Assembly (NCBI GenBank): GCA_947631865.1
Contig: CANRNF010000001.1
Location: forward strand, 29,286 to 93,285
Length of the DNA: 64,000 nt
Reading direction: 5' to 3'
Source: an uncultured Oscillospiraceae bacterium
GTDB taxonomy: Bacteria; Bacillota; Clostridia; Oscillospirales; Oscillospiraceae
The notes under the pieces were generated by a model. It saw nothing but the letters and a program-made list of their open reading frames with translations. It was not told the DNA's origin and did no database searches. The position numbers and the translations under genes were made by a program. This document shows positions 1 to 64,000 of the stretch, piece by piece. Each line of letters opens with the position of its first letter. The first letter of the stretch is position 1.

Positions 1-1446
1 ATGCTCAACGAGGGGGTGCACGTGAAGGGCATCTCCGGCGTTGTCCTGTTCCGGCCCACGGTGAGCCCCATCGTGTATAAACAGCAGATCGGGCGGGCGC
101 TCACGGCGGGCGACAGCGCAACGCCCCTTATCATCGATGTGGTGAACAACTTCGAGGGACTATGCAGCATCGACTCCATCAAAGAGGAGATGCAGCTTGC
201 TGTACAGCAGTTTTACAGCGAGGGACGAAGCGATGAGATCGTGACGGACCGGTTTGAGGTCATCGAACAGGTCAAGGACTGCCGGGAGCTGTTCGAGAGG
301 CTGGAGAGGAGCCTCGCCAGCAGCTGGGAGCAGTACTTCCAGGCGGCCAGTATATTTGCCGCAGAGAACGGCCATCTGCGGGTACCGAAGAATTTTCAGA
401 CGAAGGAAGGTCTGCACCTGGGGGCATGGATCGTCACCCAGCGGGCCATCCGTGCAAAGGGGAGCGGACTGACGGATTCCCAGATCGCCCGGCTGGACGG
501 TATCGGCATGATATGGGACAACCGGCTGGAATCTGCCTGGAACCGCGGGGTCGCCCATTGCAAGGAATATGCCCGAGAGCACGGCGACCTGGAGGTACCT
601 GTGCGGTATGTCTCTCCGGACGGGTACAAGCTGGGGGCATTCATCAACCGGATGCGCCGGTGGTATGCCAACGGGGAGAAGCAGGCGGTGCTCACGCCGG
701 AGCGCGTGGCGGAGCTGGAGGCGCTGGGGATGCGCTGGAGCGCCGTGAACCTGAAGTGGGAGCGCAATTACCTGCAGGCCGCGGAGTATTACCGGGAACA
801 CGGCGATCTTCTGGTGCCGCAGGGTTATAAAACAGCGGATGGCTACGCCCTTGGGGAGTGGATAAGACGGCTGCGGAAAAGCTACCGCGCCGGGACACTG
901 ACCCAAGAGCAGATAGAGCGTCTGGAGGCCATTGGCATGTTTTGGGGCAGCCGGCGTTCCGAGTCCTGGGAGACCAATTACCGCGAGGCGGAGAAATACT
1001 ACGAAGCCCACGGGGACCTGGACCTGACGGCAGGGTACTACACAGAGGACGGTTTTGCTCTGGGCAAGTGGGTGGTGGAACTTCGGCGTCAGCGCAAACA
1101 GGGAAGTTCCAGTCTTACTCCGGAGCGGATCGCCCGGCTGGACGCCATTGGGATGATATGGGACAAGCTCTCCTCCTGGGAATACCGGTATGAACTGTGC
1201 CAGAGGTACCTGGAGGAAAACCACGGCATGACCATCCCGAGGGATTACAAGACGGCGGATGGGATCTGGCTGGGCACATGGCTGTACCGGCAGAGGCGGC
1301 TCGCGGAAGGACATCCCTCACAGATGAGCGAAGAACGCCGACAGAAGATACTGAAGCTGGAAGTCTATGGACCGGATGCAGGGATAGGCAGAAGGACAAA
1401 GAGATATAAGCTGGCTGATGCGGTCGACCGGGCAGGACCTGTCTGA
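1..1446 (+). CDS. C-terminal part of a DEAD/DEAH helicase with tandem helicase-associated (HA) repeats (5' end outside window)
   Basis: Starts with helicase C-terminal motif 'VKGISGVVLFRPTVSPIVYKQQIGRAL', then repeated 'W...Y..A..Y...HGDL.VP..Y.T.DG..LG.W....R....LT.E.I..L..IGM.W' units. Confidence 0.85.
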   Translation: MLNEGVHVKGISGVVLFRPTVSPIVYKQQIGRALTAGDSATPLIIDVVNNFEGLCSIDSIKEEMQLAVQQFYSEGRSDEIVTDRFEVIEQVKDCRELFERLERSLASSWEQYFQAASIFAAENGHLRVPKNFQTKEGLHLGAWIVTQRAIRAKGSGLTDSQIARLDGIGMIWDNRLESAWNRGVAHCKEYAREHGDLEVPVRYVSPDGYKLGAFINRMRRWYANGEKQAVLTPERVAELEALGMRWSAVNLKWERNYLQAAEYYREHGDLLVPQGYKTADGYALGEWIRRLRKSYRAGTLTQEQIERLEAIGMFWGSRRSESWETNYREAEKYYEAHGDLDLTAGYYTEDGFALGKWVVELRRQRKQGSSSLTPERIARLDAIGMIWDKLSSWEYRYELCQRYLEENHGMTIPRDYKTADGIWLGTWLYRQRRLAEGHPSQMSEERRQKILKLEVYGPDAGIGRRTKRYKLADAVDRAGPV

Positions 1447-1514
1447 GCGTTGGGCAGATGCAGAAGTATGCACCGACGGCAGGTAGAAGATAAACGGAAG
1501 GAATACACGACGAC

Positions 1515-2735
1515 ATGACAGAGAAAGAGAGATTCGGCAAGATCGCGGTAGCGGGCATCGGGTATGTAGGACTGAGCATGGCGGTGCTGCTGTCGCGGGA
1601 GCACGAGGTGGCGGCCACGTGTCAGCATCAGGCGAAAGCAGACATGCTGAACAAGGAAAAGCGGTCCCCCATCCGTGACCCGGAGATCGAGGAATTCCTG
1701 GCGACGAAGGACCTGCACCTCACAGTGACCACAGACGGGAAGGAAGCCTATACGGGCGCGGACCTGGTGATCGTGGCGACGCCCACCAACTATGACCCTC
1801 ACAAGCACTATTTCGATACCTCCGCGGTGGAGGATGTGGTGGCCCAGGTGATGGAATACGCCCCGGACGCCATCATCGTCATCAAGAGCACCATCCCCGT
1901 GGGATATACCAAGAGCCTGCGGGAGAAGACGGGATGTAAGAATATCCTATTCAGCCCGGAGTTTCTGCGGGAGAGCCGGGCGCTGTACGACAACCTCTAT
2001 CCCCGGCGGATCATCGTGGGGACGGATATGGAGGACGATCGCCTTGTGAAAGCGGCGGAGGCATTCGGCGCGCTTCTGAAGGGCGCCGCCCTGCGGGAGG
2101 ATGTGCCCGTGCTGACCATGGGTTTCACGGAGGCGGAGGCGGTAAAGCTGTTCGCCAATACATATCTGGCCATGCGTGTGAGCTTTTTCAACGAGCTGGA
2201 CACCTACGCGGAGCTGAACGGTCTGAACGCCCGTGAGATCATCGACGGGGTGTGCTTGGATTACCGCATCGGGGACGGGTACAACAACCCAAGCTTTGGC
2301 TATGGCGGGTACTGCTTCCCGAAGGATACGAAGCAGTTGCTTGCAAACTGCGCGGACGTGCCCCAGCGGCTGATCCGGGCTGTGGTGGAGACCAACGAGG
2401 TGCGCAAGGAGCATATCGCCTCCCAGGTGATGAAGCGTCTGGCGGGGAAGAGCGCGCCTGTGGTGGGTGTGTACCGTCTGACCATGAAGTCCAACTCCGA
2501 CAACTTCCGGGAGAGCGCCATCCAGGGCGTGATGAAGTACCTGGCGGACCAGGGCGTGAAGATCGTGATATACGAGCCCACGCTCAGCGGCGGGGATTTC
2601 AACGGTTATCCGGTGAACAACGACCTGTCGGCGTTCATGGATACATGCGATGTGATCATCGCGAACCGTTATGACGAGGAGCTGGCGCCGGCGGCGGACA
2701 AGCTGTACACGCGGGACCAGTTCCATCGGGATTGA
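1515..2735 (+). CDS. ugd: UDP-glucose 6-dehydrogenase
   Basis: N-terminal [14 protein letters not shown] nucleotide-binding motif, 'FSPEFLRES', '[18 protein letters not shown]' active-site signature. Confidence 0.93.
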
Positions 2736-2748
2736 GGGTAATGCAGGA

Positions 2749-3690
2749 ATGAAGATATTGGTGACAGGCGGCGCGGGTTTCCTGGGTTCCAACCTGTGCG
2801 GGAGGCTTGTAAGGGACCAGGGAAACTACGTGTACTGCCTGGATAACATGCAGACCGGGCGGATGGAGAACATCCGGGAGCTGATGGACAAGCCCAACTT
2901 CCAGTTCATAGAGCACGACATCGTGGAGCCGATAGAGCTGAAAGTGGACCAGATCTACAACGCGGCGTGCCCGGCCAGCCCTCCCGCCTACCAGGCGGAC
3001 CCGGTGCACACGCTGAAGACCAGCGTGTTCGGGATGCTGAACATGCTGGAGCTGGCGAGAAAGAATGACGCCACGGTTTTGCAGTTCTCCACATCGGAGG
3101 TATACGGGGACGCCCAGGTGCACCCCCAGCCGGAGACGTACTGGGGGAACGTGAATCCGGACGGGATACGCAGCTGCTACGACGAGGGGAAGCGAGCGGC
3201 GGAGACGCTGTGCTTCGACTACCACCGCGAGTATGGTGTGAAGGTCAAGGTGATCCGCATCTTCAATACATACGGCCCGAAGATGGACCCCAAGGACGGG
3301 CGTGTGATCAGCAACTTCGTGAACCAGGCGCTGCGGGGCGAGGACCTGACGGTGTACGGCGACGGGAAGCAGACGCGGAGCTTCTGTTACGTGGACGACC
3401 TGATCGAGGGCATCTACCGGATGATGAACAGCACTGACGAGGTAACAGGTCCGGTGAACCTGGGCAACCCTGGGGAGTTCACGATGCTGGAGCTGGCGGA
3501 GGAAGTGCTGCGGCAGACGGGGAGCCGATCGAAGCTGGTGCACAAGGAGCTTCCGAAGGACGACCCAAAGCAGCGGCGGCCGGACATCACGAAAGCCAAA
3601 CAATTGCTTGGCTGGGAGCCGAAGGTGGCTCTGCGGGAGGGCCTGGCGAAGACGATAGAGTACTACAGAGGGCTCATGGGTAGGGCCTGA
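2749..3690 (+). CDS. UDP-glucuronate decarboxylase / NAD-dependent epimerase
   Basis: '[20 protein letters not shown]', '[23 protein letters not shown]', '[10 protein letters not shown]', follows ugd. Confidence 0.88.
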
Positions 3691-3707
3691 GTTGGGAGAG
3701 AGCGAGC

Positions 3708-5150
3708 TTGGACGCGGAGAACAGGACGACGGCGGCGGTGACGGAAGCTCCGGTGAAGGTAACGGAGCTTACCGGCAACACCAGCCGTACATACAAGTTC
3801 ATAAAGCGCGCGTTCGATATCGTCGTGTCGGCGGTCGGACTCATAGTGACCTCGCCAGTTCTCCTGGTCGCGATGCTTGCTATCGTATTAGAGGACGGTT
3901 CACCTCCCTTTTTCTTCCAACCGCGCATCGGAAAGGATTGTAAACCATTCTGGATGGTGAAGCTGCGGAGCATGCGGCCGGACGCGGAGCAGGTGTTGGC
4001 GCGGCTGTCTGAGGCAGAGAAAGAGGAGTTTTCCCAGAATTTCAAGCTGAAGAACGACCCGCGGATAACGAAGGTCGGGCACTTCATCCGCAAGACGAGC
4101 ATAGACGAGCTGCCGCAGCTCTGGAATGTATTGACAGGTGACATGAGTCTGGTAGGGCCCCGGCCGCCGCTGCTGGTGGAGGAAGAAGCATACGGAGAGC
4201 ATTTAGCGAAGGTGATGTCTGTCCGGCCAGGGATCACTGGTTACTGGCAGGTCCATGGCCGGAGCGAAATAGATTTCAGCGAGCGCATCGAGCTGAACGA
4301 ATACTACATAGATAACTGCAGCTTGTGGCTGGACCTGAAGATATTGGTTGCGACGGTCGGAGTCGTGGTCCACGGGGGGGGGAGCATACTAAAAGGTTCT
4401 GTCCGCAGGACAGGAACAAAGCGTGTTTCTTTCAAGCTTCCCCGGATATTGAAAGCGGCGCTGTACTTCCCTCTGCTGTTGGCAGTGCCGACAGCGGGAA
4501 CGGGCGCGGAGACAAAGGCAGAACCACAGAAGACGGAGCCGGGCGCAGGCTATCGCTTCGTCAAGCGTATGTTCGACATCGTGGCGTCGGCGATCGCGCT
4601 TATCGTTTTGTCTCCGTTGCTTCTTGTTGTCTCCCTTCTCATCGTATTGGATGATCCGAAGGGAGCGCCCATCTTCACGCAGACGAGGGTGGGCAAGGAT
4701 GGGAAGGAATTCCGGTTTTATAAGTTCCGGTCCATGGTAGTGGATGCTGAGGAGCGCCTGGATGAACTGATGGGCCAGAATGAGATGGACGGGCCGGTAT
4801 TCAAGATCAAGGACGACCCTCGAATCACGCGAATGGGAAAATTCATCCGTAAGACGAGCATAGATGAGCTCCCGCAGCTTTGGAACGTGCTTCGGGGCGA
4901 TATGAGCATCGTGGGACCCCGGCCGCCGGTGCCGCGGGAGGTAGCGCAGTACAGCGATTACCAGCGGCAGAGGCTGAGCGTGACGCCGGGACTGACCTGC
5001 TACTGGCAGGTGCGGAAGGACCGAAATCTGTGCAGTTTTGACGAGTGGGTGGAGATGGACCTGCAGTACATACGGGAGAGAAGCATAGGCACCGATCTGA
5101 AGATCATCTTCAAGACCTTTGGCGCCGTTCTGGGTATGAACGGAGAGTAG
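3708..5150 (+). CDS. Tandem (two-domain) bacterial sugar-phosphate transferase (priming glycosyltransferase), domains joined across a G9 tract
   Basis: Two copies of 'KR.FDIV.SA..LI..SP.LLV', 'RITKVGHFIRKTSIDELPQLWNVL.GDMS.VGPRPP' in one ORF; TTG start. Confidence 0.88.
   Translation: MDAENRTTAAVTEAPVKVTELTGNTSRTYKFIKRAFDIVVSAVGLIVTSPVLLVAMLAIVLEDGSPPFFFQPRIGKDCKPFWMVKLRSMRPDAEQVLARLSEAEKEEFSQNFKLKNDPRITKVGHFIRKTSIDELPQLWNVLTGDMSLVGPRPPLLVEEEAYGEHLAKVMSVRPGITGYWQVHGRSEIDFSERIELNEYYIDNCSLWLDLKILVATVGVVVHGGGSILKGSVRRTGTKRVSFKLPRILKAALYFPLLLAVPTAGTGAETKAEPQKTEPGAGYRFVKRMFDIVASAIALIVLSPLLLVVSLLIVLDDPKGAPIFTQTRVGKDGKEFRFYKFRSMVVDAEERLDELMGQNEMDGPVFKIKDDPRITRMGKFIRKTSIDELPQLWNVLRGDMSIVGPRPPVPREVAQYSDYQRQRLSVTPGLTCYWQVRKDRNLCSFDEWVEMDLQYIRERSIGTDLKIIFKTFGAVLGMNGE
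4374..4382 (+). repeat. Poly-G tract (G9) at the junction of the two sugar transferase domains
   Basis: cac-GGGGGGGGG-agcata read directly. Confidence 0.95.
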
Positions 5151-5173
5151 GGAAAGGAAACACAGCAGGAGAC

Positions 5174-6139
5174 ATGGCAATTCTGGTGACAGGCGGAGCC
5201 GGATACATCGGCTCCCATGTGAACAAGCTTCTGGCCCATGAGGGCTATGAGACGGTGGTGTTCGACAACATGATATACGGCCACCGGGAGGCGGTGAAGT
5301 GGGGGACGCTGATCGAGGGGGATTTGAAGAACATCGGCCAGATCGAGGCGGTGTTCGAGAGGTATCCCATCGAGGCGGTGTTCCACTTTGCGGCCTATGC
5401 CTATGTGGGGGAGTCGGTGGCGGAGCCGGAGAAATATTACTACAACAACATCGGCTGCACGCTGAATCTGTTAAAGGTGATGCGCCGTCATGGCTGCGAC
5501 AAGATCATCTTCTCGTCCAGCTGCGCGACCTACGGCGAGCCGGAAAAGACGCCTATCACGGAGGACATGCCCCAGGACCCCATCAACCCATACGGGTTCA
5601 CGAAGTACGCAGTGGAGCGGATATTCAGGGACTACGAGAGAGCGTATGGGCTCAAATATGTGGTGCTGCGTTACTTCAACGCGGCGGGAGCGGACCCGGA
5701 GGGAGAGATAGGGGAAGCCCACGACCCGGAGACGCATATCATCCCGCTGATCCTGGATGCGGCCAGCGGGAAGCGACCCAACGTGAAGGTGTTCGGTACG
5801 GACTATCCGACGCGGGACGGGAGCTGCATCCGGGACTACATACATGTGAGCGACCTGGCGGCGGCACACCTGCTGGCGCTGCGGCACCTGGAGGCGGGGA
5901 AGGAGAGCCAGTTTCTGAACCTTGGGAACACGAAGGGGACGAGCGTGCTGGAGCTGATAGAGGCGGCGAAGCGGGTGACGGAGAGAGATATCCCGGTAGT
6001 GCTGTCTGAGCGGCGGCCGGGAGACCCGGCGATCCTGGTAGGCAGCAGCGAGAAGGCGAAGCGCGTCCTGGGCTGGGAGCCCATGTATGGAGATATAGAC
6101 ACCATCGTGCGGCACGCCTGGGCCTGGCACGAGCGGTGA
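5174..6139 (+). CDS. galE: UDP-glucose 4-epimerase
   Basis: '[20 protein letters not shown]', 'FHFAAYAYVGESV.EPEKYY', 'SSSCATYGEP', 'NLGNTKGTSVLELI'. Confidence 0.93.
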   Translation: MAILVTGGAGYIGSHVNKLLAHEGYETVVFDNMIYGHREAVKWGTLIEGDLKNIGQIEAVFERYPIEAVFHFAAYAYVGESVAEPEKYYYNNIGCTLNLLKVMRRHGCDKIIFSSSCATYGEPEKTPITEDMPQDPINPYGFTKYAVERIFRDYERAYGLKYVVLRYFNAAGADPEGEIGEAHDPETHIIPLILDAASGKRPNVKVFGTDYPTRDGSCIRDYIHVSDLAAAHLLALRHLEAGKESQFLNLGNTKGTSVLELIEAAKRVTERDIPVVLSERRPGDPAILVGSSEKAKRVLGWEPMYGDIDTIVRHAWAWHER

Positions 6140-6177
6140 CAAAGATTGAAAATCAACAAAGAAATGAGGGAAGAAAT

Positions 6178-7075
6178 ATGGTGAGGCGGGCCCTTCGGTA
6201 CATCGACAGAGTCGGAGAAAAATATGAATTATCTGCGCGTTTGTTGACGGCTGTCAAAAAGACGGGAATACCGGGAAAAGTCAGAGCACATCTCTATCTT
6301 TCAGAGGGCAAGCGTCAGAGAAAGCATCCGACAGAGGAGATGCTGAAAAGCCAGCTGTTCTTCCGGGAGAATCGTCAGCGGGCAGAGAACATCTTGGAAA
6401 TGCTGGCGGATGAAAAGTCAAAAAAAGTGTGGGGGGGGGGTAATCCGTTACCGCACTATGAGGGATCCATTCCCGCGTGAGCTATGTGACCTGGGTAATT
6501 GTTATTTCGTGGACGATATTATTCAGATAGAAAATAATGAGGTTTTTATAGATGCGGGTGCCTATGTTGGCGACACGATCAATGAACTCAAGTCCCTGGC
6601 CGGACAAAGAAATGTAAGACTGAAAAGAGTCGTTTCCTTTGAGCCGGAGGAGATCAATTTTTCTATGCTTGAACAGACCCACGGGAATGACCCCGATGTT
6701 GTGCTCCATAAGAAGGGGCTCTCGGATAAGGACGCGGAGGTAAAGTTCTCTGGCTCCGGCGCGGGGGCGAAGATCACAGACAGCGGAGCGGACGGCGCGA
6801 CGATATCTGTAGTCCGGCTGGACAGTCTGCCGGAGTGTCAGGACGCTACGTGGATCAAGATGGATATTGAGGGCGCGGAACTGCCTGCCTTGAAGGGTGC
6901 GGAGGGGATCATTCGGAGAAATCGTCCAAAGCTGACGATCTGCATTTATCACAGCGATGAAGATATGCTCCAAATTGCGGAGTACATACATGAACTTGTG
7001 CCAGGCTACAGGCTGTATGTCAGACATCATTCACTTGTGCCCCTGTTTGAGACGGTCATATACGCTGTCCCCTAA
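6178..7075 (+). pseudogene. FkbM-family methyltransferase, frameshifted at a G10 tract (candidate phase-OFF gene rather than a decayed one)
   Basis: ORF 6136-6480 and ORF 6410-7075 overlap; the frame breaks at G10 (6431-6440). Removing one G gives ...KKVWGGVIRYRTMRDPFPRELCDLGNCYFVDD..., a continuous FkbM protein ('FIDAGAYVGDT', 'IKMDIEGAELPALKGA'). Confidence 0.82.
6431..6440 (+). repeat. Poly-G tract (G10) in the FkbM-1 reading frame
   Basis: gtgt-GGGGGGGGGG-taatcc. Confidence 0.95.
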
Positions 7076-7120
7076 TGCGCCTGGACCTGGCACGAGAAGA
7101 GAGTTTTGAGGAATGAAAGT

Positions 7121-8377
7121 ATGAGCGAGCCAATTCGTGTTGCGCATATCATTGGCAAGGTGAGGAATGGCGGCGTTGAATCAGTCGTCATGAATTATTA
7201 CCGGCACATTGACCGAACAAAGATACAGTTTGACTTTCTGATAGATTCTGATTTTTCCGATGATGTATTTCGTACCAGTCCGCTGAAAGAGGCAGAGGAA
7301 CTCGGCGGCCGGGTCTATATCATTCCACCGTACCAGGATCTACCCAGGTATCTTTCAGAACTAATCAAGGTCTTTCGCAGAGAGCAATATCAGATCGCTC
7401 ATTCACATCTCAATACGTTAAGCGTTTTTCCGCTCTACGCGGCAAAAAAAGCCGGGGTTCCTATCCGCATTGCACACAGCCATTCTACTGCGGTAAAAGG
7501 GGAGCATGTGAAAAGCATGATTAAGTATAGTCTACGCCCGTTTGCAAAGGTGTTCGCCACGAATTATGCGGCGTGCTCAACATATGCAGGGGAATGGCTG
7601 TTCGGCAAAAAAGCGTTGGAACGGGGAGAAGTCAAAATCTTTACAAATGCCATTGATCTAAAACAGTTCAGATATGATGAAAAAGTGCGGGAAGAAACAA
7701 GAAATGAACTGGGGGTCCAGGACAGGTTCGTGATCGGCAATGTGGGCCGGTTCTGCTACCAGAAGAATCAGAGATTCTCTCTTGATGTATTTTCCGAGGT
7801 GTGTAAGAGAAACCCAAAAGCAGTCCTATTGTTCATTGGGGATGGAAAAGACCGCAAAATAATCGAAGAAGAATCAAGAAAAATACAGAAGGGACAAGTT
7901 GTCTTTCTTGGGAGCAGGGATGACGTTGGGAGGTTATACCCGGCAATGGACGTTTTTTTGTTTCCCACCAGGTATGAAGGACTGGGGCTGGCGGCGGTCG
8001 AGGCGCAGATGTGTGGGGTAAAAACGGTCGTTTCCCAGGCAGTACCATCTGAGGCGAGAATATCTCCCTCAACGATCGTTATGGATCTGTGTGCCGGGGC
8101 ATCTGCTTGGGCTGACGCTGTCACTTCTCCTTGCGTTGTCGAAGCGGTGCCGCAGGAGATACGCGAAGAATATGATATTTCCTTCCAGGCAGAGGAAATG
8201 GTCGATTACTATGAGAGGCTTTTGGCGGCGAGACAGTGTGAAATGACGACACAGAAGACTCAAAAAACCATCCGGGGGGGGGTACAACTCCTAACTGAAA
8301 ACAGGGGAAATGCCCCTGTTATATACATCACAGCTATTCCGGCGCTCTGTGCAGCCTCTGAAATGAAGGCGGCGTGA
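7121..8377 (+). CDS. Glycosyltransferase family 4-like (group 1)
   Basis: 'VAHIIGKVRNGGVESVVMNYYRH', 'AHSHLNTLSVFPLYAAKKAGVPIRIAHSHST', 'PTRYEGLGLAAVEAQMCG'. Confidence 0.88.
   Translation: MSEPIRVAHIIGKVRNGGVESVVMNYYRHIDRTKIQFDFLIDSDFSDDVFRTSPLKEAEELGGRVYIIPPYQDLPRYLSELIKVFRREQYQIAHSHLNTLSVFPLYAAKKAGVPIRIAHSHSTAVKGEHVKSMIKYSLRPFAKVFATNYAACSTYAGEWLFGKKALERGEVKIFTNAIDLKQFRYDEKVREETRNELGVQDRFVIGNVGRFCYQKNQRFSLDVFSEVCKRNPKAVLLFIGDGKDRKIIEEESRKIQKGQVVFLGSRDDVGRLYPAMDVFLFPTRYEGLGLAAVEAQMCGVKTVVSQAVPSEARISPSTIVMDLCAGASAWADAVTSPCVVEAVPQEIREEYDISFQAEEMVDYYERLLAARQCEMTTQKTQKTIRGGVQLLTENRGNAPVIYITAIPALCAASEMKAA
8274..8282 (+). repeat. Poly-G tract (G9) near the 3' end of the GT4 gene
   Basis: atcc-GGGGGGGGG-tacaac. 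Confidence 0.95.
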
Positions 8378-9391
8378 ATGGGACAGGCTGCTGAAAATGA
8401 GAGCAGGGCCGGGATACAAGTTGTATATGCCTGCGATGATAACTATGCCATGCTGGCGGGTATCTCCATCGCGTCGCTGCTGGAGCGTTGCAGAAGAGAT
8501 ACTGAACTGACTGTCTATGTGCTGTGCTGTGAGGTTTCGGAGGAGAATATGGCCCGGCTGCGAGCAGTTGGGGATAGATGTCGGCAGAGGCTCGTTTTGC
8601 TCGATGCCAGCGATGTTATCCGAGAGTTGAGCAAGCAGTATATTGACGTACAACGATGGAGCCTGGCGGCGTATGCGAGATTGCTGACACCAGAGCTTTT
8701 GCCGGATTTGGGAAAGATATTGTATTTGGACTGCGACACGCTGGTCACCGACGATATTACAGAGTTATGGGATACACCGCTGGCAAAAGCGAGCTGCGCC
8801 GCTGTATCGGAACCAGTCAGTGCACTGCATAAGAGAAATGTGGGTCTTGCAAAGGACGAGCCATATTATAACTCCGGGGTCATGCTGATAGACCTGGACA
8901 AGTGGCGGGATGAGGATATCATTCCCCGGTTCGCAGAGTGCATCCGACGTCATAACGGGCTGGTGCCCTATGTGGACCAGGGGTGTGTCAATGAGGTATG
9001 CCGGGGGGAAATTATCACATTACCAGTACGGTATAACGTGCATACGCTGCTGTATGACTTTACGGATGAGGAAACGGCGGTTTACCGGCGGGACGCAGGT
9101 GTATATGCCAAGGAAGAGATAGAAACCGCAAAAAAACACCCAGTGGTCGTACATTTCACAAGCTCATTTCTCTCCCGGCGGCCATGGATCGAAGGAAGCG
9201 GTCACCCCTATACGAAGGAATGGGAGTGCGTTCAAGCAAAGACGCCCTGGGCGGATACGCCGAAGCGCCCTTATCATCCCGATATGGCAAGACGGTCATT
9301 GAATATGTTTTACCGGCATGCCCCGCGAAAACTGGGATTGTTTGCGGCGATGTTGGTCAATTCCTATATAAGACCGCTGATGAAACGATAA
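8378..9391 (+). CDS. Glycosyltransferase family 8
   Basis: 'VVYACDDNYAMLAGISIASLLE', 'KILYLDCDTLVTDDITELWDT', 'YYNSGVMLIDLDKWR', 'VDQGCVNEV'. Confidence 0.88.
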   Translation: MGQAAENESRAGIQVVYACDDNYAMLAGISIASLLERCRRDTELTVYVLCCEVSEENMARLRAVGDRCRQRLVLLDASDVIRELSKQYIDVQRWSLAAYARLLTPELLPDLGKILYLDCDTLVTDDITELWDTPLAKASCAAVSEPVSALHKRNVGLAKDEPYYNSGVMLIDLDKWRDEDIIPRFAECIRRHNGLVPYVDQGCVNEVCRGEIITLPVRYNVHTLLYDFTDEETAVYRRDAGVYAKEEIETAKKHPVVVHFTSSFLSRRPWIEGSGHPYTKEWECVQAKTPWADTPKRPYHPDMARRSLNMFYRHAPRKLGLFAAMLVNSYIRPLMKR

Positions 9392-9401
9392 AACAAAGTA
9401 G

Positions 9402-10265
9402 TTGATATGGTGGGAAAAGACAAAAGAAAACAACCTGAGGGAAGCGAGGAATCCAGTTGTGCAAGTGACCTATAAGGAATTAAAAGCAACTTTCCCGGAT
9501 GAGAAAAAGGCGATCGAATCCCTTTATGGGCGAATTTTTCCGGTCAGGAAAATATCATATTTAGTGACGATACCCTTGCTTAGGATGGATGTTACGCCCT
9601 TTGCGGTTTCTGTCAGTTCCATCGCAGTTGCTATGGCGGCATGCCTTATGCTCTCGCTGCCATTGGCATGGGCGCGCGTGACAGGCATCGTGCTGGCGGT
9701 ATTGTGGCATATTCTCGACTGTGTCGATGGCAATATCGCAAGGTATACGAAAAAGGCCTCCAGAATGGGCGAGGCTGTTGACGCAATATGCGGTTACTTT
9801 ATCCTATCATTTCTTTGCATGGCCCTGGGGATCGCCAGCTACAATATCGGTGAAAATTATCTGGGGATTTCGCCGCATTGGTTCTTGATTTTCGGTGGTG
9901 TTGCGTCTGTTTCTGTCACCTTGTCCAGGCTGATTCATCAAAAATATGCCTTTCAGGCAAAAATGGCTGAGGATGAGATGAAAATTTATATTGAAAAGGG
10001 TGAGCATCGGTACTCGTTGACCGGTTTTCACAAGCTCCGCGGCTTCATTGACGCCAACATGGGACCGGTGGGGATCCCCATGTTCGTTCTATGGCTGAGC
10101 CCATTTTTCAATCTTTATCATATTTTGGCGGTCTACTATTGTGCTTTTAATGTCCTCTCACTCGTCGTGCTTACATACTATTATTTGCGTCAGTGTAAAA
10201 AAACAGATGCCTTGTTGAACGCTGCCCGTGAGAAAGTGGTCGCTGATACGAAAGAGAACAAATGA
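9402..10265 (+). CDS. CDP-alcohol phosphatidyltransferase family protein
   Basis: 'DCVDGNIARYTKKASRMGEAVDAICGY' matches the CDP-alcohol phosphotransferase motif DG..AR...(G)..D; membrane-spanning; TTG start tentative. Confidence 0.78.
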   Translation: MIWWEKTKENNLREARNPVVQVTYKELKATFPDEKKAIESLYGRIFPVRKISYLVTIPLLRMDVTPFAVSVSSIAVAMAACLMLSLPLAWARVTGIVLAVLWHILDCVDGNIARYTKKASRMGEAVDAICGYFILSFLCMALGIASYNIGENYLGISPHWFLIFGGVASVSVTLSRLIHQKYAFQAKMAEDEMKIYIEKGEHRYSLTGFHKLRGFIDANMGPVGIPMFVLWLSPFFNLYHILAVYYCAFNVLSLVVLTYYYLRQCKKTDALLNAAREKVVADTKENK

Positions 10266-10981
10266 ACGTTGCAATTATTTTTGCTGGCGGTACGGGGCAA
10301 AGGATGAACTCCCGCACTATTCCAAAACAGTTTTTGGAACTGCACGGCAAACCGATCCTGGTGTATACGCTGGAGCAATTTCAAAAGCATCGGCAGATCG
10401 ACGGCATTATCGTGGTATGCCTCGAAGAATGGATAGATCACTGCAAGAGTCTGGTCGAGCAGTACGGTCTGACGAAGGTCGCCGCGATCACGCCCGGGGG
10501 TGAAACGGGACAATTGTCCATCTACCACGGGCTCCACAAGGCGGCGGAGTTATATCCGAAGCGGAGCGTCGTGCTCATCCATGACGGCGTACGGCCGCTG
10601 ATCGACAGCGAAACAATCTCCAGGGTCATCGCTTGTGTTCAGGCCCATGGGACTGCGATCACGGTCATGCCCGTGGTGGAGACCGTCATCATGGAGGGGG
10701 AGGACGGCGTGATCAAAAGCGTTGTTGACAGGTGTCTGTGCCGGACGGCAAAGGCACCGCAGGGGTTTTATCTGGGGGATATACTTGCCGCACATGAAAA
10801 AGCGCTTGAGGAGGGGCAGACCGATCTTGTGGATTCCGCTACACTGATGTGGCGGTATGGCTATACGCTCCACACAGTAGAAGGAAAAAGAGAGAATATC
10901 AAGATCACGACCCCGATGGATTTTTACATTTTCCGCGCGCTCACAGACGCTCAGGAGAATTTGCAGGTTTTTGGCTTGTAG
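10262..10981 (+). CDS. IspD/TarI-like cytidylyltransferase
   Basis: 'AIIFAGGTGQRMNS..IPKQFLELHGKPILVYTLEQFQ', 'VLIHDGVRPLID'. Confidence 0.85.
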   Translation: MNVAIIFAGGTGQRMNSRTIPKQFLELHGKPILVYTLEQFQKHRQIDGIIVVCLEEWIDHCKSLVEQYGLTKVAAITPGGETGQLSIYHGLHKAAELYPKRSVVLIHDGVRPLIDSETISRVIACVQAHGTAITVMPVVETVIMEGEDGVIKSVVDRCLCRTAKAPQGFYLGDILAAHEKALEEGQTDLVDSATLMWRYGYTLHTVEGKRENIKITTPMDFYIFRALTDAQENLQVFGL

Positions 10982-10991
10982 AGGGGGATAC

Positions 10992-12065
10992 ATGGAAAAT
11001 GAACTGAAGCAGGTGGAACGCGACGCCTTATCCATATGCGAAGCGGCGTTCATCCCATGGGAGGCGCTCCGTGGCCGGCGTATCCTTGTTACAGGCGCGA
11101 CGGGCCTGATCGGCCATACGCTCATATATGCGCTCGCGGCGGCAAATCTGCGGAAGGGGCTCGGCCTAACGATCCTTGCGTTGGTCCGCGACGAGGCGCG
11201 GGCAAGACAGCGTTTCGAGAGCCTTGAGGGGAAAGAAGCGCTGGAGTTTGTATGTGGAACGGTGGAAGAACTGCCGCGGATCGACGGGCCGGTCCATTAT
11301 ATCGTCCATGGGGCCAGCCAGACTTCCAGCAAGATGTTCGTCGAGCGCCCTGTTGAGACCATCATCACGGCGCTGCGCGGGACAGAAAATCTGCTTGAGC
11401 TGGCCAGGGAAAAAAAGACAGAGGGGTTCGTTTATCTTTCCAGCATGGAGGTCTATGGCTTCCCTGAAAAGGGACGTAAAGTCACGGAAGATGACATCGG
11501 CGCCCTCTCGCCGCTGGATATGCGCAACAGTTACCCGATCAGCAAAGTGCAATGTGAGAGCCTTTGCTGTGCATATGCCAGGGAATACGGTGTGCCGGCG
11601 AAGGTGCTGCGTCTGACACAGACCTTTGGCCCGGGCGTAAACTACGTGGACCAGCGCATCTTTGCGCAGATCGGCCGCTGTGTCATGGAGAAGCGGGACA
11701 TCGTTCTGCGCACCCGCGGCGAGACGGAGCGCAGCTATCTCTACACGGCGGACGCAGCGACAGCCATTCTTGCGGTCCTTCTCTTGGGCCAGCCGGGCAG
11801 CGCTTACAACGCCGCGGACGAGAGCACATACTGCTCCATCGCGGACATGGCCCGGCGTATTGCCGAGAAGAACGGTATCAGGGTGCGGTTTGAATTGGCG
11901 GATGAGAAGGCGCTGGGCTACCCAAAGACGCTGTATATGGACCTGGATACCGGGCGGCTGAGAGGCCTCGGATGGGCTCCGGGGGGGGGTTCAGCTATGA
12001 GCCTTGAGGATATGTATGAAAACATGATGTTTTCTTGGAAAGAACATGGAGTTTTCCATGGGTGA
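10992..12065 (+). CDS. NAD-dependent epimerase/dehydratase
   Basis: 'RRILVTGATGLIGHTLIYAL', 'FVYLSSMEVYG', 'YPISKVQCESLC', 'LTQTFGPGV'. Confidence 0.87.
   Translation: MENELKQVERDALSICEAAFIPWEALRGRRILVTGATGLIGHTLIYALAAANLRKGLGLTILALVRDEARARQRFESLEGKEALEFVCGTVEELPRIDGPVHYIVHGASQTSSKMFVERPVETIITALRGTENLLELAREKKTEGFVYLSSMEVYGFPEKGRKVTEDDIGALSPLDMRNSYPISKVQCESLCCAYAREYGVPAKVLRLTQTFGPGVNYVDQRIFAQIGRCVMEKRDIVLRTRGETERSYLYTADAATAILAVLLLGQPGSAYNAADESTYCSIADMARRIAEKNGIRVRFELADEKALGYPKTLYMDLDTGRLRGLGWAPGGGSAMSLEDMYENMMFSWKEHGVFHG
11981..11989 (+). repeat. Poly-G tract (G9) near the 3' end of the epimerase gene
   Basis: ctcc-GGGGGGGGG-ttcagc. Confidence 0.95.
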
Positions 12066-12087
12066 TGTGTAGGAGGACTTGGGCAGG

Positions 12088-13329
12088 ATGATAGTATGTA
12101 GGCCGCGCATATTGTTAAAGAAGCTGCTCGTTTGTTTGTGTGTCATATCGTTTAGTTCAATCGTGGAATTTAAATTATGCAGAGGCATGGAACGGCTCGC
12201 TTTTATTGATTATGCGATAAGGGGCGGTTCAGTATTGGCAACCATTGGTGTCCTCTTTTTTATTATTTTCTCTCTTTTGAGTAAACGGTACAAGATTTCG
12301 CCGACCTGCTTGCTGATCATAATGATGTATGGTTTCTTTATTCTTAACTCGTTATTCCGTGGGTATTCTCTTGCTAAACGTGGAACGCTGGCGAATTTTG
12401 TAATGGCTTTGTTGTTTGACTATATATTGTATAGAAAGGATAGCGACTCATTCAGAGCAATGCTGAATACACTGAATGTGTTGGCCTTTATTAATTGCAT
12501 TACGATCATAATTTATTATCCACAGAGAGGTATGCCATTTTATGCAAATAGCTACCAGAGCGACTGGCATTATTTTTTGGGATATGACAACGGTCATATT
12601 ATTACGTTGTTTCCAATAATTTGTTTTAACTCGATGATTTATATGAGGACAAGACAAAAGATTTACCTTGTCCCAATCATCATCTCCTTGATTGGCGTCA
12701 TTATTACCACATCTGCCACGACAATTCTTATGCTTGCAATGATTCTATGCATTTATTATGTACACAAATATTCACCATTTATCAGAAAAATAATTTTGAA
12801 TAGGTGGGTGATAGTATTTTCACTGCTTTTAGCATTTTTATTCTTTTTTTTGATGAATGGTTTTACAGCAGTTTCTGACGTGCTTATGCGTTTGTTTGGT
12901 AAGGACATTGCTACATCAGGGAGGGCCAGGCTTTTTCCGATTGCGCTTTCGTATATACGAAAAAGCTGGCTCATTGGGTATGGATATTCTGTTTCTGACT
13001 CATGGATCGGCGGCTATAACTCGCCACACAATGTGTTCTTTAACTTTCTATTGACAGGCGGAATAGTTGGATTGATCTGGTATCTATCGATTATTTTAAT
13101 GGTACTGCGTGAAGGAAGAAAAAGCATCTATGAGCATAGAGAATTCAGAATATTGTTTAGCGGCATTATTGCTTATGTCGCGGCCTCATTTGCTGAAGGT
13201 TATGACACTTATGTCACATTTTATTTGTTTTGGTGTGTCTGCCTGGCACTGAAAAACTGGAAATCTATGAATGTGATCCTTGAACAGTATAATAGACGAA
13301 GAATGACTTTGATAAGAGAGCGGAGATAA
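12088..13329 (+). CDS. Polytopic membrane protein, O-antigen ligase/polymerase-like (Wzy/WaaL type)
   Basis: Many hydrophobic segments; 'GRARLFPIALSYIRKSWLIGYGYS...YNSPHNVFFNFLLTGGIVGLIWYL' typical of Wzy/WaaL. Confidence 0.8.
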   Translation: MIVCRPRILLKKLLVCLCVISFSSIVEFKLCRGMERLAFIDYAIRGGSVLATIGVLFFIIFSLLSKRYKISPTCLLIIMMYGFFILNSLFRGYSLAKRGTLANFVMALLFDYILYRKDSDSFRAMLNTLNVLAFINCITIIIYYPQRGMPFYANSYQSDWHYFLGYDNGHIITLFPIICFNSMIYMRTRQKIYLVPIIISLIGVIITTSATTILMLAMILCIYYVHKYSPFIRKIILNRWVIVFSLLLAFLFFFLMNGFTAVSDVLMRLFGKDIATSGRARLFPIALSYIRKSWLIGYGYSVSDSWIGGYNSPHNVFFNFLLTGGIVGLIWYLSIILMVLREGRKSIYEHREFRILFSGIIAYVAASFAEGYDTYVTFYLFWCVCLALKNWKSMNVILEQYNRRRMTLIRERR

Positions 13330-13331
13330 AT

Positions 13332-14414
13332 ATGCGTTATCTGATATACAGCGCATCAGGGATCGGAGATTTTTTTATAGCGCTGCCATGCGCGGAGGCG
13401 ATACGTCGGGCAGACCCAAAAGCGGAGATTGTGTTTTATTCCTGCAGCGCTCCTGCGAGGGTCGCAACACAGCAGGAGCTGCTTCCCTTGCAGCGGGCGG
13501 TGGACAAGGTCGTCTATTATTCAATTAAAGAGCCTCTGCATACGCTGTCTTTTATCCTCAGGCTGGGACATAAAACATTCGATTATGCGTTTGTTGTATA
13601 TAGAACTTATGCAGCAAAGATATATACGCCATGGGCGGCAAGGATCGCGAATTGGGTGGGAAAGAAAAGTGTGGGGATCAAGGTCCCCGGGAATTCTGCA
13701 ATACATTTTGATATTGAAGTACCTGCGAGCCATTCTCTTCGCAAGGAGTATAATGGGCTGCTGAACGCGGTAGGGATCGAACCGTTACAAAGCTCGCATG
13801 GGATATTGCCTGAGTCGTCGTTGTATCCATATCTGAAAACGCTGAGTCTTTGCAAAACGACCGGGAAGCGCTATGTCGGGCTGTGCGTCGGCGCGGGAAG
13901 CGTTACACGAAAGGTGAATGGGAAGATCATTTGCAACGACTCCAAGAACTGGCCCTATCAGAGATGGGTCGAACTGGCCCGGCGCCTTTTGTGGGCGAAT
14001 TATGAAGTCATTTTACTGGGCGGAAAAAAAGAGCGGCAGGAGATGGACGCGCAAGGCATATGTATGCCGCAGGGGGCGATCGACTTGGTCGGGAGCACAG
14101 GACTCAAGGAGAGCATCGCCGCGACCAGCGTATGCAGCCTTGTTGTATGCGGCGATACCGGCCTGATGCACGCGGCCGATGCCGCCGGCACCCCTGTGCT
14201 GGTGCTGCTCGGGTGCTCAGCGCCAAATGTGATGCCTGATGATCCGTACAATAGCTATATCATCTCTGATGAACCGTGCTGTCCTTGTGACTTTTACTCC
14301 GATGAAGCGCTTTACTGCAAGGACAAAAAATGTATGGCGTATATCACGGTAGAAATGGTGTACGATCGGATCATGAAAATGCTCGGCACAGAGGAAGGCA
14401 GGGAGAACATATGA
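13332..14414 (+). CDS. Glycosyltransferase family 9 (heptosyltransferase-like)
   Basis: 'RYLIYSASGIGDFFIALPCAEAIRRADPKAEI', 'NWPYQRWVELARRLL...LLGGKKE', 'CGDTGLMHAADAAGTPVLVLLG'. Confidence 0.85.
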   Translation: MRYLIYSASGIGDFFIALPCAEAIRRADPKAEIVFYSCSAPARVATQQELLPLQRAVDKVVYYSIKEPLHTLSFILRLGHKTFDYAFVVYRTYAAKIYTPWAARIANWVGKKSVGIKVPGNSAIHFDIEVPASHSLRKEYNGLLNAVGIEPLQSSHGILPESSLYPYLKTLSLCKTTGKRYVGLCVGAGSVTRKVNGKIICNDSKNWPYQRWVELARRLLWANYEVILLGGKKERQEMDAQGICMPQGAIDLVGSTGLKESIAATSVCSLVVCGDTGLMHAADAAGTPVLVLLGCSAPNVMPDDPYNSYIISDEPCCPCDFYSDEALYCKDKKCMAYITVEMVYDRIMKMLGTEEGRENI

Positions 14415-15499
14415 ACAAGATCAGCGTCATCATACCTGTCTACAAGGTGGAGAAGTATCTGCGCCAGTGCCTGGACAGCGTTATCGGCCAGACCTATGAG
14501 AACCTGGAGATCATCGTCATCGACGACGGTTCGCCTGACAACTGCGGGGCGATATGCGACGAGTATACGAAGGACACACGTGTCCAGGTCATCCACAAGC
14601 AAAACGGGGGACTGAGCGCCGCGCGCAACGATGGCATCGCCCGCGCCACCGGGGACTGGATTACATTCGTGGACTCGGATGACTGGCTGGACCCTGACTA
14701 CTACGCCGGCTTCATGGCTGAGCTGGCCGGGCCGGAGGTGGACATCCTCTGCGCCGCCGGCGCGGTCTATGAGTATGGAGACCGCCGGGTGCTCATGCGC
14801 AGCATCCCAGACCCGGGCGTGTTCTCCGGCAGGGCGGAAATGGATATGATGATGGCCAGGACGCTCACCAACAAGTATGATATGGAGGGCCCAAAGCGCG
14901 CCAAGCTGTTCGGCGCGCCCTGGGATAAGCTCTACAGGATGAGATTGATCCGCGCTCATTCGCTGCGGTTTGACACTTCCCTCAGCCCGGGCGAAGATAT
15001 TCTTTTCAACTTCTGCGCCTTTGACTGTGCGTGTGCCGCCCAGGGCTGCACAGTGACCGGGTACCATTATCGCAGAACGATGTCAAGTTCGGCTACGCAC
15101 CGGTTCAACCCCGATTCTTCAAAGATACAGTATTCTTACATTGAGAAGCTGCACGCGCATATGCAGACCCGTGAAGAGGCTCCTGTCATCACCGACGCGA
15201 TGGACGCGATGGCGATCGCCACCTTTTCGTGGCTGCTTCGCTGCTATTATTTCCATCCGGATAACCAGAAAGGATATCGTCAAGTGGCAAAAGAGGTCAA
15301 GATGCTCAAGAAACAAGAATATATGCGTGAGGGGTATTCTGACCACCGGAATCCCTGGCTGACAAAGAAACAAGTGTTTCTGGTGAAACTGATGCGTCTG
15401 CCATGGATCTGGCCCCTGAAGATCGCTACCCGCGTCCAGGCGAGCGAATGGATGCAGCGGGCAAGCGTGTCCGGGGACAGACTGCGTTGCAATGCTTAA
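14411..15499 (+). CDS. Glycosyltransferase family 2
   Basis: 'KISVIIPVYKVEKYLRQCLDSVIGQTYENLEIIVIDDGSPDNCGAICDEY', 'FVDSDDWL'. Confidence 0.92.
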   Translation: MNKISVIIPVYKVEKYLRQCLDSVIGQTYENLEIIVIDDGSPDNCGAICDEYTKDTRVQVIHKQNGGLSAARNDGIARATGDWITFVDSDDWLDPDYYAGFMAELAGPEVDILCAAGAVYEYGDRRVLMRSIPDPGVFSGRAEMDMMMARTLTNKYDMEGPKRAKLFGAPWDKLYRMRLIRAHSLRFDTSLSPGEDILFNFCAFDCACAAQGCTVTGYHYRRTMSSSATHRFNPDSSKIQYSYIEKLHAHMQTREEAPVITDAMDAMAIATFSWLLRCYYFHPDNQKGYRQVAKEVKMLKKQEYMREGYSDHRNPWLTKKQVFLVKLMRLPWIWPLKIATRVQASEWMQRASVSGDRLRCNA

Positions 15500-15510
15500 G
15501 GAGAAGAAAT

Positions 15511-16563
15511 GTGAACAAGATCAGCGTCATCATACCCGTATACAAGGTGGAGCCATATCTGAGGCAATGCTTGGACAGCGTTGTCGGGCAGACCTATAAA
15601 AACCTGGAGATCATCGTCATCGACGACGGCTCGCCGGACGGCTGCGGGGCGATATGCGACGAGTACGCCCGGAAAGACGCCCGCGTTCAGGTCATCCACA
15701 AGGAAAACGAGGGTCTATGTGCCGCGCGGAACGACGGCGTTGCCCGGGCCACCGGGGATTGGATCGCGTTCGTAGATTCGGATGATTGGTGCGAGCCGGA
15801 TATGTATGAGCAGGCCGTGAACGCTCTGGTGGACGGCGTGGATATACTCATGTTCAGTTCTTTTACTAATACCGGCGATAAGCAGACAGTTGTTCCGGCT
15901 TTTGCCCAAGAGTTTACGACGGATGACGCTGAGCTGATCAAACACATGCAGGTGGCGACGATCAACAAGTATTATACGCCGCTGGAATCCAGCTTCGCCC
16001 CGGGGTGCCCGTGGAACCGCCTTTTTCGGGCGGAGCTTATTCACGATCACGCCATCACTTACCCAGCCGGGGTGCGGGCGGGAGAGGATGGCATTTTCAA
16101 CCTGCGTGTATTTCAATTTACAAAAAAGATAAAATTCATCGATGTCCCGCTGTACCACTATCGCTACAACGAAAACTCGATCACCAACAAATACACACCT
16201 GACCGGCCTGAGATCGACCATCGCTTGTTTGAGGAGTTGTTCTCTATTGGACAGGAGTATGGGCTGTCCGAGGAGTATTTTCAGGCGCTCAACAATATGA
16301 TCGTCGATTATACGGCCCAATGCGGGCAGAGATGCTTCTTCCATCCCCGGGCCGAGGGCAGCCTGACCCAAAAACTCAAAAGGGCGAATGAGGTCCTGCA
16401 TTCGGAGCCTGTCTACCACGCGCTGGATGTGGCGGACAGAAGCAAGCTGGGCAAGAAGGCAAAGGTGCTCACACTGAGCCGGCATCACAACGTACTGATC
16501 CTGTACGCGGTGACGCGGGCCGCACAGATACTGAAATACAACAGGTTAGGGCGCAAAGCATAG
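15511..16563 (+). CDS. Glycosyltransferase family 2 (near-duplicate N-terminus of the preceding gene)
   Basis: 'KISVIIPVYKVEPYLRQCLDSVVGQTYKNLEIIVIDDGSPDGCGAICDEY', 'FVDSDDWC'; GTG start. Confidence 0.92.
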   Translation: MNKISVIIPVYKVEPYLRQCLDSVVGQTYKNLEIIVIDDGSPDGCGAICDEYARKDARVQVIHKENEGLCAARNDGVARATGDWIAFVDSDDWCEPDMYEQAVNALVDGVDILMFSSFTNTGDKQTVVPAFAQEFTTDDAELIKHMQVATINKYYTPLESSFAPGCPWNRLFRAELIHDHAITYPAGVRAGEDGIFNLRVFQFTKKIKFIDVPLYHYRYNENSITNKYTPDRPEIDHRLFEELFSIGQEYGLSEEYFQALNNMIVDYTAQCGQRCFFHPRAEGSLTQKLKRANEVLHSEPVYHALDVADRSKLGKKAKVLTLSRHHNVLILYAVTRAAQILKYNRLGRKA

Positions 16564-16566
16564 ATC

Positions 16567-18036
16567 ATGGACAGAAGCGGAAGATCGGGATCCCTTCTTC
16601 AAAACTACATATTCAATTCTCTCAAAACGTTCTCGGGCCTGCTTTTCCCGCTTATCACGTTCACCTATTCCGCCCGTATCCTCGGGCAGGAGGGGATAGG
16701 CCAGGTCAACTTCGCCAAGTCGATCGTCTCCTACTTTACGATGCTCGCGATGCTGGGCATGAGCCAGTACGGCACGCGGGAGGCGGCAAAGATCCGCGAC
16801 GACCGGGCGGCGCTGAGCCAGTATGCCCGGGAGATGCTGCTGATCAACGGCTGCACGACAGCCGCCGCCTATGTGCTGCTGGCTGTGGCCGCGGTGTCGA
16901 TCCCGAAGCTGGGAGACTATAAGCTGCTGCTGGTAGTGTGCTGCCCGGCCGTGCTGCTGCAGGGCATGGGCATGGAGTGGCTCTATCAGGCGCTGGAGGA
17001 ATACCGATACATCGCCGTGCGCTCCATGCTCTTTCAGGCTGTGGCGCTGGCGGCGATGTTCGTTTTTGTCCGGCGGCCGGAGGATGTGATCCCTTATGCG
17101 TTCATCAATATGTGTGCGACCTCCGGTTCCTATCTGTTGAATTTTTGGAACGCGCGCAAGTATGTGGATCTGCGTCCGGCGGGCCGTCTGCAAATAAAAA
17201 AGCATTTACGGCCGCTGATCTGGCTTTTCGCGATGAGCGTTTCCATCGAGCTGTACACAGTTCTTGACAGCACCATGCTTGGGTTTCTTCAAAACGACGC
17301 AGCTGTCGGACGGTATACCGCTGCGGTCAAGGTGAACAGGATCGTCAATTCGCTCATCACCGCCGTGGGCGTCATCCTGATCCCGCGCCTTTCCTATTAC
17401 ATAGGCCACAGCGAGATGGATAAGGTCAGACTGCTGGTGAAAAAGGCTTATAACTACGTTTTTCTCCTCTCCGTCCCCGCCGCTCTGGGCCTTTTCATGC
17501 TCAGCGACGAGATCATCCGCCTGTTCAGCGGAAGCGGCTTCGCCTCTGCCGGCCTGACGATGCGGCTGCTTACGCCCATCGTGCTGGTGATCCCCTTCAG
17601 CGTCGTGACGAACACCCAGACATTCGTACCGATGGGAAAGGAAAAACTTATCCTGATCTCCACGCTGACAGGCGCGGTCACCAATTTCACCTGTAATCTG
17701 CTGCTGATCCCGCGCTTCGCGGAAAACGGCGCAGCAGTCGCGACCGTAGTGGCAGAGACATGTGTTGCAGGCGTCTGCTTTTTCAACGCCGCAAGATATT
17801 TCCCCATGGCCGAGATCTTCCGGGGGCATTGGCAGTATTGGCTCGCGGCCCTGCCCATTTTACCTATCGGGGTGCTGCTGAGGGGCTGCCTGACGAATGA
17901 CATCGTGCGTGTGGCCACAACGGTCGCGCTGTCGGCGGGGTGTTATTTTGCGGCCCTCGCCTGCCTGAAAAACGAGTACTTTATGGAAGCGCTGGGCAAG
18001 GTGCGGGACTGGCTGGAGAAAAAACGCCGGAAGTGA
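16567..18036 (+). CDS. Oligosaccharide flippase (Wzx-like)
   Basis: ~12 hydrophobic segments, 'FNSLKTFSGLLFPLITFTYSARILGQEGIGQVNFA' N-terminus characteristic of Wzx. Confidence 0.9.
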   Translation: MDRSGRSGSLLQNYIFNSLKTFSGLLFPLITFTYSARILGQEGIGQVNFAKSIVSYFTMLAMLGMSQYGTREAAKIRDDRAALSQYAREMLLINGCTTAAAYVLLAVAAVSIPKLGDYKLLLVVCCPAVLLQGMGMEWLYQALEEYRYIAVRSMLFQAVALAAMFVFVRRPEDVIPYAFINMCATSGSYLLNFWNARKYVDLRPAGRLQIKKHLRPLIWLFAMSVSIELYTVLDSTMLGFLQNDAAVGRYTAAVKVNRIVNSLITAVGVILIPRLSYYIGHSEMDKVRLLVKKAYNYVFLLSVPAALGLFMLSDEIIRLFSGSGFASAGLTMRLLTPIVLVIPFSVVTNTQTFVPMGKEKLILISTLTGAVTNFTCNLLLIPRFAENGAAVATVVAETCVAGVCFFNAARYFPMAEIFRGHWQYWLAALPILPIGVLLRGCLTNDIVRVATTVALSAGCYFAALACLKNEYFMEALGKVRDWLEKKRRK

Positions 18037-18064
18037 CCCTTGATATTGAAACAGGAGAACCAAA

Positions 18065-19186
18065 ATGAAGTTTGACTACCTTATCGTGGGCGCCGGATTA
18101 TTCGGTGCGGTATTCGCCGAGCGGGCGAAGAGCGCCGGGAAGAAGTGCCTGGTCATCGACCGGAGGGACCATATAGCCGGAAACGTGTATACATATGGGC
18201 AGGCCGGTATCAACGTGCACAAATACGGTCCCCATATCTTCCATACCAATGATACCGAGGTGTGGGAGTACGCGAGCCGGTTCACGAAGTTTTATAACTT
18301 TAAGCTGGGGACCATCGCCAACTACAAGGGGGAGATCTACTCCCTGCCCTTCAATATGTATACCTTCAACCGGATGTGGGGCGTGCTGACGCCGGAGGAG
18401 GCAGAAGCGAAGATCGCTGCCCAGCGGGAGGCCGCCGGTATCACCGAGCCGAAAAACCTGGAGGAGCAGGCCATCTCCCTGGTGGGGACGGATATCTACG
18501 AGAAACTGATAAAGGGCTACACGGAAAAGCAGTGGGGCCGGCCGTGCAAAGAACTGCCAGCGTTCATCATCAAGCGGCTGCCGGTGCGGTTCACCTACGA
18601 CAACAACTACTTCAACGCCCTGTACCAGGGCATCCCAGTGGGCGGCTATACCCAGATGGTGGCCAATATGCTGGAGGGCATAGAGGTGCGTCTGGGCGTG
18701 GACTACCTGGAGCACAAGGCGGAGCTGGACGCCCTTGCGGAGAAGGTGGTGTACACCGGACCCATTGACGCCTACTTTGGCTATAGGCTTGGCGCGTTGG
18801 AATACCGCTCTGTGCGGTTCGAGGTGGAAGAACTGGACAAGCCCAGCTACCAAGGCAACGCTATAGTGAACTACACGGACCGGGACACGCCGTACACGCG
18901 GATCATCGAGCACAAGTGGTTCGAACAGGGAAGCGGCGATGCGGGAAAGACGGTGATCAGCCGGGAGTACAGCGCGGAGTGGAAACCTGGGGACGAGCCC
19001 TATTATCCGGTAAACGACGAGAAGAACGGGGCGCTGTATCAGAAGTACAAGGACCTGGCGGAGCAGGAGCCTAACGTACTCTTCGGCGGCCGTCTGGGAG
19101 AGTATAAATACTACGACATGGACCAGGTCATCCGCGCCGCGCTGAAACAGTGGGAAAACAGCCGCGTCCCTGCGGGCACAGAGTAA
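18065..19186 (+). CDS. glf: UDP-galactopyranose mutase
   Basis: 'FDYLIVGAGLFGAVFAERAKSAGKKCLVIDRRDHIAGNVYT', 'KYGPHIFHTND', 'KGYTEKQWGRPCKELPAFIIKRLPVR'. Confidence 0.95.
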   Translation: MKFDYLIVGAGLFGAVFAERAKSAGKKCLVIDRRDHIAGNVYTYGQAGINVHKYGPHIFHTNDTEVWEYASRFTKFYNFKLGTIANYKGEIYSLPFNMYTFNRMWGVLTPEEAEAKIAAQREAAGITEPKNLEEQAISLVGTDIYEKLIKGYTEKQWGRPCKELPAFIIKRLPVRFTYDNNYFNALYQGIPVGGYTQMVANMLEGIEVRLGVDYLEHKAELDALAEKVVYTGPIDAYFGYRLGALEYRSVRFEVEELDKPSYQGNAIVNYTDRDTPYTRIIEHKWFEQGSGDAGKTVISREYSAEWKPGDEPYYPVNDEKNGALYQKYKDLAEQEPNVLFGGRLGEYKYYDMDQVIRAALKQWENSRVPAGTE

Positions 19187-19209
19187 ACGAAAAAGGAGAG
19201 ATACGAGAG

Positions 19210-20128
19210 ATGGGCATGGAAAAAATATCTGCTTTATATGAGAAAAAGAAGGCTGTATTCATTGGGTACTGTAAAGAGCATAAAGTGCTGATGAAGGCGA
19301 TGACGCCTGTACGATCCTTGTGGCAGAAGATCGGGTTTGGGCGTTATTTGCATGATATCAATCCAGAGACCAGGAAGATGGAGCAGGATAAGCATGAGAG
19401 ATATCTTCGCTCAGACGATCAGCACAAGGAAGAGATCAACAGGCTCTTTGATATGCTGGAGGATGATCTGTCCCGTTATACACTGGAGAAGGTGTTGGCT
19501 TATCGCCAGTCGTGGGACAAAACCGTGCTGACGGATATTATTTCATACCCTCCCTATTTTCAGAAAGATATCTTTGGCCCGGTAAAGGACGAGGTGTTTG
19601 TGGATGGAGGAGCGTATATTGGCGATACCATCGAAAGCTTCGTAAATGAGTTCGGGGGGGTACAAAAAAATATATGCTTGGGAACCTGATACCGCAAATC
19701 TGGTTGCGTTAAGAAAGAATACCCGCAAATACAGCGATATCGTCTGTGTTCCATATGGTCTTTGGAGCGGGAGGACCACGCTGTGCTTTTCATCAAGAGG
19801 CTATAGGGTGTCTGAGATATCCATGGTCGTTGAAGGGGGCGGTGCGGACACAGATATGATAGAGGTGGACAGCATCGACAATGTCTGCCGTAGTGATAAA
19901 GTGACCTTTATTAAAATGGATATCGAGGGAAGCGAACAGGCTGCCCTGGAGGGAGCCATTGACGTGATCAAACGGGACAAGCCCCGCCTGGCGATCTGCA
20001 TCTACCATAAGCCGGAGGATCTGTTTGAGATACCATTTTGGATCAAGGAAACAGTACCGGAGTATAAACTGTATATGCGGCATCACAGCGATTTTATCGC
20101 GGATACAGTGATCTATGCGACTGTATAG
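19210..20128 (+). pseudogene. Second FkbM-family methyltransferase, frameshifted at a G7 tract (candidate phase-OFF)
   Basis: ORF 19150-19689 stops shortly after G7; ORF 19646-20128 continues. With G6 the text reads VDGGAYIGDTIESFVNEFGGYKKIYAWEPD...IKMDIEGSEQAALEGA. Confidence 0.82.
19654..19660 (+). repeat. Poly-G tract (G7) followed after 'tac' by an A7 run, in FkbM-2
   Basis: gttc-GGGGGGG-tac-AAAAAAA-tatatg. Confidence 0.95.
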
Positions 20129-20170
20129 ACTCGCAATGGCGGCGCAAGGATAAGGCGCCGATGAAGGAGT

Positions 20171-21622
20171 ATGGATATGAATCTGTTAAACCGGATACAT
20201 AAAAAGAGTATACTTGTCATCGGCGATGTGATGCTGGATACCTATTACACCGGCGAGGTCAGACGCATATCGCCGGAGGCGCCGGTTCCGGTGTTCCGGA
20301 AGCTGGCGGAGCGGAGCGTGCCGGGGGGCGCGGCCAATGTTGCGGCGAACCTGGCGGCGGCGAACCAGTCTGTGAGCATCCTCTCCGTGATCGGAGAGGA
20401 CGCGGCGGGGGCGCAACTCGTGACCCGGCTTTCCCGGACAGGGATCGATACCGCGATGCTTGTCCCTCTGAAGGAGTGCACGACGGAAAAGGTACGGTTC
20501 ATCGCCGAGAACAACCAGCAGGTCATGCGTCTGGACAACGAGGTCATTGATGAGATCGACAATGAGACCCGTGACAGATTGCTTGGAATTCTTAGAGAAC
20601 GAGTCGATGCTTTCGATACTATCGTTATTTCTGACTATGGAAAAGGACTGCTGACGGAGTCATTCACTCAGGGAGTTATTCGGCTTGCGAAAAAGCACGG
20701 GAAACGCACGCTTATAGATGTAAAGGGGAATAATGCGGCCAAGTACGCCGGGGCGTTTCTTATAAAACCAAATATGTCGGAACTGCGGGACATGACAGGC
20801 CTGCCAGCAAAAACGGATGAGCAGATCGTGTCTGCATCCATCGTGCTGCAGGAGACCTGCGATGCCCAATACATACTCACCACATGTGGCGGTCGCGGCA
20901 TGGTACTGGTTGGGGGGAAGCAGCCTGTCTTCGTGGCGGCTGACGATCACGAGGTCTTTGACGTCACGGGCGCAGGAGATACGGCGCTCGCCTATCTGGC
21001 GGCAGCTCTCGCCAACGGTTTTTCTGTGCGCAAAGCCGTGGAAGTGTCAAATCACGCAGCAGGCCTCCAGGTCACGAAGGTCGGTACTGCGGCCATAGGG
21101 CTGCGGGAGGTCAGTGAGGCCATGTCAGGGGCCGGGGAGGACATGGTAAACAAGATGCTGGACAGGCGATCTGCGGCGAGACTTCGGGAACTGGCAACGG
21201 AGAAAAGGATCGTGTTCACCAACGGCTGCTTCGATATCCTCCATGTAGGGCATATCCGCTATCTGCGCCAGGCGGCGGCCCTGGGGGACATGCTGGTGGT
21301 AGGCCTGAACAGCGACGCGTCTGTGCGAAGGCTGAAGGGCGAGGGGCGGCCGGTCAACTCCGAGAACGACCGAGCGGAACTTCTGGCGTCGCTGGAGTTT
21401 GTGGACTATATAGTGGTCTTTGAGGAGGACACGCCCTATGAGCTCATCAAACAGATCCAGCCCGATGTTCTGGTGAAGGGCGGGGATTACGCCCCAGAGG
21501 ATGTCGTGGGCAGGGACATCGTGGAGGCCCGGGGCGGAAAGCTGGTTCTGATAGATTTTGTGGAAGGCAAGTCCACAACCGGGATCATCCATCGGATAAG
21601 GAGTGGGGAAGAGGATGAATGA
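20171..21622 (+). CDS. hldE: Bifunctional D-beta-D-heptose 7-phosphate kinase / D-beta-D-heptose 1-phosphate adenylyltransferase
   Basis: PfkB kinase domain ('[13 protein letters not shown]', '[17 protein letters not shown]') fused to nucleotidyltransferase ('[20 protein letters not shown]', 'VKGGDY'). Confidence 0.93.
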
Positions 21623-22196
21623 GTTGATCTGTGAGAGGCTTCGTGACAGCATTGATCTGAAAAGGAGCCTTTTGCAGGATAATGTCCTGCTGGGGACTGT
21701 ATCCGCGCTGGCGGACGAGATCGTGAAGTGTTTGAAAAAAGGCGGGAAGCTTGTTCTGTGCGGCAATGGTGGATCTGCCTCTGACGCGATGCATTTTGCC
21801 GGGGAGATAGTGGGTCGGTTCCAGAAGGAGCGGGAGCCATGGCCGGCAGTGGTACTGAACGCGGACGTGGCGGCGATGACGTCCATAGCCAACGATTACG
21901 GCTATGATGAGGTGTTTGCCCGGCAGGCAATGGGATGTCTAAGAGCTGGCGACGTCTTTATCGGGATCAGTACCAGCGGGAACTCGGAAAATGTGCGCCG
22001 GGCCGCGGTGGAAGCCAGGGATAAGGGCGCCGTGACCGCGGCGCTTCTTGGCCGGGACGGAGGAAAGATCGGGAAGTTCGTGGATCATCCGATCATAGTG
22101 CGCAGCGATGTGACGGCCAGGGTGCAGGAGTGTCATATCACGCTGATCCATATCCTCTGCGAGCTGGTGGAAAGCGAGATGGCAAGCCATGAATAG
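21615..22196 (+). CDS. gmhA: Sedoheptulose 7-phosphate isomerase
   Basis: SIS domain: '[25 protein letters not shown]', '[23 protein letters not shown]'; between hldE and gmhB. Confidence 0.9.
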
Positions 22197-22641
22197 GGCT
22201 GCATTTTTCGATCGGGACGGGACCATCAATGTGGATATCGGGTATCTGCATAGGCCGGAGGACGTTGCATTCATTGAGGGCGTGCCGGAACTGATCCGTA
22301 AGTACAACGATGAAGGCTATCTTGTAATAGTGATCACCAACCAGTCTGGTATCGCCCGGGGAATGTTTACGGAAGAGGACATGCACCGGGTCCATACGGC
22401 CATGAACGAGCGGCTGCAAAAGGAATACGGCGCGCATATCGATGCATTTTATTTCTGTCCCCATTTGCCAGAGATCACAGGAGAGTGTGAGTGCCGGAAA
22501 CCAAAGCCAGGGCTTTTTTTACGGGCGATAAAAGATAATGATATCGATCCTGCGCAAAGTGTGTCCTATGGCGATTCGGAGCGCGACGAGATCGCCTCCA
22601 ATGCTGCAGGGATCAGGAGATTTCGGTATATCCATGGTTAA
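22189..22641 (+). CDS. gmhB: D-glycero-D-manno-heptose 1,7-bisphosphate 7-phosphatase-like HAD
   Basis: 'AAFFDRDGTINVDIGYLHRPEDVAFIEGVPELI', 'ITNQSGIARGMFTEED', 'CPHLPEITGECECRKPKPGL'. Confidence 0.88.
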   Translation: MNRAAFFDRDGTINVDIGYLHRPEDVAFIEGVPELIRKYNDEGYLVIVITNQSGIARGMFTEEDMHRVHTAMNERLQKEYGAHIDAFYFCPHLPEITGECECRKPKPGLFLRAIKDNDIDPAQSVSYGDSERDEIASNAAGIRRFRYIHG

Positions 22642-22704
22642 ATGCATATATTTATCTTTCCGTTCCACCGTTGATACATACATTATGTGGTTTATGTTAC
22701 TGTG

Positions 22705-22729
22705 GCAGACTCGAGTTATCCGAGTCTGC
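22705..22729 (+). terminator. 9-bp hairpin downstream of gmhB (terminator-like, no T-run)
   Basis: gcagactcg-agttatc-cgagtctgc perfect inverted repeat. Confidence 0.45.
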
Positions 22730-22756
22730 CCGCTTTGCGGCTAGCAAGGCAAAGAA

Positions 22757-22885
22757 ATGATCCAGACAGAATACCGCCGTTTGGTGGAGGTGGCCGAGGC
22801 AGAGGGAGACAGGCGCCTGGTCATGCTGGTGCAGACGATCTGCGCCACCGGTAGTACTCTCCCAGCCGGGGAGAATCCCGCGTGA
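22757..22885 (+). pseudogene. Remnant of a tyrosine recombinase/integrase (42-aa fragment)
   Basis: Short ORF 'MIQTEYRRLVEVAEAEGDRRLVMLVQTICATGST...' resembles the 'EYRRLL.AAE..GDERLALL.QTICATGIRVSEL' segment of tyrosine recombinases. Confidence 0.55.
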
Positions 22886-22969
22886 GCGGAGCGTTTTGAA
22901 GTGGATCTGTCATGAAAGAACTGGAATATAGATCCATCGTTTGCAAGGGACGAAAATGCACGCCAGGAC

Positions 22970-22998
22970 TTGACAAGAAGGCGGCTGGGGGGTAAAAT
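22970..22998 (+). promoter_or_regulatory. Sigma-A-type promoter: TTGACA-N17-TAAAAT with G6 in the spacer
   Basis: ttgaca(22970-22975) agaaggcggctgggggg (17 nt) taaaat(22993-22998), upstream of the 23050 CDS. Confidence 0.72.
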
Positions 22999-23049
22999 CG
23001 ACCAAGATTCGATTAAAATAGGTCATTGTACGTATTTTAGTTAAGATGA

Positions 23050-24081
23050 ATGAAGGATCATACTATTATGGCTAGAGGGCTGAGATCTATACTTGTTAAA
23101 TCACTGGCATTTGTTATTCCTTTGATCGTTTGTTCGATCCTTACTAACATACTCATGACAAAAGATCCAATGCGCTATTTTGATGGAGAATACCCATGGT
23201 ATCGGGAGAACGGGGAATACGCGGAAGGGCACGAGGATTATTGTCGTGTGCTGATAATGGGAGATTCTGTCTCAAAATCAGCGTGGCTACCCTCAGAACT
23301 GTCAGAAGATACATATAATTTCGCTATTGGCGGCGCATCACCCATAGAGGAGTATTACTGCCTGAGTGAATATCTGCAGAATAATGATGCGCCGGAGTAT
23401 CTGCTTTATTCGCAAATGCCGAGCCACTTTATAGATGCAGAGTGTTTCTGGACCAGAGGCGTTTACTTTCATAGGATCGGTATGCCTCAGGTTTTAGATG
23501 TCTACAAGACGATTAAGAGTATTACAGGGGAAGTCGGTGAATCATTCAGCATAAAAAGAATTCTCGATATTCCTCTATACTATTCGTACTCACCTATCTA
23601 TTATACTTCTGCTGTGCTCAAGGGAACGATCGCGGGCAGAGAGCAGACAAATAGAACAGCTTATCAGGATGTTATCGAGAACAAGGGACATATGTATTTT
23701 GGATCAAATAATGGTCAGAAGATCTGCGCATTTTCGATCGTTGACGGTGAGCACTTTCAGTGTGATGCATTGATCGATATCTATTTCAGAAGAATAATTG
23801 AACTCTGTGAAGATCATGATATCAAATTTGTCTACCAAAGCTGTCCATTGTCAGAGATAACATATTCCGATATAGACAACATGATCATTCGTGAATATAA
23901 CGCTTACATGGAAGCGCTGAAGGAGTCGTATCCTAATGCAGAGATCAATGCTGAGCTTTTTTACTACAGTGATGATCTGTTTAATGATGATGCTCATCTG
24001 TCTGAAGCAGGCGCTACCAGGTTTTCTCGTGAAATGTGTGATAAATATGCCTATATATTTTGTGAGGAGTCCGACGCATGA
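23050..24081 (+). CDS. Membrane-anchored SGNH/DltD-like protein (possible MBOAT partner)
   Basis: N-terminal TM, 'RVLIMGDSVSKSAW', C-terminal 'DDAHLSEAGATRFSREM' (Dx.H block of the SGNH fold). Confidence 0.68.
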   Translation: MKDHTIMARGLRSILVKSLAFVIPLIVCSILTNILMTKDPMRYFDGEYPWYRENGEYAEGHEDYCRVLIMGDSVSKSAWLPSELSEDTYNFAIGGASPIEEYYCLSEYLQNNDAPEYLLYSQMPSHFIDAECFWTRGVYFHRIGMPQVLDVYKTIKSITGEVGESFSIKRILDIPLYYSYSPIYYTSAVLKGTIAGREQTNRTAYQDVIENKGHMYFGSNNGQKICAFSIVDGEHFQCDALIDIYFRRIIELCEDHDIKFVYQSCPLSEITYSDIDNMIIREYNAYMEALKESYPNAEINAELFYYSDDLFNDDAHLSEAGATRFSREMCDKYAYIFCEESDA

Positions 24082-25865
24082 AAGAGTTAGAATATCCCTT
24101 TGACGCGGAATACATACTGAGTAAGAAAAAGAAGATCCGCCGGGAAATTCTATCGGGGGGGGGTATATATTCCCTTGTCGATAAGAAGATTGCCATCCTG
24201 GGCGGGTCTACCACCAGCGACATCAAGCTGATCCTGGAGCTCTTCCTGCTCAATTACGGTATTCGGCCCACGTTTTATGAGTCGGAGTACAACCAGTATT
24301 ATCAGGATGCCATGTTCCCCAACGCCGAACTGGAGGCGTTTGCGCCGGACGTCATCTATATCCACACCAGCAACCGGAATGTGACCACTTACCCCCAGGT
24401 GGCGGACAGCGCCGAGACGGTGGATAGGCTCATCCAGACCGAGGTGGACAAGTTCACGGGCATGTGGGACCGACTGGCCTCGGTGTATCATTGCCCAATC
24501 ATCCAGAACAATTTTGAAATGCCCTTGTATCGCCTCATGGGCAACCGGGACGCATACGACATTCATGGCGCCGTGAACTTTCTGACGCGGCTGAACATGA
24601 AGTTCTATGATTACGCCCAGACCCATGAGAATTTCTATATCTGCGACATCAATTATATATCTGCTGACTACGGCCTGAAGGAATGGTCGAAGCCGTTCTA
24701 TTGGCATATGTACAAGTATGCCCTGAACGTCTCCGCCATTCCTTATTTGTCGTTCAATGTGGCGAATATCATCAAGTCCATTTTCGGCAAGAACAAGAAG
24801 GGTTTCGTGCTGGACTTGGACAACACCCTCTGGGGCGGTGTCATAGGGGACGACGGCGTGGACAATATCGTGCTGGGGCCGGAGGAGTCCGAGGGGCAGG
24901 CCTATTCGGAGTTCCAGCGGTATATCAAGGCTCACCAGCAGCTGGGGGTGTTGCTGAACATCGACTCCAAGAACGACCATGAAAACGCCATCGCCGGTAT
25001 CAAGCACGGTGACAGCGCCTTTACGGAGGACGACTTCATCTGCATCAAGGCCAACTGGGATCCCAAGGATCGGAACTTCGCCGCCATCGCCAAGGAGCTG
25101 AACTTGCTGCCGGAGAGCCTGGTGTTCATTGACGACAACCCAGCGGAGCGGCACATCGTCACCGAGCAGCTCAAGGGCGTGCAGGCGCCGGCCATCGGGG
25201 ACGTGACAGAGTACATCCAGAACATTGACCGGTCCGGGTTCTTTGAGGTGACGACCCTGTCCAAGGACGACCTGAAGCGCAACGAGATGTACCGGGAGAA
25301 CGTGCAGAGGGCCCAGCTGGAGGCCAGCTTCGCGGACTACAACGAGTATCTGCTGAGCCTTGACATGACTGCGGTCATTAAGCCCTTCGAGCCGGTCTAC
25401 ATGGCCCGGATCGCCCAGCTGAGCAATAAATCCAACCAGTTCAACCTGACGACCCGGCGCTATACGCAGGCGGAGATAGAGGAAACAGCGGCGGACCCGA
25501 ACTACATCACACTGTATGGCAAGCTGACGGACCGGTTCGGTGACAACGGTGTGGTGTCGGTGGTGATCGGCCATGTGATGGGCGAAGAGTGCCACGTGGA
25601 CCTGTGGATCATGAGCTGCCGTGTGCTGAAGCGGGATATGGAGTTCGCCATGATGGACGCGCTGGTGCATGCCTGCCAGGCCCGGGGCGTGAAGAAGATC
25701 GTGGGCCACTACTATCCCACCGCCAAAAACGGCATGGTACGGGAATTCTATGGCGTTCAGGGATTCACAAAGGTATCTGAGGACGACAAGGGCAACACAG
25801 ACTGGGAGTTTGCAGTCACCAACGAATATGAGAACAAAAACAACGTCATTAAAGTAGAAGCATAA
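24078..25865 (+). CDS. FkbH-like HAD-IIIC family protein (glyceryl-ACP-forming family)
   Basis: 'KGFVLDLDNTLWGGVIGDDGVDNIVLG', 'FIDDNPAERHIV', SGNH-like N-terminal half, acyltransferase-like C-terminus; adjacent ACP. Confidence 0.88.
   Translation: MKELEYPFDAEYILSKKKKIRREILSGGGIYSLVDKKIAILGGSTTSDIKLILELFLLNYGIRPTFYESEYNQYYQDAMFPNAELEAFAPDVIYIHTSNRNVTTYPQVADSAETVDRLIQTEVDKFTGMWDRLASVYHCPIIQNNFEMPLYRLMGNRDAYDIHGAVNFLTRLNMKFYDYAQTHENFYICDINYISADYGLKEWSKPFYWHMYKYALNVSAIPYLSFNVANIIKSIFGKNKKGFVLDLDNTLWGGVIGDDGVDNIVLGPEESEGQAYSEFQRYIKAHQQLGVLLNIDSKNDHENAIAGIKHGDSAFTEDDFICIKANWDPKDRNFAAIAKELNLLPESLVFIDDNPAERHIVTEQLKGVQAPAIGDVTEYIQNIDRSGFFEVTTLSKDDLKRNEMYRENVQRAQLEASFADYNEYLLSLDMTAVIKPFEPVYMARIAQLSNKSNQFNLTTRRYTQAEIEETAADPNYITLYGKLTDRFGDNGVVSVVIGHVMGEECHVDLWIMSCRVLKRDMEFAMMDALVHACQARGVKKIVGHYYPTAKNGMVREFYGVQGFTKVSEDDKGNTDWEFAVTNEYENKNNVIKVEA
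24155..24163 (+). repeat. Poly-G tract (G9) near the 5' end of the FkbH-like gene
   Basis: tatc-GGGGGGGGG-tatata. Confidence 0.95.
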
Positions 25866-25878
25866 GGAGGAAAAGACG

Positions 25879-26124
25879 ATGACCAGGGCGGAAGTTTATG
25901 AAAAGCTGAACAAGGTGTTCCAGGATGTGTTCGACGACGAGACCATCACAGTGCATGATGAGACCACCTCGGAGGACATTGAGGACTGGGACAGCCTGGA
26001 GCACATCAATCTGGTGGTGGCCGTGGAGAATGAGTTTGATGTCGACTTCAACATGGGCGAGGTCAACAAGATGAAAAACGTAGGTGAGATGGTGGACATC
26101 ATCCTTCAGCGGGCCGAGGGATGA
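25879..26124 (+). CDS. Acyl carrier protein
   Basis: 81 aa, acidic, 'EDWDSLEHINLVVAVENEFDVDF' phosphopantetheine (DSL) motif. Confidence 0.92.
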   Translation: MTRAEVYEKLNKVFQDVFDDETITVHDETTSEDIEDWDSLEHINLVVAVENEFDVDFNMGEVNKMKNVGEMVDIILQRAEG

Positions 26125-26537
26125 ACCACTATACCTTTAATGATCTATATGTGGGCCAGCGGGAGGAGTTCTCCGTTACCGTAACGGAAAACATGCTCTC
26201 GTCGTTCCGTGCTGTCACCGGGGATGTGAACCCGCTGCACACGGACGACGCCTTTGCGCAGGCGTATAACTATCCCCAGCACGTGGTGTACGGATTGCTG
26301 ACGACGTCCTTTCTGAGCACGCTGACAGGGGTTTATCTGCCGGGAGAGCGGTGCCTCATCCAGTCTGTGGAGGTAAAATTTCCTAAACCCGTATTTGTGG
26401 GAGATGAGCTTCTCGTCGTCGGTACGGTGGCTGAGCTGCACGAATCTGTGCGCCAGCTCGTGCTGAAAGTCGAGATTATGCGGCGGGGGGTAAGAGTTCT
26501 TAAAGGAACGATGCGACTGGGGGTGCTGGAGGGATGA
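26121..26537 (+). CDS. MaoC-like hotdog dehydratase/hydratase
   Basis: 'GDVNPLHTDDAFAQAYNYPQHVVYGLLTTSFLSTL' hydratase motif. Confidence 0.88.
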   Translation: MNHYTFNDLYVGQREEFSVTVTENMLSSFRAVTGDVNPLHTDDAFAQAYNYPQHVVYGLLTTSFLSTLTGVYLPGERCLIQSVEVKFPKPVFVGDELLVVGTVAELHESVRQLVLKVEIMRRGVRVLKGTMRLGVLEG

Positions 26538-27271
26538 GAGATAGAAAGGTGCTTCTTGTCACTGGCGCGTCTTCTGACGTGGGCAGCAAGCTGATCCGAA
26601 GGATAGCCGGGAACTATGAGATCATTCTGGCCCACTATTGCCATGACAAAGACCGGCTGGAGGCCATGCGAGCAGAACTGGGGGACAAGCTCATTCTTCT
26701 GCGGGCGGATTTCACCGACCTGCAAAGTGTGGCCGCCATGGTGGACCGGATCGACGCGCTGGGCTGTGTGCCGGACCATATCGTGCATCTGCCGGCACAG
26801 CGGGTGCGGCCGGAGCGGTTCCATAAGACGGCGGTGGAGCAGTATACCGACGGCTTTACCACCGCTGTGGCGTCTATCGTTGTGATCCTGAAGCATTTTC
26901 TGCCGAAAATGAGCAAGCATAAATACGGCAAGGTCGTCTTTATGCTCACATCCTTCACGCTGAATGCGCCGCCCAAATATCAGGCGCCGTATATCACGGC
27001 GAAGTATGCCCTGCTGGGGCTGATGCGTGACTTGGCCCGAGAATACGCAGACAAACACATCATGGTCAACGGGGTGTCACCGGATATGATGGAGACAAAG
27101 TTCCTCGCTGACACGCCGGAGCTGGTCATCCAGCAGAACGCCGCCAACAACCCTATGGGCCGTAATCTTGTGGTGGAGGACGTGCTCCCCACCTTTGAGT
27201 ACATTCTCTCCGATGGCGCCGACCTGGTGACAGGACAGAACATTGGCGTTACGGGGGGTGTAATTAGATGA
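26534..27271 (+). CDS. SDR-family oxidoreductase (FabG-like)
   Basis: 'VLLVTGASSDVGSKLIRR', 'YITAKYALLGLMRDLAREY', 'TGQNIGVTGG'. Confidence 0.87.
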   Translation: MRDRKVLLVTGASSDVGSKLIRRIAGNYEIILAHYCHDKDRLEAMRAELGDKLILLRADFTDLQSVAAMVDRIDALGCVPDHIVHLPAQRVRPERFHKTAVEQYTDGFTTAVASIVVILKHFLPKMSKHKYGKVVFMLTSFTLNAPPKYQAPYITAKYALLGLMRDLAREYADKHIMVNGVSPDMMETKFLADTPELVIQQNAANNPMGRNLVVEDVLPTFEYILSDGADLVTGQNIGVTGGVIR

Positions 27272-27304
27272 CCCAATTTTTTGTGAAATAGGAAATCTTG
27301 TCTA

Positions 27305-28834
27305 ATGGAGATCACATCATTCTTATTTTTCGCGATGGTAGGCGTGAGCCTGCTGATCTACTGGTATATGCCGGCACGGCATCAGTGGAAGCTGCTGCTG
27401 GCGGACAGTCTAATTTTCTATTTTGCCAACGCGGTGTGGTATACATTCCTGTATACATGTGTCAGCATCGCAAGTGTGTATGGGGCGACGAAGTACTTTG
27501 TAAGGCAGATCGACGCGAAAGCAAAAAAACGTGTGCTGGTACTGACCGTGCTGCTGAATGCCGGCATACTTGTTGTGCTGAAGTACACCAACTTTGCTAT
27601 ACATACGTTCAACTTCCTTGGTGAACGCATCCTGCACGTTCAGGGCATCAGCGATGTGGCTTGGCTGGCGCCGCTGGCGATCAGCTTTTATATGCTCCAG
27701 CTGCTGTCCTACCTGCTGGACTGCTATTGGGGCGTAGCGGAGCCTTTTGACCATGTGTTGCATGTAGCACTGTATACCGTTTATTTTCCTCTGATGACCA
27801 GCGGCCCCATCTGCAGGTTCGACGATATGGGAAAGGCTCTTTTTGAGGAACATCGATTTGATTATGACCGAGTGAAATTCGGCCTGATCCGGATAGCCTG
27901 GGGACTTTTTAAGAAGCTTGCCATATCCAACCGGGCAGCTGTGATCGTGAACGGGATGTGGGCTGCGCCGGCGACGTCACAAGGCATCTGCGTATGGATC
28001 GCTGTGGCGGTCTTCGTAGTACAGTTGTATACGGACTTCTCAGGTGTAATGGATATCGCGCTGGGTGTATCGAACTGCTTTGGCATCACCCTGCCGGAGA
28101 ACTTCCGCTCGCCGTTTTTCTCCCGTAATGTGCAGGAATTCTGGCGCCGGTGGCATATCACGCTGGGCACTTGGCTGCGGGATTACATCATGAACCCGGT
28201 CCTGCGCTCCAAGCCGCTGCGTAAACTGGGTGCTGCGTGCAAGGAGAAGTTCGGCAAGAAAGCTGGAAAGCGGATACCGACCTATGCCGGTATGCTCGTT
28301 CTGTGGCTGGCGACGGGCCTCTGGCATGAGGGCAGTTGGCGCTTCATTGTGGGCATGGGGCTGTGGTTCTGGTTCGTGATCGTGTCCGGACAGCTCCTGG
28401 AGCCGATATTCAAGAGGGCAAAGACGGCGCTGCACATCCGGGAGGAGAGCTGGTGGTGGCACGCATTCCAGTCCATTCGTACCATCGCGCTGTGGATGGT
28501 CAGCCTGCTGTTCTTCCGGGCTGAGTCCCTGCCGGATTCTCTGACACGGCTGGCTGCCAGTCTGCATATCCAGCTGGACCTGGTGCTTTTTCGGGAGATC
28601 AAAGGGGCAGTGAAGTTTACCGATCTTGGAGGCATAGGAGGCCTGGCTGTGATGGTGCTGTGCTTTTTGGCTGTTCTGGCCGTCGACTACTTGGCGTACA
28701 GGGGCGTCAACGTTCAGGAGAAGCTGGCAGGCCTGAAATGGCCCTACCGCTGGGCGGCATACTACGCCATCGTTCTGGTAGTGTTTTTCTCGCTCAATAT
28801 CGCCGGACAGGAATCACTCTACGCGCAGTTTTAA
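27305..28834 (+). CDS. MBOAT-family O-acyltransferase
   Basis: 'FPLMTSGPICRF', 'SPFFSRNVQEFWRRWHITLGTWLRDYI', 'ATGLWHEGSWRFIVGMGLWFW'. Confidence 0.93.
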   Translation: MEITSFLFFAMVGVSLLIYWYMPARHQWKLLLADSLIFYFANAVWYTFLYTCVSIASVYGATKYFVRQIDAKAKKRVLVLTVLLNAGILVVLKYTNFAIHTFNFLGERILHVQGISDVAWLAPLAISFYMLQLLSYLLDCYWGVAEPFDHVLHVALYTVYFPLMTSGPICRFDDMGKALFEEHRFDYDRVKFGLIRIAWGLFKKLAISNRAAVIVNGMWAAPATSQGICVWIAVAVFVVQLYTDFSGVMDIALGVSNCFGITLPENFRSPFFSRNVQEFWRRWHITLGTWLRDYIMNPVLRSKPLRKLGAACKEKFGKKAGKRIPTYAGMLVLWLATGLWHEGSWRFIVGMGLWFWFVIVSGQLLEPIFKRAKTALHIREESWWWHAFQSIRTIALWMVSLLFFRAESLPDSLTRLAASLHIQLDLVLFREIKGAVKFTDLGGIGGLAVMVLCFLAVLAVDYLAYRGVNVQEKLAGLKWPYRWAAYYAIVLVVFFSLNIAGQESLYAQF

Positions 28835-28909
28835 AGGAATATAGATTTTTTGGCCAAGGGACGTCCCTTGGTATGCTGTTGCGATGCAACAGCATAATGA
28901 CCTTTAAAG
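28829..28909 (+). other. Compact inverted-repeat element (closing stem plus two hairpins) between the MBOAT and dehydratase genes
   Basis: tttaaagg(28830-28837)/cctttaaa(28901-28908); ccaagggacgtcccttgg(28854-28871); tatgctgttgc-gat-gcaacagcata(28872-28896). Confidence 0.7.
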
Positions 28910-28923
28910 TCAGGAAAGGGCCA

Positions 28924-29862
28924 ATGAACATACTTTCATTTTCCGGTTTTGTCCCGGCGCAGATATGCGACACGGTACGGTTCATCCAATACCGAGGCCA
29001 ACGAAATATCCCCCACTATTGCGGCTATGCGGCGGATTTCATAGCACAGGTGCTGGATGACCCGCAAGTCGACGGATGCGTCTTTCCCCGAACCTGTGAC
29101 AGTTCGCGGGTGCTGGCGAGCTATCTTTCGGAGTGTGAGAAATTCGTCTACCGGCTCCACATTCCTGCCCGGCGGGATGAAGCAGCCATATCCTTCCTCT
29201 CTGAGAACATCCGTGGATATAAGGAAGCGGTTGAGTCGTATTACGACGTGAAGCTGGACGATATCCCAGCCAGGGCGAAACGCATAAATGAGCGCAACAG
29301 AGTTGTAGAGCGGCTGTATGCGGCGCTGCCGGAGCTGTCTTACAGCGCCTATCTTCATATGCTCCATGAACTTCTGCAAACTCCCCTGCGGGAGCAGACT
29401 GTTCCGGACAGCCTGCCCGGAGGCGCGGGTGGAAAGCCTGTGTATCTGGTGGGGTCCACTTTGTGCGCTGCTGACCTGCCGGCGCTGATCGAGGGGGCGG
29501 GCATGAATATCGTAGGCGACCGGATCACGGAGTCGAAGCGGCTGTTTTCTGCGCCGCCGGTGCCGCTGGAGGGAGATATCTACGAGGGGATCGCCACAAG
29601 TATTCTCCAGAACAATGTCTCGCCCACCCAAAATGATTTCGCGTTCATTCTGCGGGAGGACATGGAGGAGATCCGGCGCAAAGGCGTGAAGGGCGTCATA
29701 TTCGTCACACAGAAATACTGTGAGCCGTATGATTATCTCTATTCTGTCTATAGAAAGGCGATGGACGAGATTTCTGTCCCGACGCTGAAGCTGACGCTCG
29801 CCGACTCTGCGGACAGCCGCCGGTTTGACGCCGCCATCGAGACGTTCGCGGATATCATATAA
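28924..29862 (+). CDS. 2-hydroxyacyl-CoA dehydratase D-component superfamily subunit
   Basis: 'SFSGFVPAQI', 'VDGCVFPRTCDSSRVL', 'KGVIFVTQKYCEPYDYLYSVYRKAMDEISVPTLKL'. Confidence 0.8.
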   Translation: MNILSFSGFVPAQICDTVRFIQYRGQRNIPHYCGYAADFIAQVLDDPQVDGCVFPRTCDSSRVLASYLSECEKFVYRLHIPARRDEAAISFLSENIRGYKEAVESYYDVKLDDIPARAKRINERNRVVERLYAALPELSYSAYLHMLHELLQTPLREQTVPDSLPGGAGGKPVYLVGSTLCAADLPALIEGAGMNIVGDRITESKRLFSAPPVPLEGDIYEGIATSILQNNVSPTQNDFAFILREDMEEIRRKGVKGVIFVTQKYCEPYDYLYSVYRKAMDEISVPTLKLTLADSADSRRFDAAIETFADII

Positions 29863-29872
29863 GGAGGAGCCA

Positions 29873-31012
29873 ATGGGACTGTCATCTCTTCAACTTCAAG
29901 CAAAGCTGATGCGGGAATATTACCGGGACTTCTCCAAGTACGCCAAAGGAAAACCACCGGCGAAGAAAACCGCTTGGGTGACGGCGTTTACGCCGGTGGA
30001 GATATTGGAAGCGCTGGATATCCAGTATATCTATCCGGAGAGTTACGCCGCGGTGATCGCGGCCAGCGGGAGAGAGCAGACTCTTCTGAAGGAGAGCGAG
30101 CTGCAGGCGCTCTGCCGGGACTGCTGCTCCTATGCATGTTGCATCGAGGGCAGCTTGGCGCTGGAGAGCGCGCCCCGGGGCATGCCGCCGAGGCCGGATG
30201 TGCTCATTGCCACCAACAACCAGTGCAATACGCTACCCAACTGGTGGAACATCCTTGCCAGGCGTTATGGCGTGCCGCTGATCGTAGTGGACTATCCTGG
30301 AGAGACTGCGGACCGGCAGTCGGCGTATGGATATGTGACGGCTCAGCATATGGATCTGATCAAGCGAATGGAGCAGCTGAGCGGGAATGAGTTGGATGAT
30401 AGCCGGCTGGCGGAGCTTATCGAACAGAGCCGTACCAGCGTGGCGGCCTGGGAACGGGTGAGAAAACTGCTGGCTGCCAGAGAGATCGAACCAACGCTGC
30501 TGTTTGACGGTATATCTTTCCTGATCACTTCCCGGTGCAAGCCGGAGACGGCCGAACTCTATGAGGCCATGTATGATGAATTCTCCCAGTTGCCTCCGGC
30601 AAACAAAAGCAGGAAAGGGATATACTGGCTCGGGTATCCGCTTTGGTATCATGAAAAACGCTATCTGCCTGAGATTTTGGATGGCTGCCGTATCTGTGGG
30701 TCCAATTATATCTCCTGGTGGAGTCTGGACTACGCAGGGGACACGGCTATGGAACAGCTCTTCTCCGCGTATAACTATACGTTCCTGAACCTGGCCCAGA
30801 GCACGAAGGACGCCCGCCTTGGGGAGGATATCCGCCGTTCCGGAGCGGCGGGAGCCGTGACGCTGCACAATAAGAGCTGCAAATGCGATTTTGTCTCCGC
30901 CCGCAACATCGCTATCCCGCAGGCCGAGCTGGAGATCGACATGATCGACAGGACGTTTCTGGACCTAGGCCAGGCGAAGCGGCAGATGGATGTCCTGCTG
31001 GAGAATCTATGA
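29873..31012 (+). CDS. 2-hydroxyacyl-CoA dehydratase-type second subunit
   Basis: 'TAWVTAFTPVEILEALDIQYIYPESYAAVIAASG', 'CRDCCSYACC', 'ATNNQCNTLPNWWNILARRYGVPLIVVDYP'. Confidence 0.8.
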   Translation: MGLSSLQLQAKLMREYYRDFSKYAKGKPPAKKTAWVTAFTPVEILEALDIQYIYPESYAAVIAASGREQTLLKESELQALCRDCCSYACCIEGSLALESAPRGMPPRPDVLIATNNQCNTLPNWWNILARRYGVPLIVVDYPGETADRQSAYGYVTAQHMDLIKRMEQLSGNELDDSRLAELIEQSRTSVAAWERVRKLLAAREIEPTLLFDGISFLITSRCKPETAELYEAMYDEFSQLPPANKSRKGIYWLGYPLWYHEKRYLPEILDGCRICGSNYISWWSLDYAGDTAMEQLFSAYNYTFLNLAQSTKDARLGEDIRRSGAAGAVTLHNKSCKCDFVSARNIAIPQAELEIDMIDRTFLDLGQAKRQMDVLLENL

Positions 31013-31755
31013 AACGGATCGGCATCGATGTAGGCTCCACCTTTACTAAGTACTGCGTCATGGACGAGGCGGGGCAGGCGGAGCTGTTCACGGAGCGGAC
31101 GCCAGTACGTCAGCGGGAGTATTTTGCCGTCAAGACGGCGGCCCTGCGGGCATCATATGGGGACTGTGCTGTCATGACGTGTGGCTATGGGAGGAAGAAT
31201 ATCGCCTACGACCGGACGGTCACAGAGCTGACAGCACTGGCCGCCGGCGCGGGAAGCACGGTGCCTGAGGCGGACGCGGTGCTGGATATCGGAGGGCAGG
31301 ACACAAAGCTCGTGTGCCAGAGGGACGGAAAGCTCCGGGCGTTTTTTGTCAATGACCGATGCGCTGCGGGATGTGGGCTGTTTCTCGGCAATGTACTGCG
31401 CCTGCTGGAACTGGATTTCGCTGCGCTCGACCTGACGGACCAGGTCCCGCCAGCGCTGCGGCTGAGCTCGGTGTGCGCGGTGTTCGCCCAGAGCGAGATC
31501 GTGGAGCTGATCGCGGCCGGGACGGAGGAAATGGAGATCGTGCGTGCGGTCCTCGTTCAAATCCTGACCCAGGCTCGGGCGCTTCTGGGCAAGGTGGACT
31601 GTACGAACATGGTGCTGTCCGGCGGCCTGACCAGGATCCCAGGAATAGGCCCGTTTGCGGAAAAGGTCCTGCAACGACCGGTGATCATACCGGAAAGAGG
31701 TCCATATCTGTCCGCCGTAGGCTGCGCTCTGCTGGCGGACAACAGGGAGGCATAA
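31009..31755 (+). CDS. 2-hydroxyacyl-CoA dehydratase activator (BadF/HgdC-type ATPase)
   Basis: 'RIGIDVGSTFTKYCVMD', 'DIGGQDTKLV', 'VNDRCAAGCGLFL', 'SSVCAVFAQSEIV'. Confidence 0.9.
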   Translation: MKRIGIDVGSTFTKYCVMDEAGQAELFTERTPVRQREYFAVKTAALRASYGDCAVMTCGYGRKNIAYDRTVTELTALAAGAGSTVPEADAVLDIGGQDTKLVCQRDGKLRAFFVNDRCAAGCGLFLGNVLRLLELDFAALDLTDQVPPALRLSSVCAVFAQSEIVELIAAGTEEMEIVRAVLVQILTQARALLGKVDCTNMVLSGGLTRIPGIGPFAEKVLQRPVIIPERGPYLSAVGCALLADNREA

Positions 31756-31760
31756 AGCAT

Positions 31761-32144
31761 ATGTATGAGATTCGGGAAGATAGGAAATACACCCGCACCC
31801 ACCAGTGGGTGCAGGAGGAGAATGGACGGGTGCTGGTGGGCATAACGGACTACGCCCAGCGTGAGCTACGGGCGATCGTGTTCGTGGACCTGCCGGAAAC
31901 AGGTGATCCTGTGAAGGCCGGAGAGCCCTTCGGTGAGGTGGAGTCGATGAAGGTGGTGGCAGAGGTGATCTCCCCGGTGAGCGGCACCGTGTGCCGGGTG
32001 AACGAGGAAGTGATGGACGACCCGTCCCTCATCAACGATGGACCGTATGACGCGTGGCTCATCGAGGCGGAGGATGTGACAGAGCGGATGGAGCTCCTGT
32101 CCCCAGCGGAATACCGGCGGAAGCTGGAGATGCCGGGCGGATGA
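31761..32144 (+). CDS. Glycine cleavage H-protein-like lipoyl carrier
   Basis: 'YTRTHQWVQEENGRVLVGITDYAQRELRAIVFVDLPETGDPVKAGEPFGEVESMKVVAEVISPVSG' with lipoylation-site ESMK. Confidence 0.93.
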   Translation: MYEIREDRKYTRTHQWVQEENGRVLVGITDYAQRELRAIVFVDLPETGDPVKAGEPFGEVESMKVVAEVISPVSGTVCRVNEEVMDDPSLINDGPYDAWLIEAEDVTERMELLSPAEYRRKLEMPGG

Positions 32145-32890
32145 CAACTTGGCTCGAAAGCCCGGAGCATGACCCCTATCGCAACCTGGCCGTTGAGAAA
32201 CTGCTGCTGGACTGGTGTGACGCCGGACCGACCCTGTATCTGTGGCAGAACGAGCAGACGGTGGTGATCGGCCGGAATCAGGATGCGCAGCTGGAATGCC
32301 GGACGGACCTGTTGGAGAGCGAAGGCGGTCATCTGGCCCGCCGGCTGTCCGGCGGCGGCGCAGTGTATCACGATCTGGGAAATCTGAATTTCAGCTTTTT
32401 GGCTGCCGAACGGGACTATGACGTGCCAAGACAGCTGGACGTTGTCTGCCGCGCTGTGGAGAGCTTTGGTCTGCGGGCGGTCTTCTCCGGCCGGAACGAT
32501 TTAGAGATTGGCGGCCGGAAGTTTTCAGGGAATGCATTTTATGAGCGGGGCGGTCGGCACTGCCATCACGGGACGGTGCTGGTTGATGTGGACAGAAGCG
32601 CCATGGCACGATATCTCACTGTGCCTGAGGACAAGCTGGCCTCCAAGGGCGTTGCTTCCGTGCAGGCCCGGATCGTGAATCTGCGGGAGCTTTCGCCGGA
32701 TGTCACTGTGGAAAGGATGAAAACGGCGCTGCTGGATGCCTTTGCGTTCGTATATGGAGGGTGGTGCCGGCAGTTGGATATATCCGTGCTGGACAAGGAC
32801 GTTTTGGAGACTGCGGCCGCCCGGTTCTGCGATCCGGCATGGATATATGGCGGACGGTCAGTGTTACAGGAGGATAGATGTGAAATATGA
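32141..32890 (+). CDS. Lipoate-protein ligase
   Basis: 'DPYRNLAVEKLLLD', 'TVVIGRNQDA', 'ARRLSGGGAVYHDLGNLNFSFL', 'GRKFSGNAFYERGGRHCHHGTVLVDVD'. Confidence 0.92.
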   Translation: MTTWLESPEHDPYRNLAVEKLLLDWCDAGPTLYLWQNEQTVVIGRNQDAQLECRTDLLESEGGHLARRLSGGGAVYHDLGNLNFSFLAAERDYDVPRQLDVVCRAVESFGLRAVFSGRNDLEIGGRKFSGNAFYERGGRHCHHGTVLVDVDRSAMARYLTVPEDKLASKGVASVQARIVNLRELSPDVTVERMKTALLDAFAFVYGGWCRQLDISVLDKDVLETAAARFCDPAWIYGGRSVLQEDRCEI

Positions 32891-34247
32891 TCTCGTGGTC
32901 ATAGGCGGAGGCCCCGGCGGGTATACCGCAGCTGCCCGGGCGGCGGAGCTGGGGATGATGACAGCCATAGTGGAGATGGATGCCCTGGGAGGCACATGCC
33001 TCAATCGAGGGTGCATCCCCACGGCCTGTATGCTCCACGCTGGGGTTCTTTGCAGACGGACGCGGGAGAGCGGTCGGTTCGGGATCATGACCCAGGACGT
33101 GACACTGGACTATGGGCGGCTGCTGGCATACCGGAGCGAGACGGTCAGGACCATGGTGCAGGGCGTGGAGCAAATACTGGAACGAAACAGGATCGTGCGT
33201 TTCTCCGGGCGGGGGACGCTCCTGCCGGGCCTGCGTGTACGCGTCACTGCGGACTGTGTCCAAACGGAGCTTGCAGCCGGCGCTGTTTTGCTGGCAACCG
33301 GCTCGGCAGCACGGGTGCCGGATATCCCCGGCATCGACCTGCCCGGCGTTACGGACAGCGAGGGCGCGCTGACGTGGGACAGCCTGCCGGAGAGCGTAAC
33401 GGTCATCGGCGGCGGGGTGATCGGCGTGGAATATGCCCAGATCTTTGCGGATCTGGGGAGCCGCGTGACACTGCTGGGCACCCGGGACCGTCTGCTGCCA
33501 TCCATGGATCGGGAGATATCGCAGAATCTCAAAATGATCCTGAAAAAGCGCGGGGTAGATATACACACCGGTGTGACGGTCAGGCAGATCGGACGGGAGG
33601 GAGAGTCGCTGTGCTGCATATATGCGGAGAGGGACGCGGAAAAACAGGTCCTGTCTCAGCGGGTCCTCTATGCCGTGGGCCGTGTGCCGAAGACCGAGGG
33701 GCTCTTTGAGGGCGTGACTGTAAATATGGACAACGGTCGTATCCTGGTGGACAGTCATTTCATGACCGACCTGGAGGGCGTGTACGCAGTCGGTGACGCG
33801 GTGGGCGGTTCGACGGCCCATTTGGCGGCGGCCCAGGGGACTGCTGCGGCGGAGCGCATAGCGGGAAAGGCGTCCAGCATAGATGTGGATACGGTTCCTG
33901 ACTGCATATATACCAATCCAGAGATCGCCTCTGTCGGCCTCACGGAGCGACAGGCCAGAGAGGCTGGATATTCGGTCAAGGTCGGAAGGGGACTAACAGG
34001 CCGCAATGGCCGCTCTGCAGCATCGGGAGAGGAAAGGGGCTTTGTCAAGCTCGTAGCATCGGTGGACGACGGGACGATCCTGGGGGCACAGCTCATGTGT
34101 GCGTGCGCGGGAGATATGTTGGGGGAACTGGTCAGCGCCGTCTCCAACCATTTTACTGCGGGACAGCTCCTGCGGGCCATCCGACCGCATCCAACCTACA
34201 ACGAGATACTACGTGATGCGATCCAGGATCTGAATGAGAACGATTGA
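32880..34247 (+). CDS. lpdA: Dihydrolipoyl dehydrogenase
   Basis: 'YDLVVIGGGPGGYTAAARAAELGM', 'GGTCLNRGCIPT', 'VTVIGGGVIGVEYAQIFADLGS', C-terminal 'AIRPHPTYNEIL'; GTG start. Confidence 0.9.
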   Translation: MKYDLVVIGGGPGGYTAAARAAELGMMTAIVEMDALGGTCLNRGCIPTACMLHAGVLCRRTRESGRFGIMTQDVTLDYGRLLAYRSETVRTMVQGVEQILERNRIVRFSGRGTLLPGLRVRVTADCVQTELAAGAVLLATGSAARVPDIPGIDLPGVTDSEGALTWDSLPESVTVIGGGVIGVEYAQIFADLGSRVTLLGTRDRLLPSMDREISQNLKMILKKRGVDIHTGVTVRQIGREGESLCCIYAERDAEKQVLSQRVLYAVGRVPKTEGLFEGVTVNMDNGRILVDSHFMTDLEGVYAVGDAVGGSTAHLAAAQGTAAAERIAGKASSIDVDTVPDCIYTNPEIASVGLTERQAREAGYSVKVGRGLTGRNGRSAASGEERGFVKLVASVDDGTILGAQLMCACAGDMLGELVSAVSNHFTAGQLLRAIRPHPTYNEILRDAIQDLNEND

Positions 34248-34277
34248 CAGGTCCGAGGTCCTATGTATTCGCAGATA

Positions 34278-34314
34278 AAGTACCGGTGCGTCTCATATCA
34301 GGGCACCGGTACTT
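34278..34314 (+). terminator. 12-bp perfect hairpin at the end of the acylation operon
   Basis: aagtaccggtgc-gtctcatatcagg-gcaccggtactt, followed by gattattctc. Confidence 0.6.
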
Positions 34315-34404
34315 GATTATTCTCTGCAAAAAGGCAATAATAGGCTGATGCGCAGGACCTTTTCTCTGCGGAGCGGATATTTGCAGCATATGAGAGGGAA
34401 TGAG

Positions 34405-34566
34405 ATGCGATACGATTATCTGATCGTCGGCGCAGGCCTGTATGGCGCTGTACTTGCTGCCGTTCAACATGTACACCTTCACCGGGTGTGGGCGTGACGA
34501 CGCCGGAGGAGGCCGAGGTAAAGATAGAGGAGCAGCGGCGTGTAGCTGGCATCACGGGGCCGAACT
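34405..34566 (+). pseudogene. Internally deleted and frameshifted glf (UDP-galactopyranose mutase) fragment
   Basis: 'MRYDYLIVGAGLYGAV' joined directly to 'LPFNMYTF', then out of frame 'TPEEAEVKIEEQRRVAGITGPN', matching intact Glf MKFDYLIVGAGLFGAV...LPFNMYTF...TPEEAEAKIAAQREAAGITEPKN. Confidence 0.82.
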
Positions 34567-34616
34567 GGGCGTATAATATTGCCGCCGGACAGAGACGGCC
34601 GGCGGCAAGAGGAAGG

Positions 34617-34964
34617 TCAGGATACAGTGTTTGAGGAGAGGGTAGACACGGCGCGCGGACGGCTGTCCGCGGACTGGAAGTATACGGCAAGGACAAAGAC
34701 AAGCGCCTTAGGAGTAGGTTTCTCAGAAACGGGGTGGCCGTATATTTGACGAAGCTTGTCCCGGTCACCATAATCCCAGATATCAGCGGTGACCCGGGAA
34801 AGGGCCCTTGATACAGCACCAACAGACATACCGGTGCGGGCTTGGACCATAGCGCAGATAACGCCCATTTTGGGCTCCTCAGGGAGGCAGGATCGGGCTA
34901 CCTCCACTGCCAGACAGAGCACATAATAGCAGGACTTGTTGCGGCGTCCGCTCAGCTTAGTCAC
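34617..34964 (-). CDS. Small protein resembling the Spo0A C-terminal DNA-binding domain
   Basis: 'GMSVGAVSRALSRVTADIWDYGDRDKLRQIYGHPVSEKPTPKALVFVLAVYF'. Confidence 0.5.
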   Translation of the reverse strand: MTKLSGRRNKSCYYVLCLAVEVARSCLPEEPKMGVICAMVQARTGMSVGAVSRALSRVTADIWDYGDRDKLRQIYGHPVSEKPTPKALVFVLAVYFQSADSRPRAVSTLSSNTVS

Positions 34965-35061
34965 AGCGCGTTGGATCGTCCGTATGGGAAACTATCCTCT
35001 CCTGATTGATCGCTGCTCTGTGCTGTGCCTTCAATAGTCGACCGCTGTCCTTCGGCGTCGA

Positions 35062-35442
35062 TCATAGGAGCGCTTCCTCCCTGTGCTCTTTTTCATAGCG
35101 GTCCTTTTCCGCCAGTATGAACTGGACCATATTCTCAATGAAGACGAGTACACTTTCTGGCTGGCCCTTCAGCATGGCGAGAATGTTGAGCGTATGTACG
35201 TCATATTCATTGCCAAAAATGATGCTGTCGGCGCTGATATGCAGCGCGTCAACAAGCTTGCGCAGGATGACGGAGCTCATGGCTTTGCGTCCGTGCTCCA
35301 GGTTCGTACAATACGAGGGGCTGATGCCGGCCAATTCCGCCAGTTCCTCCTGCGTCAGATGGGCGCGAAGCCTGGCCTCATATAAATTCTTACCCATAGC
35401 CCGCTGTAATTCTATCTTATCCACATTATCCACGAAAAGCAT
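35062..35442 (-). CDS. XRE-family helix-turn-helix regulator
   Basis: 'GKNLYEARLRAHLTQEELAELAGISPSYCTNLEHGRKAMSSVILRKLVDALHISADSI'. Confidence 0.92.
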   Translation of the reverse strand: MLFVDNVDKIELQRAMGKNLYEARLRAHLTQEELAELAGISPSYCTNLEHGRKAMSSVILRKLVDALHISADSIIFGNEYDVHTLNILAMLKGQPESVLVFIENMVQFILAEKDRYEKEHREEALL

Positions 35443-35561
35443 CCCTCCTTAGAATGATTATATTTTCCAAAGGAAGGAGTTTGAATAAACTAATGAATCA
35501 TTTATCCTTTCTGTCAGAAATGATTCGGAAGCTATTGTCTGAGGTGCTGAGCGAGTATTTG

Positions 35562-35591
35562 TTGACTGACCGGCAAGCGAGGGGGTATAAT
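35562..35591 (+). promoter_or_regulatory. Sigma-A-type promoter upstream of the VanZ-like gene
   Basis: ttgact-N18-tataat; spacer ends in G5. Confidence 0.6.
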
Positions 35592-35689
35592 CAAACAGAT
35601 GCTTGCCCTTTCAGTACAGTCGGGCGGGGAAGATGTGGAGAGCCAGTCAGTTGCAGAGCGACGCCCGGAGGCGTTTGGATAGTGAGAGT

Positions 35690-36244
35690 ATGAAAAAGCG
35701 TGCCCAACGATTGCTCACAGTTTTTGTAGTCATAACGTTGCTGTTTATATGGGTCAACTCCATGTTCCCGGCGGATGTGTCCGGTCAGATGAGCGGGTGG
35801 GTACAGCGGCTGCTTCAGCCCGTGTTGGACTTCCTGTACAGCGGGCGCATCGAGGGCGCGCTGGCTAAGCTGGCATCGCGCCTGCCCGCGCCGCTGGAGA
35901 AGGCTGTGCTTGCGGCGAAAGGAGCGCTGGAAAGGCTTCTGGCCCTGGGGCCAGTGCATCTTGTGAGGAAAGCGGCCCATTTTTCGGAATACGAGCTGCT
36001 GGGCTTTTTCATGGGGCTGCTGTGTGTGAGCCGCGACGGCCGGCTCCGCTTTCTCCTGCCGGAGTGCTTATGTCTTGCCGCCGCGTTCATTGACGAGGGC
36101 ATACAGCTCTTTTCTGAGGGCCGGGGCGCCAGTCTCCGGGACGTGTGTATCGACCTGTCTGGGGCTACCCTTGGCGTTCTGATCGCACTGCTTGTGCTTG
36201 TGATCGTGGGACACATTGGGAGGAGACCGGAAAAGGCGATGTGA
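35690..36244 (+). CDS. VanZ-like family membrane protein
   Basis: 'VRKAAHFSEYELLGFFMGLL...FIDEGIQLFSEGRGASLRDVCIDLSGATLGVLIAL'. Confidence 0.88.
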   Translation: MKKRAQRLLTVFVVITLLFIWVNSMFPADVSGQMSGWVQRLLQPVLDFLYSGRIEGALAKLASRLPAPLEKAVLAAKGALERLLALGPVHLVRKAAHFSEYELLGFFMGLLCVSRDGRLRFLLPECLCLAAAFIDEGIQLFSEGRGASLRDVCIDLSGATLGVLIALLVLVIVGHIGRRPEKAM

Positions 36245-36430
36245 CAGGACAACGATGACCGTTCTTTCCAAGTGAATAGCGTTTTTCAGCGCCAGTCAGC
36301 GATCCATGCTGTCCGGCGCTTTTTTATGTCGTCCTTTTCTGTCCGCTGCCGTCAAATACTGTCCAAACGAAAGCGATCCATACGAAATAGTTTTAATATC
36401 GATGACAGCGACATACTTGAGGAGCAAGCA

Positions 36431-36643
36431 ATGGCAGAACGGATCGAATACAGCCTTGTGGTGTGCGCTGCCACAGGGAAGTACGGCGTTATGGCGCTGG
36501 AGAAGGAGAGCGGCGTATGGGCCCTGGCGTGTCCATTCAGTGCTGACAAGGAGCAGATAGATGAACTCGTGGGCCGTCTCAATCTGGACCAGACGCCCCT
36601 GGAAACCTTTAAGGAATCCTTTTTGCGCGGTGAGCTGCCATGA
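36431..36643 (+). CDS. Small uncharacterised protein (70 aa)
   Basis: Short ORF MAERIEYSLVVCAATGKYGVMALEKESG... Confidence 0.5.
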   Translation: MAERIEYSLVVCAATGKYGVMALEKESGVWALACPFSADKEQIDELVGRLNLDQTPLETFKESFLRGELP

Positions 36644-36732
36644 TGCGGCTCACCGCTTTTGCTGCGTATGTGCCGCTGACGGCATCGTCATAAGAAAATG
36701 GTAGAAATAATTCAGATTACGTAATAAAAGAC

Positions 36733-36761
36733 TTGATTAGTTATGGTAAACCTGATAAAAT
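36733..36761 (+). promoter_or_regulatory. Promoter-like TTGATT-N17-TAAAAT upstream of the M60-like gene
   Basis: ttgatt(36733-36738), 17-nt spacer, taaaat(36756-36761). Confidence 0.55.
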
Positions 36762-36819
36762 ATGGCGTACCGACATATTTCGATCCTGCGGGGCGGGATC
36801 ACAGACACGAGGTGCCGTC

Positions 36820-39800
36820 ATGAAAAAGATCATTTCTCTGCTGCTGGCCTGGATCATGGTGTTCAGCCTGGCGGTCCCTGTCTTCGGCGTACAGGAAGAG
36901 TCGCAGGAGGGGGATCCGCTGGCCGCGCCTTATGGCCAGGACGACTCGCTGTCTGCGGAGGAGTCTGGCGGTGAGCCGGTGGTGGAGACAGAGCCTCCCG
37001 TGTACGAGCCCATTCCTACGTCAGAGCCTGCGCCGGAGGAGAACATGCCCACGCTCCCGGAAGGGCCCGCTCCTGTGGACCCCACCGAGGAGCCGGTGGC
37101 TGACCCCACGGCCACGCCTGAGCCGTCGGCCGTTCCTGAAGCATCAGCCAGCCCGGAGCCATCGGAGAGCCCTTTGCCTTCTGAGAGCCCGATGCCCTCT
37201 GAGAGCCCAATGCCATCCGAAGAGCCGGAGGAGGACGGCGGGATCATGCTCGTGTCCACCGGCATCACAACGGGTCAGATCGACGTGACCATATCCAACG
37301 CCATGGACCTGGCAGTTGCCCCTGAGCTCACTGTGTCTTTGAGCGGCGGCGTCCATGAATCCGCCAATGTGTCTGCCAACGGATCTATACATAGCTTTCA
37401 GGATCTGCAGTCTGGTGACTATACGCTCACGGTCACCGGTCAATGGTTCGTTCCCTATACCCAGGCCATCCATGTGGATGCCTGCGACGGCGTGACGGTG
37501 AAGCTCACCGTGGGCCAGCTCCCGTTTTACGATGACAAGGCCTGCCATCCCGGCGTGCTCCAGTATGGCGACCTGAACGGAGACGGCGCTGTGAACGCTG
37601 GCGATTGGGATGTGCTGAAGGAGGCCATCGTCAGCGGCGGCGCGTCCTACGACCTGAATCTCAGTGGGGCCGCCGGCCTGGCCGGCGAGGCCACCGACCT
37701 GGCCGACGCCCAGTGCCTGGCCAAGGCCATGAAGGTCCGGGCTATGGAAGCTACCCTGGAGCATTTTGTACCGGTGACGGCTATCACGTCCGGTGAAGAC
37801 AAGGACACGGCGGTCACAGGCGATCTGCAGGACCTGTTCCGGGCCAATGAGCAGCTGGTCCTCCTCGGCCGCGGTGACAACGAGCCTATTTCCGGCGAAG
37901 CGCCCGTGCAGGTGGAGATGGCGCTGACGGACGGCGCCCGCGCAGAGGTCATCGTCCTGGACAACACGAATATTTCTGACGCTGAGATCACTGTCGTGAC
38001 CGATGATGGACCCATGACCTTTGTGGTGGGCAACACTGCTGCCATGCCGGCGTCTGCGGTGGCGGAGGAGCCCAACTCGGAGGCGGTGACCGTCTCCGCG
38101 GTCAGCACGGTGGCTATGCCCGTCATGCCTATCAATGGCACGCACGTGACAAAAGACGCCAACGGCAATATACAGCTGGACCTGGGCGGACAGGTAGCCG
38201 TGAAGCGGGTCACCATCCGCATCACCGGTGTTGAGGCCGGCGATCTTGCCTCTATCACCCAGGTGGAGTTCGTCAACGACATGGAAAGCCGCATCCCGGA
38301 GCCCCAGATGGATGTGCCCCAGAACCTGACAGCCGTGCCCGGCAGCCGTCAGTTCACCGTTTCCTGGAACCCCAGCACCAACATCACCGGCTATGAGGTC
38401 ATGGTGTCCGACGGGGCGGCCTCGGAGACATATCAGCTTGCCGGCACCAGCCTCACCGTCACCAGCTTTGGCGGCAGGGAGGTCCTCAATTACAAGACTT
38501 ATACGGTCAGTGTCCAGTCTGTCAACGGCAAGTGGAACAGCGGCTATTGTAAAGCCGTATCCGTGACGCCCAGGCCCACCGGCCGGCCGGATAAGCCGGA
38601 TAACGTGAAGGCTGTGGGCGGCTTCCAGTCGATCACCGTCTCCTGGAAGAACATGAAGGACACCCAGAGCTACAACCTCTATTACCGGGATACGGCAGCC
38701 GGCGAGGCTTACCAGAAGATAGGGGACCTCACGGCCGCCAGCTATGCCTTCACCGGCCTGACCGGCGGACAGATAGAGTACGAGGTCTATGTGACCGGGG
38801 TGAATGAATTCGGCGAAAGCGGCGAGTCCATACACGCTACGGCCAAGACCATCAGCGGCGACCCGCCCCAGATGCCACAGTTCAACCTGATCAACCGCAA
38901 TGAGGCCGGTGTGCCCGGGCCCTACCACATCACGGAGACGGCCATGGCCAACTCCGCCGGCGTCACCTACGGGAACGCCTCGGACAACGGCGCCAGCGTC
39001 TGGGCCACCGTGGACAGCGTCCCCACGTCCTACTATGAGAGGGCCAGCTGGGACGAGGGCGGCTATAACGGCCTTTACAGCCGGGGCCTCATCTATACCT
39101 TTGACCAAGCCTATGAGATGGATACCATCGGCGTGATGAGCATGGACCCCTCCATGGACTTCACCTATGCCGGCGTGCGCTGGTGGGACGAGGCCGGACA
39201 GGCCCACGACCTGGGCTGCAATGTGGTCCGCACTGAGGACCACAGAGACGCCAACGGCGGGAGGTACTTCTTCATCCGCCTGCCGGAGCCCATCACCACC
39301 AGCAAGCTCCAGGTTGGCGTGGCCCGCTATTGGGCCGGCAACAACCGAATCAACATCGCCGAGATATACTTCTATCAGTATGACGACCTGAAAAAGCGCA
39401 TCAACGCCCTGTACGCGGACGATCTGCACACCACGCTGGTGGAGGGCGTCACCGAGGATATGCTGGACCAGCTGGCGGCGGATATCGACGCCTCCCGTGA
39501 CGCCTTCGGCCATGTGAACCCGGATAAGGACCAGCTCGTAAAAGAACTTGAGACCGCCCGGCAGATCTTCCACGACCAATTCCTGCGCAAGGTCACCCAT
39601 GTCCACACCGGCATCACCGGCCGGGGCGACGAACACGGTTTCGGCGGCCTGAACGCCTGGCAGCCTCTGGGCGTCACGGCGGCGGCCGGGGAGAAGATCA
39701 CGGTCTACGTGGGCAGCAGCTTGAGAAATACCGGAGAGGCTACCAATCTGCAGCTGATATTCACCCAGTATCACGCCGAGGCCAGTGCCATGTCTATGGC

Positions 39801-42279
39801 GATGACGACTGCCCTGAAGGTGGGCGCCAACGAGGTCGTGGTGCCCGAGGTCACCAGTTCCTCCAGCGCCGAGGCCGGCGGCGCGCTGTACGTGCAGTAT
39901 ACCGGCGGCGCCGACACGGTGGAAGAATACGCCGTGCGCGTCAGCGGCGGCGTGGAGGTGCCTGTGCTGGACCTGTATAAAGTCCCGGATGGCGAGCGGG
40001 CCGGCAGGGTCAGCGCCTATGTATCGGAGCTCTCTGCCTACGTCAGCGATATGGCTGCCAAGCACACAGCGGCTCACCAGGGCGGCGAGACGCCCAATGA
40101 CGAGGTCAATAAGGCATACGATGAGAAGAACTGCATCCTGGGCGCCACGGACATCATGCTGGACACCATGATGCTGTCTCTGCCCGCCCAGCAGGTGCTG
40201 GCCGGCTGTAGCTACGACGCGGGCAAGCTCCTTAACTCTCTGAACGCCATGGAGAAGATGATGGCCCTGTTTTACCAGCACAAGGGTCTGAACGCCAGCG
40301 CCGCCAACGCTGTGGACCGCATCCCCCTGCGGCACCTGAACATCCGCTATCAGCGGATGTTCTCCGGCGCGTTCATGTATGCCTCCGGCGACCACATCGG
40401 CATTGAGTGGAACGAGACGGCGGGCATGGCCGGCTGCGGCGGCGTGACGGACTGCAACGGCCTCTATACCGGCGGGAACTACTTTGGCTGGGGCGTGGCC
40501 CATGAGATCGGCCACGACATCAACCAAAGCTCTTACGCCATCGCCGAGATCACCAACAACTATTTCGCCGTTCTGGCCCAGGCTCAGGACACCAATGACA
40601 GCGTTCGCTTCGACTACAAGAACGTCTACGACAAGGTCACCAGCGGCGTGAAGGGCAGCGCATCCAACGTGTTCACCCAGCTGGCCATGTATTGGCAGCT
40701 GCATCTGGCCTACGACAGGGGATACAACTTTACTACCTATCCCAATTACAACGACCAGCTCAACAGCTTGTTCTTCGCCAGGGTGGACACTTACGCCCGC
40801 ACGCCCTCCAAGGCGCCCGCGCCCAAGGGCGTGGCGCTGACCCTGGAAAAGGCGGATGTGGACCAGACCATCATGCGTCTGGCCTGCGCCGCGGCCCAAA
40901 AAGACCTTCTGGACTTCTTCCAGCGCTGGGGCAAGACCCCTGACGAGACGACCATCGCCTATGCCAGCCAGTTCCCGGCGGAGACCCGCGCCATCTACTA
41001 CGTGTGCGACGATTCCCGCCGCTACACCATCGAGCACAGCGGCGGCAGCGCCCTGGCGGAAGACGGCAGTACGTCTGCCATTGCCTCCGCGGCGGCTCAG
41101 GTCGACTCCTCCCTGACCAACAAGGTGACGATCTCCATCGCGCCGAACAATACCGTTCCCTCGGAGCAGATCCTGGGCTATGAGATCGTGCGCCGCACCA
41201 TCTCGGGCGGCGTGACCGAGCGGCGGACCGTGGGCTTTACCACGGAAAGCAGCTTTGTGGACACCGTGTCCGCCATGAATAACCGGACCGTGTCCTATGA
41301 GATCACGATGGTGGACAAGTACCTGAACCGCTCTGCCGTTGCCGAGACCGGCATGGTGAAGATCAAGCACGAGGGCGACCTGGCAAAGGACAACTGGACC
41401 ATCCGTACCGAGGGCCTGACGGCCGACGCCATCAAGCACGAAGCCGACATGGAGAACCCTGAGGTAGTGGAGGATGACCCCGCCGCGTTGGCCATCGACG
41501 GAAAAAATGACACGGTCTACACCGCCCGGACAGGCGAAAATGCCATGATCGAGATCGACTTCCACGACACACAGGTGATCACCGGTCTGCGGTATATTGC
41601 CGGCGATAAAGCTATGGGCGAAGTTGCAGTATCTGTCCGCCAGGCCGGCGAGTGGCTCCGCCTGAAAGATAAAGTAGTCCTGAACGAGAGCAAGACCGTC
41701 TACTTCTCCAATGTGGATGGGCACTATGTGAGCACTTACGCAGCGGACGCCATCCGTTTGGAGCTGCTGGAGCATAGGGACGAGATATCCGCGGCGGAAC
41801 TGGGCGTGCTTGGTCCCAGCGGTGACAACGTGGACTTCTCCGCCGTTGGTATCCTGACCGAGGCATTCCAGTATGGCAGCGCCCAGGAGGACTTTATCCC
41901 CAGAGGTTCGCTGGTGTTCACCGGCACCTACGCCGGCAACGCGGCCTATAACGTGGTGGTGCTCTACGACCAGGACGGCAGGATCGTGACCGGTGTGGAT
42001 AAGGTCGCCTATCAGACCATCTATGCCGATGTGCCTGTGACCGGGAACATCCAGGATGTGCTGGACGGCATATGGATCTACTGGATACCGCCCGAGGGCC
42101 TGTCAAACTTCGTGATGCCCGGTCAGGTCCGGGTAGAGCTGAGCAGGGTCAACGACGCCAGGACGAATGAGGGCGACCGGCTGGTCAGCGACTCGCTGTT
42201 CTTCGACGTCCCCGCATTCAGCGATCTGAGCGATATCACCCTCAGCTCCCATGGCGCCGCCACAGGCGCCATGGGCTGA
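36820..42279 (+). CDS. Large secreted M60-like zinc metallopeptidase with Pro/Ser/Glu linker, dockerin-like segment, Fn3 and carbohydrate-binding-like regions
   Basis: Signal peptide MKKIISLLLAWIMVFSLAVPVFG; 'WGVAHEIGHDINQSSYAIAEITNNYFAV' gluzincin/M60 motif; 'YGDLNGDGAVNAGDWDVLKEAI'; Fn3-like 'VPQNLTAVPGSRQFTVSWNPSTNITGYEVMVSDG'. Confidence 0.85.
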   Translation: MKKIISLLLAWIMVFSLAVPVFGVQEESQEGDPLAAPYGQDDSLSAEESGGEPVVETEPPVYEPIPTSEPAPEENMPTLPEGPAPVDPTEEPVADPTATPEPSAVPEASASPEPSESPLPSESPMPSESPMPSEEPEEDGGIMLVSTGITTGQIDVTISNAMDLAVAPELTVSLSGGVHESANVSANGSIHSFQDLQSGDYTLTVTGQWFVPYTQAIHVDACDGVTVKLTVGQLPFYDDKACHPGVLQYGDLNGDGAVNAGDWDVLKEAIVSGGASYDLNLSGAAGLAGEATDLADAQCLAKAMKVRAMEATLEHFVPVTAITSGEDKDTAVTGDLQDLFRANEQLVLLGRGDNEPISGEAPVQVEMALTDGARAEVIVLDNTNISDAEITVVTDDGPMTFVVGNTAAMPASAVAEEPNSEAVTVSAVSTVAMPVMPINGTHVTKDANGNIQLDLGGQVAVKRVTIRITGVEAGDLASITQVEFVNDMESRIPEPQMDVPQNLTAVPGSRQFTVSWNPSTNITGYEVMVSDGAASETYQLAGTSLTVTSFGGREVLNYKTYTVSVQSVNGKWNSGYCKAVSVTPRPTGRPDKPDNVKAVGGFQSITVSWKNMKDTQSYNLYYRDTAAGEAYQKIGDLTAASYAFTGLTGGQIEYEVYVTGVNEFGESGESIHATAKTISGDPPQMPQFNLINRNEAGVPGPYHITETAMANSAGVTYGNASDNGASVWATVDSVPTSYYERASWDEGGYNGLYSRGLIYTFDQAYEMDTIGVMSMDPSMDFTYAGVRWWDEAGQAHDLGCNVVRTEDHRDANGGRYFFIRLPEPITTSKLQVGVARYWAGNNRINIAEIYFYQYDDLKKRINALYADDLHTTLVEGVTEDMLDQLAADIDASRDAFGHVNPDKDQLVKELETARQIFHDQFLRKVTHVHTGITGRGDEHGFGGLNAWQPLGVTAAAGEKITVYVGSSLRNTGEATNLQLIFTQYHAEASAMSMAMTTALKVGANEVVVPEVTSSSSAEAGGALYVQYTGGADTVEEYAVRVSGGVEVPVLDLYKVPDGERAGRVSAYVSELSAYVSDMAAKHTAAHQGGETPNDEVNKAYDEKNCILGATDIMLDTMMLSLPAQQVLAGCSYDAGKLLNSLNAMEKMMALFYQHKGLNASAANAVDRIPLRHLNIRYQRMFSGAFMYASGDHIGIEWNETAGMAGCGGVTDCNGLYTGGNYFGWGVAHEIGHDINQSSYAIAEITNNYFAVLAQAQDTNDSVRFDYKNVYDKVTSGVKGSASNVFTQLAMYWQLHLAYDRGYNFTTYPNYNDQLNSLFFARVDTYARTPSKAPAPKGVALTLEKADVDQTIMRLACAAAQKDLLDFFQRWGKTPDETTIAYASQFPAETRAIYYVCDDSRRYTIEHSGGSALAEDGSTSAIASAAAQVDSSLTNKVTISIAPNNTVPSEQILGYEIVRRTISGGVTERRTVGFTTESSFVDTVSAMNNRTVSYEITMVDKYLNRSAVAETGMVKIKHEGDLAKDNWTIRTEGLTADAIKHEADMENPEVVEDDPAALAIDGKNDTVYTARTGENAMIEIDFHDTQVITGLRYIAGDKAMGEVAVSVRQAGEWLRLKDKVVLNESKTVYFSNVDGHYVSTYAADAIRLELLEHRDEISAAELGVLGPSGDNVDFSAVGILTEAFQYGSAQEDFIPRGSLVFTGTYAGNAAYNVVVLYDQDGRIVTGVDKVAYQTIYADVPVTGNIQDVLDGIWIYWIPPEGLSNFVMPGQVRVELSRVNDARTNEGDRLVSDSLFFDVPAFSDLSDITLSSHGAATGAMG
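37153..37224 (+). repeat. Four imperfect 18-bp tandem repeats encoding (P-x-P-S-E-S)
   Basis: ccggagccatcggagagc / cctttgccttctgagagc / ccgatgccctctgagagc / ccaatgccatccgaagag. Confidence 0.8.
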
Positions 42280-42305
42280 GGCGGAGAAGAAGGGAGGAAA
42301 GCATA

Positions 42306-43412
42306 ATGAAACGGTTCCTTCATATCATCCTGACGGTCCTGCTCCTGGCGGCCCTGGTGATGCCGGCATCCCACGCTCTGGCAGGGGAGGCGCCGGAGGC
42401 GACAGCTGCTCCGGCGGACACCATCACGGTCGCCGCCAGCGGCAATGTTACGCTGTGGTCCACCCATATGGCGGCGGAGAAGGTCTCCTCTATCCAGTTC
42501 ACCCTGAAGGATGCCACAAGTTTTGAACTCTCCCCGGCCATTTCAAATGGGCGGCTATTCCACACGTATCTTTCCGATGCGGGGCTCACGGTATATATCG
42601 CCGGTACGGAGCCGCTGATCGCGAGCGGTACCAGTATCGACCTGGGCAGGACTGATGCGACAGGGAAGGTGACTTTGGCGGACAACTCCCTGAAATTCGC
42701 CTATGGCACCCGTACCGTCATCCAGAACGCGGTGGACGAGGATGAAGTTCCCGGCGGCGATGAAGGTGACGATGGCAAGCCGACCCTTGAAGAGGCCAAG
42801 TCGCTGCTGGAAGGCGAGATCGGCTATGCGGAGGGCCTTGCGAAGGACGCCTATACGCCTGAGAGCTGGAACGCGCTGCAGGCGATGCTTGACCTTGTGA
42901 GATCCAGGCTTGCCGACGAGAACGCCGGCGCGGAGGAACTGGTCCATGCCTGTGACGATCTGGCCGCCGCCATAGGCGCTTTGCAGGCCGTTCAGAGCCC
43001 TGAATTTGAGAGAGGCGGCAGCGGCGGCACCATCTATGACGGATACGATGATGGCACCGGCTCCGGCGCGCCGGAGACAACGCAGACGCCGGAGCCCTCT
43101 GCGACCCCTGGGCCCACTGCGACGACATCGCCAACCGAGACGCCCGCGCCCACAGATGAGCCTGTGACGACCAGTGAGCCGATGACGACTGACGCGCCTG
43201 TGACGTCAAGCGAACCTGTGGCGACAAATGAACCTGCAGCGGCGAATGCGACTGCAGCGCCCACGCAGGCGCCTGCGGTCCAGACGAGCAATACCGGTCC
43301 CAGCGCCCCGGCCACCGGGGACGAGACGGTGTTCGTGCCCTGGGCGCTGATGCTGGTCATGAGCGCCGCGGCGTTGGCCGTTGTCATCGACCGCGCCAAG
43401 CGCCGTCAATAA
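42306..43412 (+). CDS. Secreted, probably wall/membrane-anchored protein with Thr/Pro-rich stalk
   Basis: Signal peptide MKRFLHIILTVLLLAALVMPASHALA; Thr/Pro/Ser-rich linker; C-terminal 'APATGDETVFVPWALMLVMSAAALAVVIDRAKRRQ' (sorting-like motif, TM, basic tail). Confidence 0.75.
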   Translation: MKRFLHIILTVLLLAALVMPASHALAGEAPEATAAPADTITVAASGNVTLWSTHMAAEKVSSIQFTLKDATSFELSPAISNGRLFHTYLSDAGLTVYIAGTEPLIASGTSIDLGRTDATGKVTLADNSLKFAYGTRTVIQNAVDEDEVPGGDEGDDGKPTLEEAKSLLEGEIGYAEGLAKDAYTPESWNALQAMLDLVRSRLADENAGAEELVHACDDLAAAIGALQAVQSPEFERGGSGGTIYDGYDDGTGSGAPETTQTPEPSATPGPTATTSPTETPAPTDEPVTTSEPMTTDAPVTSSEPVATNEPAAANATAAPTQAPAVQTSNTGPSAPATGDETVFVPWALMLVMSAAALAVVIDRAKRRQ

Positions 43413-43425
43413 AATACATCATCTT

Positions 43426-43455
43426 GCCCCCGGCTCCTGCCGGGGGCGCTTTTTG
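43426..43455 (+). terminator. Rho-independent terminator
   Basis: gcccccggc-tcct-gccgggggc followed by gcTTTTTg. Confidence 0.9.
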
Positions 43456-43540
43456 TTGTGGCCTGTACACACTGGGCATATTCGCTAAAATTTTCCATTT
43501 CTTTGGCGGAAAAATGTCTTTTCCCGCATGCGGGGAAGAA

Positions 43541-43570
43541 TTGACTTTCCAACTGGCGCTTTGTTATAAT
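43541..43570 (+). promoter_or_regulatory. Promoter of the pur operon: TTGACT-N18-TATAAT
   Basis: ttgact(43541-43546), tataat(43565-43570). Confidence 0.75.
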
Positions 43571-43595
43571 CAGGATAACAATGAAACACGCATGA

Positions 43596-43691
43596 ATTGG
43601 CAACTGACGGTGAGCGGCGAACGCAGGGGAGCCAATTTCATTGTTTTTGCCGACCGTCTGGGCAGTTCTATTTGCGAAAGAATAGAACTGC
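43596..43691 (+). ncRNA. ZTP (pfl) riboswitch-like leader with an overlapping downstream hairpin
   Basis: attggc...gcgaacgcaggggagccaat (closing stem) plus conserved 'ccgaccgtctgggc' (43650-43663), directly upstream of purE; hairpin gcagttctatt-tgcgaaag-aatagaactgc (43662-43691). Confidence 0.8.
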
Positions 43692-43717
43692 TCAAAATGC
43701 TTTAAGGGAGTATACTG

Positions 43718-44212
43718 ATGAAGAAAGTAGCCATTATCATGGGCAGCGACAGCGATCTGCCTGTGGCGGAGAAGGCGGTCCAGCGTCTGGATGAGTTCGG
43801 CGTGCCCTGTGAGGTGCACATCTTCTCCGCACACCGCACGCCCGACGAGGCCAGGGACTTTGCTCTGCATGCCCGAAGCAGCGGCTTCGGAGTCATCATC
43901 GCGGCCGCTGGCATGGCGGCGCACCTGGCCGGAGCCATAGCGGCCAACACCACCCTGCCGGTGATCGGCATTCCTCTGAAAAGTAAAAACCTAGACGGCG
44001 TTGACGCCCTTCTGTCCACGGTGCAGATGCCTTCCGGCATCCCGGTAGCCACCGTAGCGATCGATGGGGCAGTCAACGCCGCGCTGTTATCTGTTGAGAT
44101 CCTGGCGCTGGAGGACGAGTCCCTCGCGGCAAAGCTGGAGGCGGTGCGGGCCGCTGACAAAGCCAAGGTATTGGAGAAGAACGCGGCCGTGGAGGCCCGA
44201 TTCAACCGGTAA
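43718..44212 (+). CDS. purE: N5-carboxyaminoimidazole ribonucleotide mutase
   Basis: '[46 protein letters not shown]', '[27 protein letters not shown]'. Confidence 0.96.
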
Positions 44213-44239
44213 ACAACCATTTCTATGGAGGGATATACC

Positions 44240-44947
44240 ATGCAGAAGAAAGAGCAGCTGTACGAAGGCAAGGCAAAAAAGGTCTTTGCCACCGACGACC
44301 CGGATATGGTCATCGTCTCCTACAAGGACGACGCCACCGCCTTCAATGGCCTGAAAAAGGGCCAGATCGCCGGCAAGGGCGCCATCAACAACCGTGTCAC
44401 CAACTACCTGATGCAGCTTCTGGAGAAGGAGGGCGTGCCCACCCACTTCGTGGAGGAGCTGAATGACCGTGAGACCGTGGTGCGCAAAGTATCCATCGTG
44501 CCGCTGGAGGTCATCATCCGCAACATCTCTGCCGGCTCCTTTGCCAAGCGCTACGGTGTGGAGGAGGGCATCGTCTTTGCCGCGCCCACCTTCGAGACAT
44601 CCTATAAGAACGACGCTCTGGGCGACCCCCTCATCAACGACTATCACGCACTGGCCCTGGGCCTGTGCACCCCGGAGGAGCTGGACACCATCAAGGCCAT
44701 GGCCTTCAAGGTCAACGATGTGCTGAAGGCCTTCTTCAAGGCTGTGAACGTTGACCTGGTGGACTTCAAGCTGGAGTTTGGCAAGACCTCCGACGGAAAG
44801 CTGGTGCTGGCCGACGAGATCAGCCCCGACACCTGCCGGTTCTGGGACAGCACCACCCACGAGAAGCTGGACAAGGACCGCTTCCGCCGGGATCTTGGCG
44901 GGGTGGAGGACGCCTACGCCGAGATGATGAAGCGCATCCTGGGCTGA
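44240..44947 (+). CDS. purC: SAICAR synthetase
   Basis: '[35 protein letters not shown]', '[13 protein letters not shown]'. Confidence 0.96.
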
Positions 44948-44951
44948 GAAC

Positions 44952-46394
44952 ATGGGGAATCTTCACGAAGAATGCGGCGTGTTCGGCATTTTCGCGCCGA
45001 AGCAGATGCCGCTGGTATCCACCGCTTATTATGGCCTGTACGCCTTGCAGCACCGTGGCCAGGAGAGCTGCGGCATCGTCATCAACGACGACGGCCTGTT
45101 CAGCTTTTACAAGGACCTGGGTCTGGTGAACGACGTGTTCACCAACCGGGTGCTGAACCATCTGCCGGATGGGAACATGGCCGTGGGCCATGTGCGCTAC
45201 GGCACCACCGGCTGCAGCGGGCGGGAGAACTGCCAGCCCATGGTGGTCAACCACGTGAAGGGCCGCATGGCCCTGGCCCACAACGGCAATCTGGTCAACT
45301 CTGCGGAACTGAGAAAGGCCCTGGAGCTGCAGGGCTCCATCTTCCACTCCACCAGTGATACGGAGGTCATCTCCTATGTCATCACCAAGGAGCGGCTCAC
45401 CGCGCCCTCTATCGAGCAGGCGGTGAATCAGGCCATGTTCCTCATCAAGGGAGCCTATTCCATGGTGGTCATGAGTCCTTCCAAGCTCCTGGCAGTGCGG
45501 GATGAGAATGGCTTCCGGCCCCTGTGCTACGGTCAGCGGGAAGATGGCGCCTATGTGGTGGCGTCGGAGAGCTGCGCCCTGGAGGCGGTGAACGCCCGCT
45601 TCATCCGGGATGTGGAGCCGGGGGAGATCGTCATGTTCTCCAAGGACGGCGTCCAGAGCATCCGGGACCACTGCGGCAAGGCACCCAAAAAGCTGTGCAT
45701 CTTTGAGCATATCTACTTTGCCCGGCCCGACTCTGTCATCGACGGCGTCAGCGTCCATGAGGCCCGTATCCGGGCCGGGGAGCGGCTGGCTGCCCGCCAT
45801 CCGGTGGAAGCGGATGTGGTGGTGGGCGTGCCCGATTCCGGGCTGGATGCCGCCCTTGGCTATGCCAGGGCCTCCGGTATTCCCTACGGCGTGGGCTTTA
45901 TTAAGAACAAATACATCGGCCGCACCTTTATCGCCCCGGGACAGGATACCCGTGAGGACTTGGTGCGCATCAAATTGAACCCTGTGGCCAGCGTGGTCCG
46001 GGGAAAGCGCGTGGTCGTGGTGGACGACTCCATCGTCCGGGGCACCACCAGCGGCCGGTTCGTGCGTTTGCTGCGTGAGGCCGGCGCGGCGGAGGTCCAT
46101 ATGCGCATCTCCGCGCCGCCGTTTTTAAACCCCTGTTATTACGGCACGGATATCGACTCCCGGGACAACCTGATCGCCTGTCACCACACGGTGGAGGAGA
46201 TATGCGCCATCATCGGAGCGGACAGCCTGGGATATCTGCCCACCGAGGACCTGCCGTATCTGTTGGGAGATGTCTCCTGCGAGGGCTACTGCGACGCGTG
46301 CTTCACCAACAACTATCCCACCATGATACCCACCAACAGCTCCAAGAGCCGCTTTGAATACAAGATCAGCGAGGGGAGGGGCCGCGATGAATAA
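44952..46394 (+). CDS. purF: Amidophosphoribosyltransferase
   Basis: 'HEECGVFGIF', 'YGLYALQHRGQESCGI', 'VVVVDDSIVRGTTSGR'. Confidence 0.96.
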   Translation: MGNLHEECGVFGIFAPKQMPLVSTAYYGLYALQHRGQESCGIVINDDGLFSFYKDLGLVNDVFTNRVLNHLPDGNMAVGHVRYGTTGCSGRENCQPMVVNHVKGRMALAHNGNLVNSAELRKALELQGSIFHSTSDTEVISYVITKERLTAPSIEQAVNQAMFLIKGAYSMVVMSPSKLLAVRDENGFRPLCYGQREDGAYVVASESCALEAVNARFIRDVEPGEIVMFSKDGVQSIRDHCGKAPKKLCIFEHIYFARPDSVIDGVSVHEARIRAGERLAARHPVEADVVVGVPDSGLDAALGYARASGIPYGVGFIKNKYIGRTFIAPGQDTREDLVRIKLNPVASVVRGKRVVVVDDSIVRGTTSGRFVRLLREAGAAEVHMRISAPPFLNPCYYGTDIDSRDNLIACHHTVEEICAIIGADSLGYLPTEDLPYLLGDVSCEGYCDACFTNNYPTMIPTNSSKSRFEYKISEGRGRDE

Positions 46395-47430
46395 GGAGAG
46401 CTTTTCCTCCAGCTACGCCGCCGCCGGCGTGGACATCACCGCGGGCTACAAGGCCGTGGAGCTCATAAAACGCCATGTCGCCCGGACGAATATCCCCGGC
46501 GTAGTGGGGGACGTGGGCGGCTTCGGCGGCCTGTTCCGCCCGGAGCTGGCCGGCATGAAGGAGCCCATCCTGGTATCCGGCACCGACGGCGTGGGTACGA
46601 AAATACGCCTGGCGCAGATTATGGACAAGCACGATACCATCGGCATCGACTGCGTGGCCATGTGCGTCAACGACGTGGTCTGCGCCGGGGCAAAACCATT
46701 GTTCTTCCTGGACTACATCGCCTGCGGCAAAAATGTGCCTGAGCGGATAGCGGACATCGTCGCCGGCGTGGCCGAAGGCTGCGTTCAGGCGGGCTGCGCC
46801 CTCATCGGCGGGGAGACCGCCGAGCACCCCGGCGTCATGGCCGAGGACGATTACGACCTGGCGGGATTTGTGGTAGGCGTCGCCGACCGGGAGAAGATGC
46901 TGGATAACACCGCCACAAAAGCGGGTGACGCGCTCATCGCGCTGCCCTCCAGCGGCGTTCACTCCAATGGCTTTTCTCTGGTTCGGAAGGTATTCCGTGT
47001 TGGCGAGGCAGACATCTCATCGCCCTGCGGGGCCCTTGGCGGCGCCAGTGTGGGGCAGACGCTCCTGACCCCGACAAAGATATATGTAAAGGCCATCCTG
47101 GCTCTCATGGAGGCCGTGACGGTGAAAGGCGTGAGCCACATCACCGGCGGCGGCTTTTATGAGAACATCCCCCGGAGCATCCCGGAGGGCCTTTCCGCCC
47201 GCATCGAGAAGAACGCGGTGCGTACACCGCCTATCTTTGACCTGATCCAAAGGACCGGGGATATCCCGGAACGGGACATGTTCAACACCTTCAACATGGG
47301 TGTGGGCATGACGGTGACAGTCTCCGCCGCGGACGCGGACCGGGCTCTGGAGGTCCTGCGGGAAAACGGCGAGGACGCCTATATCCTGGGGGAGATCGTC
47401 AAAGGCGGAGAGAGGGTGCAGCTTCTATGA
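46387..47430 (+). CDS. purM: Phosphoribosylformylglycinamidine cyclo-ligase
   Basis: 'SYAAAGVDITAGYKAVELIK', 'LVSGTDGVGTKIRLA', 'ALIGGETAEHPGVM'. Confidence 0.95.
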   Translation: MNKESFSSSYAAAGVDITAGYKAVELIKRHVARTNIPGVVGDVGGFGGLFRPELAGMKEPILVSGTDGVGTKIRLAQIMDKHDTIGIDCVAMCVNDVVCAGAKPLFFLDYIACGKNVPERIADIVAGVAEGCVQAGCALIGGETAEHPGVMAEDDYDLAGFVVGVADREKMLDNTATKAGDALIALPSSGVHSNGFSLVRKVFRVGEADISSPCGALGGASVGQTLLTPTKIYVKAILALMEAVTVKGVSHITGGGFYENIPRSIPEGLSARIEKNAVRTPPIFDLIQRTGDIPERDMFNTFNMGVGMTVTVSAADADRALEVLRENGEDAYILGEIVKGGERVQLL

Positions 47431-48044
47431 CAAAGACGCGCATCGCTGTATTCGTTTCCGGCGGCGGCACCAATCTGCAAGCTCTGCTGGACGCCCAGGC
47501 GGCGGGGAAGCTTTCTTCCGGCCAGATCGTTCTGGTGGTGTCCAGCCAGCCGGACGCCTACGCGCTGGAAAGAGCCAAAAAGGCAGGTGTGCCCACTGTC
47601 GTCTGCTCCCGGAAGGAGCTGGGCAGCCAGGAGGCATTTGAATCGGCTATCATGAAGGCGCTGGGTGAACAGGGGGCGGAGATGATCATCCTGGCGGGGT
47701 TCATGAGCATCCTCTCCAAGGACTTCACCGACCGGTTCCCGGAGCGCATTTTAAACGTGCATCCGGCGCTGATCCCCTCTTTCTGCGGGAAGGGATATTA
47801 CGGTCTCAAGGTCCACGAGGAGGCCCTGAAGCGGGGCGTGAAGGTCACCGGCGCCACGGTGCATTTTGTCAACGAGATACCGGACGGCGGGCGCATCATC
47901 GCCCAGAGGCCGGTGATGGTAGAGAACGGCGACACGCCGCAGACTTTGCAGCGGCGGGTCATGGAACAGGCGGAGTGGATCATCCTGCCCCAGGCGGCGG
48001 AGATGGTGGCCGCGGACATCGCAAGGAGGAAAGAACATGACTGA
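47427..48044 (+). CDS. purN: Phosphoribosylglycinamide formyltransferase
   Basis: 'RIAVFVSGGGTNLQALLDA', 'ILNVHPALIPSFCGKGYYGLKVHEEAL'. Confidence 0.95.
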   Translation: MTKTRIAVFVSGGGTNLQALLDAQAAGKLSSGQIVLVVSSQPDAYALERAKKAGVPTVVCSRKELGSQEAFESAIMKALGEQGAEMIILAGFMSILSKDFTDRFPERILNVHPALIPSFCGKGYYGLKVHEEALKRGVKVTGATVHFVNEIPDGGRIIAQRPVMVENGDTPQTLQRRVMEQAEWIILPQAAEMVAADIARRKEHD

Positions 48045-48741
48045 TCTGACAGCGTATCTGCGCGAACGCACCTACCCTGGCCGGGGCATCGCCCTGGGCC
48101 GGAGCGCCGATGGGAAAAAGGCGGTGATCGTCTACTTCATCATGGGCCGCAGCGTCAACAGCCGCAACCGGGTTTTCGTGGAGACGGAGGACGGCATCCG
48201 CACCCAGGCCCACGACCCGGCCAAGATGGTCGACCCCAGCCTCATCATCTATCACCCCGTGCGGATCGTTGGGAAGGACACCGTGGTCACCAACGGGGAC
48301 CAGACCGACACCATCCGGGACGCCCTCGTGGCCGGCCAGAGCTTCGCCGCCGCCCTGCGCACCCGCACCTTTGAGCCGGACGGGCCCAACTGGACCCCCC
48401 GTATCTCCGGCCTGGTGGGCCCGGACGGGAGCTATAAGCTCTCCATCCTCAAGAGCCTGGACGGGGACCCGGCCTGCTGTTGCCGGTACTTCTACGAGTA
48501 CGACAAGCCCCAGGCGGGCCTGGGCCATATCATCCACACCTATGCTGCGGACGGCGACCCGCTGCCCTCCTACGAGGGAGAGCCCGCGCCGGTATCCATC
48601 GGCGCGGCCGATGCGAAGAGTCTGGCTGGGGAAGTATGGGCGGCTTTGAACGAGGATAACAAGGTGTCCCTTTACGTGTCTTATATCGACCTGGCGACAG
48701 GGGAGCGGGACACGGTGATCGTCAACAAGCACGAGGCTTGA
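48037..48741 (+). CDS. Stand-alone IMP cyclohydrolase (PurO-like)
   Basis: 'YLRERTYPGRGIALGRSADGKKAVIVYFIMGRSVNSRNRVF'; located between purN and the AICAR formyltransferase. Confidence 0.8.
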   Translation: MTDLTAYLRERTYPGRGIALGRSADGKKAVIVYFIMGRSVNSRNRVFVETEDGIRTQAHDPAKMVDPSLIIYHPVRIVGKDTVVTNGDQTDTIRDALVAGQSFAAALRTRTFEPDGPNWTPRISGLVGPDGSYKLSILKSLDGDPACCCRYFYEYDKPQAGLGHIIHTYAADGDPLPSYEGEPAPVSIGAADAKSLAGEVWAALNEDNKVSLYVSYIDLATGERDTVIVNKHEA

Positions 48742-48754
48742 GAAGGAGCGAACG

Positions 48755-49933
48755 ATGAACTCTCTGGAACTGAAATACGGCTGCAACCCCAACCAGAAGC
48801 CCTCCTGCATTTTCATGAAGGACGGCTCCGATCTGCCCATCCAGGTCCTGAACGGCAAGCCGGGCTACATCAACTTTATGGATGCCTTCAACTCCTGGCA
48901 GCTGGTGAAGGAACTGAAAGAGGCCACGGGCCTGCCCGCCGCCGCCAGCTTCAAGCACGTGTCCCCGGCGGGGGCCGCTGTGGGCAAGCCCCTTTCCGAG
49001 ACGGATAAAAAGATATACTTCGTGGACCCGGACGCGGAACTGAGCCCCATCGCCTGCGCCTATATCCGGGCCCGGGGTGCTGACCGTCTGTGCTCCTACG
49101 GCGACTGGGCGGCCCTCTCTGAGCCCTGTGACGAGGCCACGGCCCGGTACCTCAAGGACGAGGTGTCCGACGGCGTCATCGCACCGGGTTATACCGATGA
49201 AGCGCTGGCCATCCTCAGGACAAAAAAGAAGGGCAACTACAACGTGGTGCAGATCGACCCCGGCTATGTGCCTGACCCTGTGGAGCGCAAGGATGTGTAC
49301 GGCGTCACCTTCCAGCAGGGGAGGAACGACTACAAGGTCACGGCGGAGGCTTTTTCCAACATCGTGACGAAGAATAAAACGCTGCCCCCCGAGGCGGTCA
49401 TCGACATGACCGTGGCGCTCATCACGCTGAAGTACACCCAGTCCAACTCCGTCTGCTACGTGAAGGACGGACAGGCCATCGGCGTGGGAGCGGGCCAGCA
49501 GAGCCGCATCCACTGCACACGCCTCGCGGGCAGCAAAGCGGACAACTGGTATCTCCGGCAGCATGAGAAGGTGCTCTCCCTGCCTTTTAAGCCCGGCATC
49601 CGCCGGCCGGACCGGGACAACGCCATCGACGTGTATATCTCCGACGAGTACGAAGACGTGCTGGCGGACGGCGCCTGGCAGAACGTGTTCACGCAGAGGC
49701 CTGAGCCCCTGACGGCGGCAGAGAAAAAGGCCTGGCTCGCCACCCAGTCCGGCGTGACCGTGGGCAGCGACGCGTTCTTCCCCTTCGGGGACAACGTGGA
49801 GCGGGCCCGGAAGTCCGGCGTGGCCTATATCGCCGAGCCCGGCGGCAGCATCCGGGATGACAACGTGATCGAGACGGCGGACAAGTACGGCATCGTCATG
49901 GCCTTCACGGGCATGCGGCTGTTCCACCATTGA
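48755..49933 (+). CDS. Stand-alone AICAR formyltransferase (PurH C-terminal-type)
   Basis: 'ELKYGCNPNQKPSCIF', 'FKHVSPAGAAVG', 'YTQSNSVCYVKDGQAIGVGAGQQSRIHCTRLA'. Confidence 0.9.
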   Translation: MNSLELKYGCNPNQKPSCIFMKDGSDLPIQVLNGKPGYINFMDAFNSWQLVKELKEATGLPAAASFKHVSPAGAAVGKPLSETDKKIYFVDPDAELSPIACAYIRARGADRLCSYGDWAALSEPCDEATARYLKDEVSDGVIAPGYTDEALAILRTKKKGNYNVVQIDPGYVPDPVERKDVYGVTFQQGRNDYKVTAEAFSNIVTKNKTLPPEAVIDMTVALITLKYTQSNSVCYVKDGQAIGVGAGQQSRIHCTRLAGSKADNWYLRQHEKVLSLPFKPGIRRPDRDNAIDVYISDEYEDVLADGAWQNVFTQRPEPLTAAEKKAWLATQSGVTVGSDAFFPFGDNVERARKSGVAYIAEPGGSIRDDNVIETADKYGIVMAFTGMRLFHH

Positions 49934-49949
49934 TAGGGAGGAGCTTATT

Positions 49950-51218
49950 ATGAAGCTCATGGTCATCGGCAGCGGCGGCCGGGAACACGCCGTCATCCGC
50001 AAGCTGAAGGAGAATCCCGACGTGGAGACGATCTACGCCCTGCCCGGCAACGGCGGTATCGCCGTGGACGCGGTATGCGTGGATATCGGCGCGAAGGATG
50101 TCGACGGCGCGGTGCGCTTTGCAAAGGAGAAGGGCGTCGATTTTGCCATAGTCACCCCAGACGACCCCCTGGTGCTGGGGATGGTGGACGCGCTGGAGGC
50201 GGCGGGCGTTCCCTGCTTCGGTCCGGCGAAAAACGCCGCCATCATCGAGGGCAGCAAGGTGTTTTCCAAGGACCTGATGAAGAAATACGGCGTCCCAACT
50301 GCTTCTTACGAGGTGTTCGATGATGCGGCCGCGGCGCTGGCCTACGTGCAGACCGCGCCGCTGCCCACGGTGGTGAAGGCCGACGGACTGGCCTTGGGCA
50401 AGGGCGTGCTCATCGCCCAGACCCGCGAGGAGGCCGTCCAGGCGGTGAAGTCTATCATGGAGGAGAAGAAATTCGGCGCCAGCGGCGACCAGATCGTGGT
50501 GGAGGAGTTTTTGACCGGCCCGGAGGTGTCCGTGCTGGCTTTCACCGACGGGAAGACTGTCAAGCCCATGGTGTCCTCCATGGACCACAAGCGGGCCCAT
50601 GACAATGACGAGGGGCTCAATACCGGCGGCATGGGCACTGTGGCCCCTAACCCCTATTACACGAACGACGTCGCCGACCAGTGCATGGAGACCATCTTCA
50701 AGCCCACCATTGCCGCCATGGCGGCGGAGGGACGTCCTTTCAAGGGCTGCCTCTATTTCGGCCTGATGCTCACGCCTGACGGTCCCAAGGTCATCGAGTA
50801 CAACTGCCGCTTCGGCGACCCGGAGACCCAGGTGGTGCTGCCGCTGATGGAGTCGGACCTGCTCACCGTCATGATGGCCTGCCGGAACGGGACGCTGGCG
50901 GAAACGGAGGTGCGCTTTTCTGATAAGCACGCCTGCTGCGTCATCATGGCCAGCGAGGGATACCCAGAGAGCTATGAAAAGGGCTATGAGATTACCTTCG
51001 GCGAGGGCATCAAGGCCCAGGTTTTCGTGGCCGGGGCAAAGCAGGTGGATGGAAAACTTCTCACGAATGGCGGCCGGGTGCTGGGCGTGACTGCGGTGGC
51101 GGAGAGCCTCCCAAAGGCCATCGACGCCGCCTATACGGACGTGGAGAAGATCCGCTTCGGCAACGCCTTTTACCGGCATGATATCGGCCAGCGGGCCCTG
51201 AAAGCGCTGGAGGGTTGA
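49950..51218 (+). CDS. purD: Phosphoribosylamine-glycine ligase
   Basis: 'KLMVIGSGGREHAVIRKL', 'PTVVKADGLALGKGVLIA', 'YNCRFGDPETQVVLPLM'. Confidence 0.96.
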   Translation: MKLMVIGSGGREHAVIRKLKENPDVETIYALPGNGGIAVDAVCVDIGAKDVDGAVRFAKEKGVDFAIVTPDDPLVLGMVDALEAAGVPCFGPAKNAAIIEGSKVFSKDLMKKYGVPTASYEVFDDAAAALAYVQTAPLPTVVKADGLALGKGVLIAQTREEAVQAVKSIMEEKKFGASGDQIVVEEFLTGPEVSVLAFTDGKTVKPMVSSMDHKRAHDNDEGLNTGGMGTVAPNPYYTNDVADQCMETIFKPTIAAMAAEGRPFKGCLYFGLMLTPDGPKVIEYNCRFGDPETQVVLPLMESDLLTVMMACRNGTLAETEVRFSDKHACCVIMASEGYPESYEKGYEITFGEGIKAQVFVAGAKQVDGKLLTNGGRVLGVTAVAESLPKAIDAAYTDVEKIRFGNAFYRHDIGQRALKALEG

Positions 51219-51225
51219 AAAGCCT

Positions 51226-54200
51226 ATGGTCTATCGGATATATGTGGAGAAAAAGCCGGGCGTGACCCCGGAGAGCGGCGGGCTGCTGGCCGACCTGCGG
51301 GACTTTTTGGGTGTGCGGGCCCTGGAGGACGTGCGCATCCTGAACCGTTATGACGTGGACCGCATCGAGCAGGCGGTTTTTGACCAGGCCAGGAACGTGG
51401 TCTTCTCCGAACCCCAGGTGGATGTGGTCTACGACGAGACGTTCCCCATGCCGGAAGGGGCATGGACTGTTCTGGCCGTGGAGGCGCTGCCTGGCCAATT
51501 TGACCAGCGGGCGGATTCCGCCGCCCAGTGCATCCAGCTCATGGCCGGGGTAGAGCGGCCGCTGGTGTCCTACGCCAAGGTATACCTGCTCCGCGGGATG
51601 CTGTCACCGGAGGATATAGAGAGGATCAAGGGATACGTCATCAACCCTGTGGAGAGCCGCGAGGCGTCCATAGAAAAGATGGCGACTCTGGAGCGGACCT
51701 ACACCGTGCCCGATCATGTGCAGACGGTGGAGGGCTTCACCGCCATGGACGAGGAGGCGCTGACGGCCCTGCTGGACCGGCTGGGCCTGGCCATGGACCT
51801 GGATGACCTGCGGTTTTTGCAGGACTATTTCAAAAATGAAGAGCACCGGGACCCCACGCTCACCGAGGTGCGGGTTGTGGACACCTACTGGTCCGACCAC
51901 TGCCGCCACACTACCTTTTCCACCAACATCGACAGTCTGGATATCGCCGACCCGGCGGTCCGGGCGGCCTATGAGCGGTACCTGGCGGCCAGGGAAGAGG
52001 TCTACGGGGCGGAGAAGGCCGCAATGCGGCCCCAGACCCTGATGGACATCGCCACCCTGGGCACCAAGGTATTGAAAAAGCGGGGCATGCTCCCGGAGCT
52101 GGACGAGAGCGAGGAGATCAACGCCTGCTCCATCCATGTACCTGCCCAAGTGGACGGCGAGGTGCAGGACTGGCTCCTGATGTTTAAAAACGAGACCCAC
52201 AACCACCCTACGGAGATCGAGCCCTTCGGCGGCGCGGCCACCTGCATCGGCGGCTGCATCCGTGACCCCCTGTCCGGCCGGGCCTATGTGCACCAGGCAA
52301 TGCGGGTCACCGGCGGCGGCGACCCGCGGGCGGCGGTGGACGAGACCATCCCCGGCAAGCTTCCCCAGCGGAAGCTGGCCCAGACCGCCGCGGCGGGGTA
52401 TTCCTCCTACGGCAACCAGATCGGCCTGGCCACCGGCCACGTGGCCGAGATGTACCATGAGGGATATATCGCCAAGCGGCTGGAGTGCGGCGTGGTGGTG
52501 GCCGCCGCCCCGGCGGAGAACGTGCGCCGGGAAGAGCCTGCGCCTGGAGATGTGGTCATCCTGCTGGGCGGACGCACCGGCCGGGATGGCATCGGCGGCG
52601 CTACCGGATCCTCCAAGAGCCATAATATAAAGTCGCTGCAGACCATGGCCTCCGAGGTCCAGAAGGGCAACGCCCCTGAGGAGCGGAAGATCCAGCGGTT
52701 GTTCCGGGACGGGAACGTGACCCGCCTCATCAAGCGGTGCAACGACTTTGGCGCCGGCGGCGTCAGCGTGGCCATCGGCGAGCTGGCAGACGGACTGGAG
52801 ATCGACCTGGACGCGGTGCGCAAGAAATACGAGGGCCTGGACGGCACGGAGCTTGCCATCTCCGAGAGCCAGGAGCGCATGGCCGTGGTGGTGGCGCCCG
52901 AGGACGAGCAGGCTTTTATCGCTGCCGCCCAGGCGGAGAATCTGGAAGCCTACCGGGTGGCGGTGGTCACCGAGAGCCCCCGGATGGTCATGACCTGGAA
53001 GGGAAGGACCATCGCGGACTTGAGCCGGGCGTTTTTGAACACCAACGGCGCGGTGAAGCATGCCAAGGTGTCCGTTCCGGAAAAAGACCGGACGGCCATG
53101 GGCCAGGCCCAGTTCCACTCCCTGCGGGAAATGGCCGGGAGCCTCAAGTGCGCCTCCCGCCGGGGCCTTACCGAGCGGTTCGACGGCTCCATCGGCGCGG
53201 GGAGCGTGCTCATGCCCTTCGGCGGCGAGACTCAAACTACCCCGGCCCAGGCCATGGCGGCCCTGCTGCCGGTGCTGCCGGGGCAGACCACAGAGCAAGC
53301 CAGCGTCATGTCCTGGGGCTGTGACCCGGACCGGATGACCGTGGACCCCTATGCCGGGGCCATGGACAGCGTGGTCACGTCCCTGACCAAGATTGTGGCG
53401 GCGGGGGCGGATTACAAGGCCGCCTACCTGACGCTCCAGGAATTTTTCGAGAAGCTGCGGGACGATCCGGACCGCTGGGGCAAGCCCTTCTCCGCGCTGC
53501 TGGGGGCCCTGGAGGCCCAGCTGGACTACGGCTGCGCCGCCATCGGCGGCAAGGACTCCATGTCCGGCTCCTTCATGGACAGGGACGTGCCCCCCACGCT
53601 CATCTCCTTCGCCATCGCGCCTATCCGGGCCGGGGACGTGCTCTCGCCTGAGTTCAAAGAGGCGGGGCACCCGGTGTATGTGTTCGGCGGCGACGTGCCG
53701 GAGAACACGAAGGCCGCCTGGGAGGCGTTCCACGCGCTGGCCCGCGAGGGCAGGGTGAAGGCCGCTTGGGCCATTGAGGAGAGCGCCGCCGAGGCGGTGA
53801 TGAAGATGTCCTTCGGTAACCGGATCGGGTTCAGGGCCAACGAAGAAATGACGGGGGACATGTGGCACATCCCGTTTTACGGCGCCATCGTGGCGGAGCT
53901 GACGGGTGATACCGACTGCCCCTACGCCCGCCGCGTGGGCGTCACCGCGTCCGAGCCGGTCATCGACCTGGGCTCCGACAGCGCCCCTATCGACGAGCTG
54001 CTGGCTCTGAATGAGGGCGTTCTGGCGGACGTATATCCCACCCGCGCTGGCGAGACCGGCGCCGTGGAGGCGTTCACCTATTCGGCACAGGAGCGCAAAG
54101 CGCCGGCAGTGAAGAACGCGAAGCCCCGGGCGCTGATCCCCGTGTTCCCCGGCACCAACTGTGAGTACGACACCGCCCGGGCGGTGACAGAGGCCGGCGG

Positions 54201-54918
54201 CGAGGCGGAGATCCTGGTGGTGCGGAACCTGAGCGCCGCGGACACCGCCCAGAGCATCGAACGGGCGGCCAAGGCCATCGAGAGAGCCCAGATGATCGTT
54301 CTGCCCGGCGGTTTCTCCGGCGGCGACGAGCCGGAGGGCAGCGCCAAGTTCATCGCCGCCTTCTTCCGCGGCGGTCCGGTCCGGGAGCAGGTCACAAAGC
54401 TTCTGGAGGACCGGGACGGACTGATGCTGGGCATCTGCAACGGCTTCCAGGCACTTATCAAGCTGGGTCTGGTGCCATTCGGGAAGATCGTGGATACAGA
54501 TGAAAATTGTCCCACGTTGAGTTATAATACCATCGGCCGTCATCAATCCCGCCTTGTGCGGACACGGGTGGCGTCCAACAAGTCCCCCTGGCTGGCGGGA
54601 ACACGTCCCGGCGAGGTCTATACGGTGCCCATCTCCCACGGCGAGGGCCGTTTCCTGGCCTCAGAGGAGCTGGTGAAAAAGCTGGCCGCCAACGGACAGG
54701 TCGCCACCCAGTATGTGGACCTCTCCGGCGTCCCATCCATGGATACGGACCATAACCCCAACGGCTCCGTGTTCGCCATTGAGGGGATCACCAGCCCCGA
54801 CGGCCGGGTCCTGGGCAAAATGGGCCACTCCGAGCGTGTGGGCGCGAGTCTCTATAAGAACGTCCCCGGACGGTACGACATGGGCCTTTTCCAGGCCGCG
54901 GTCCGGTATTTCAGATAA
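51226..54918 (+). CDS. purL: Phosphoribosylformylglycinamidine synthase (single-chain)
   Basis: '[13 protein letters not shown]', '[27 protein letters not shown]', C-terminal glutaminase '[16 protein letters not shown]'. Confidence 0.96.
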
Positions 54919-54935
54919 AACAAGGAGGACAGATC

Positions 54936-56438
54936 ATGGCACAGTATTGCAGTGAACCATCCCGCACCTTTAACGAATATCTTCTGATCCCCGGATACAC
55001 CTCCGAGGAATGCATCCCGTCCAATATCAGCCTGAAAACGCCCCTGACAAAGTTCAAAAAAGGGGAGGAGCCGGCCATCACGCTGTCCATTCCCATGGTG
55101 TCGGCCATCATGCAGTCCGTGTCCAACGACACTCTGGCCATCGCATTGGCCCGGGAGGGCGGCATGTCCTTCATCTACGGGTCCCAGTCCGTGGAGGACG
55201 AGGCGGCCATGGTGGCCCGGGTGAAGAGCTATAAATCCGGCTTCGTGGTCAGCGCCTCCAACGTGACCCCGGACGCCACCCTGGCGGACATCCTGGCCCT
55301 CAAGGCGAAGAACGGCTTTTCCACCGTGGCTGTCACCGAGGATGGCACCGCCAACGGGAAGCTCCTGGGCCTGGTGACCAGCCGGGACTACCGTGTCAGC
55401 CGCATGGCGCCCACGGAGGTGGTCCGGGACTTCATGACTCCCATGGACAAGCTGGTGACGGCCCCCGAGGGCACCAGCCTCAAAGAGGCCAACGACATCA
55501 TCTGGGACCACAAGCTGAACGCTCTGCCTATCGTATCCGCCGACGGGCGGATGCAGTATTTCGTCTTCCGCAAGGACTACGACAGCCACAAGGAAAACCC
55601 CGATGAGATGCTGGACAGCAAAAAGCGCCTCATGGTGGGCGCGGGCATCAACTCCCGGGACTACGCCCAGCGTGTTCCGGCCCTAGTGGTGGCGGGCGTG
55701 GACGCCCTGTGCATCGACTCCTCCGAGGGGCACTCCGTCTGGCAAAAACGGACCATTGAGTGGATACGCCAGCACTATGGCGACAGCGTGAAGGTTGGCG
55801 CGGGCAACGTGGTGGATGCGGCAGGCTTCCGTTTCCTGGCGGAGGCGGGCGCCGACTTTGTGAAGATCGGCATCGGCGGCGGCTCCATCTGCATCACCCG
55901 GGAGACAAAGGGCATCGGCCGGGGCCAGGCCACGGCGGTCATCGAGGTGGCCAAGGCCCGGGATGAGTACTTCAAGGAGACGGGCATATACGTGCCCATC
56001 TGCTCCGACGGCGGCATCGTCCACGACCACCACATCACCCTGGCCCTGGCCATGGGCGCGGACTTCGTCATGCTGGGTCGGTACTTCGCCCGCTTTGACG
56101 AGAGCCCCACGCCCAAGCTGAACATCAACGGCACTATCGTGAAGGAATACTGGGGCGAGGGCTCCAATCGGGCCCGGAACTGGCAGCGCTACGACCTGGG
56201 CGGCAGTGACGGCCTTGCTTTCGAGGAGGGCGTAGACAGCTACGTCACCTACGCCGGCGGCCTGCATGAGAATGTCCAGAAGACCCTGTACAAGGTGAAG
56301 TCCACCATGTGCAACTGCGGCGTCACCACCATTCCAGCCCTGCAGCGGGACGCCAAGCTCACCCTGGTCAGCGAGACGAGCATCGTGGAGGGCGGCTATC
56401 ACGACGTGACGCTGCGCACCACCAGTTCCATCAAATAA
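54936..56438 (+). CDS. guaB: IMP dehydrogenase
   Basis: '[27 protein letters not shown]', '[27 protein letters not shown]', '[28 protein letters not shown]'. Confidence 0.9.
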
Positions 56439-56453
56439 GTAGGAGGGGATACC

Positions 56454-58121
56454 ATGACCGATATCGAGATCGCTCAGAGCTGTAAAATGGAGCCCATCAG
56501 CGCCATCGCGGGGCGTGCCGGCGTGGATGAAAAATACTTGGAGCCCTATGGCAAATACAAGGCCAAGGTGGACTATGCCCTGCTGGATGAGAGTCCCCGG
56601 ACGGACGGCAAGCTCATCCTTGTGACGGCCATCACGCCCACCCCTGCCGGGGAGGGCAAGACCACCACCAGCATCGGCCTGGCGGACGGCCTTCGCCGCA
56701 TCGGTAAGAATGCGATCCTGGCCCTGCGGGAGCCGTCCCTGGGCCCCGTGTTCGGGGTGAAGGGCGGCGCCGCCGGCGGCGGCTACGCCCAGGTGGTGCC
56801 CATGGAGGATATCAACCTTCATTTTACCGGTGACTTCCACGCCATCGGCGCGGCCAACAACCTGCTGGCAGCCATGCTGGACAACCACATCTACCAGGGC
56901 AATTCCCTTAACATCGACCCCAAGACCGTCACCTGGAAGCGCTGCGTGGATATGAACGACCGGCAGCTGCGCCATGTGATCGACGGCATCGGCGGCAAGG
57001 TCAACGGCGTGCCCCGGGAGGACGGCTACGATATCACCGTGGCCACGGAGATCATGGCGGTGTTCTGCCTGGCCAGCTCCATCCATGACCTCAAGGAGCG
57101 GCTGGGCCGCATCGTGGTGGCCTATACCTATGACGGCGCGCCCGTGACGGCCAAAGACCTGAAGGCGGTGGGCGCCATGGCGGCCCTTTTGAAGGACGCC
57201 CTCAAGCCCAACCTTGTCCAGACCCTGGAGGGGACCCCGGCCTTTGTCCACGGCGGGCCCTTCGCCAACATCGCCCACGGGTGCAACTCTGTTCTTGCGA
57301 CCCGCATGGCTATGAAACTGGCCGACTACACCGTCACAGAGGCGGGCTTCGGCGCCGACCTGGGCGCGGAGAAGTTCCTGGACATCAAGTGCCGGTACGC
57401 TGGGCTGACCCCGTCCGCTGTGGTGGTGGTCGCCACCATCCGGGCGCTGAAAATGCACGGCGGCCTTCCCAAGACCGAGCTGGGCCACGAGGACCTGGCG
57501 GCCCTGGAGAAGGGCATGCCCAATCTTCTGAGGCATGTGTCCAACATCAAGAACGTCTACGGCCTGCCCTGCGTGGTGGCGGTGAACCGGTTCCCCACGG
57601 ATACGGACGCGGAGGTGGCCCAGGTCATAGAAAGCTGCGCCAAGCTGGGCGTGAAGGCGGTACTGGGCGACTTCTGGGCCAAAGGCGGCGAGGGCGGCAT
57701 GGACCTGGCCGCGGAGGTGGTCCGTCTGTGCGATGAGGAGAAGCCGGACTTCCGGTTCAGCTATGAGCTTGACCAGCCGCTGGACAAGAAGATCGAGGCG
57801 GTGGCGAAGAAGGTCTATGGCGGCGTTGGCGTGAACATCACCCCTGCGGCTCAGAAGCAGATCGCCAGGCTCACGGACCTGGGCTTCGGCGGCCTGCCCG
57901 TGTGCATCGCCAAGACCCAGTACAGCTTTTCCGACGACCCGACCCTTCTGGGTGCGCCCGAGGGCTTCACTGTGACGGTGAAGGAGGTCAAGGTCTCCGC
58001 CGGCGCCGGGTTCGTGGTGGTCCTCACGGGGGACATCATGACCATGCCTGGCCTGCCTAAGGTCCCCGCCGCGGAGAAGATCGACGTGGACGACCGGGGC
58101 GTCATCTCCGGCCTGTTCTGA
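56454..58121 (+). CDS. fhs: Formate-tetrahydrofolate ligase
   Basis: '[27 protein letters not shown]', '[36 protein letters not shown]'. Confidence 0.97.
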
Positions 58122-58134
58122 AAAACCCCAATAA

Positions 58135-58171
58135 CATACGCGCTCCCCGCTCCGGCGGAGGGCGCGTATCC
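58135..58171 (+). terminator. GC-rich hairpin after fhs (terminator-like)
   Basis: atacgcgctccccgctccggcggagggcgcgtat inverted repeat. Confidence 0.6.
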
Positions 58172-58201
58172 TTGTATGTGGACGTAAAAATATGTTATAA
58201 T
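58172..58201 (+). promoter_or_regulatory. Promoter-like TTGTAT-N18-TATAAT upstream of the helicase gene
   Basis: ttgtat(58172-58177), tataat(58196-58201). Confidence 0.55.
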
Positions 58202-58281
58202 CGGGAAGGAACTGTCCGGCTGTCCGGTCTTTGGGACAGTGTATATAGATAATGGCGGTAACGCGGAAGGGAGGACGGACC

Positions 58282-60426
58282 ATGGACTATGAGCTGAACG
58301 AGGCCCAACGGGCGGCCGTGACCACCACGGAGGGCTATGTGCGCGTCATCGCGGGGGCCGGTTCCGGCAAGACCCGTGCCCTGACCCACCGGTTCGCCTA
58401 TCTGGTGAACGACCTGGGCATCCTGCCGGGGAATATCCTATGCGTCACCTTCACCAACAAGGCCGCGAACGAGATGCGCCAGCGCATCCACAATCTCACC
58501 GGCGACAACGACACCGGCTACATCAATACCTTCCACGGTTTCTGCGTGTCCGTCCTACAGGAGGACAGCTTCGCTGTGCAGTACCCCAAGAGCTTCCTGG
58601 TGCTGGACAACTCCGACATCGACGACATGCTCCGCATCATCTATGAAGAACGGGGGCTCACCCTGCGGGACATGACCTTCTCCAACGCCCGGGACATGAT
58701 CGAGATAGAGAAGCTCTTCAAGCGCCCGGAGTATTACCTGGATATGATCGCCATGGACCTGGATGGTCTCCGGGAGAAGTATGATAAAGCGACATCGGCC
58801 AAGGACATCATCTTCTACGGGTACCTCTATCAGGAGAAGAAATGCTTCGGCCTGGACTACAACGACCTCATCAAGTTCACCCTCTACATCTTCCGTCAGT
58901 TCGAGGAGATAAAGCTGAAGTGGCAGAAGCGCCTGGAATACATCATGATAGACGAGTTCCAGGATATCGACTCCCTCCAGTACGAGCTGATGGAGGCCCT
59001 CTGCGGCTACCACAAGAACCTGTTCATCGTGGGCGACCCGGACCAGACCGTCTACACCTGGCGGGGCGCGGACGTGAAGTACCTGCTGGACTTCGACCGG
59101 CGTTTTCCCGGTACCAAGACCGTCATGATGATGGCCAACTACCGCTCCACGCCCCAGATATTGGCCGCGGCCAACTCCCTTATCGATAAAAACCGCACCC
59201 GTATCAAGAAGGACCTGATACCAGTGTTGCCGGCGGGGGAGAGCGTCCTTTGCCATCACGCCAGGACCGCAGAAGAAGAGGCGGAGTGGATCGTCCTGCA
59301 GCTCAACGAGCTCCACGACCGGGGCGTGCCCTATCGGGATATGACCGTCCTCTACCGGGCCCACTATGTGACCCGGTCTGTGGAGGAGGTGCTCTTGAAG
59401 CGCAAGGTGCCTTACACTATCTACAGCGGCGTGCAGTTTTTCTCCCGGAAGGAGATCAAGGACGCGCTTTCCTATCTGCGTATGATCGCCTATAAGGACG
59501 ACCTTTCCTTCCGGCGGGTGGTGAACACGCCCAAGAGGAACATGGGACGCCGGCGGATGGAATATCTGGAAAAGGCAGCGGAAAAACGGGGCTGCTCCCT
59601 CTATGACGCGCTGGTGCGTGACCTGGACGAGGATATATTCAAGGGCACCAAGGCATCTGCGTTCGTGAGCCTCGTCGAAGCTTATGCCGCCAGCTATGCC
59701 CAGCGGCCCGTGAGCGAGGTGCTGGCCGCGATATTGAACGAGAGCGGCTACGAGGAGGCGCTGCGCACCGAGGGAAGCCAGGAGCGGCTGGATAACCTGG
59801 CGGAGCTGAAGCAGGCGGTATATGAGTTTGAGACCACCTGCGGGGAGGAGGCCACGCTGGAGCACTACCTGACCCATGTGGCGCTGTTCACCAACGCCGA
59901 CGCGGGAGAGCCGGGGGACAAGGTGAAGCTCATGACCGTCCACGCCGCCAAGGGCCTGGAATTTCCCTATGTTTTCCTCTGCGGTATGAACGAGGGCATT
60001 TTTCCCTCCCGGCGGACCAGGACCCGCCCGGCCATGGAGGAGGAGCGGCGGCTGGCCTTCGTGGCCATGACCCGGGCGGAGAAGAGGCTTTTTCTCACCG
60101 AGGCGGAGGGGCGCAACACCGACGGCTCGCCCCGGTATCCTTCCAGGTTCCTGCTGGACATAGACCCCACCTTGATAGAATATACCGCCGAGCCGCGTGA
60201 GGAGCTCATCAGGGACGCAAGGGAGTACGTGGCCATGTCGGAGAAGTACCTTCCGGAGGAGGCGCAGACCGGCGCCTTTGCGGTTGGGGACCGGGTGGCC
60301 CACGATATCCTGGGCCCGGGCACGGTGGTGGACGTGGATACGGACAAGGGCGCCCATATCGTGCGCTTCGACGGTATGGACACGCCCCGGGCCATATCCT
60401 TCCGGGCCAAGCTTACGAAGATGTGA
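58282..60426 (+). CDS. pcrA: UvrD/PcrA-type ATP-dependent DNA helicase
   Basis: 'LNEAQRAAVTTTEGYVRVIAGAGSGKTRALTHR', 'MIDEFQDIDSLQYEL', 'GDPDQTVYTWRGAD', 'MTVHAAKGLEFPYVFL'. Confidence 0.93.
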   Translation: MDYELNEAQRAAVTTTEGYVRVIAGAGSGKTRALTHRFAYLVNDLGILPGNILCVTFTNKAANEMRQRIHNLTGDNDTGYINTFHGFCVSVLQEDSFAVQYPKSFLVLDNSDIDDMLRIIYEERGLTLRDMTFSNARDMIEIEKLFKRPEYYLDMIAMDLDGLREKYDKATSAKDIIFYGYLYQEKKCFGLDYNDLIKFTLYIFRQFEEIKLKWQKRLEYIMIDEFQDIDSLQYELMEALCGYHKNLFIVGDPDQTVYTWRGADVKYLLDFDRRFPGTKTVMMMANYRSTPQILAAANSLIDKNRTRIKKDLIPVLPAGESVLCHHARTAEEEAEWIVLQLNELHDRGVPYRDMTVLYRAHYVTRSVEEVLLKRKVPYTIYSGVQFFSRKEIKDALSYLRMIAYKDDLSFRRVVNTPKRNMGRRRMEYLEKAAEKRGCSLYDALVRDLDEDIFKGTKASAFVSLVEAYAASYAQRPVSEVLAAILNESGYEEALRTEGSQERLDNLAELKQAVYEFETTCGEEATLEHYLTHVALFTNADAGEPGDKVKLMTVHAAKGLEFPYVFLCGMNEGIFPSRRTRTRPAMEEERRLAFVAMTRAEKRLFLTEAEGRNTDGSPRYPSRFLLDIDPTLIEYTAEPREELIRDAREYVAMSEKYLPEEAQTGAFAVGDRVAHDILGPGTVVDVDTDKGAHIVRFDGMDTPRAISFRAKLTKM

Positions 60427-60435
60427 GGTCATGCT

Positions 60436-61251
60436 ATGGCTGATATCATTGAGATAAAGGACATTTCCGCGCCGGAACTGGACCTGTTTGCCCGGCTCAC
60501 AGAGGCCCAGCTTAGGAATCGGCTGGAGCCTGAAAAGGGCATATTCATCTGCGAGAGCGTCAAGGCTATCCGGGTGGCACTGGCGGCGGGCTGCAAGCCC
60601 AAGGCGCTGTTGATGGAGCGACGGCATCTCAGTGGTCAGGGTTCAGAGCTCATGGCCCTGTGCCCGGATGCGCCGGTGTATACAGGGGAACGGGAGGTAC
60701 TGGAAAAGCTCACGGGCTACACCGTGAACCGGGGCATCCTCTGCGCCATGGGAAGGCCTGCGCCGCTGATGATAGAGCAGGTCTGCGCTGGCGCGCGGCG
60801 GCTTGCTATATTGGAGGACATCACAGACTCCACCAACGTGGGAGCGGTGTTTCGCTCTGCTGCGGCGCTGGGGATGGACGGGGTGCTGCTCACCGAGAGC
60901 TGCTGTGATCCCCTGAACCGCCGTGCGGTGCGGGTGAGCATGGGCACGGTGCTGCAGGTACCCTGGGCCACTATGACCGGCTGGCCCGGGGATGCCATGG
61001 CCCGGCTGCATGAGATGGGCTTCAGGACGGCTGCTATGGCGTTGAGTGACGATTCCGTTCCCATCGACGACTCTGACCTCAAGGCAGAGCCCCGCCTCGC
61101 TATCGTGCTTGGCACAGAAGGGGACGGTCTTGCCGCCCGGACGGTGGCGGCCTGTGACTACACGGTGCGCATCCCCATGGCCCACGGGGTGGATTCCCTG
61201 AACGTGGCAGCCGCTGGAGCGGTGGCATTCTGGGAACTGCGGGCCCGCTGA
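60436..61251 (+). CDS. TrmH/SpoU-family RNA 2'-O-methyltransferase
   Basis: 'LAILEDITDSTNVGAVFRSAAALGMDGVLLTESCCDPLNRRAVRVSMG', 'LAIVLGTEGDGL', 'IPMAHGVDSLNVAAAGAVA'. Confidence 0.92.
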   Translation: MADIIEIKDISAPELDLFARLTEAQLRNRLEPEKGIFICESVKAIRVALAAGCKPKALLMERRHLSGQGSELMALCPDAPVYTGEREVLEKLTGYTVNRGILCAMGRPAPLMIEQVCAGARRLAILEDITDSTNVGAVFRSAAALGMDGVLLTESCCDPLNRRAVRVSMGTVLQVPWATMTGWPGDAMARLHEMGFRTAAMALSDDSVPIDDSDLKAEPRLAIVLGTEGDGLAARTVAACDYTVRIPMAHGVDSLNVAAAGAVAFWELRAR

Positions 61252-61272
61252 GAAACAAAAAGCGCCGCGCTC

Positions 61273-62004
61273 ATGGCGCGGCGGAAAGGAGCATATATGG
61301 GCACGAAAAAGAAGATAGCCCAGGCGGCCGGCGTGGTGGGCGGCCTGGTGGCGGCGGCAGGGGTGCTGCTGGGCATAGGCGTGGCGGCGGATGCCAAGGA
61401 GCACGGCCGCACCGTGCGCCAGACCCTGTTCGGCGCGGCCAGTTTCGCCGAGTGGGACGGCAAGGCGGTGTTCTTCGGCGACAGCATCACCGACTACTGC
61501 GACCTGGAGGTATACTATCCCGGCCTGAACGCCGTGAATATGGGCATATCCGGGGATACCACCGGGGGTATGCTGGAGCGGATCGAGCGGTCCGTCTACA
61601 GCCAGGAGCCTGACGTGGTGGTGTTCCTGGGCGGCGTGAACGACATCCTCTCCGGCTATGACGACGGTGCCACCGCCGCCAACATCCGGGCCATATTGGA
61701 GGGCATCCGGACCCGTCTGCCCAAGGCGGAAGTGCTCGTCCAGTCCATCTACCCGGTGTCTGAATACGCCGGCAGCGATTTCAACAGCCATATCCGGGCC
61801 GTCAATGATGAGATCAGGAGCATGGCAAAGGAGCTGGGCTGCCGGTATGTGGACGTGCACAGCGCCATGGTGACGGCGGAGGGGAGACTGGACGGACGGT
61901 ATTCCTACGACGGGCTCCATCCCAACGAGGAGGGCTACGCCGTGGCCTGCCCCATCGTGACGAAGGAGCTGGAAAAGATCACGGGGAAGGGCATCCTGGG
62001 TTGA
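61273..62004 (+). CDS. SGNH/GDSL hydrolase
   Basis: 'AVFFGDSITDYCDLE', 'NMGISGDTTGGMLERIE', 'VVFLGGVNDIL', 'YDGLHPNEEGYA'. Confidence 0.9.
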   Translation: MARRKGAYMGTKKKIAQAAGVVGGLVAAAGVLLGIGVAADAKEHGRTVRQTLFGAASFAEWDGKAVFFGDSITDYCDLEVYYPGLNAVNMGISGDTTGGMLERIERSVYSQEPDVVVFLGGVNDILSGYDDGATAANIRAILEGIRTRLPKAEVLVQSIYPVSEYAGSDFNSHIRAVNDEIRSMAKELGCRYVDVHSAMVTAEGRLDGRYSYDGLHPNEEGYAVACPIVTKELEKITGKGILG

Positions 62005-62017
62005 GGGGGGGAGAGGC

Positions 62018-63628
62018 TCACTCCTCTATCACGTTCTGATCCCGGCCCATCATGTGCATATACTCGTCATAGGTGCAGTTCTTGTCGATGCACCCGTCCT
62101 CGGTCAGTTCGATGATCCGGTTGGCCACGGTCTGGGTCAGCTGGTGGTCGTGGCTGTAGAAGAGGATGTTGTAAGGGAAGGCCGACATGCCGTTGTTGAG
62201 GGCGGCGATGCTCTCCAGGTCCAGGTGGTTGGTGGGCTGGTCGAACATGAGCACGTTGGCGCCCTCCAGCATGGTCTTGGAGATCATGCAGCGCATCTTC
62301 TCGCCGCCGGACAGGACGGATACCTTTTTGTACACCTCGTCGCCGGAGAAGAGCATCCGGCCCAGGAACGTGCGCAGATAGCTCTCCCGCTTGTCCGCGG
62401 AGAACTGGCGGATCCAGTCCATGAGCTCCAGGTCGCAGCCGTCAAAGTAGCTGTGAAAGTCCCGGGGGAAGTAGGACTGGGTGGTGGACACGCCCCATTT
62501 GATCTCCCCCTCATCTGGCTCCAGTTCCCCGGCAAGGAGCTGAAACAGACAGGTGATGGCGTTCTCGTTGGCGCCGATGACGGCGATCTTGTCCTCCCTG
62601 CCCATGATGAAGGAGACGTTGTTGATGAGTTTGACACCGTCCACGGTTTTGGAGAGATTCGTCACGAACAGCCGGTCCTTGCCCGGTTCCCGCTCCGCCT
62701 TGAACCCCACCCAGGGATAGCGGCGGGAGGAGGCGGGCATCTGCTCCACGGTGATCTTGTCCAGGAGCTTGCGGCGGCTGGTGGCCTGGCGGGACTTGGA
62801 TTTGTTGGCGGAGAAGCGGGCGATGAAGCTCTGCAGCTCCGCTATTTTCTGTTCGGCCTTCTTGTTCTGGTCCTTGATGAGCTTTTGCATGAGCTGGCTG
62901 GACTCATACCAGAAATCGTAGTTGCCCACGTACATGCGGATCTTGCCGTAGTCGATATCCACGATATGGGTGCAGATATTGTTGAGGAAGTACCGGTCAT
63001 GGCTCACCACCAGCACGGTGCCCTCGTAGTCCATGAGAAAGTCCTCCAGCCACACGGTGGAGGCCAGATCCAGGTTGTTTGTAGGCTCGTCCAGGAGGAT
63101 GATGTCCGGGTGTCCGAACAGGGCCTGCGCCAGCAGGACCTTCACTTTTTGGCGGCCCTCCAGCTCGGCCATCTGCTTTTGGTGCAGCGCCACGGGGATA
63201 CCCAGGCCCTGCAGAAGCCGGGACGCGTCGGAATCCGCCTCCCAGCCGCCCAGCTCTGCGTATTCCTCCTCCAGCACTGCCGCCCGGATGCCGTCCTCGT
63301 CTGAGAAGTCCGGCTTATCGTAAATGGCATCCTTTTCTTTGCCACACTGGTAGAGCCGGGGATTGCCCATGATGACCGTCTCCAACACGATGTGGTCGTC
63401 AAACATGTTCTGGTCCTGGCGCAGTACGCTCATGCGGCACTTGGGGTCTATATAGATATGGCCCTTGGTGGGCTCTTCCTGGCCGGAGAGCAGCTTCAGA
63501 AACGTGGACTTGCCTGCGCCGTTGGCGCCGATGATGCCGTAGCAGTTGCCGGCGGTGAACTGCAGATCCGCGCCGGAAAAGAGCACCTGGCTGCCGTATT
63601 GCAGGGCGAGGTTTTCAACAGTGATCAT
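62018..63628 (-). CDS. ABC-F family ATP-binding protein
   Basis: Two ABC domains: 'GIIGANGAGKSTFLKLLSG', 'LLDEPTNNLDL', 'LSGGEKMRCMISKTML', 'MFDQPTNHLDLESI'. Confidence 0.94.
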   Translation of the reverse strand: MITVENLALQYGSQVLFSGADLQFTAGNCYGIIGANGAGKSTFLKLLSGQEEPTKGHIYIDPKCRMSVLRQDQNMFDDHIVLETVIMGNPRLYQCGKEKDAIYDKPDFSDEDGIRAAVLEEEYAELGGWEADSDASRLLQGLGIPVALHQKQMAELEGRQKVKVLLAQALFGHPDIILLDEPTNNLDLASTVWLEDFLMDYEGTVLVVSHDRYFLNNICTHIVDIDYGKIRMYVGNYDFWYESSQLMQKLIKDQNKKAEQKIAELQSFIARFSANKSKSRQATSRRKLLDKITVEQMPASSRRYPWVGFKAEREPGKDRLFVTNLSKTVDGVKLINNVSFIMGREDKIAVIGANENAITCLFQLLAGELEPDEGEIKWGVSTTQSYFPRDFHSYFDGCDLELMDWIRQFSADKRESYLRTFLGRMLFSGDEVYKKVSVLSGGEKMRCMISKTMLEGANVLMFDQPTNHLDLESIAALNNGMSAFPYNILFYSHDHQLTQTVANRIIELTEDGCIDKNCTYDEYMHMMGRDQNVIEE

Positions 63629-63728
63629 AGGGCTATCCTCCTGGGGACGGTGTTTTTCTCATCATAGCATATTTTTCCGCTCGAGCCTAGCCCCGGCGGA
63701 AAAAATACCGCTGCAGACGCGATTTTAT

Positions 63729-63757
63729 TTGACAGCGGGGCGTTTGTGTGATAATAT
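63729..63757 (+). promoter_or_regulatory. Promoter-like TTGACA-N17-TAATAT upstream of the tRNA-Ser genes
   Basis: ttgaca(63729-63734), taatat(63752-63757). Confidence 0.6.
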
Positions 63758-63769
63758 ATGCGGGCATGC

Positions 63770-63858
63770 GGAGAGATGTCCGAGTGGTTTATGGAGCTGG
63801 TCTTGAAAACCAGTGACTCCGCAAGGGGCCGGGGGTTCGAATCCCTCTCTCTCCGCCA
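63770..63858 (+). tRNA. tRNA-Ser (anticodon TGA)
   Basis: ggagaga...ctggtctTGAaaaccag...ggttcgaatcc...tctctccgCCA; long variable arm. Confidence 0.93.
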
Positions 63859-63907
63859 TTTTATTTATCCGCGGAGCCGGCCTCCGCACAATATATTTTT
63901 TCGGCTT

Positions 63908-63999
63908 GGAGAAGTACCCAAGAGGCCGAAGGGGCTCCCCTGCTAAGGGAGTAGTGCGTGATGAGCGCAGCGCGGGTTCAAATCCCGCCTTCTCCGCCA
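63908..63999 (+). tRNA. tRNA-Ser (anticodon GCT)
   Basis: ggagaag...ctcccctGCTaagggag...ggttcaaatcc...cttctccgCCA. Confidence 0.93.
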
Positions 64000-64000
64000 C

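Follow-up and report, generated by a model that had tools for sequence, protein, structure and literature searches.

Architecture of the locus

The window analysed here is a stretch of 64,000 nucleotides from the 3.0-Mb draft genome of an uncultured gut bacterium (G000; 150 contigs, 87% complete), and among its genes is an open reading frame in which two phosphoglycosyl transferase (PGT) domains follow one another on a single chain. The frame opens with a TTG codon preceded by GGGAGAG and closes at the stop codon 5148-5150. Its features are the following.

3708-5150, forward strand: fused two-domain PGT ORF, 480 aa in the current G9 state
3804-4370, forward strand: upstream PGT domain (PF02397, 230.6 bits)
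4104-4109, forward strand: Asp-Glu of the SIDELPQ motif, upstream PGT domain
4374-4382, forward strand: G9 tract, the proposed switch
4383-4550, forward strand: linker of 56 aa, without ATG
4390-4392, forward strand: TAA that closes the upstream PGT as ...GGGAY in the G8 state
4399-4413, forward strand: imperfect hairpin CTGTCC-GCA-GGACAG, 16 nt 3' of the G9 tract
4449-4490, forward strand: hydrophobic segment LKAALYFPLLLAVP in the linker
4563-5132, forward strand: downstream PGT domain (PF02397, 237.5 bits)
4863-4868, forward strand: Asp-Glu of the SIDELPQ motif, downstream PGT domain

Each half of the ORF covers positions 1-178 of the 179-position PF02397 profile and scores far above its curated cut-off of 27 bits. 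SIDELPQ, a form of the SxDELPQ catalytic motif, is present in each domain, with D386 and E387 invariant in an alignment of 22 sequences, and both domains of the fusion would be expected to be catalytically active. A structure predicted from the 22 sequences has pLDDT values mostly of 80-95 in both PGT domains and below 50 in linker residues 231-274; its pTM is 0.57, and the mutual placement of the two domains is not predicted. The top PDB matches of the modelled domains are PglC (8g1n, 8e37) and WbaP (8t53), which have the same fold and Asp-Glu motif as each window domain; these solved proteins contain one such catalytic domain, whereas the window ORF has two end to end. No substrate is assigned to either domain, because every NCBIfam match falls below its cut-off.

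In the G9 state the junction reads CAC GGG GGG GGG AGC ATA CTA and the frame remains open to the terminal stop codon. Removal of one G yields CAC GGG GGG GGA GCA TAC TAA, that is HGGGAY followed by a stop, and addition of one G (G10) leads into an unrelated tail of 93 aa in the frame of ORF 4325-4654, so that a homopolymer near a 3' end is followed by a distinct ending in each frame. The two PF02397 domains in one ORF and the exact codons recovered at 4374-4392 thus bear out a preliminary description of this DNA, which had proposed a second complete sugar-transferase domain in the G9 frame, an H-G-G-G-A-Y-stop after loss of one G and a long unrelated tail after gain of one. The same description took GGGAY to be an ending typical of stand-alone enzymes, and unrelated stand-alone PGTs without a G-run do finish in GAY (SGCGAY-stop in L045, KGAGAY-stop in L051 and SRGAY-stop in L021); the G8 ending is therefore a natural one that looks like an ordinary C-terminus.

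PGT pairs in related genomes

Five genomes together provide eight pairs of adjacent PGTs, seven of the fusion type and an eighth, of different layout, in G006; further pairs beyond the window came from a protein search of 99 relatives together with GTDB species genomes. Apart from the window, the fusion-type junctions lie on contig C9 of the same genome (L070), in G033 (L041), in G032 (L039a, L039b and L040) and in a further MAG (L055). The upstream PGT ends with a run of at least G7 in all eight pairs, compared with none of the 62 unpaired enzymes among all PGT ends collected (Fisher 1e-10, a value overstated since the rows are related and not independent). Judging from these sequences, the tract is not at PGT junctions by chance. 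A fixed, homopolymer-free fusion in relatives, the outcome that the preliminary description had named as contrary to a switch, was not encountered in any of these pairs. A motif search of 401 family genomes for PGT-like ends with G-runs, a sample that left out G032 and G033, returned only the two junctions of the window's own genome and five unrelated sequences.

The G-run at the upstream PGT end measures 7 to 9 in the seven fusion-type junctions, and these occupy more than one frame state. Three are fused in the current assemblies (the window with G9, L039a and L040 with G7), and four are terminated (L070, L041 and L055 with G8, L039b with G7), ending in RGGTY, RGGY or RGGGAY before the stop. 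One additional G would fuse each of the four; conversely, one extra G in L039a and L040 would give an RGGGAY-stop end. In the G006 pair, which has a G8, the current frame stops beside the ATG of the next PGT, and with one G less it would end in RGGSSY-stop. L070 and L041 are the sole orthologous pair of junctions and have the same tract length (G8).

A downstream domain without an ATG start

The linkers of all seven fusion-type junctions lack ATG, and those of L039a, L039b, L070 and L041 contain no GTG or TTG either. TTG and GTG codons are present in the window linker, none with a visible ribosome site. A separate start of the second PGT is unlikely given the absence of both ATG and visible ribosome site, with TTG or GTG in the window, L040 and L055 as the candidates left for it. 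The hydrophobic segment LKAALYFPLLLAVP, common to the linkers of L039a, L040 and L055 and of low confidence in the model, and its relatives in the long linkers might tether the second domain to the membrane.

Between L070 and L041, whose downstream domains are both out of frame, this domain shows 59 synonymous and 22 non-synonymous differences (dN/dS 0.076); the window and L070 copies are separated by 35 and 10 (dN/dS 0.071). Strong purifying selection on a downstream PGT that is start-less and out of frame in either assembly means that the domain has to be translated at least part of the time. At the amino-acid level, the downstream module is 95% identical between the window, where it is in frame, and L070 on contig C9, where it is out of frame (G8). 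Identity drops close to the domain start, from which it follows that the junctions differ and the module is common.

A genome-wide repertoire of poly-G tracts

The window contains five runs of G9 or longer against 1.3 expected under a dinucleotide model. Its own genome, with tracts drawn from pattern counts and selected stretches, has 47 runs of exactly G7, 6 of exactly G8 and 45 of G9 or longer, where the decay ratio of 0.315 in the window predicts about 15 of exactly G8 and about 7 of G9 or longer. The corresponding counts are 27, 3 and 33 in G033, 25, 4 and 31 in G030, and 30, 1 and 28 in G026. Tract lengths are bimodal in all four genomes, whereas random decay would leave fewer runs at each greater length.

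Many of the tracts break a reading frame, and a change of one base in length would mend it. A G10 at 6431-6440 of the window, for example, parts ORF 6136-6480 from the frame of an FkbM-type methyltransferase (6410-7075, PF05050), and one G less joins them. At the locus that adjoins the PGT pair of G033, a tract like that at 6431 is a G9 and in frame (L169, position 5624). Another G9, at 24155 of the window, lies early in a long open frame, currently of 570 residues, and the opposite strand is open too. Nine small precursor-like ORFs (loci L153, L135, L132, L134, L137, L144, L148 and, in G033, L171) share a leader, M-T/S-x-x-KK with a V-A/S/T-GG motif later, that contains G9 to G12, the frame being kept in some paralogs and broken in others. 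They have no convincing NCBIfam family and are possibly phase-variable peptide precursors.

Matched tracts of G000 and G033 include several length differences, the clearest being G10 in L153 versus G9 in L171 at 99.3% identity over 303 bp. Lengths are equal at most matched tracts with close flanks (L130, L136, L146, L150 and two in L153), and because these come from independent assemblies tract lengths are called reproducibly. In G006 (contig C5; L167 and L168), G002 and G007, many C-G8-T tracts are found in place of runs of G9 or longer, as if the length classes of tracts differed between species of the genus.

Probable phase variation and competing explanations

The G9 tract is likely to be a site of slipped-strand phase variation that switches the second PGT domain on and off. 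It would act as a contingency locus, in which one-base slippage during replication sets the frame: in G8 cells ribosomes would stop the first membrane-bound PGT at ...GGGAY, and in G9 cells they would continue through the linker into a second, different PGT. The tract would control the second PGT, because the latter has no ATG start in the linker, and would leave the first essentially intact; the effect of such a switch is the addition of a second catalytic domain and not the exchange of one for another. Cells with one initiating enzyme, or with two on one chain, would differ in the choice of sugar-1-phosphate for the polyprenyl carrier, with a presumed effect on the glycan. The preliminary description had proposed precisely this alternation between a single PGT and a tandem fusion. 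Both states do occur at related junctions and the short form has a natural GGGAY-type end. Related genomes differ in tract length at other loci, and switching within a population is presumed. A point against slippage at the level of DNA is that several PGT junctions carry runs of just G7-G8, a length at which it is expected to be slower.

The main rival to the DNA switch is translational or transcriptional slippage, in which a -1 slip of the ribosome or a slip of RNA polymerase on the G-run would produce the short PGT and the fusion from one DNA at a set ratio. In its favour, the four terminated junctions would be fused by exactly a -1 shift, GGG GGG could serve as a slippery site, and L070 and L041 conserve a downstream domain that neither has in frame. 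The hairpin that the preliminary description placed about 16 nt downstream, as support for slippage as an alternative route, is located as described, and the tract with 71 nt folds with a z of -1.85. A related hairpin follows the tract at only one of the six other fusion-type junctions (L039b), which makes two of seven in all, and is missing at the other five; it was accordingly rejected as a conserved frameshift stimulator, and the combination of a slippery site with a conserved downstream structure that characterizes programmed -1 frameshifting is not found here. Moreover, the genomic state varies, with three junctions already fused in the DNA, a -1 shift in L039a and L040 would terminate, and tract lengths vary at matching loci. 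Overall, programmed slippage is an unlikely account of the locus, conceivable mainly at the junctions with G7-G8.

A fixed two-domain PGT, in which the G-run would be just glycine codons and no switch would exist, is less probable still. It agrees with the clean fusion in the assembly and with a hydrophobic linker segment common to the long-linker junctions; against it stand the G-run that never occurs in unpaired PGTs, the sister junctions whose frame is broken, the natural ending one base away, and an own genome poor in G8 and rich in G9 or longer. Least credible of all is an assembly or sequencing error that made or hid a frameshift in a locus with one true state, since, for all that these are draft assemblies, mostly metagenome bins, and homopolymers are error-prone, most matched close-flank tracts are equal in independent assemblies and the association of tracts with pairs is independent of exact length.

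Tracts at 3' ends and the next gene

At other 3'-end tracts, two of the frames often stop within about 40 nt and the third runs to the start of the next gene. The stop of the long frame lies between -10 and +2 nt from the next start at 15 of the 18 tracts with a downstream gene, some of these rows being homologous, compared with 23 of 226 control frames from genes without a G-run. Tracts of this type include those at 8274 and 11981 of the window (G9 each), L149, L140, L074, L070, L156, L168 and L175; the tract at 11981 is an exception in that its long frame stops at +22.

These patterns raise the tentative idea, to which we give somewhat less than an even chance, that the 3'-end poly-G tracts of these Clostridia act as a relay that would leave the upstream enzyme almost unchanged and pass translation, or not, to the next gene. 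The relay would have two routes, either fusion in frame with a PGT domain that lacks a start, or a stop exactly at the next start codon. In a plainer reading, 3'-end tracts would couple and uncouple the next gene, and because most of these genes also come with a possible ribosome site, they need not fall silent when uncoupled.

Relation to known systems

C-terminal phase variation by poly-G at the 3' end of reading frames has been described in Helicobacter canadensis, where three frames give three C-termini and sequencing reads show length variation (Snyder et al. 2010, PMC2823697). One frame possibly merges two coding sequences there (HCAN_0660/0661), and the likeness extends to the 3' position of the poly-G, the frame-dependent C-termini and the merger in one frame. 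However, the Helicobacter merger is a single case of hypothetical proteins, compared with seven fusion-type junctions here, each of which links two catalytic domains from the same enzyme family, the downstream one lacking an ATG. In Neisseria gonorrhoeae, NGK_1211 is fused with NGK_1212 in one frame (PMC5320596), and a meningococcal fusion of pglB2 with a phosphoglycosyltransferase through a poly-A tract is attributed to Viburiene et al. 2013 as cited there. As described in that citation, the pglB2 fusion involves poly-A, a Proteobacterium and a different partner, unlike the poly-G PGT-PGT junctions reported here. A published catalogue of genes that change frame at a nearby repeat includes, in what it lists, adjacent-gene cases, as here; its main text does not contain the term 'sugar transferase'.

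The mechanism class and a PGT example are thus already known, since the Helicobacter and Neisseria cases are published. In the open-access literature neither PGT-PGT pairs nor a Clostridial poly-G repertoire turned up, and there was nothing relevant on poly-G phase variation in gut Clostridia. New here are the PGT-PGT pairs, their recurrence and the poly-G repertoire in Clostridia.

Biological significance

Because the first sugar of a polyprenyl-linked glycan is set by the initiating enzyme of its pathway, switching this enzyme would re-set the whole surface glycan in one step. Should the relay pattern hold up, tracts at 3' ends, which annotation passes over, may control the gene that follows, and this would amount to phase-variable control of one gene from within the tail of the gene before it; across glycan gene clusters, such a relay would pick initiating enzymes as well as later steps. 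Slippage-based C-terminal switching, which the papers found place in Helicobacter and Neisseria, would gain a further setting in uncultured gut Clostridia, whose genomes contain dozens of poly-G tracts; the locus would also provide a concrete, testable device: an essentially start-less enzyme domain gated by one base.
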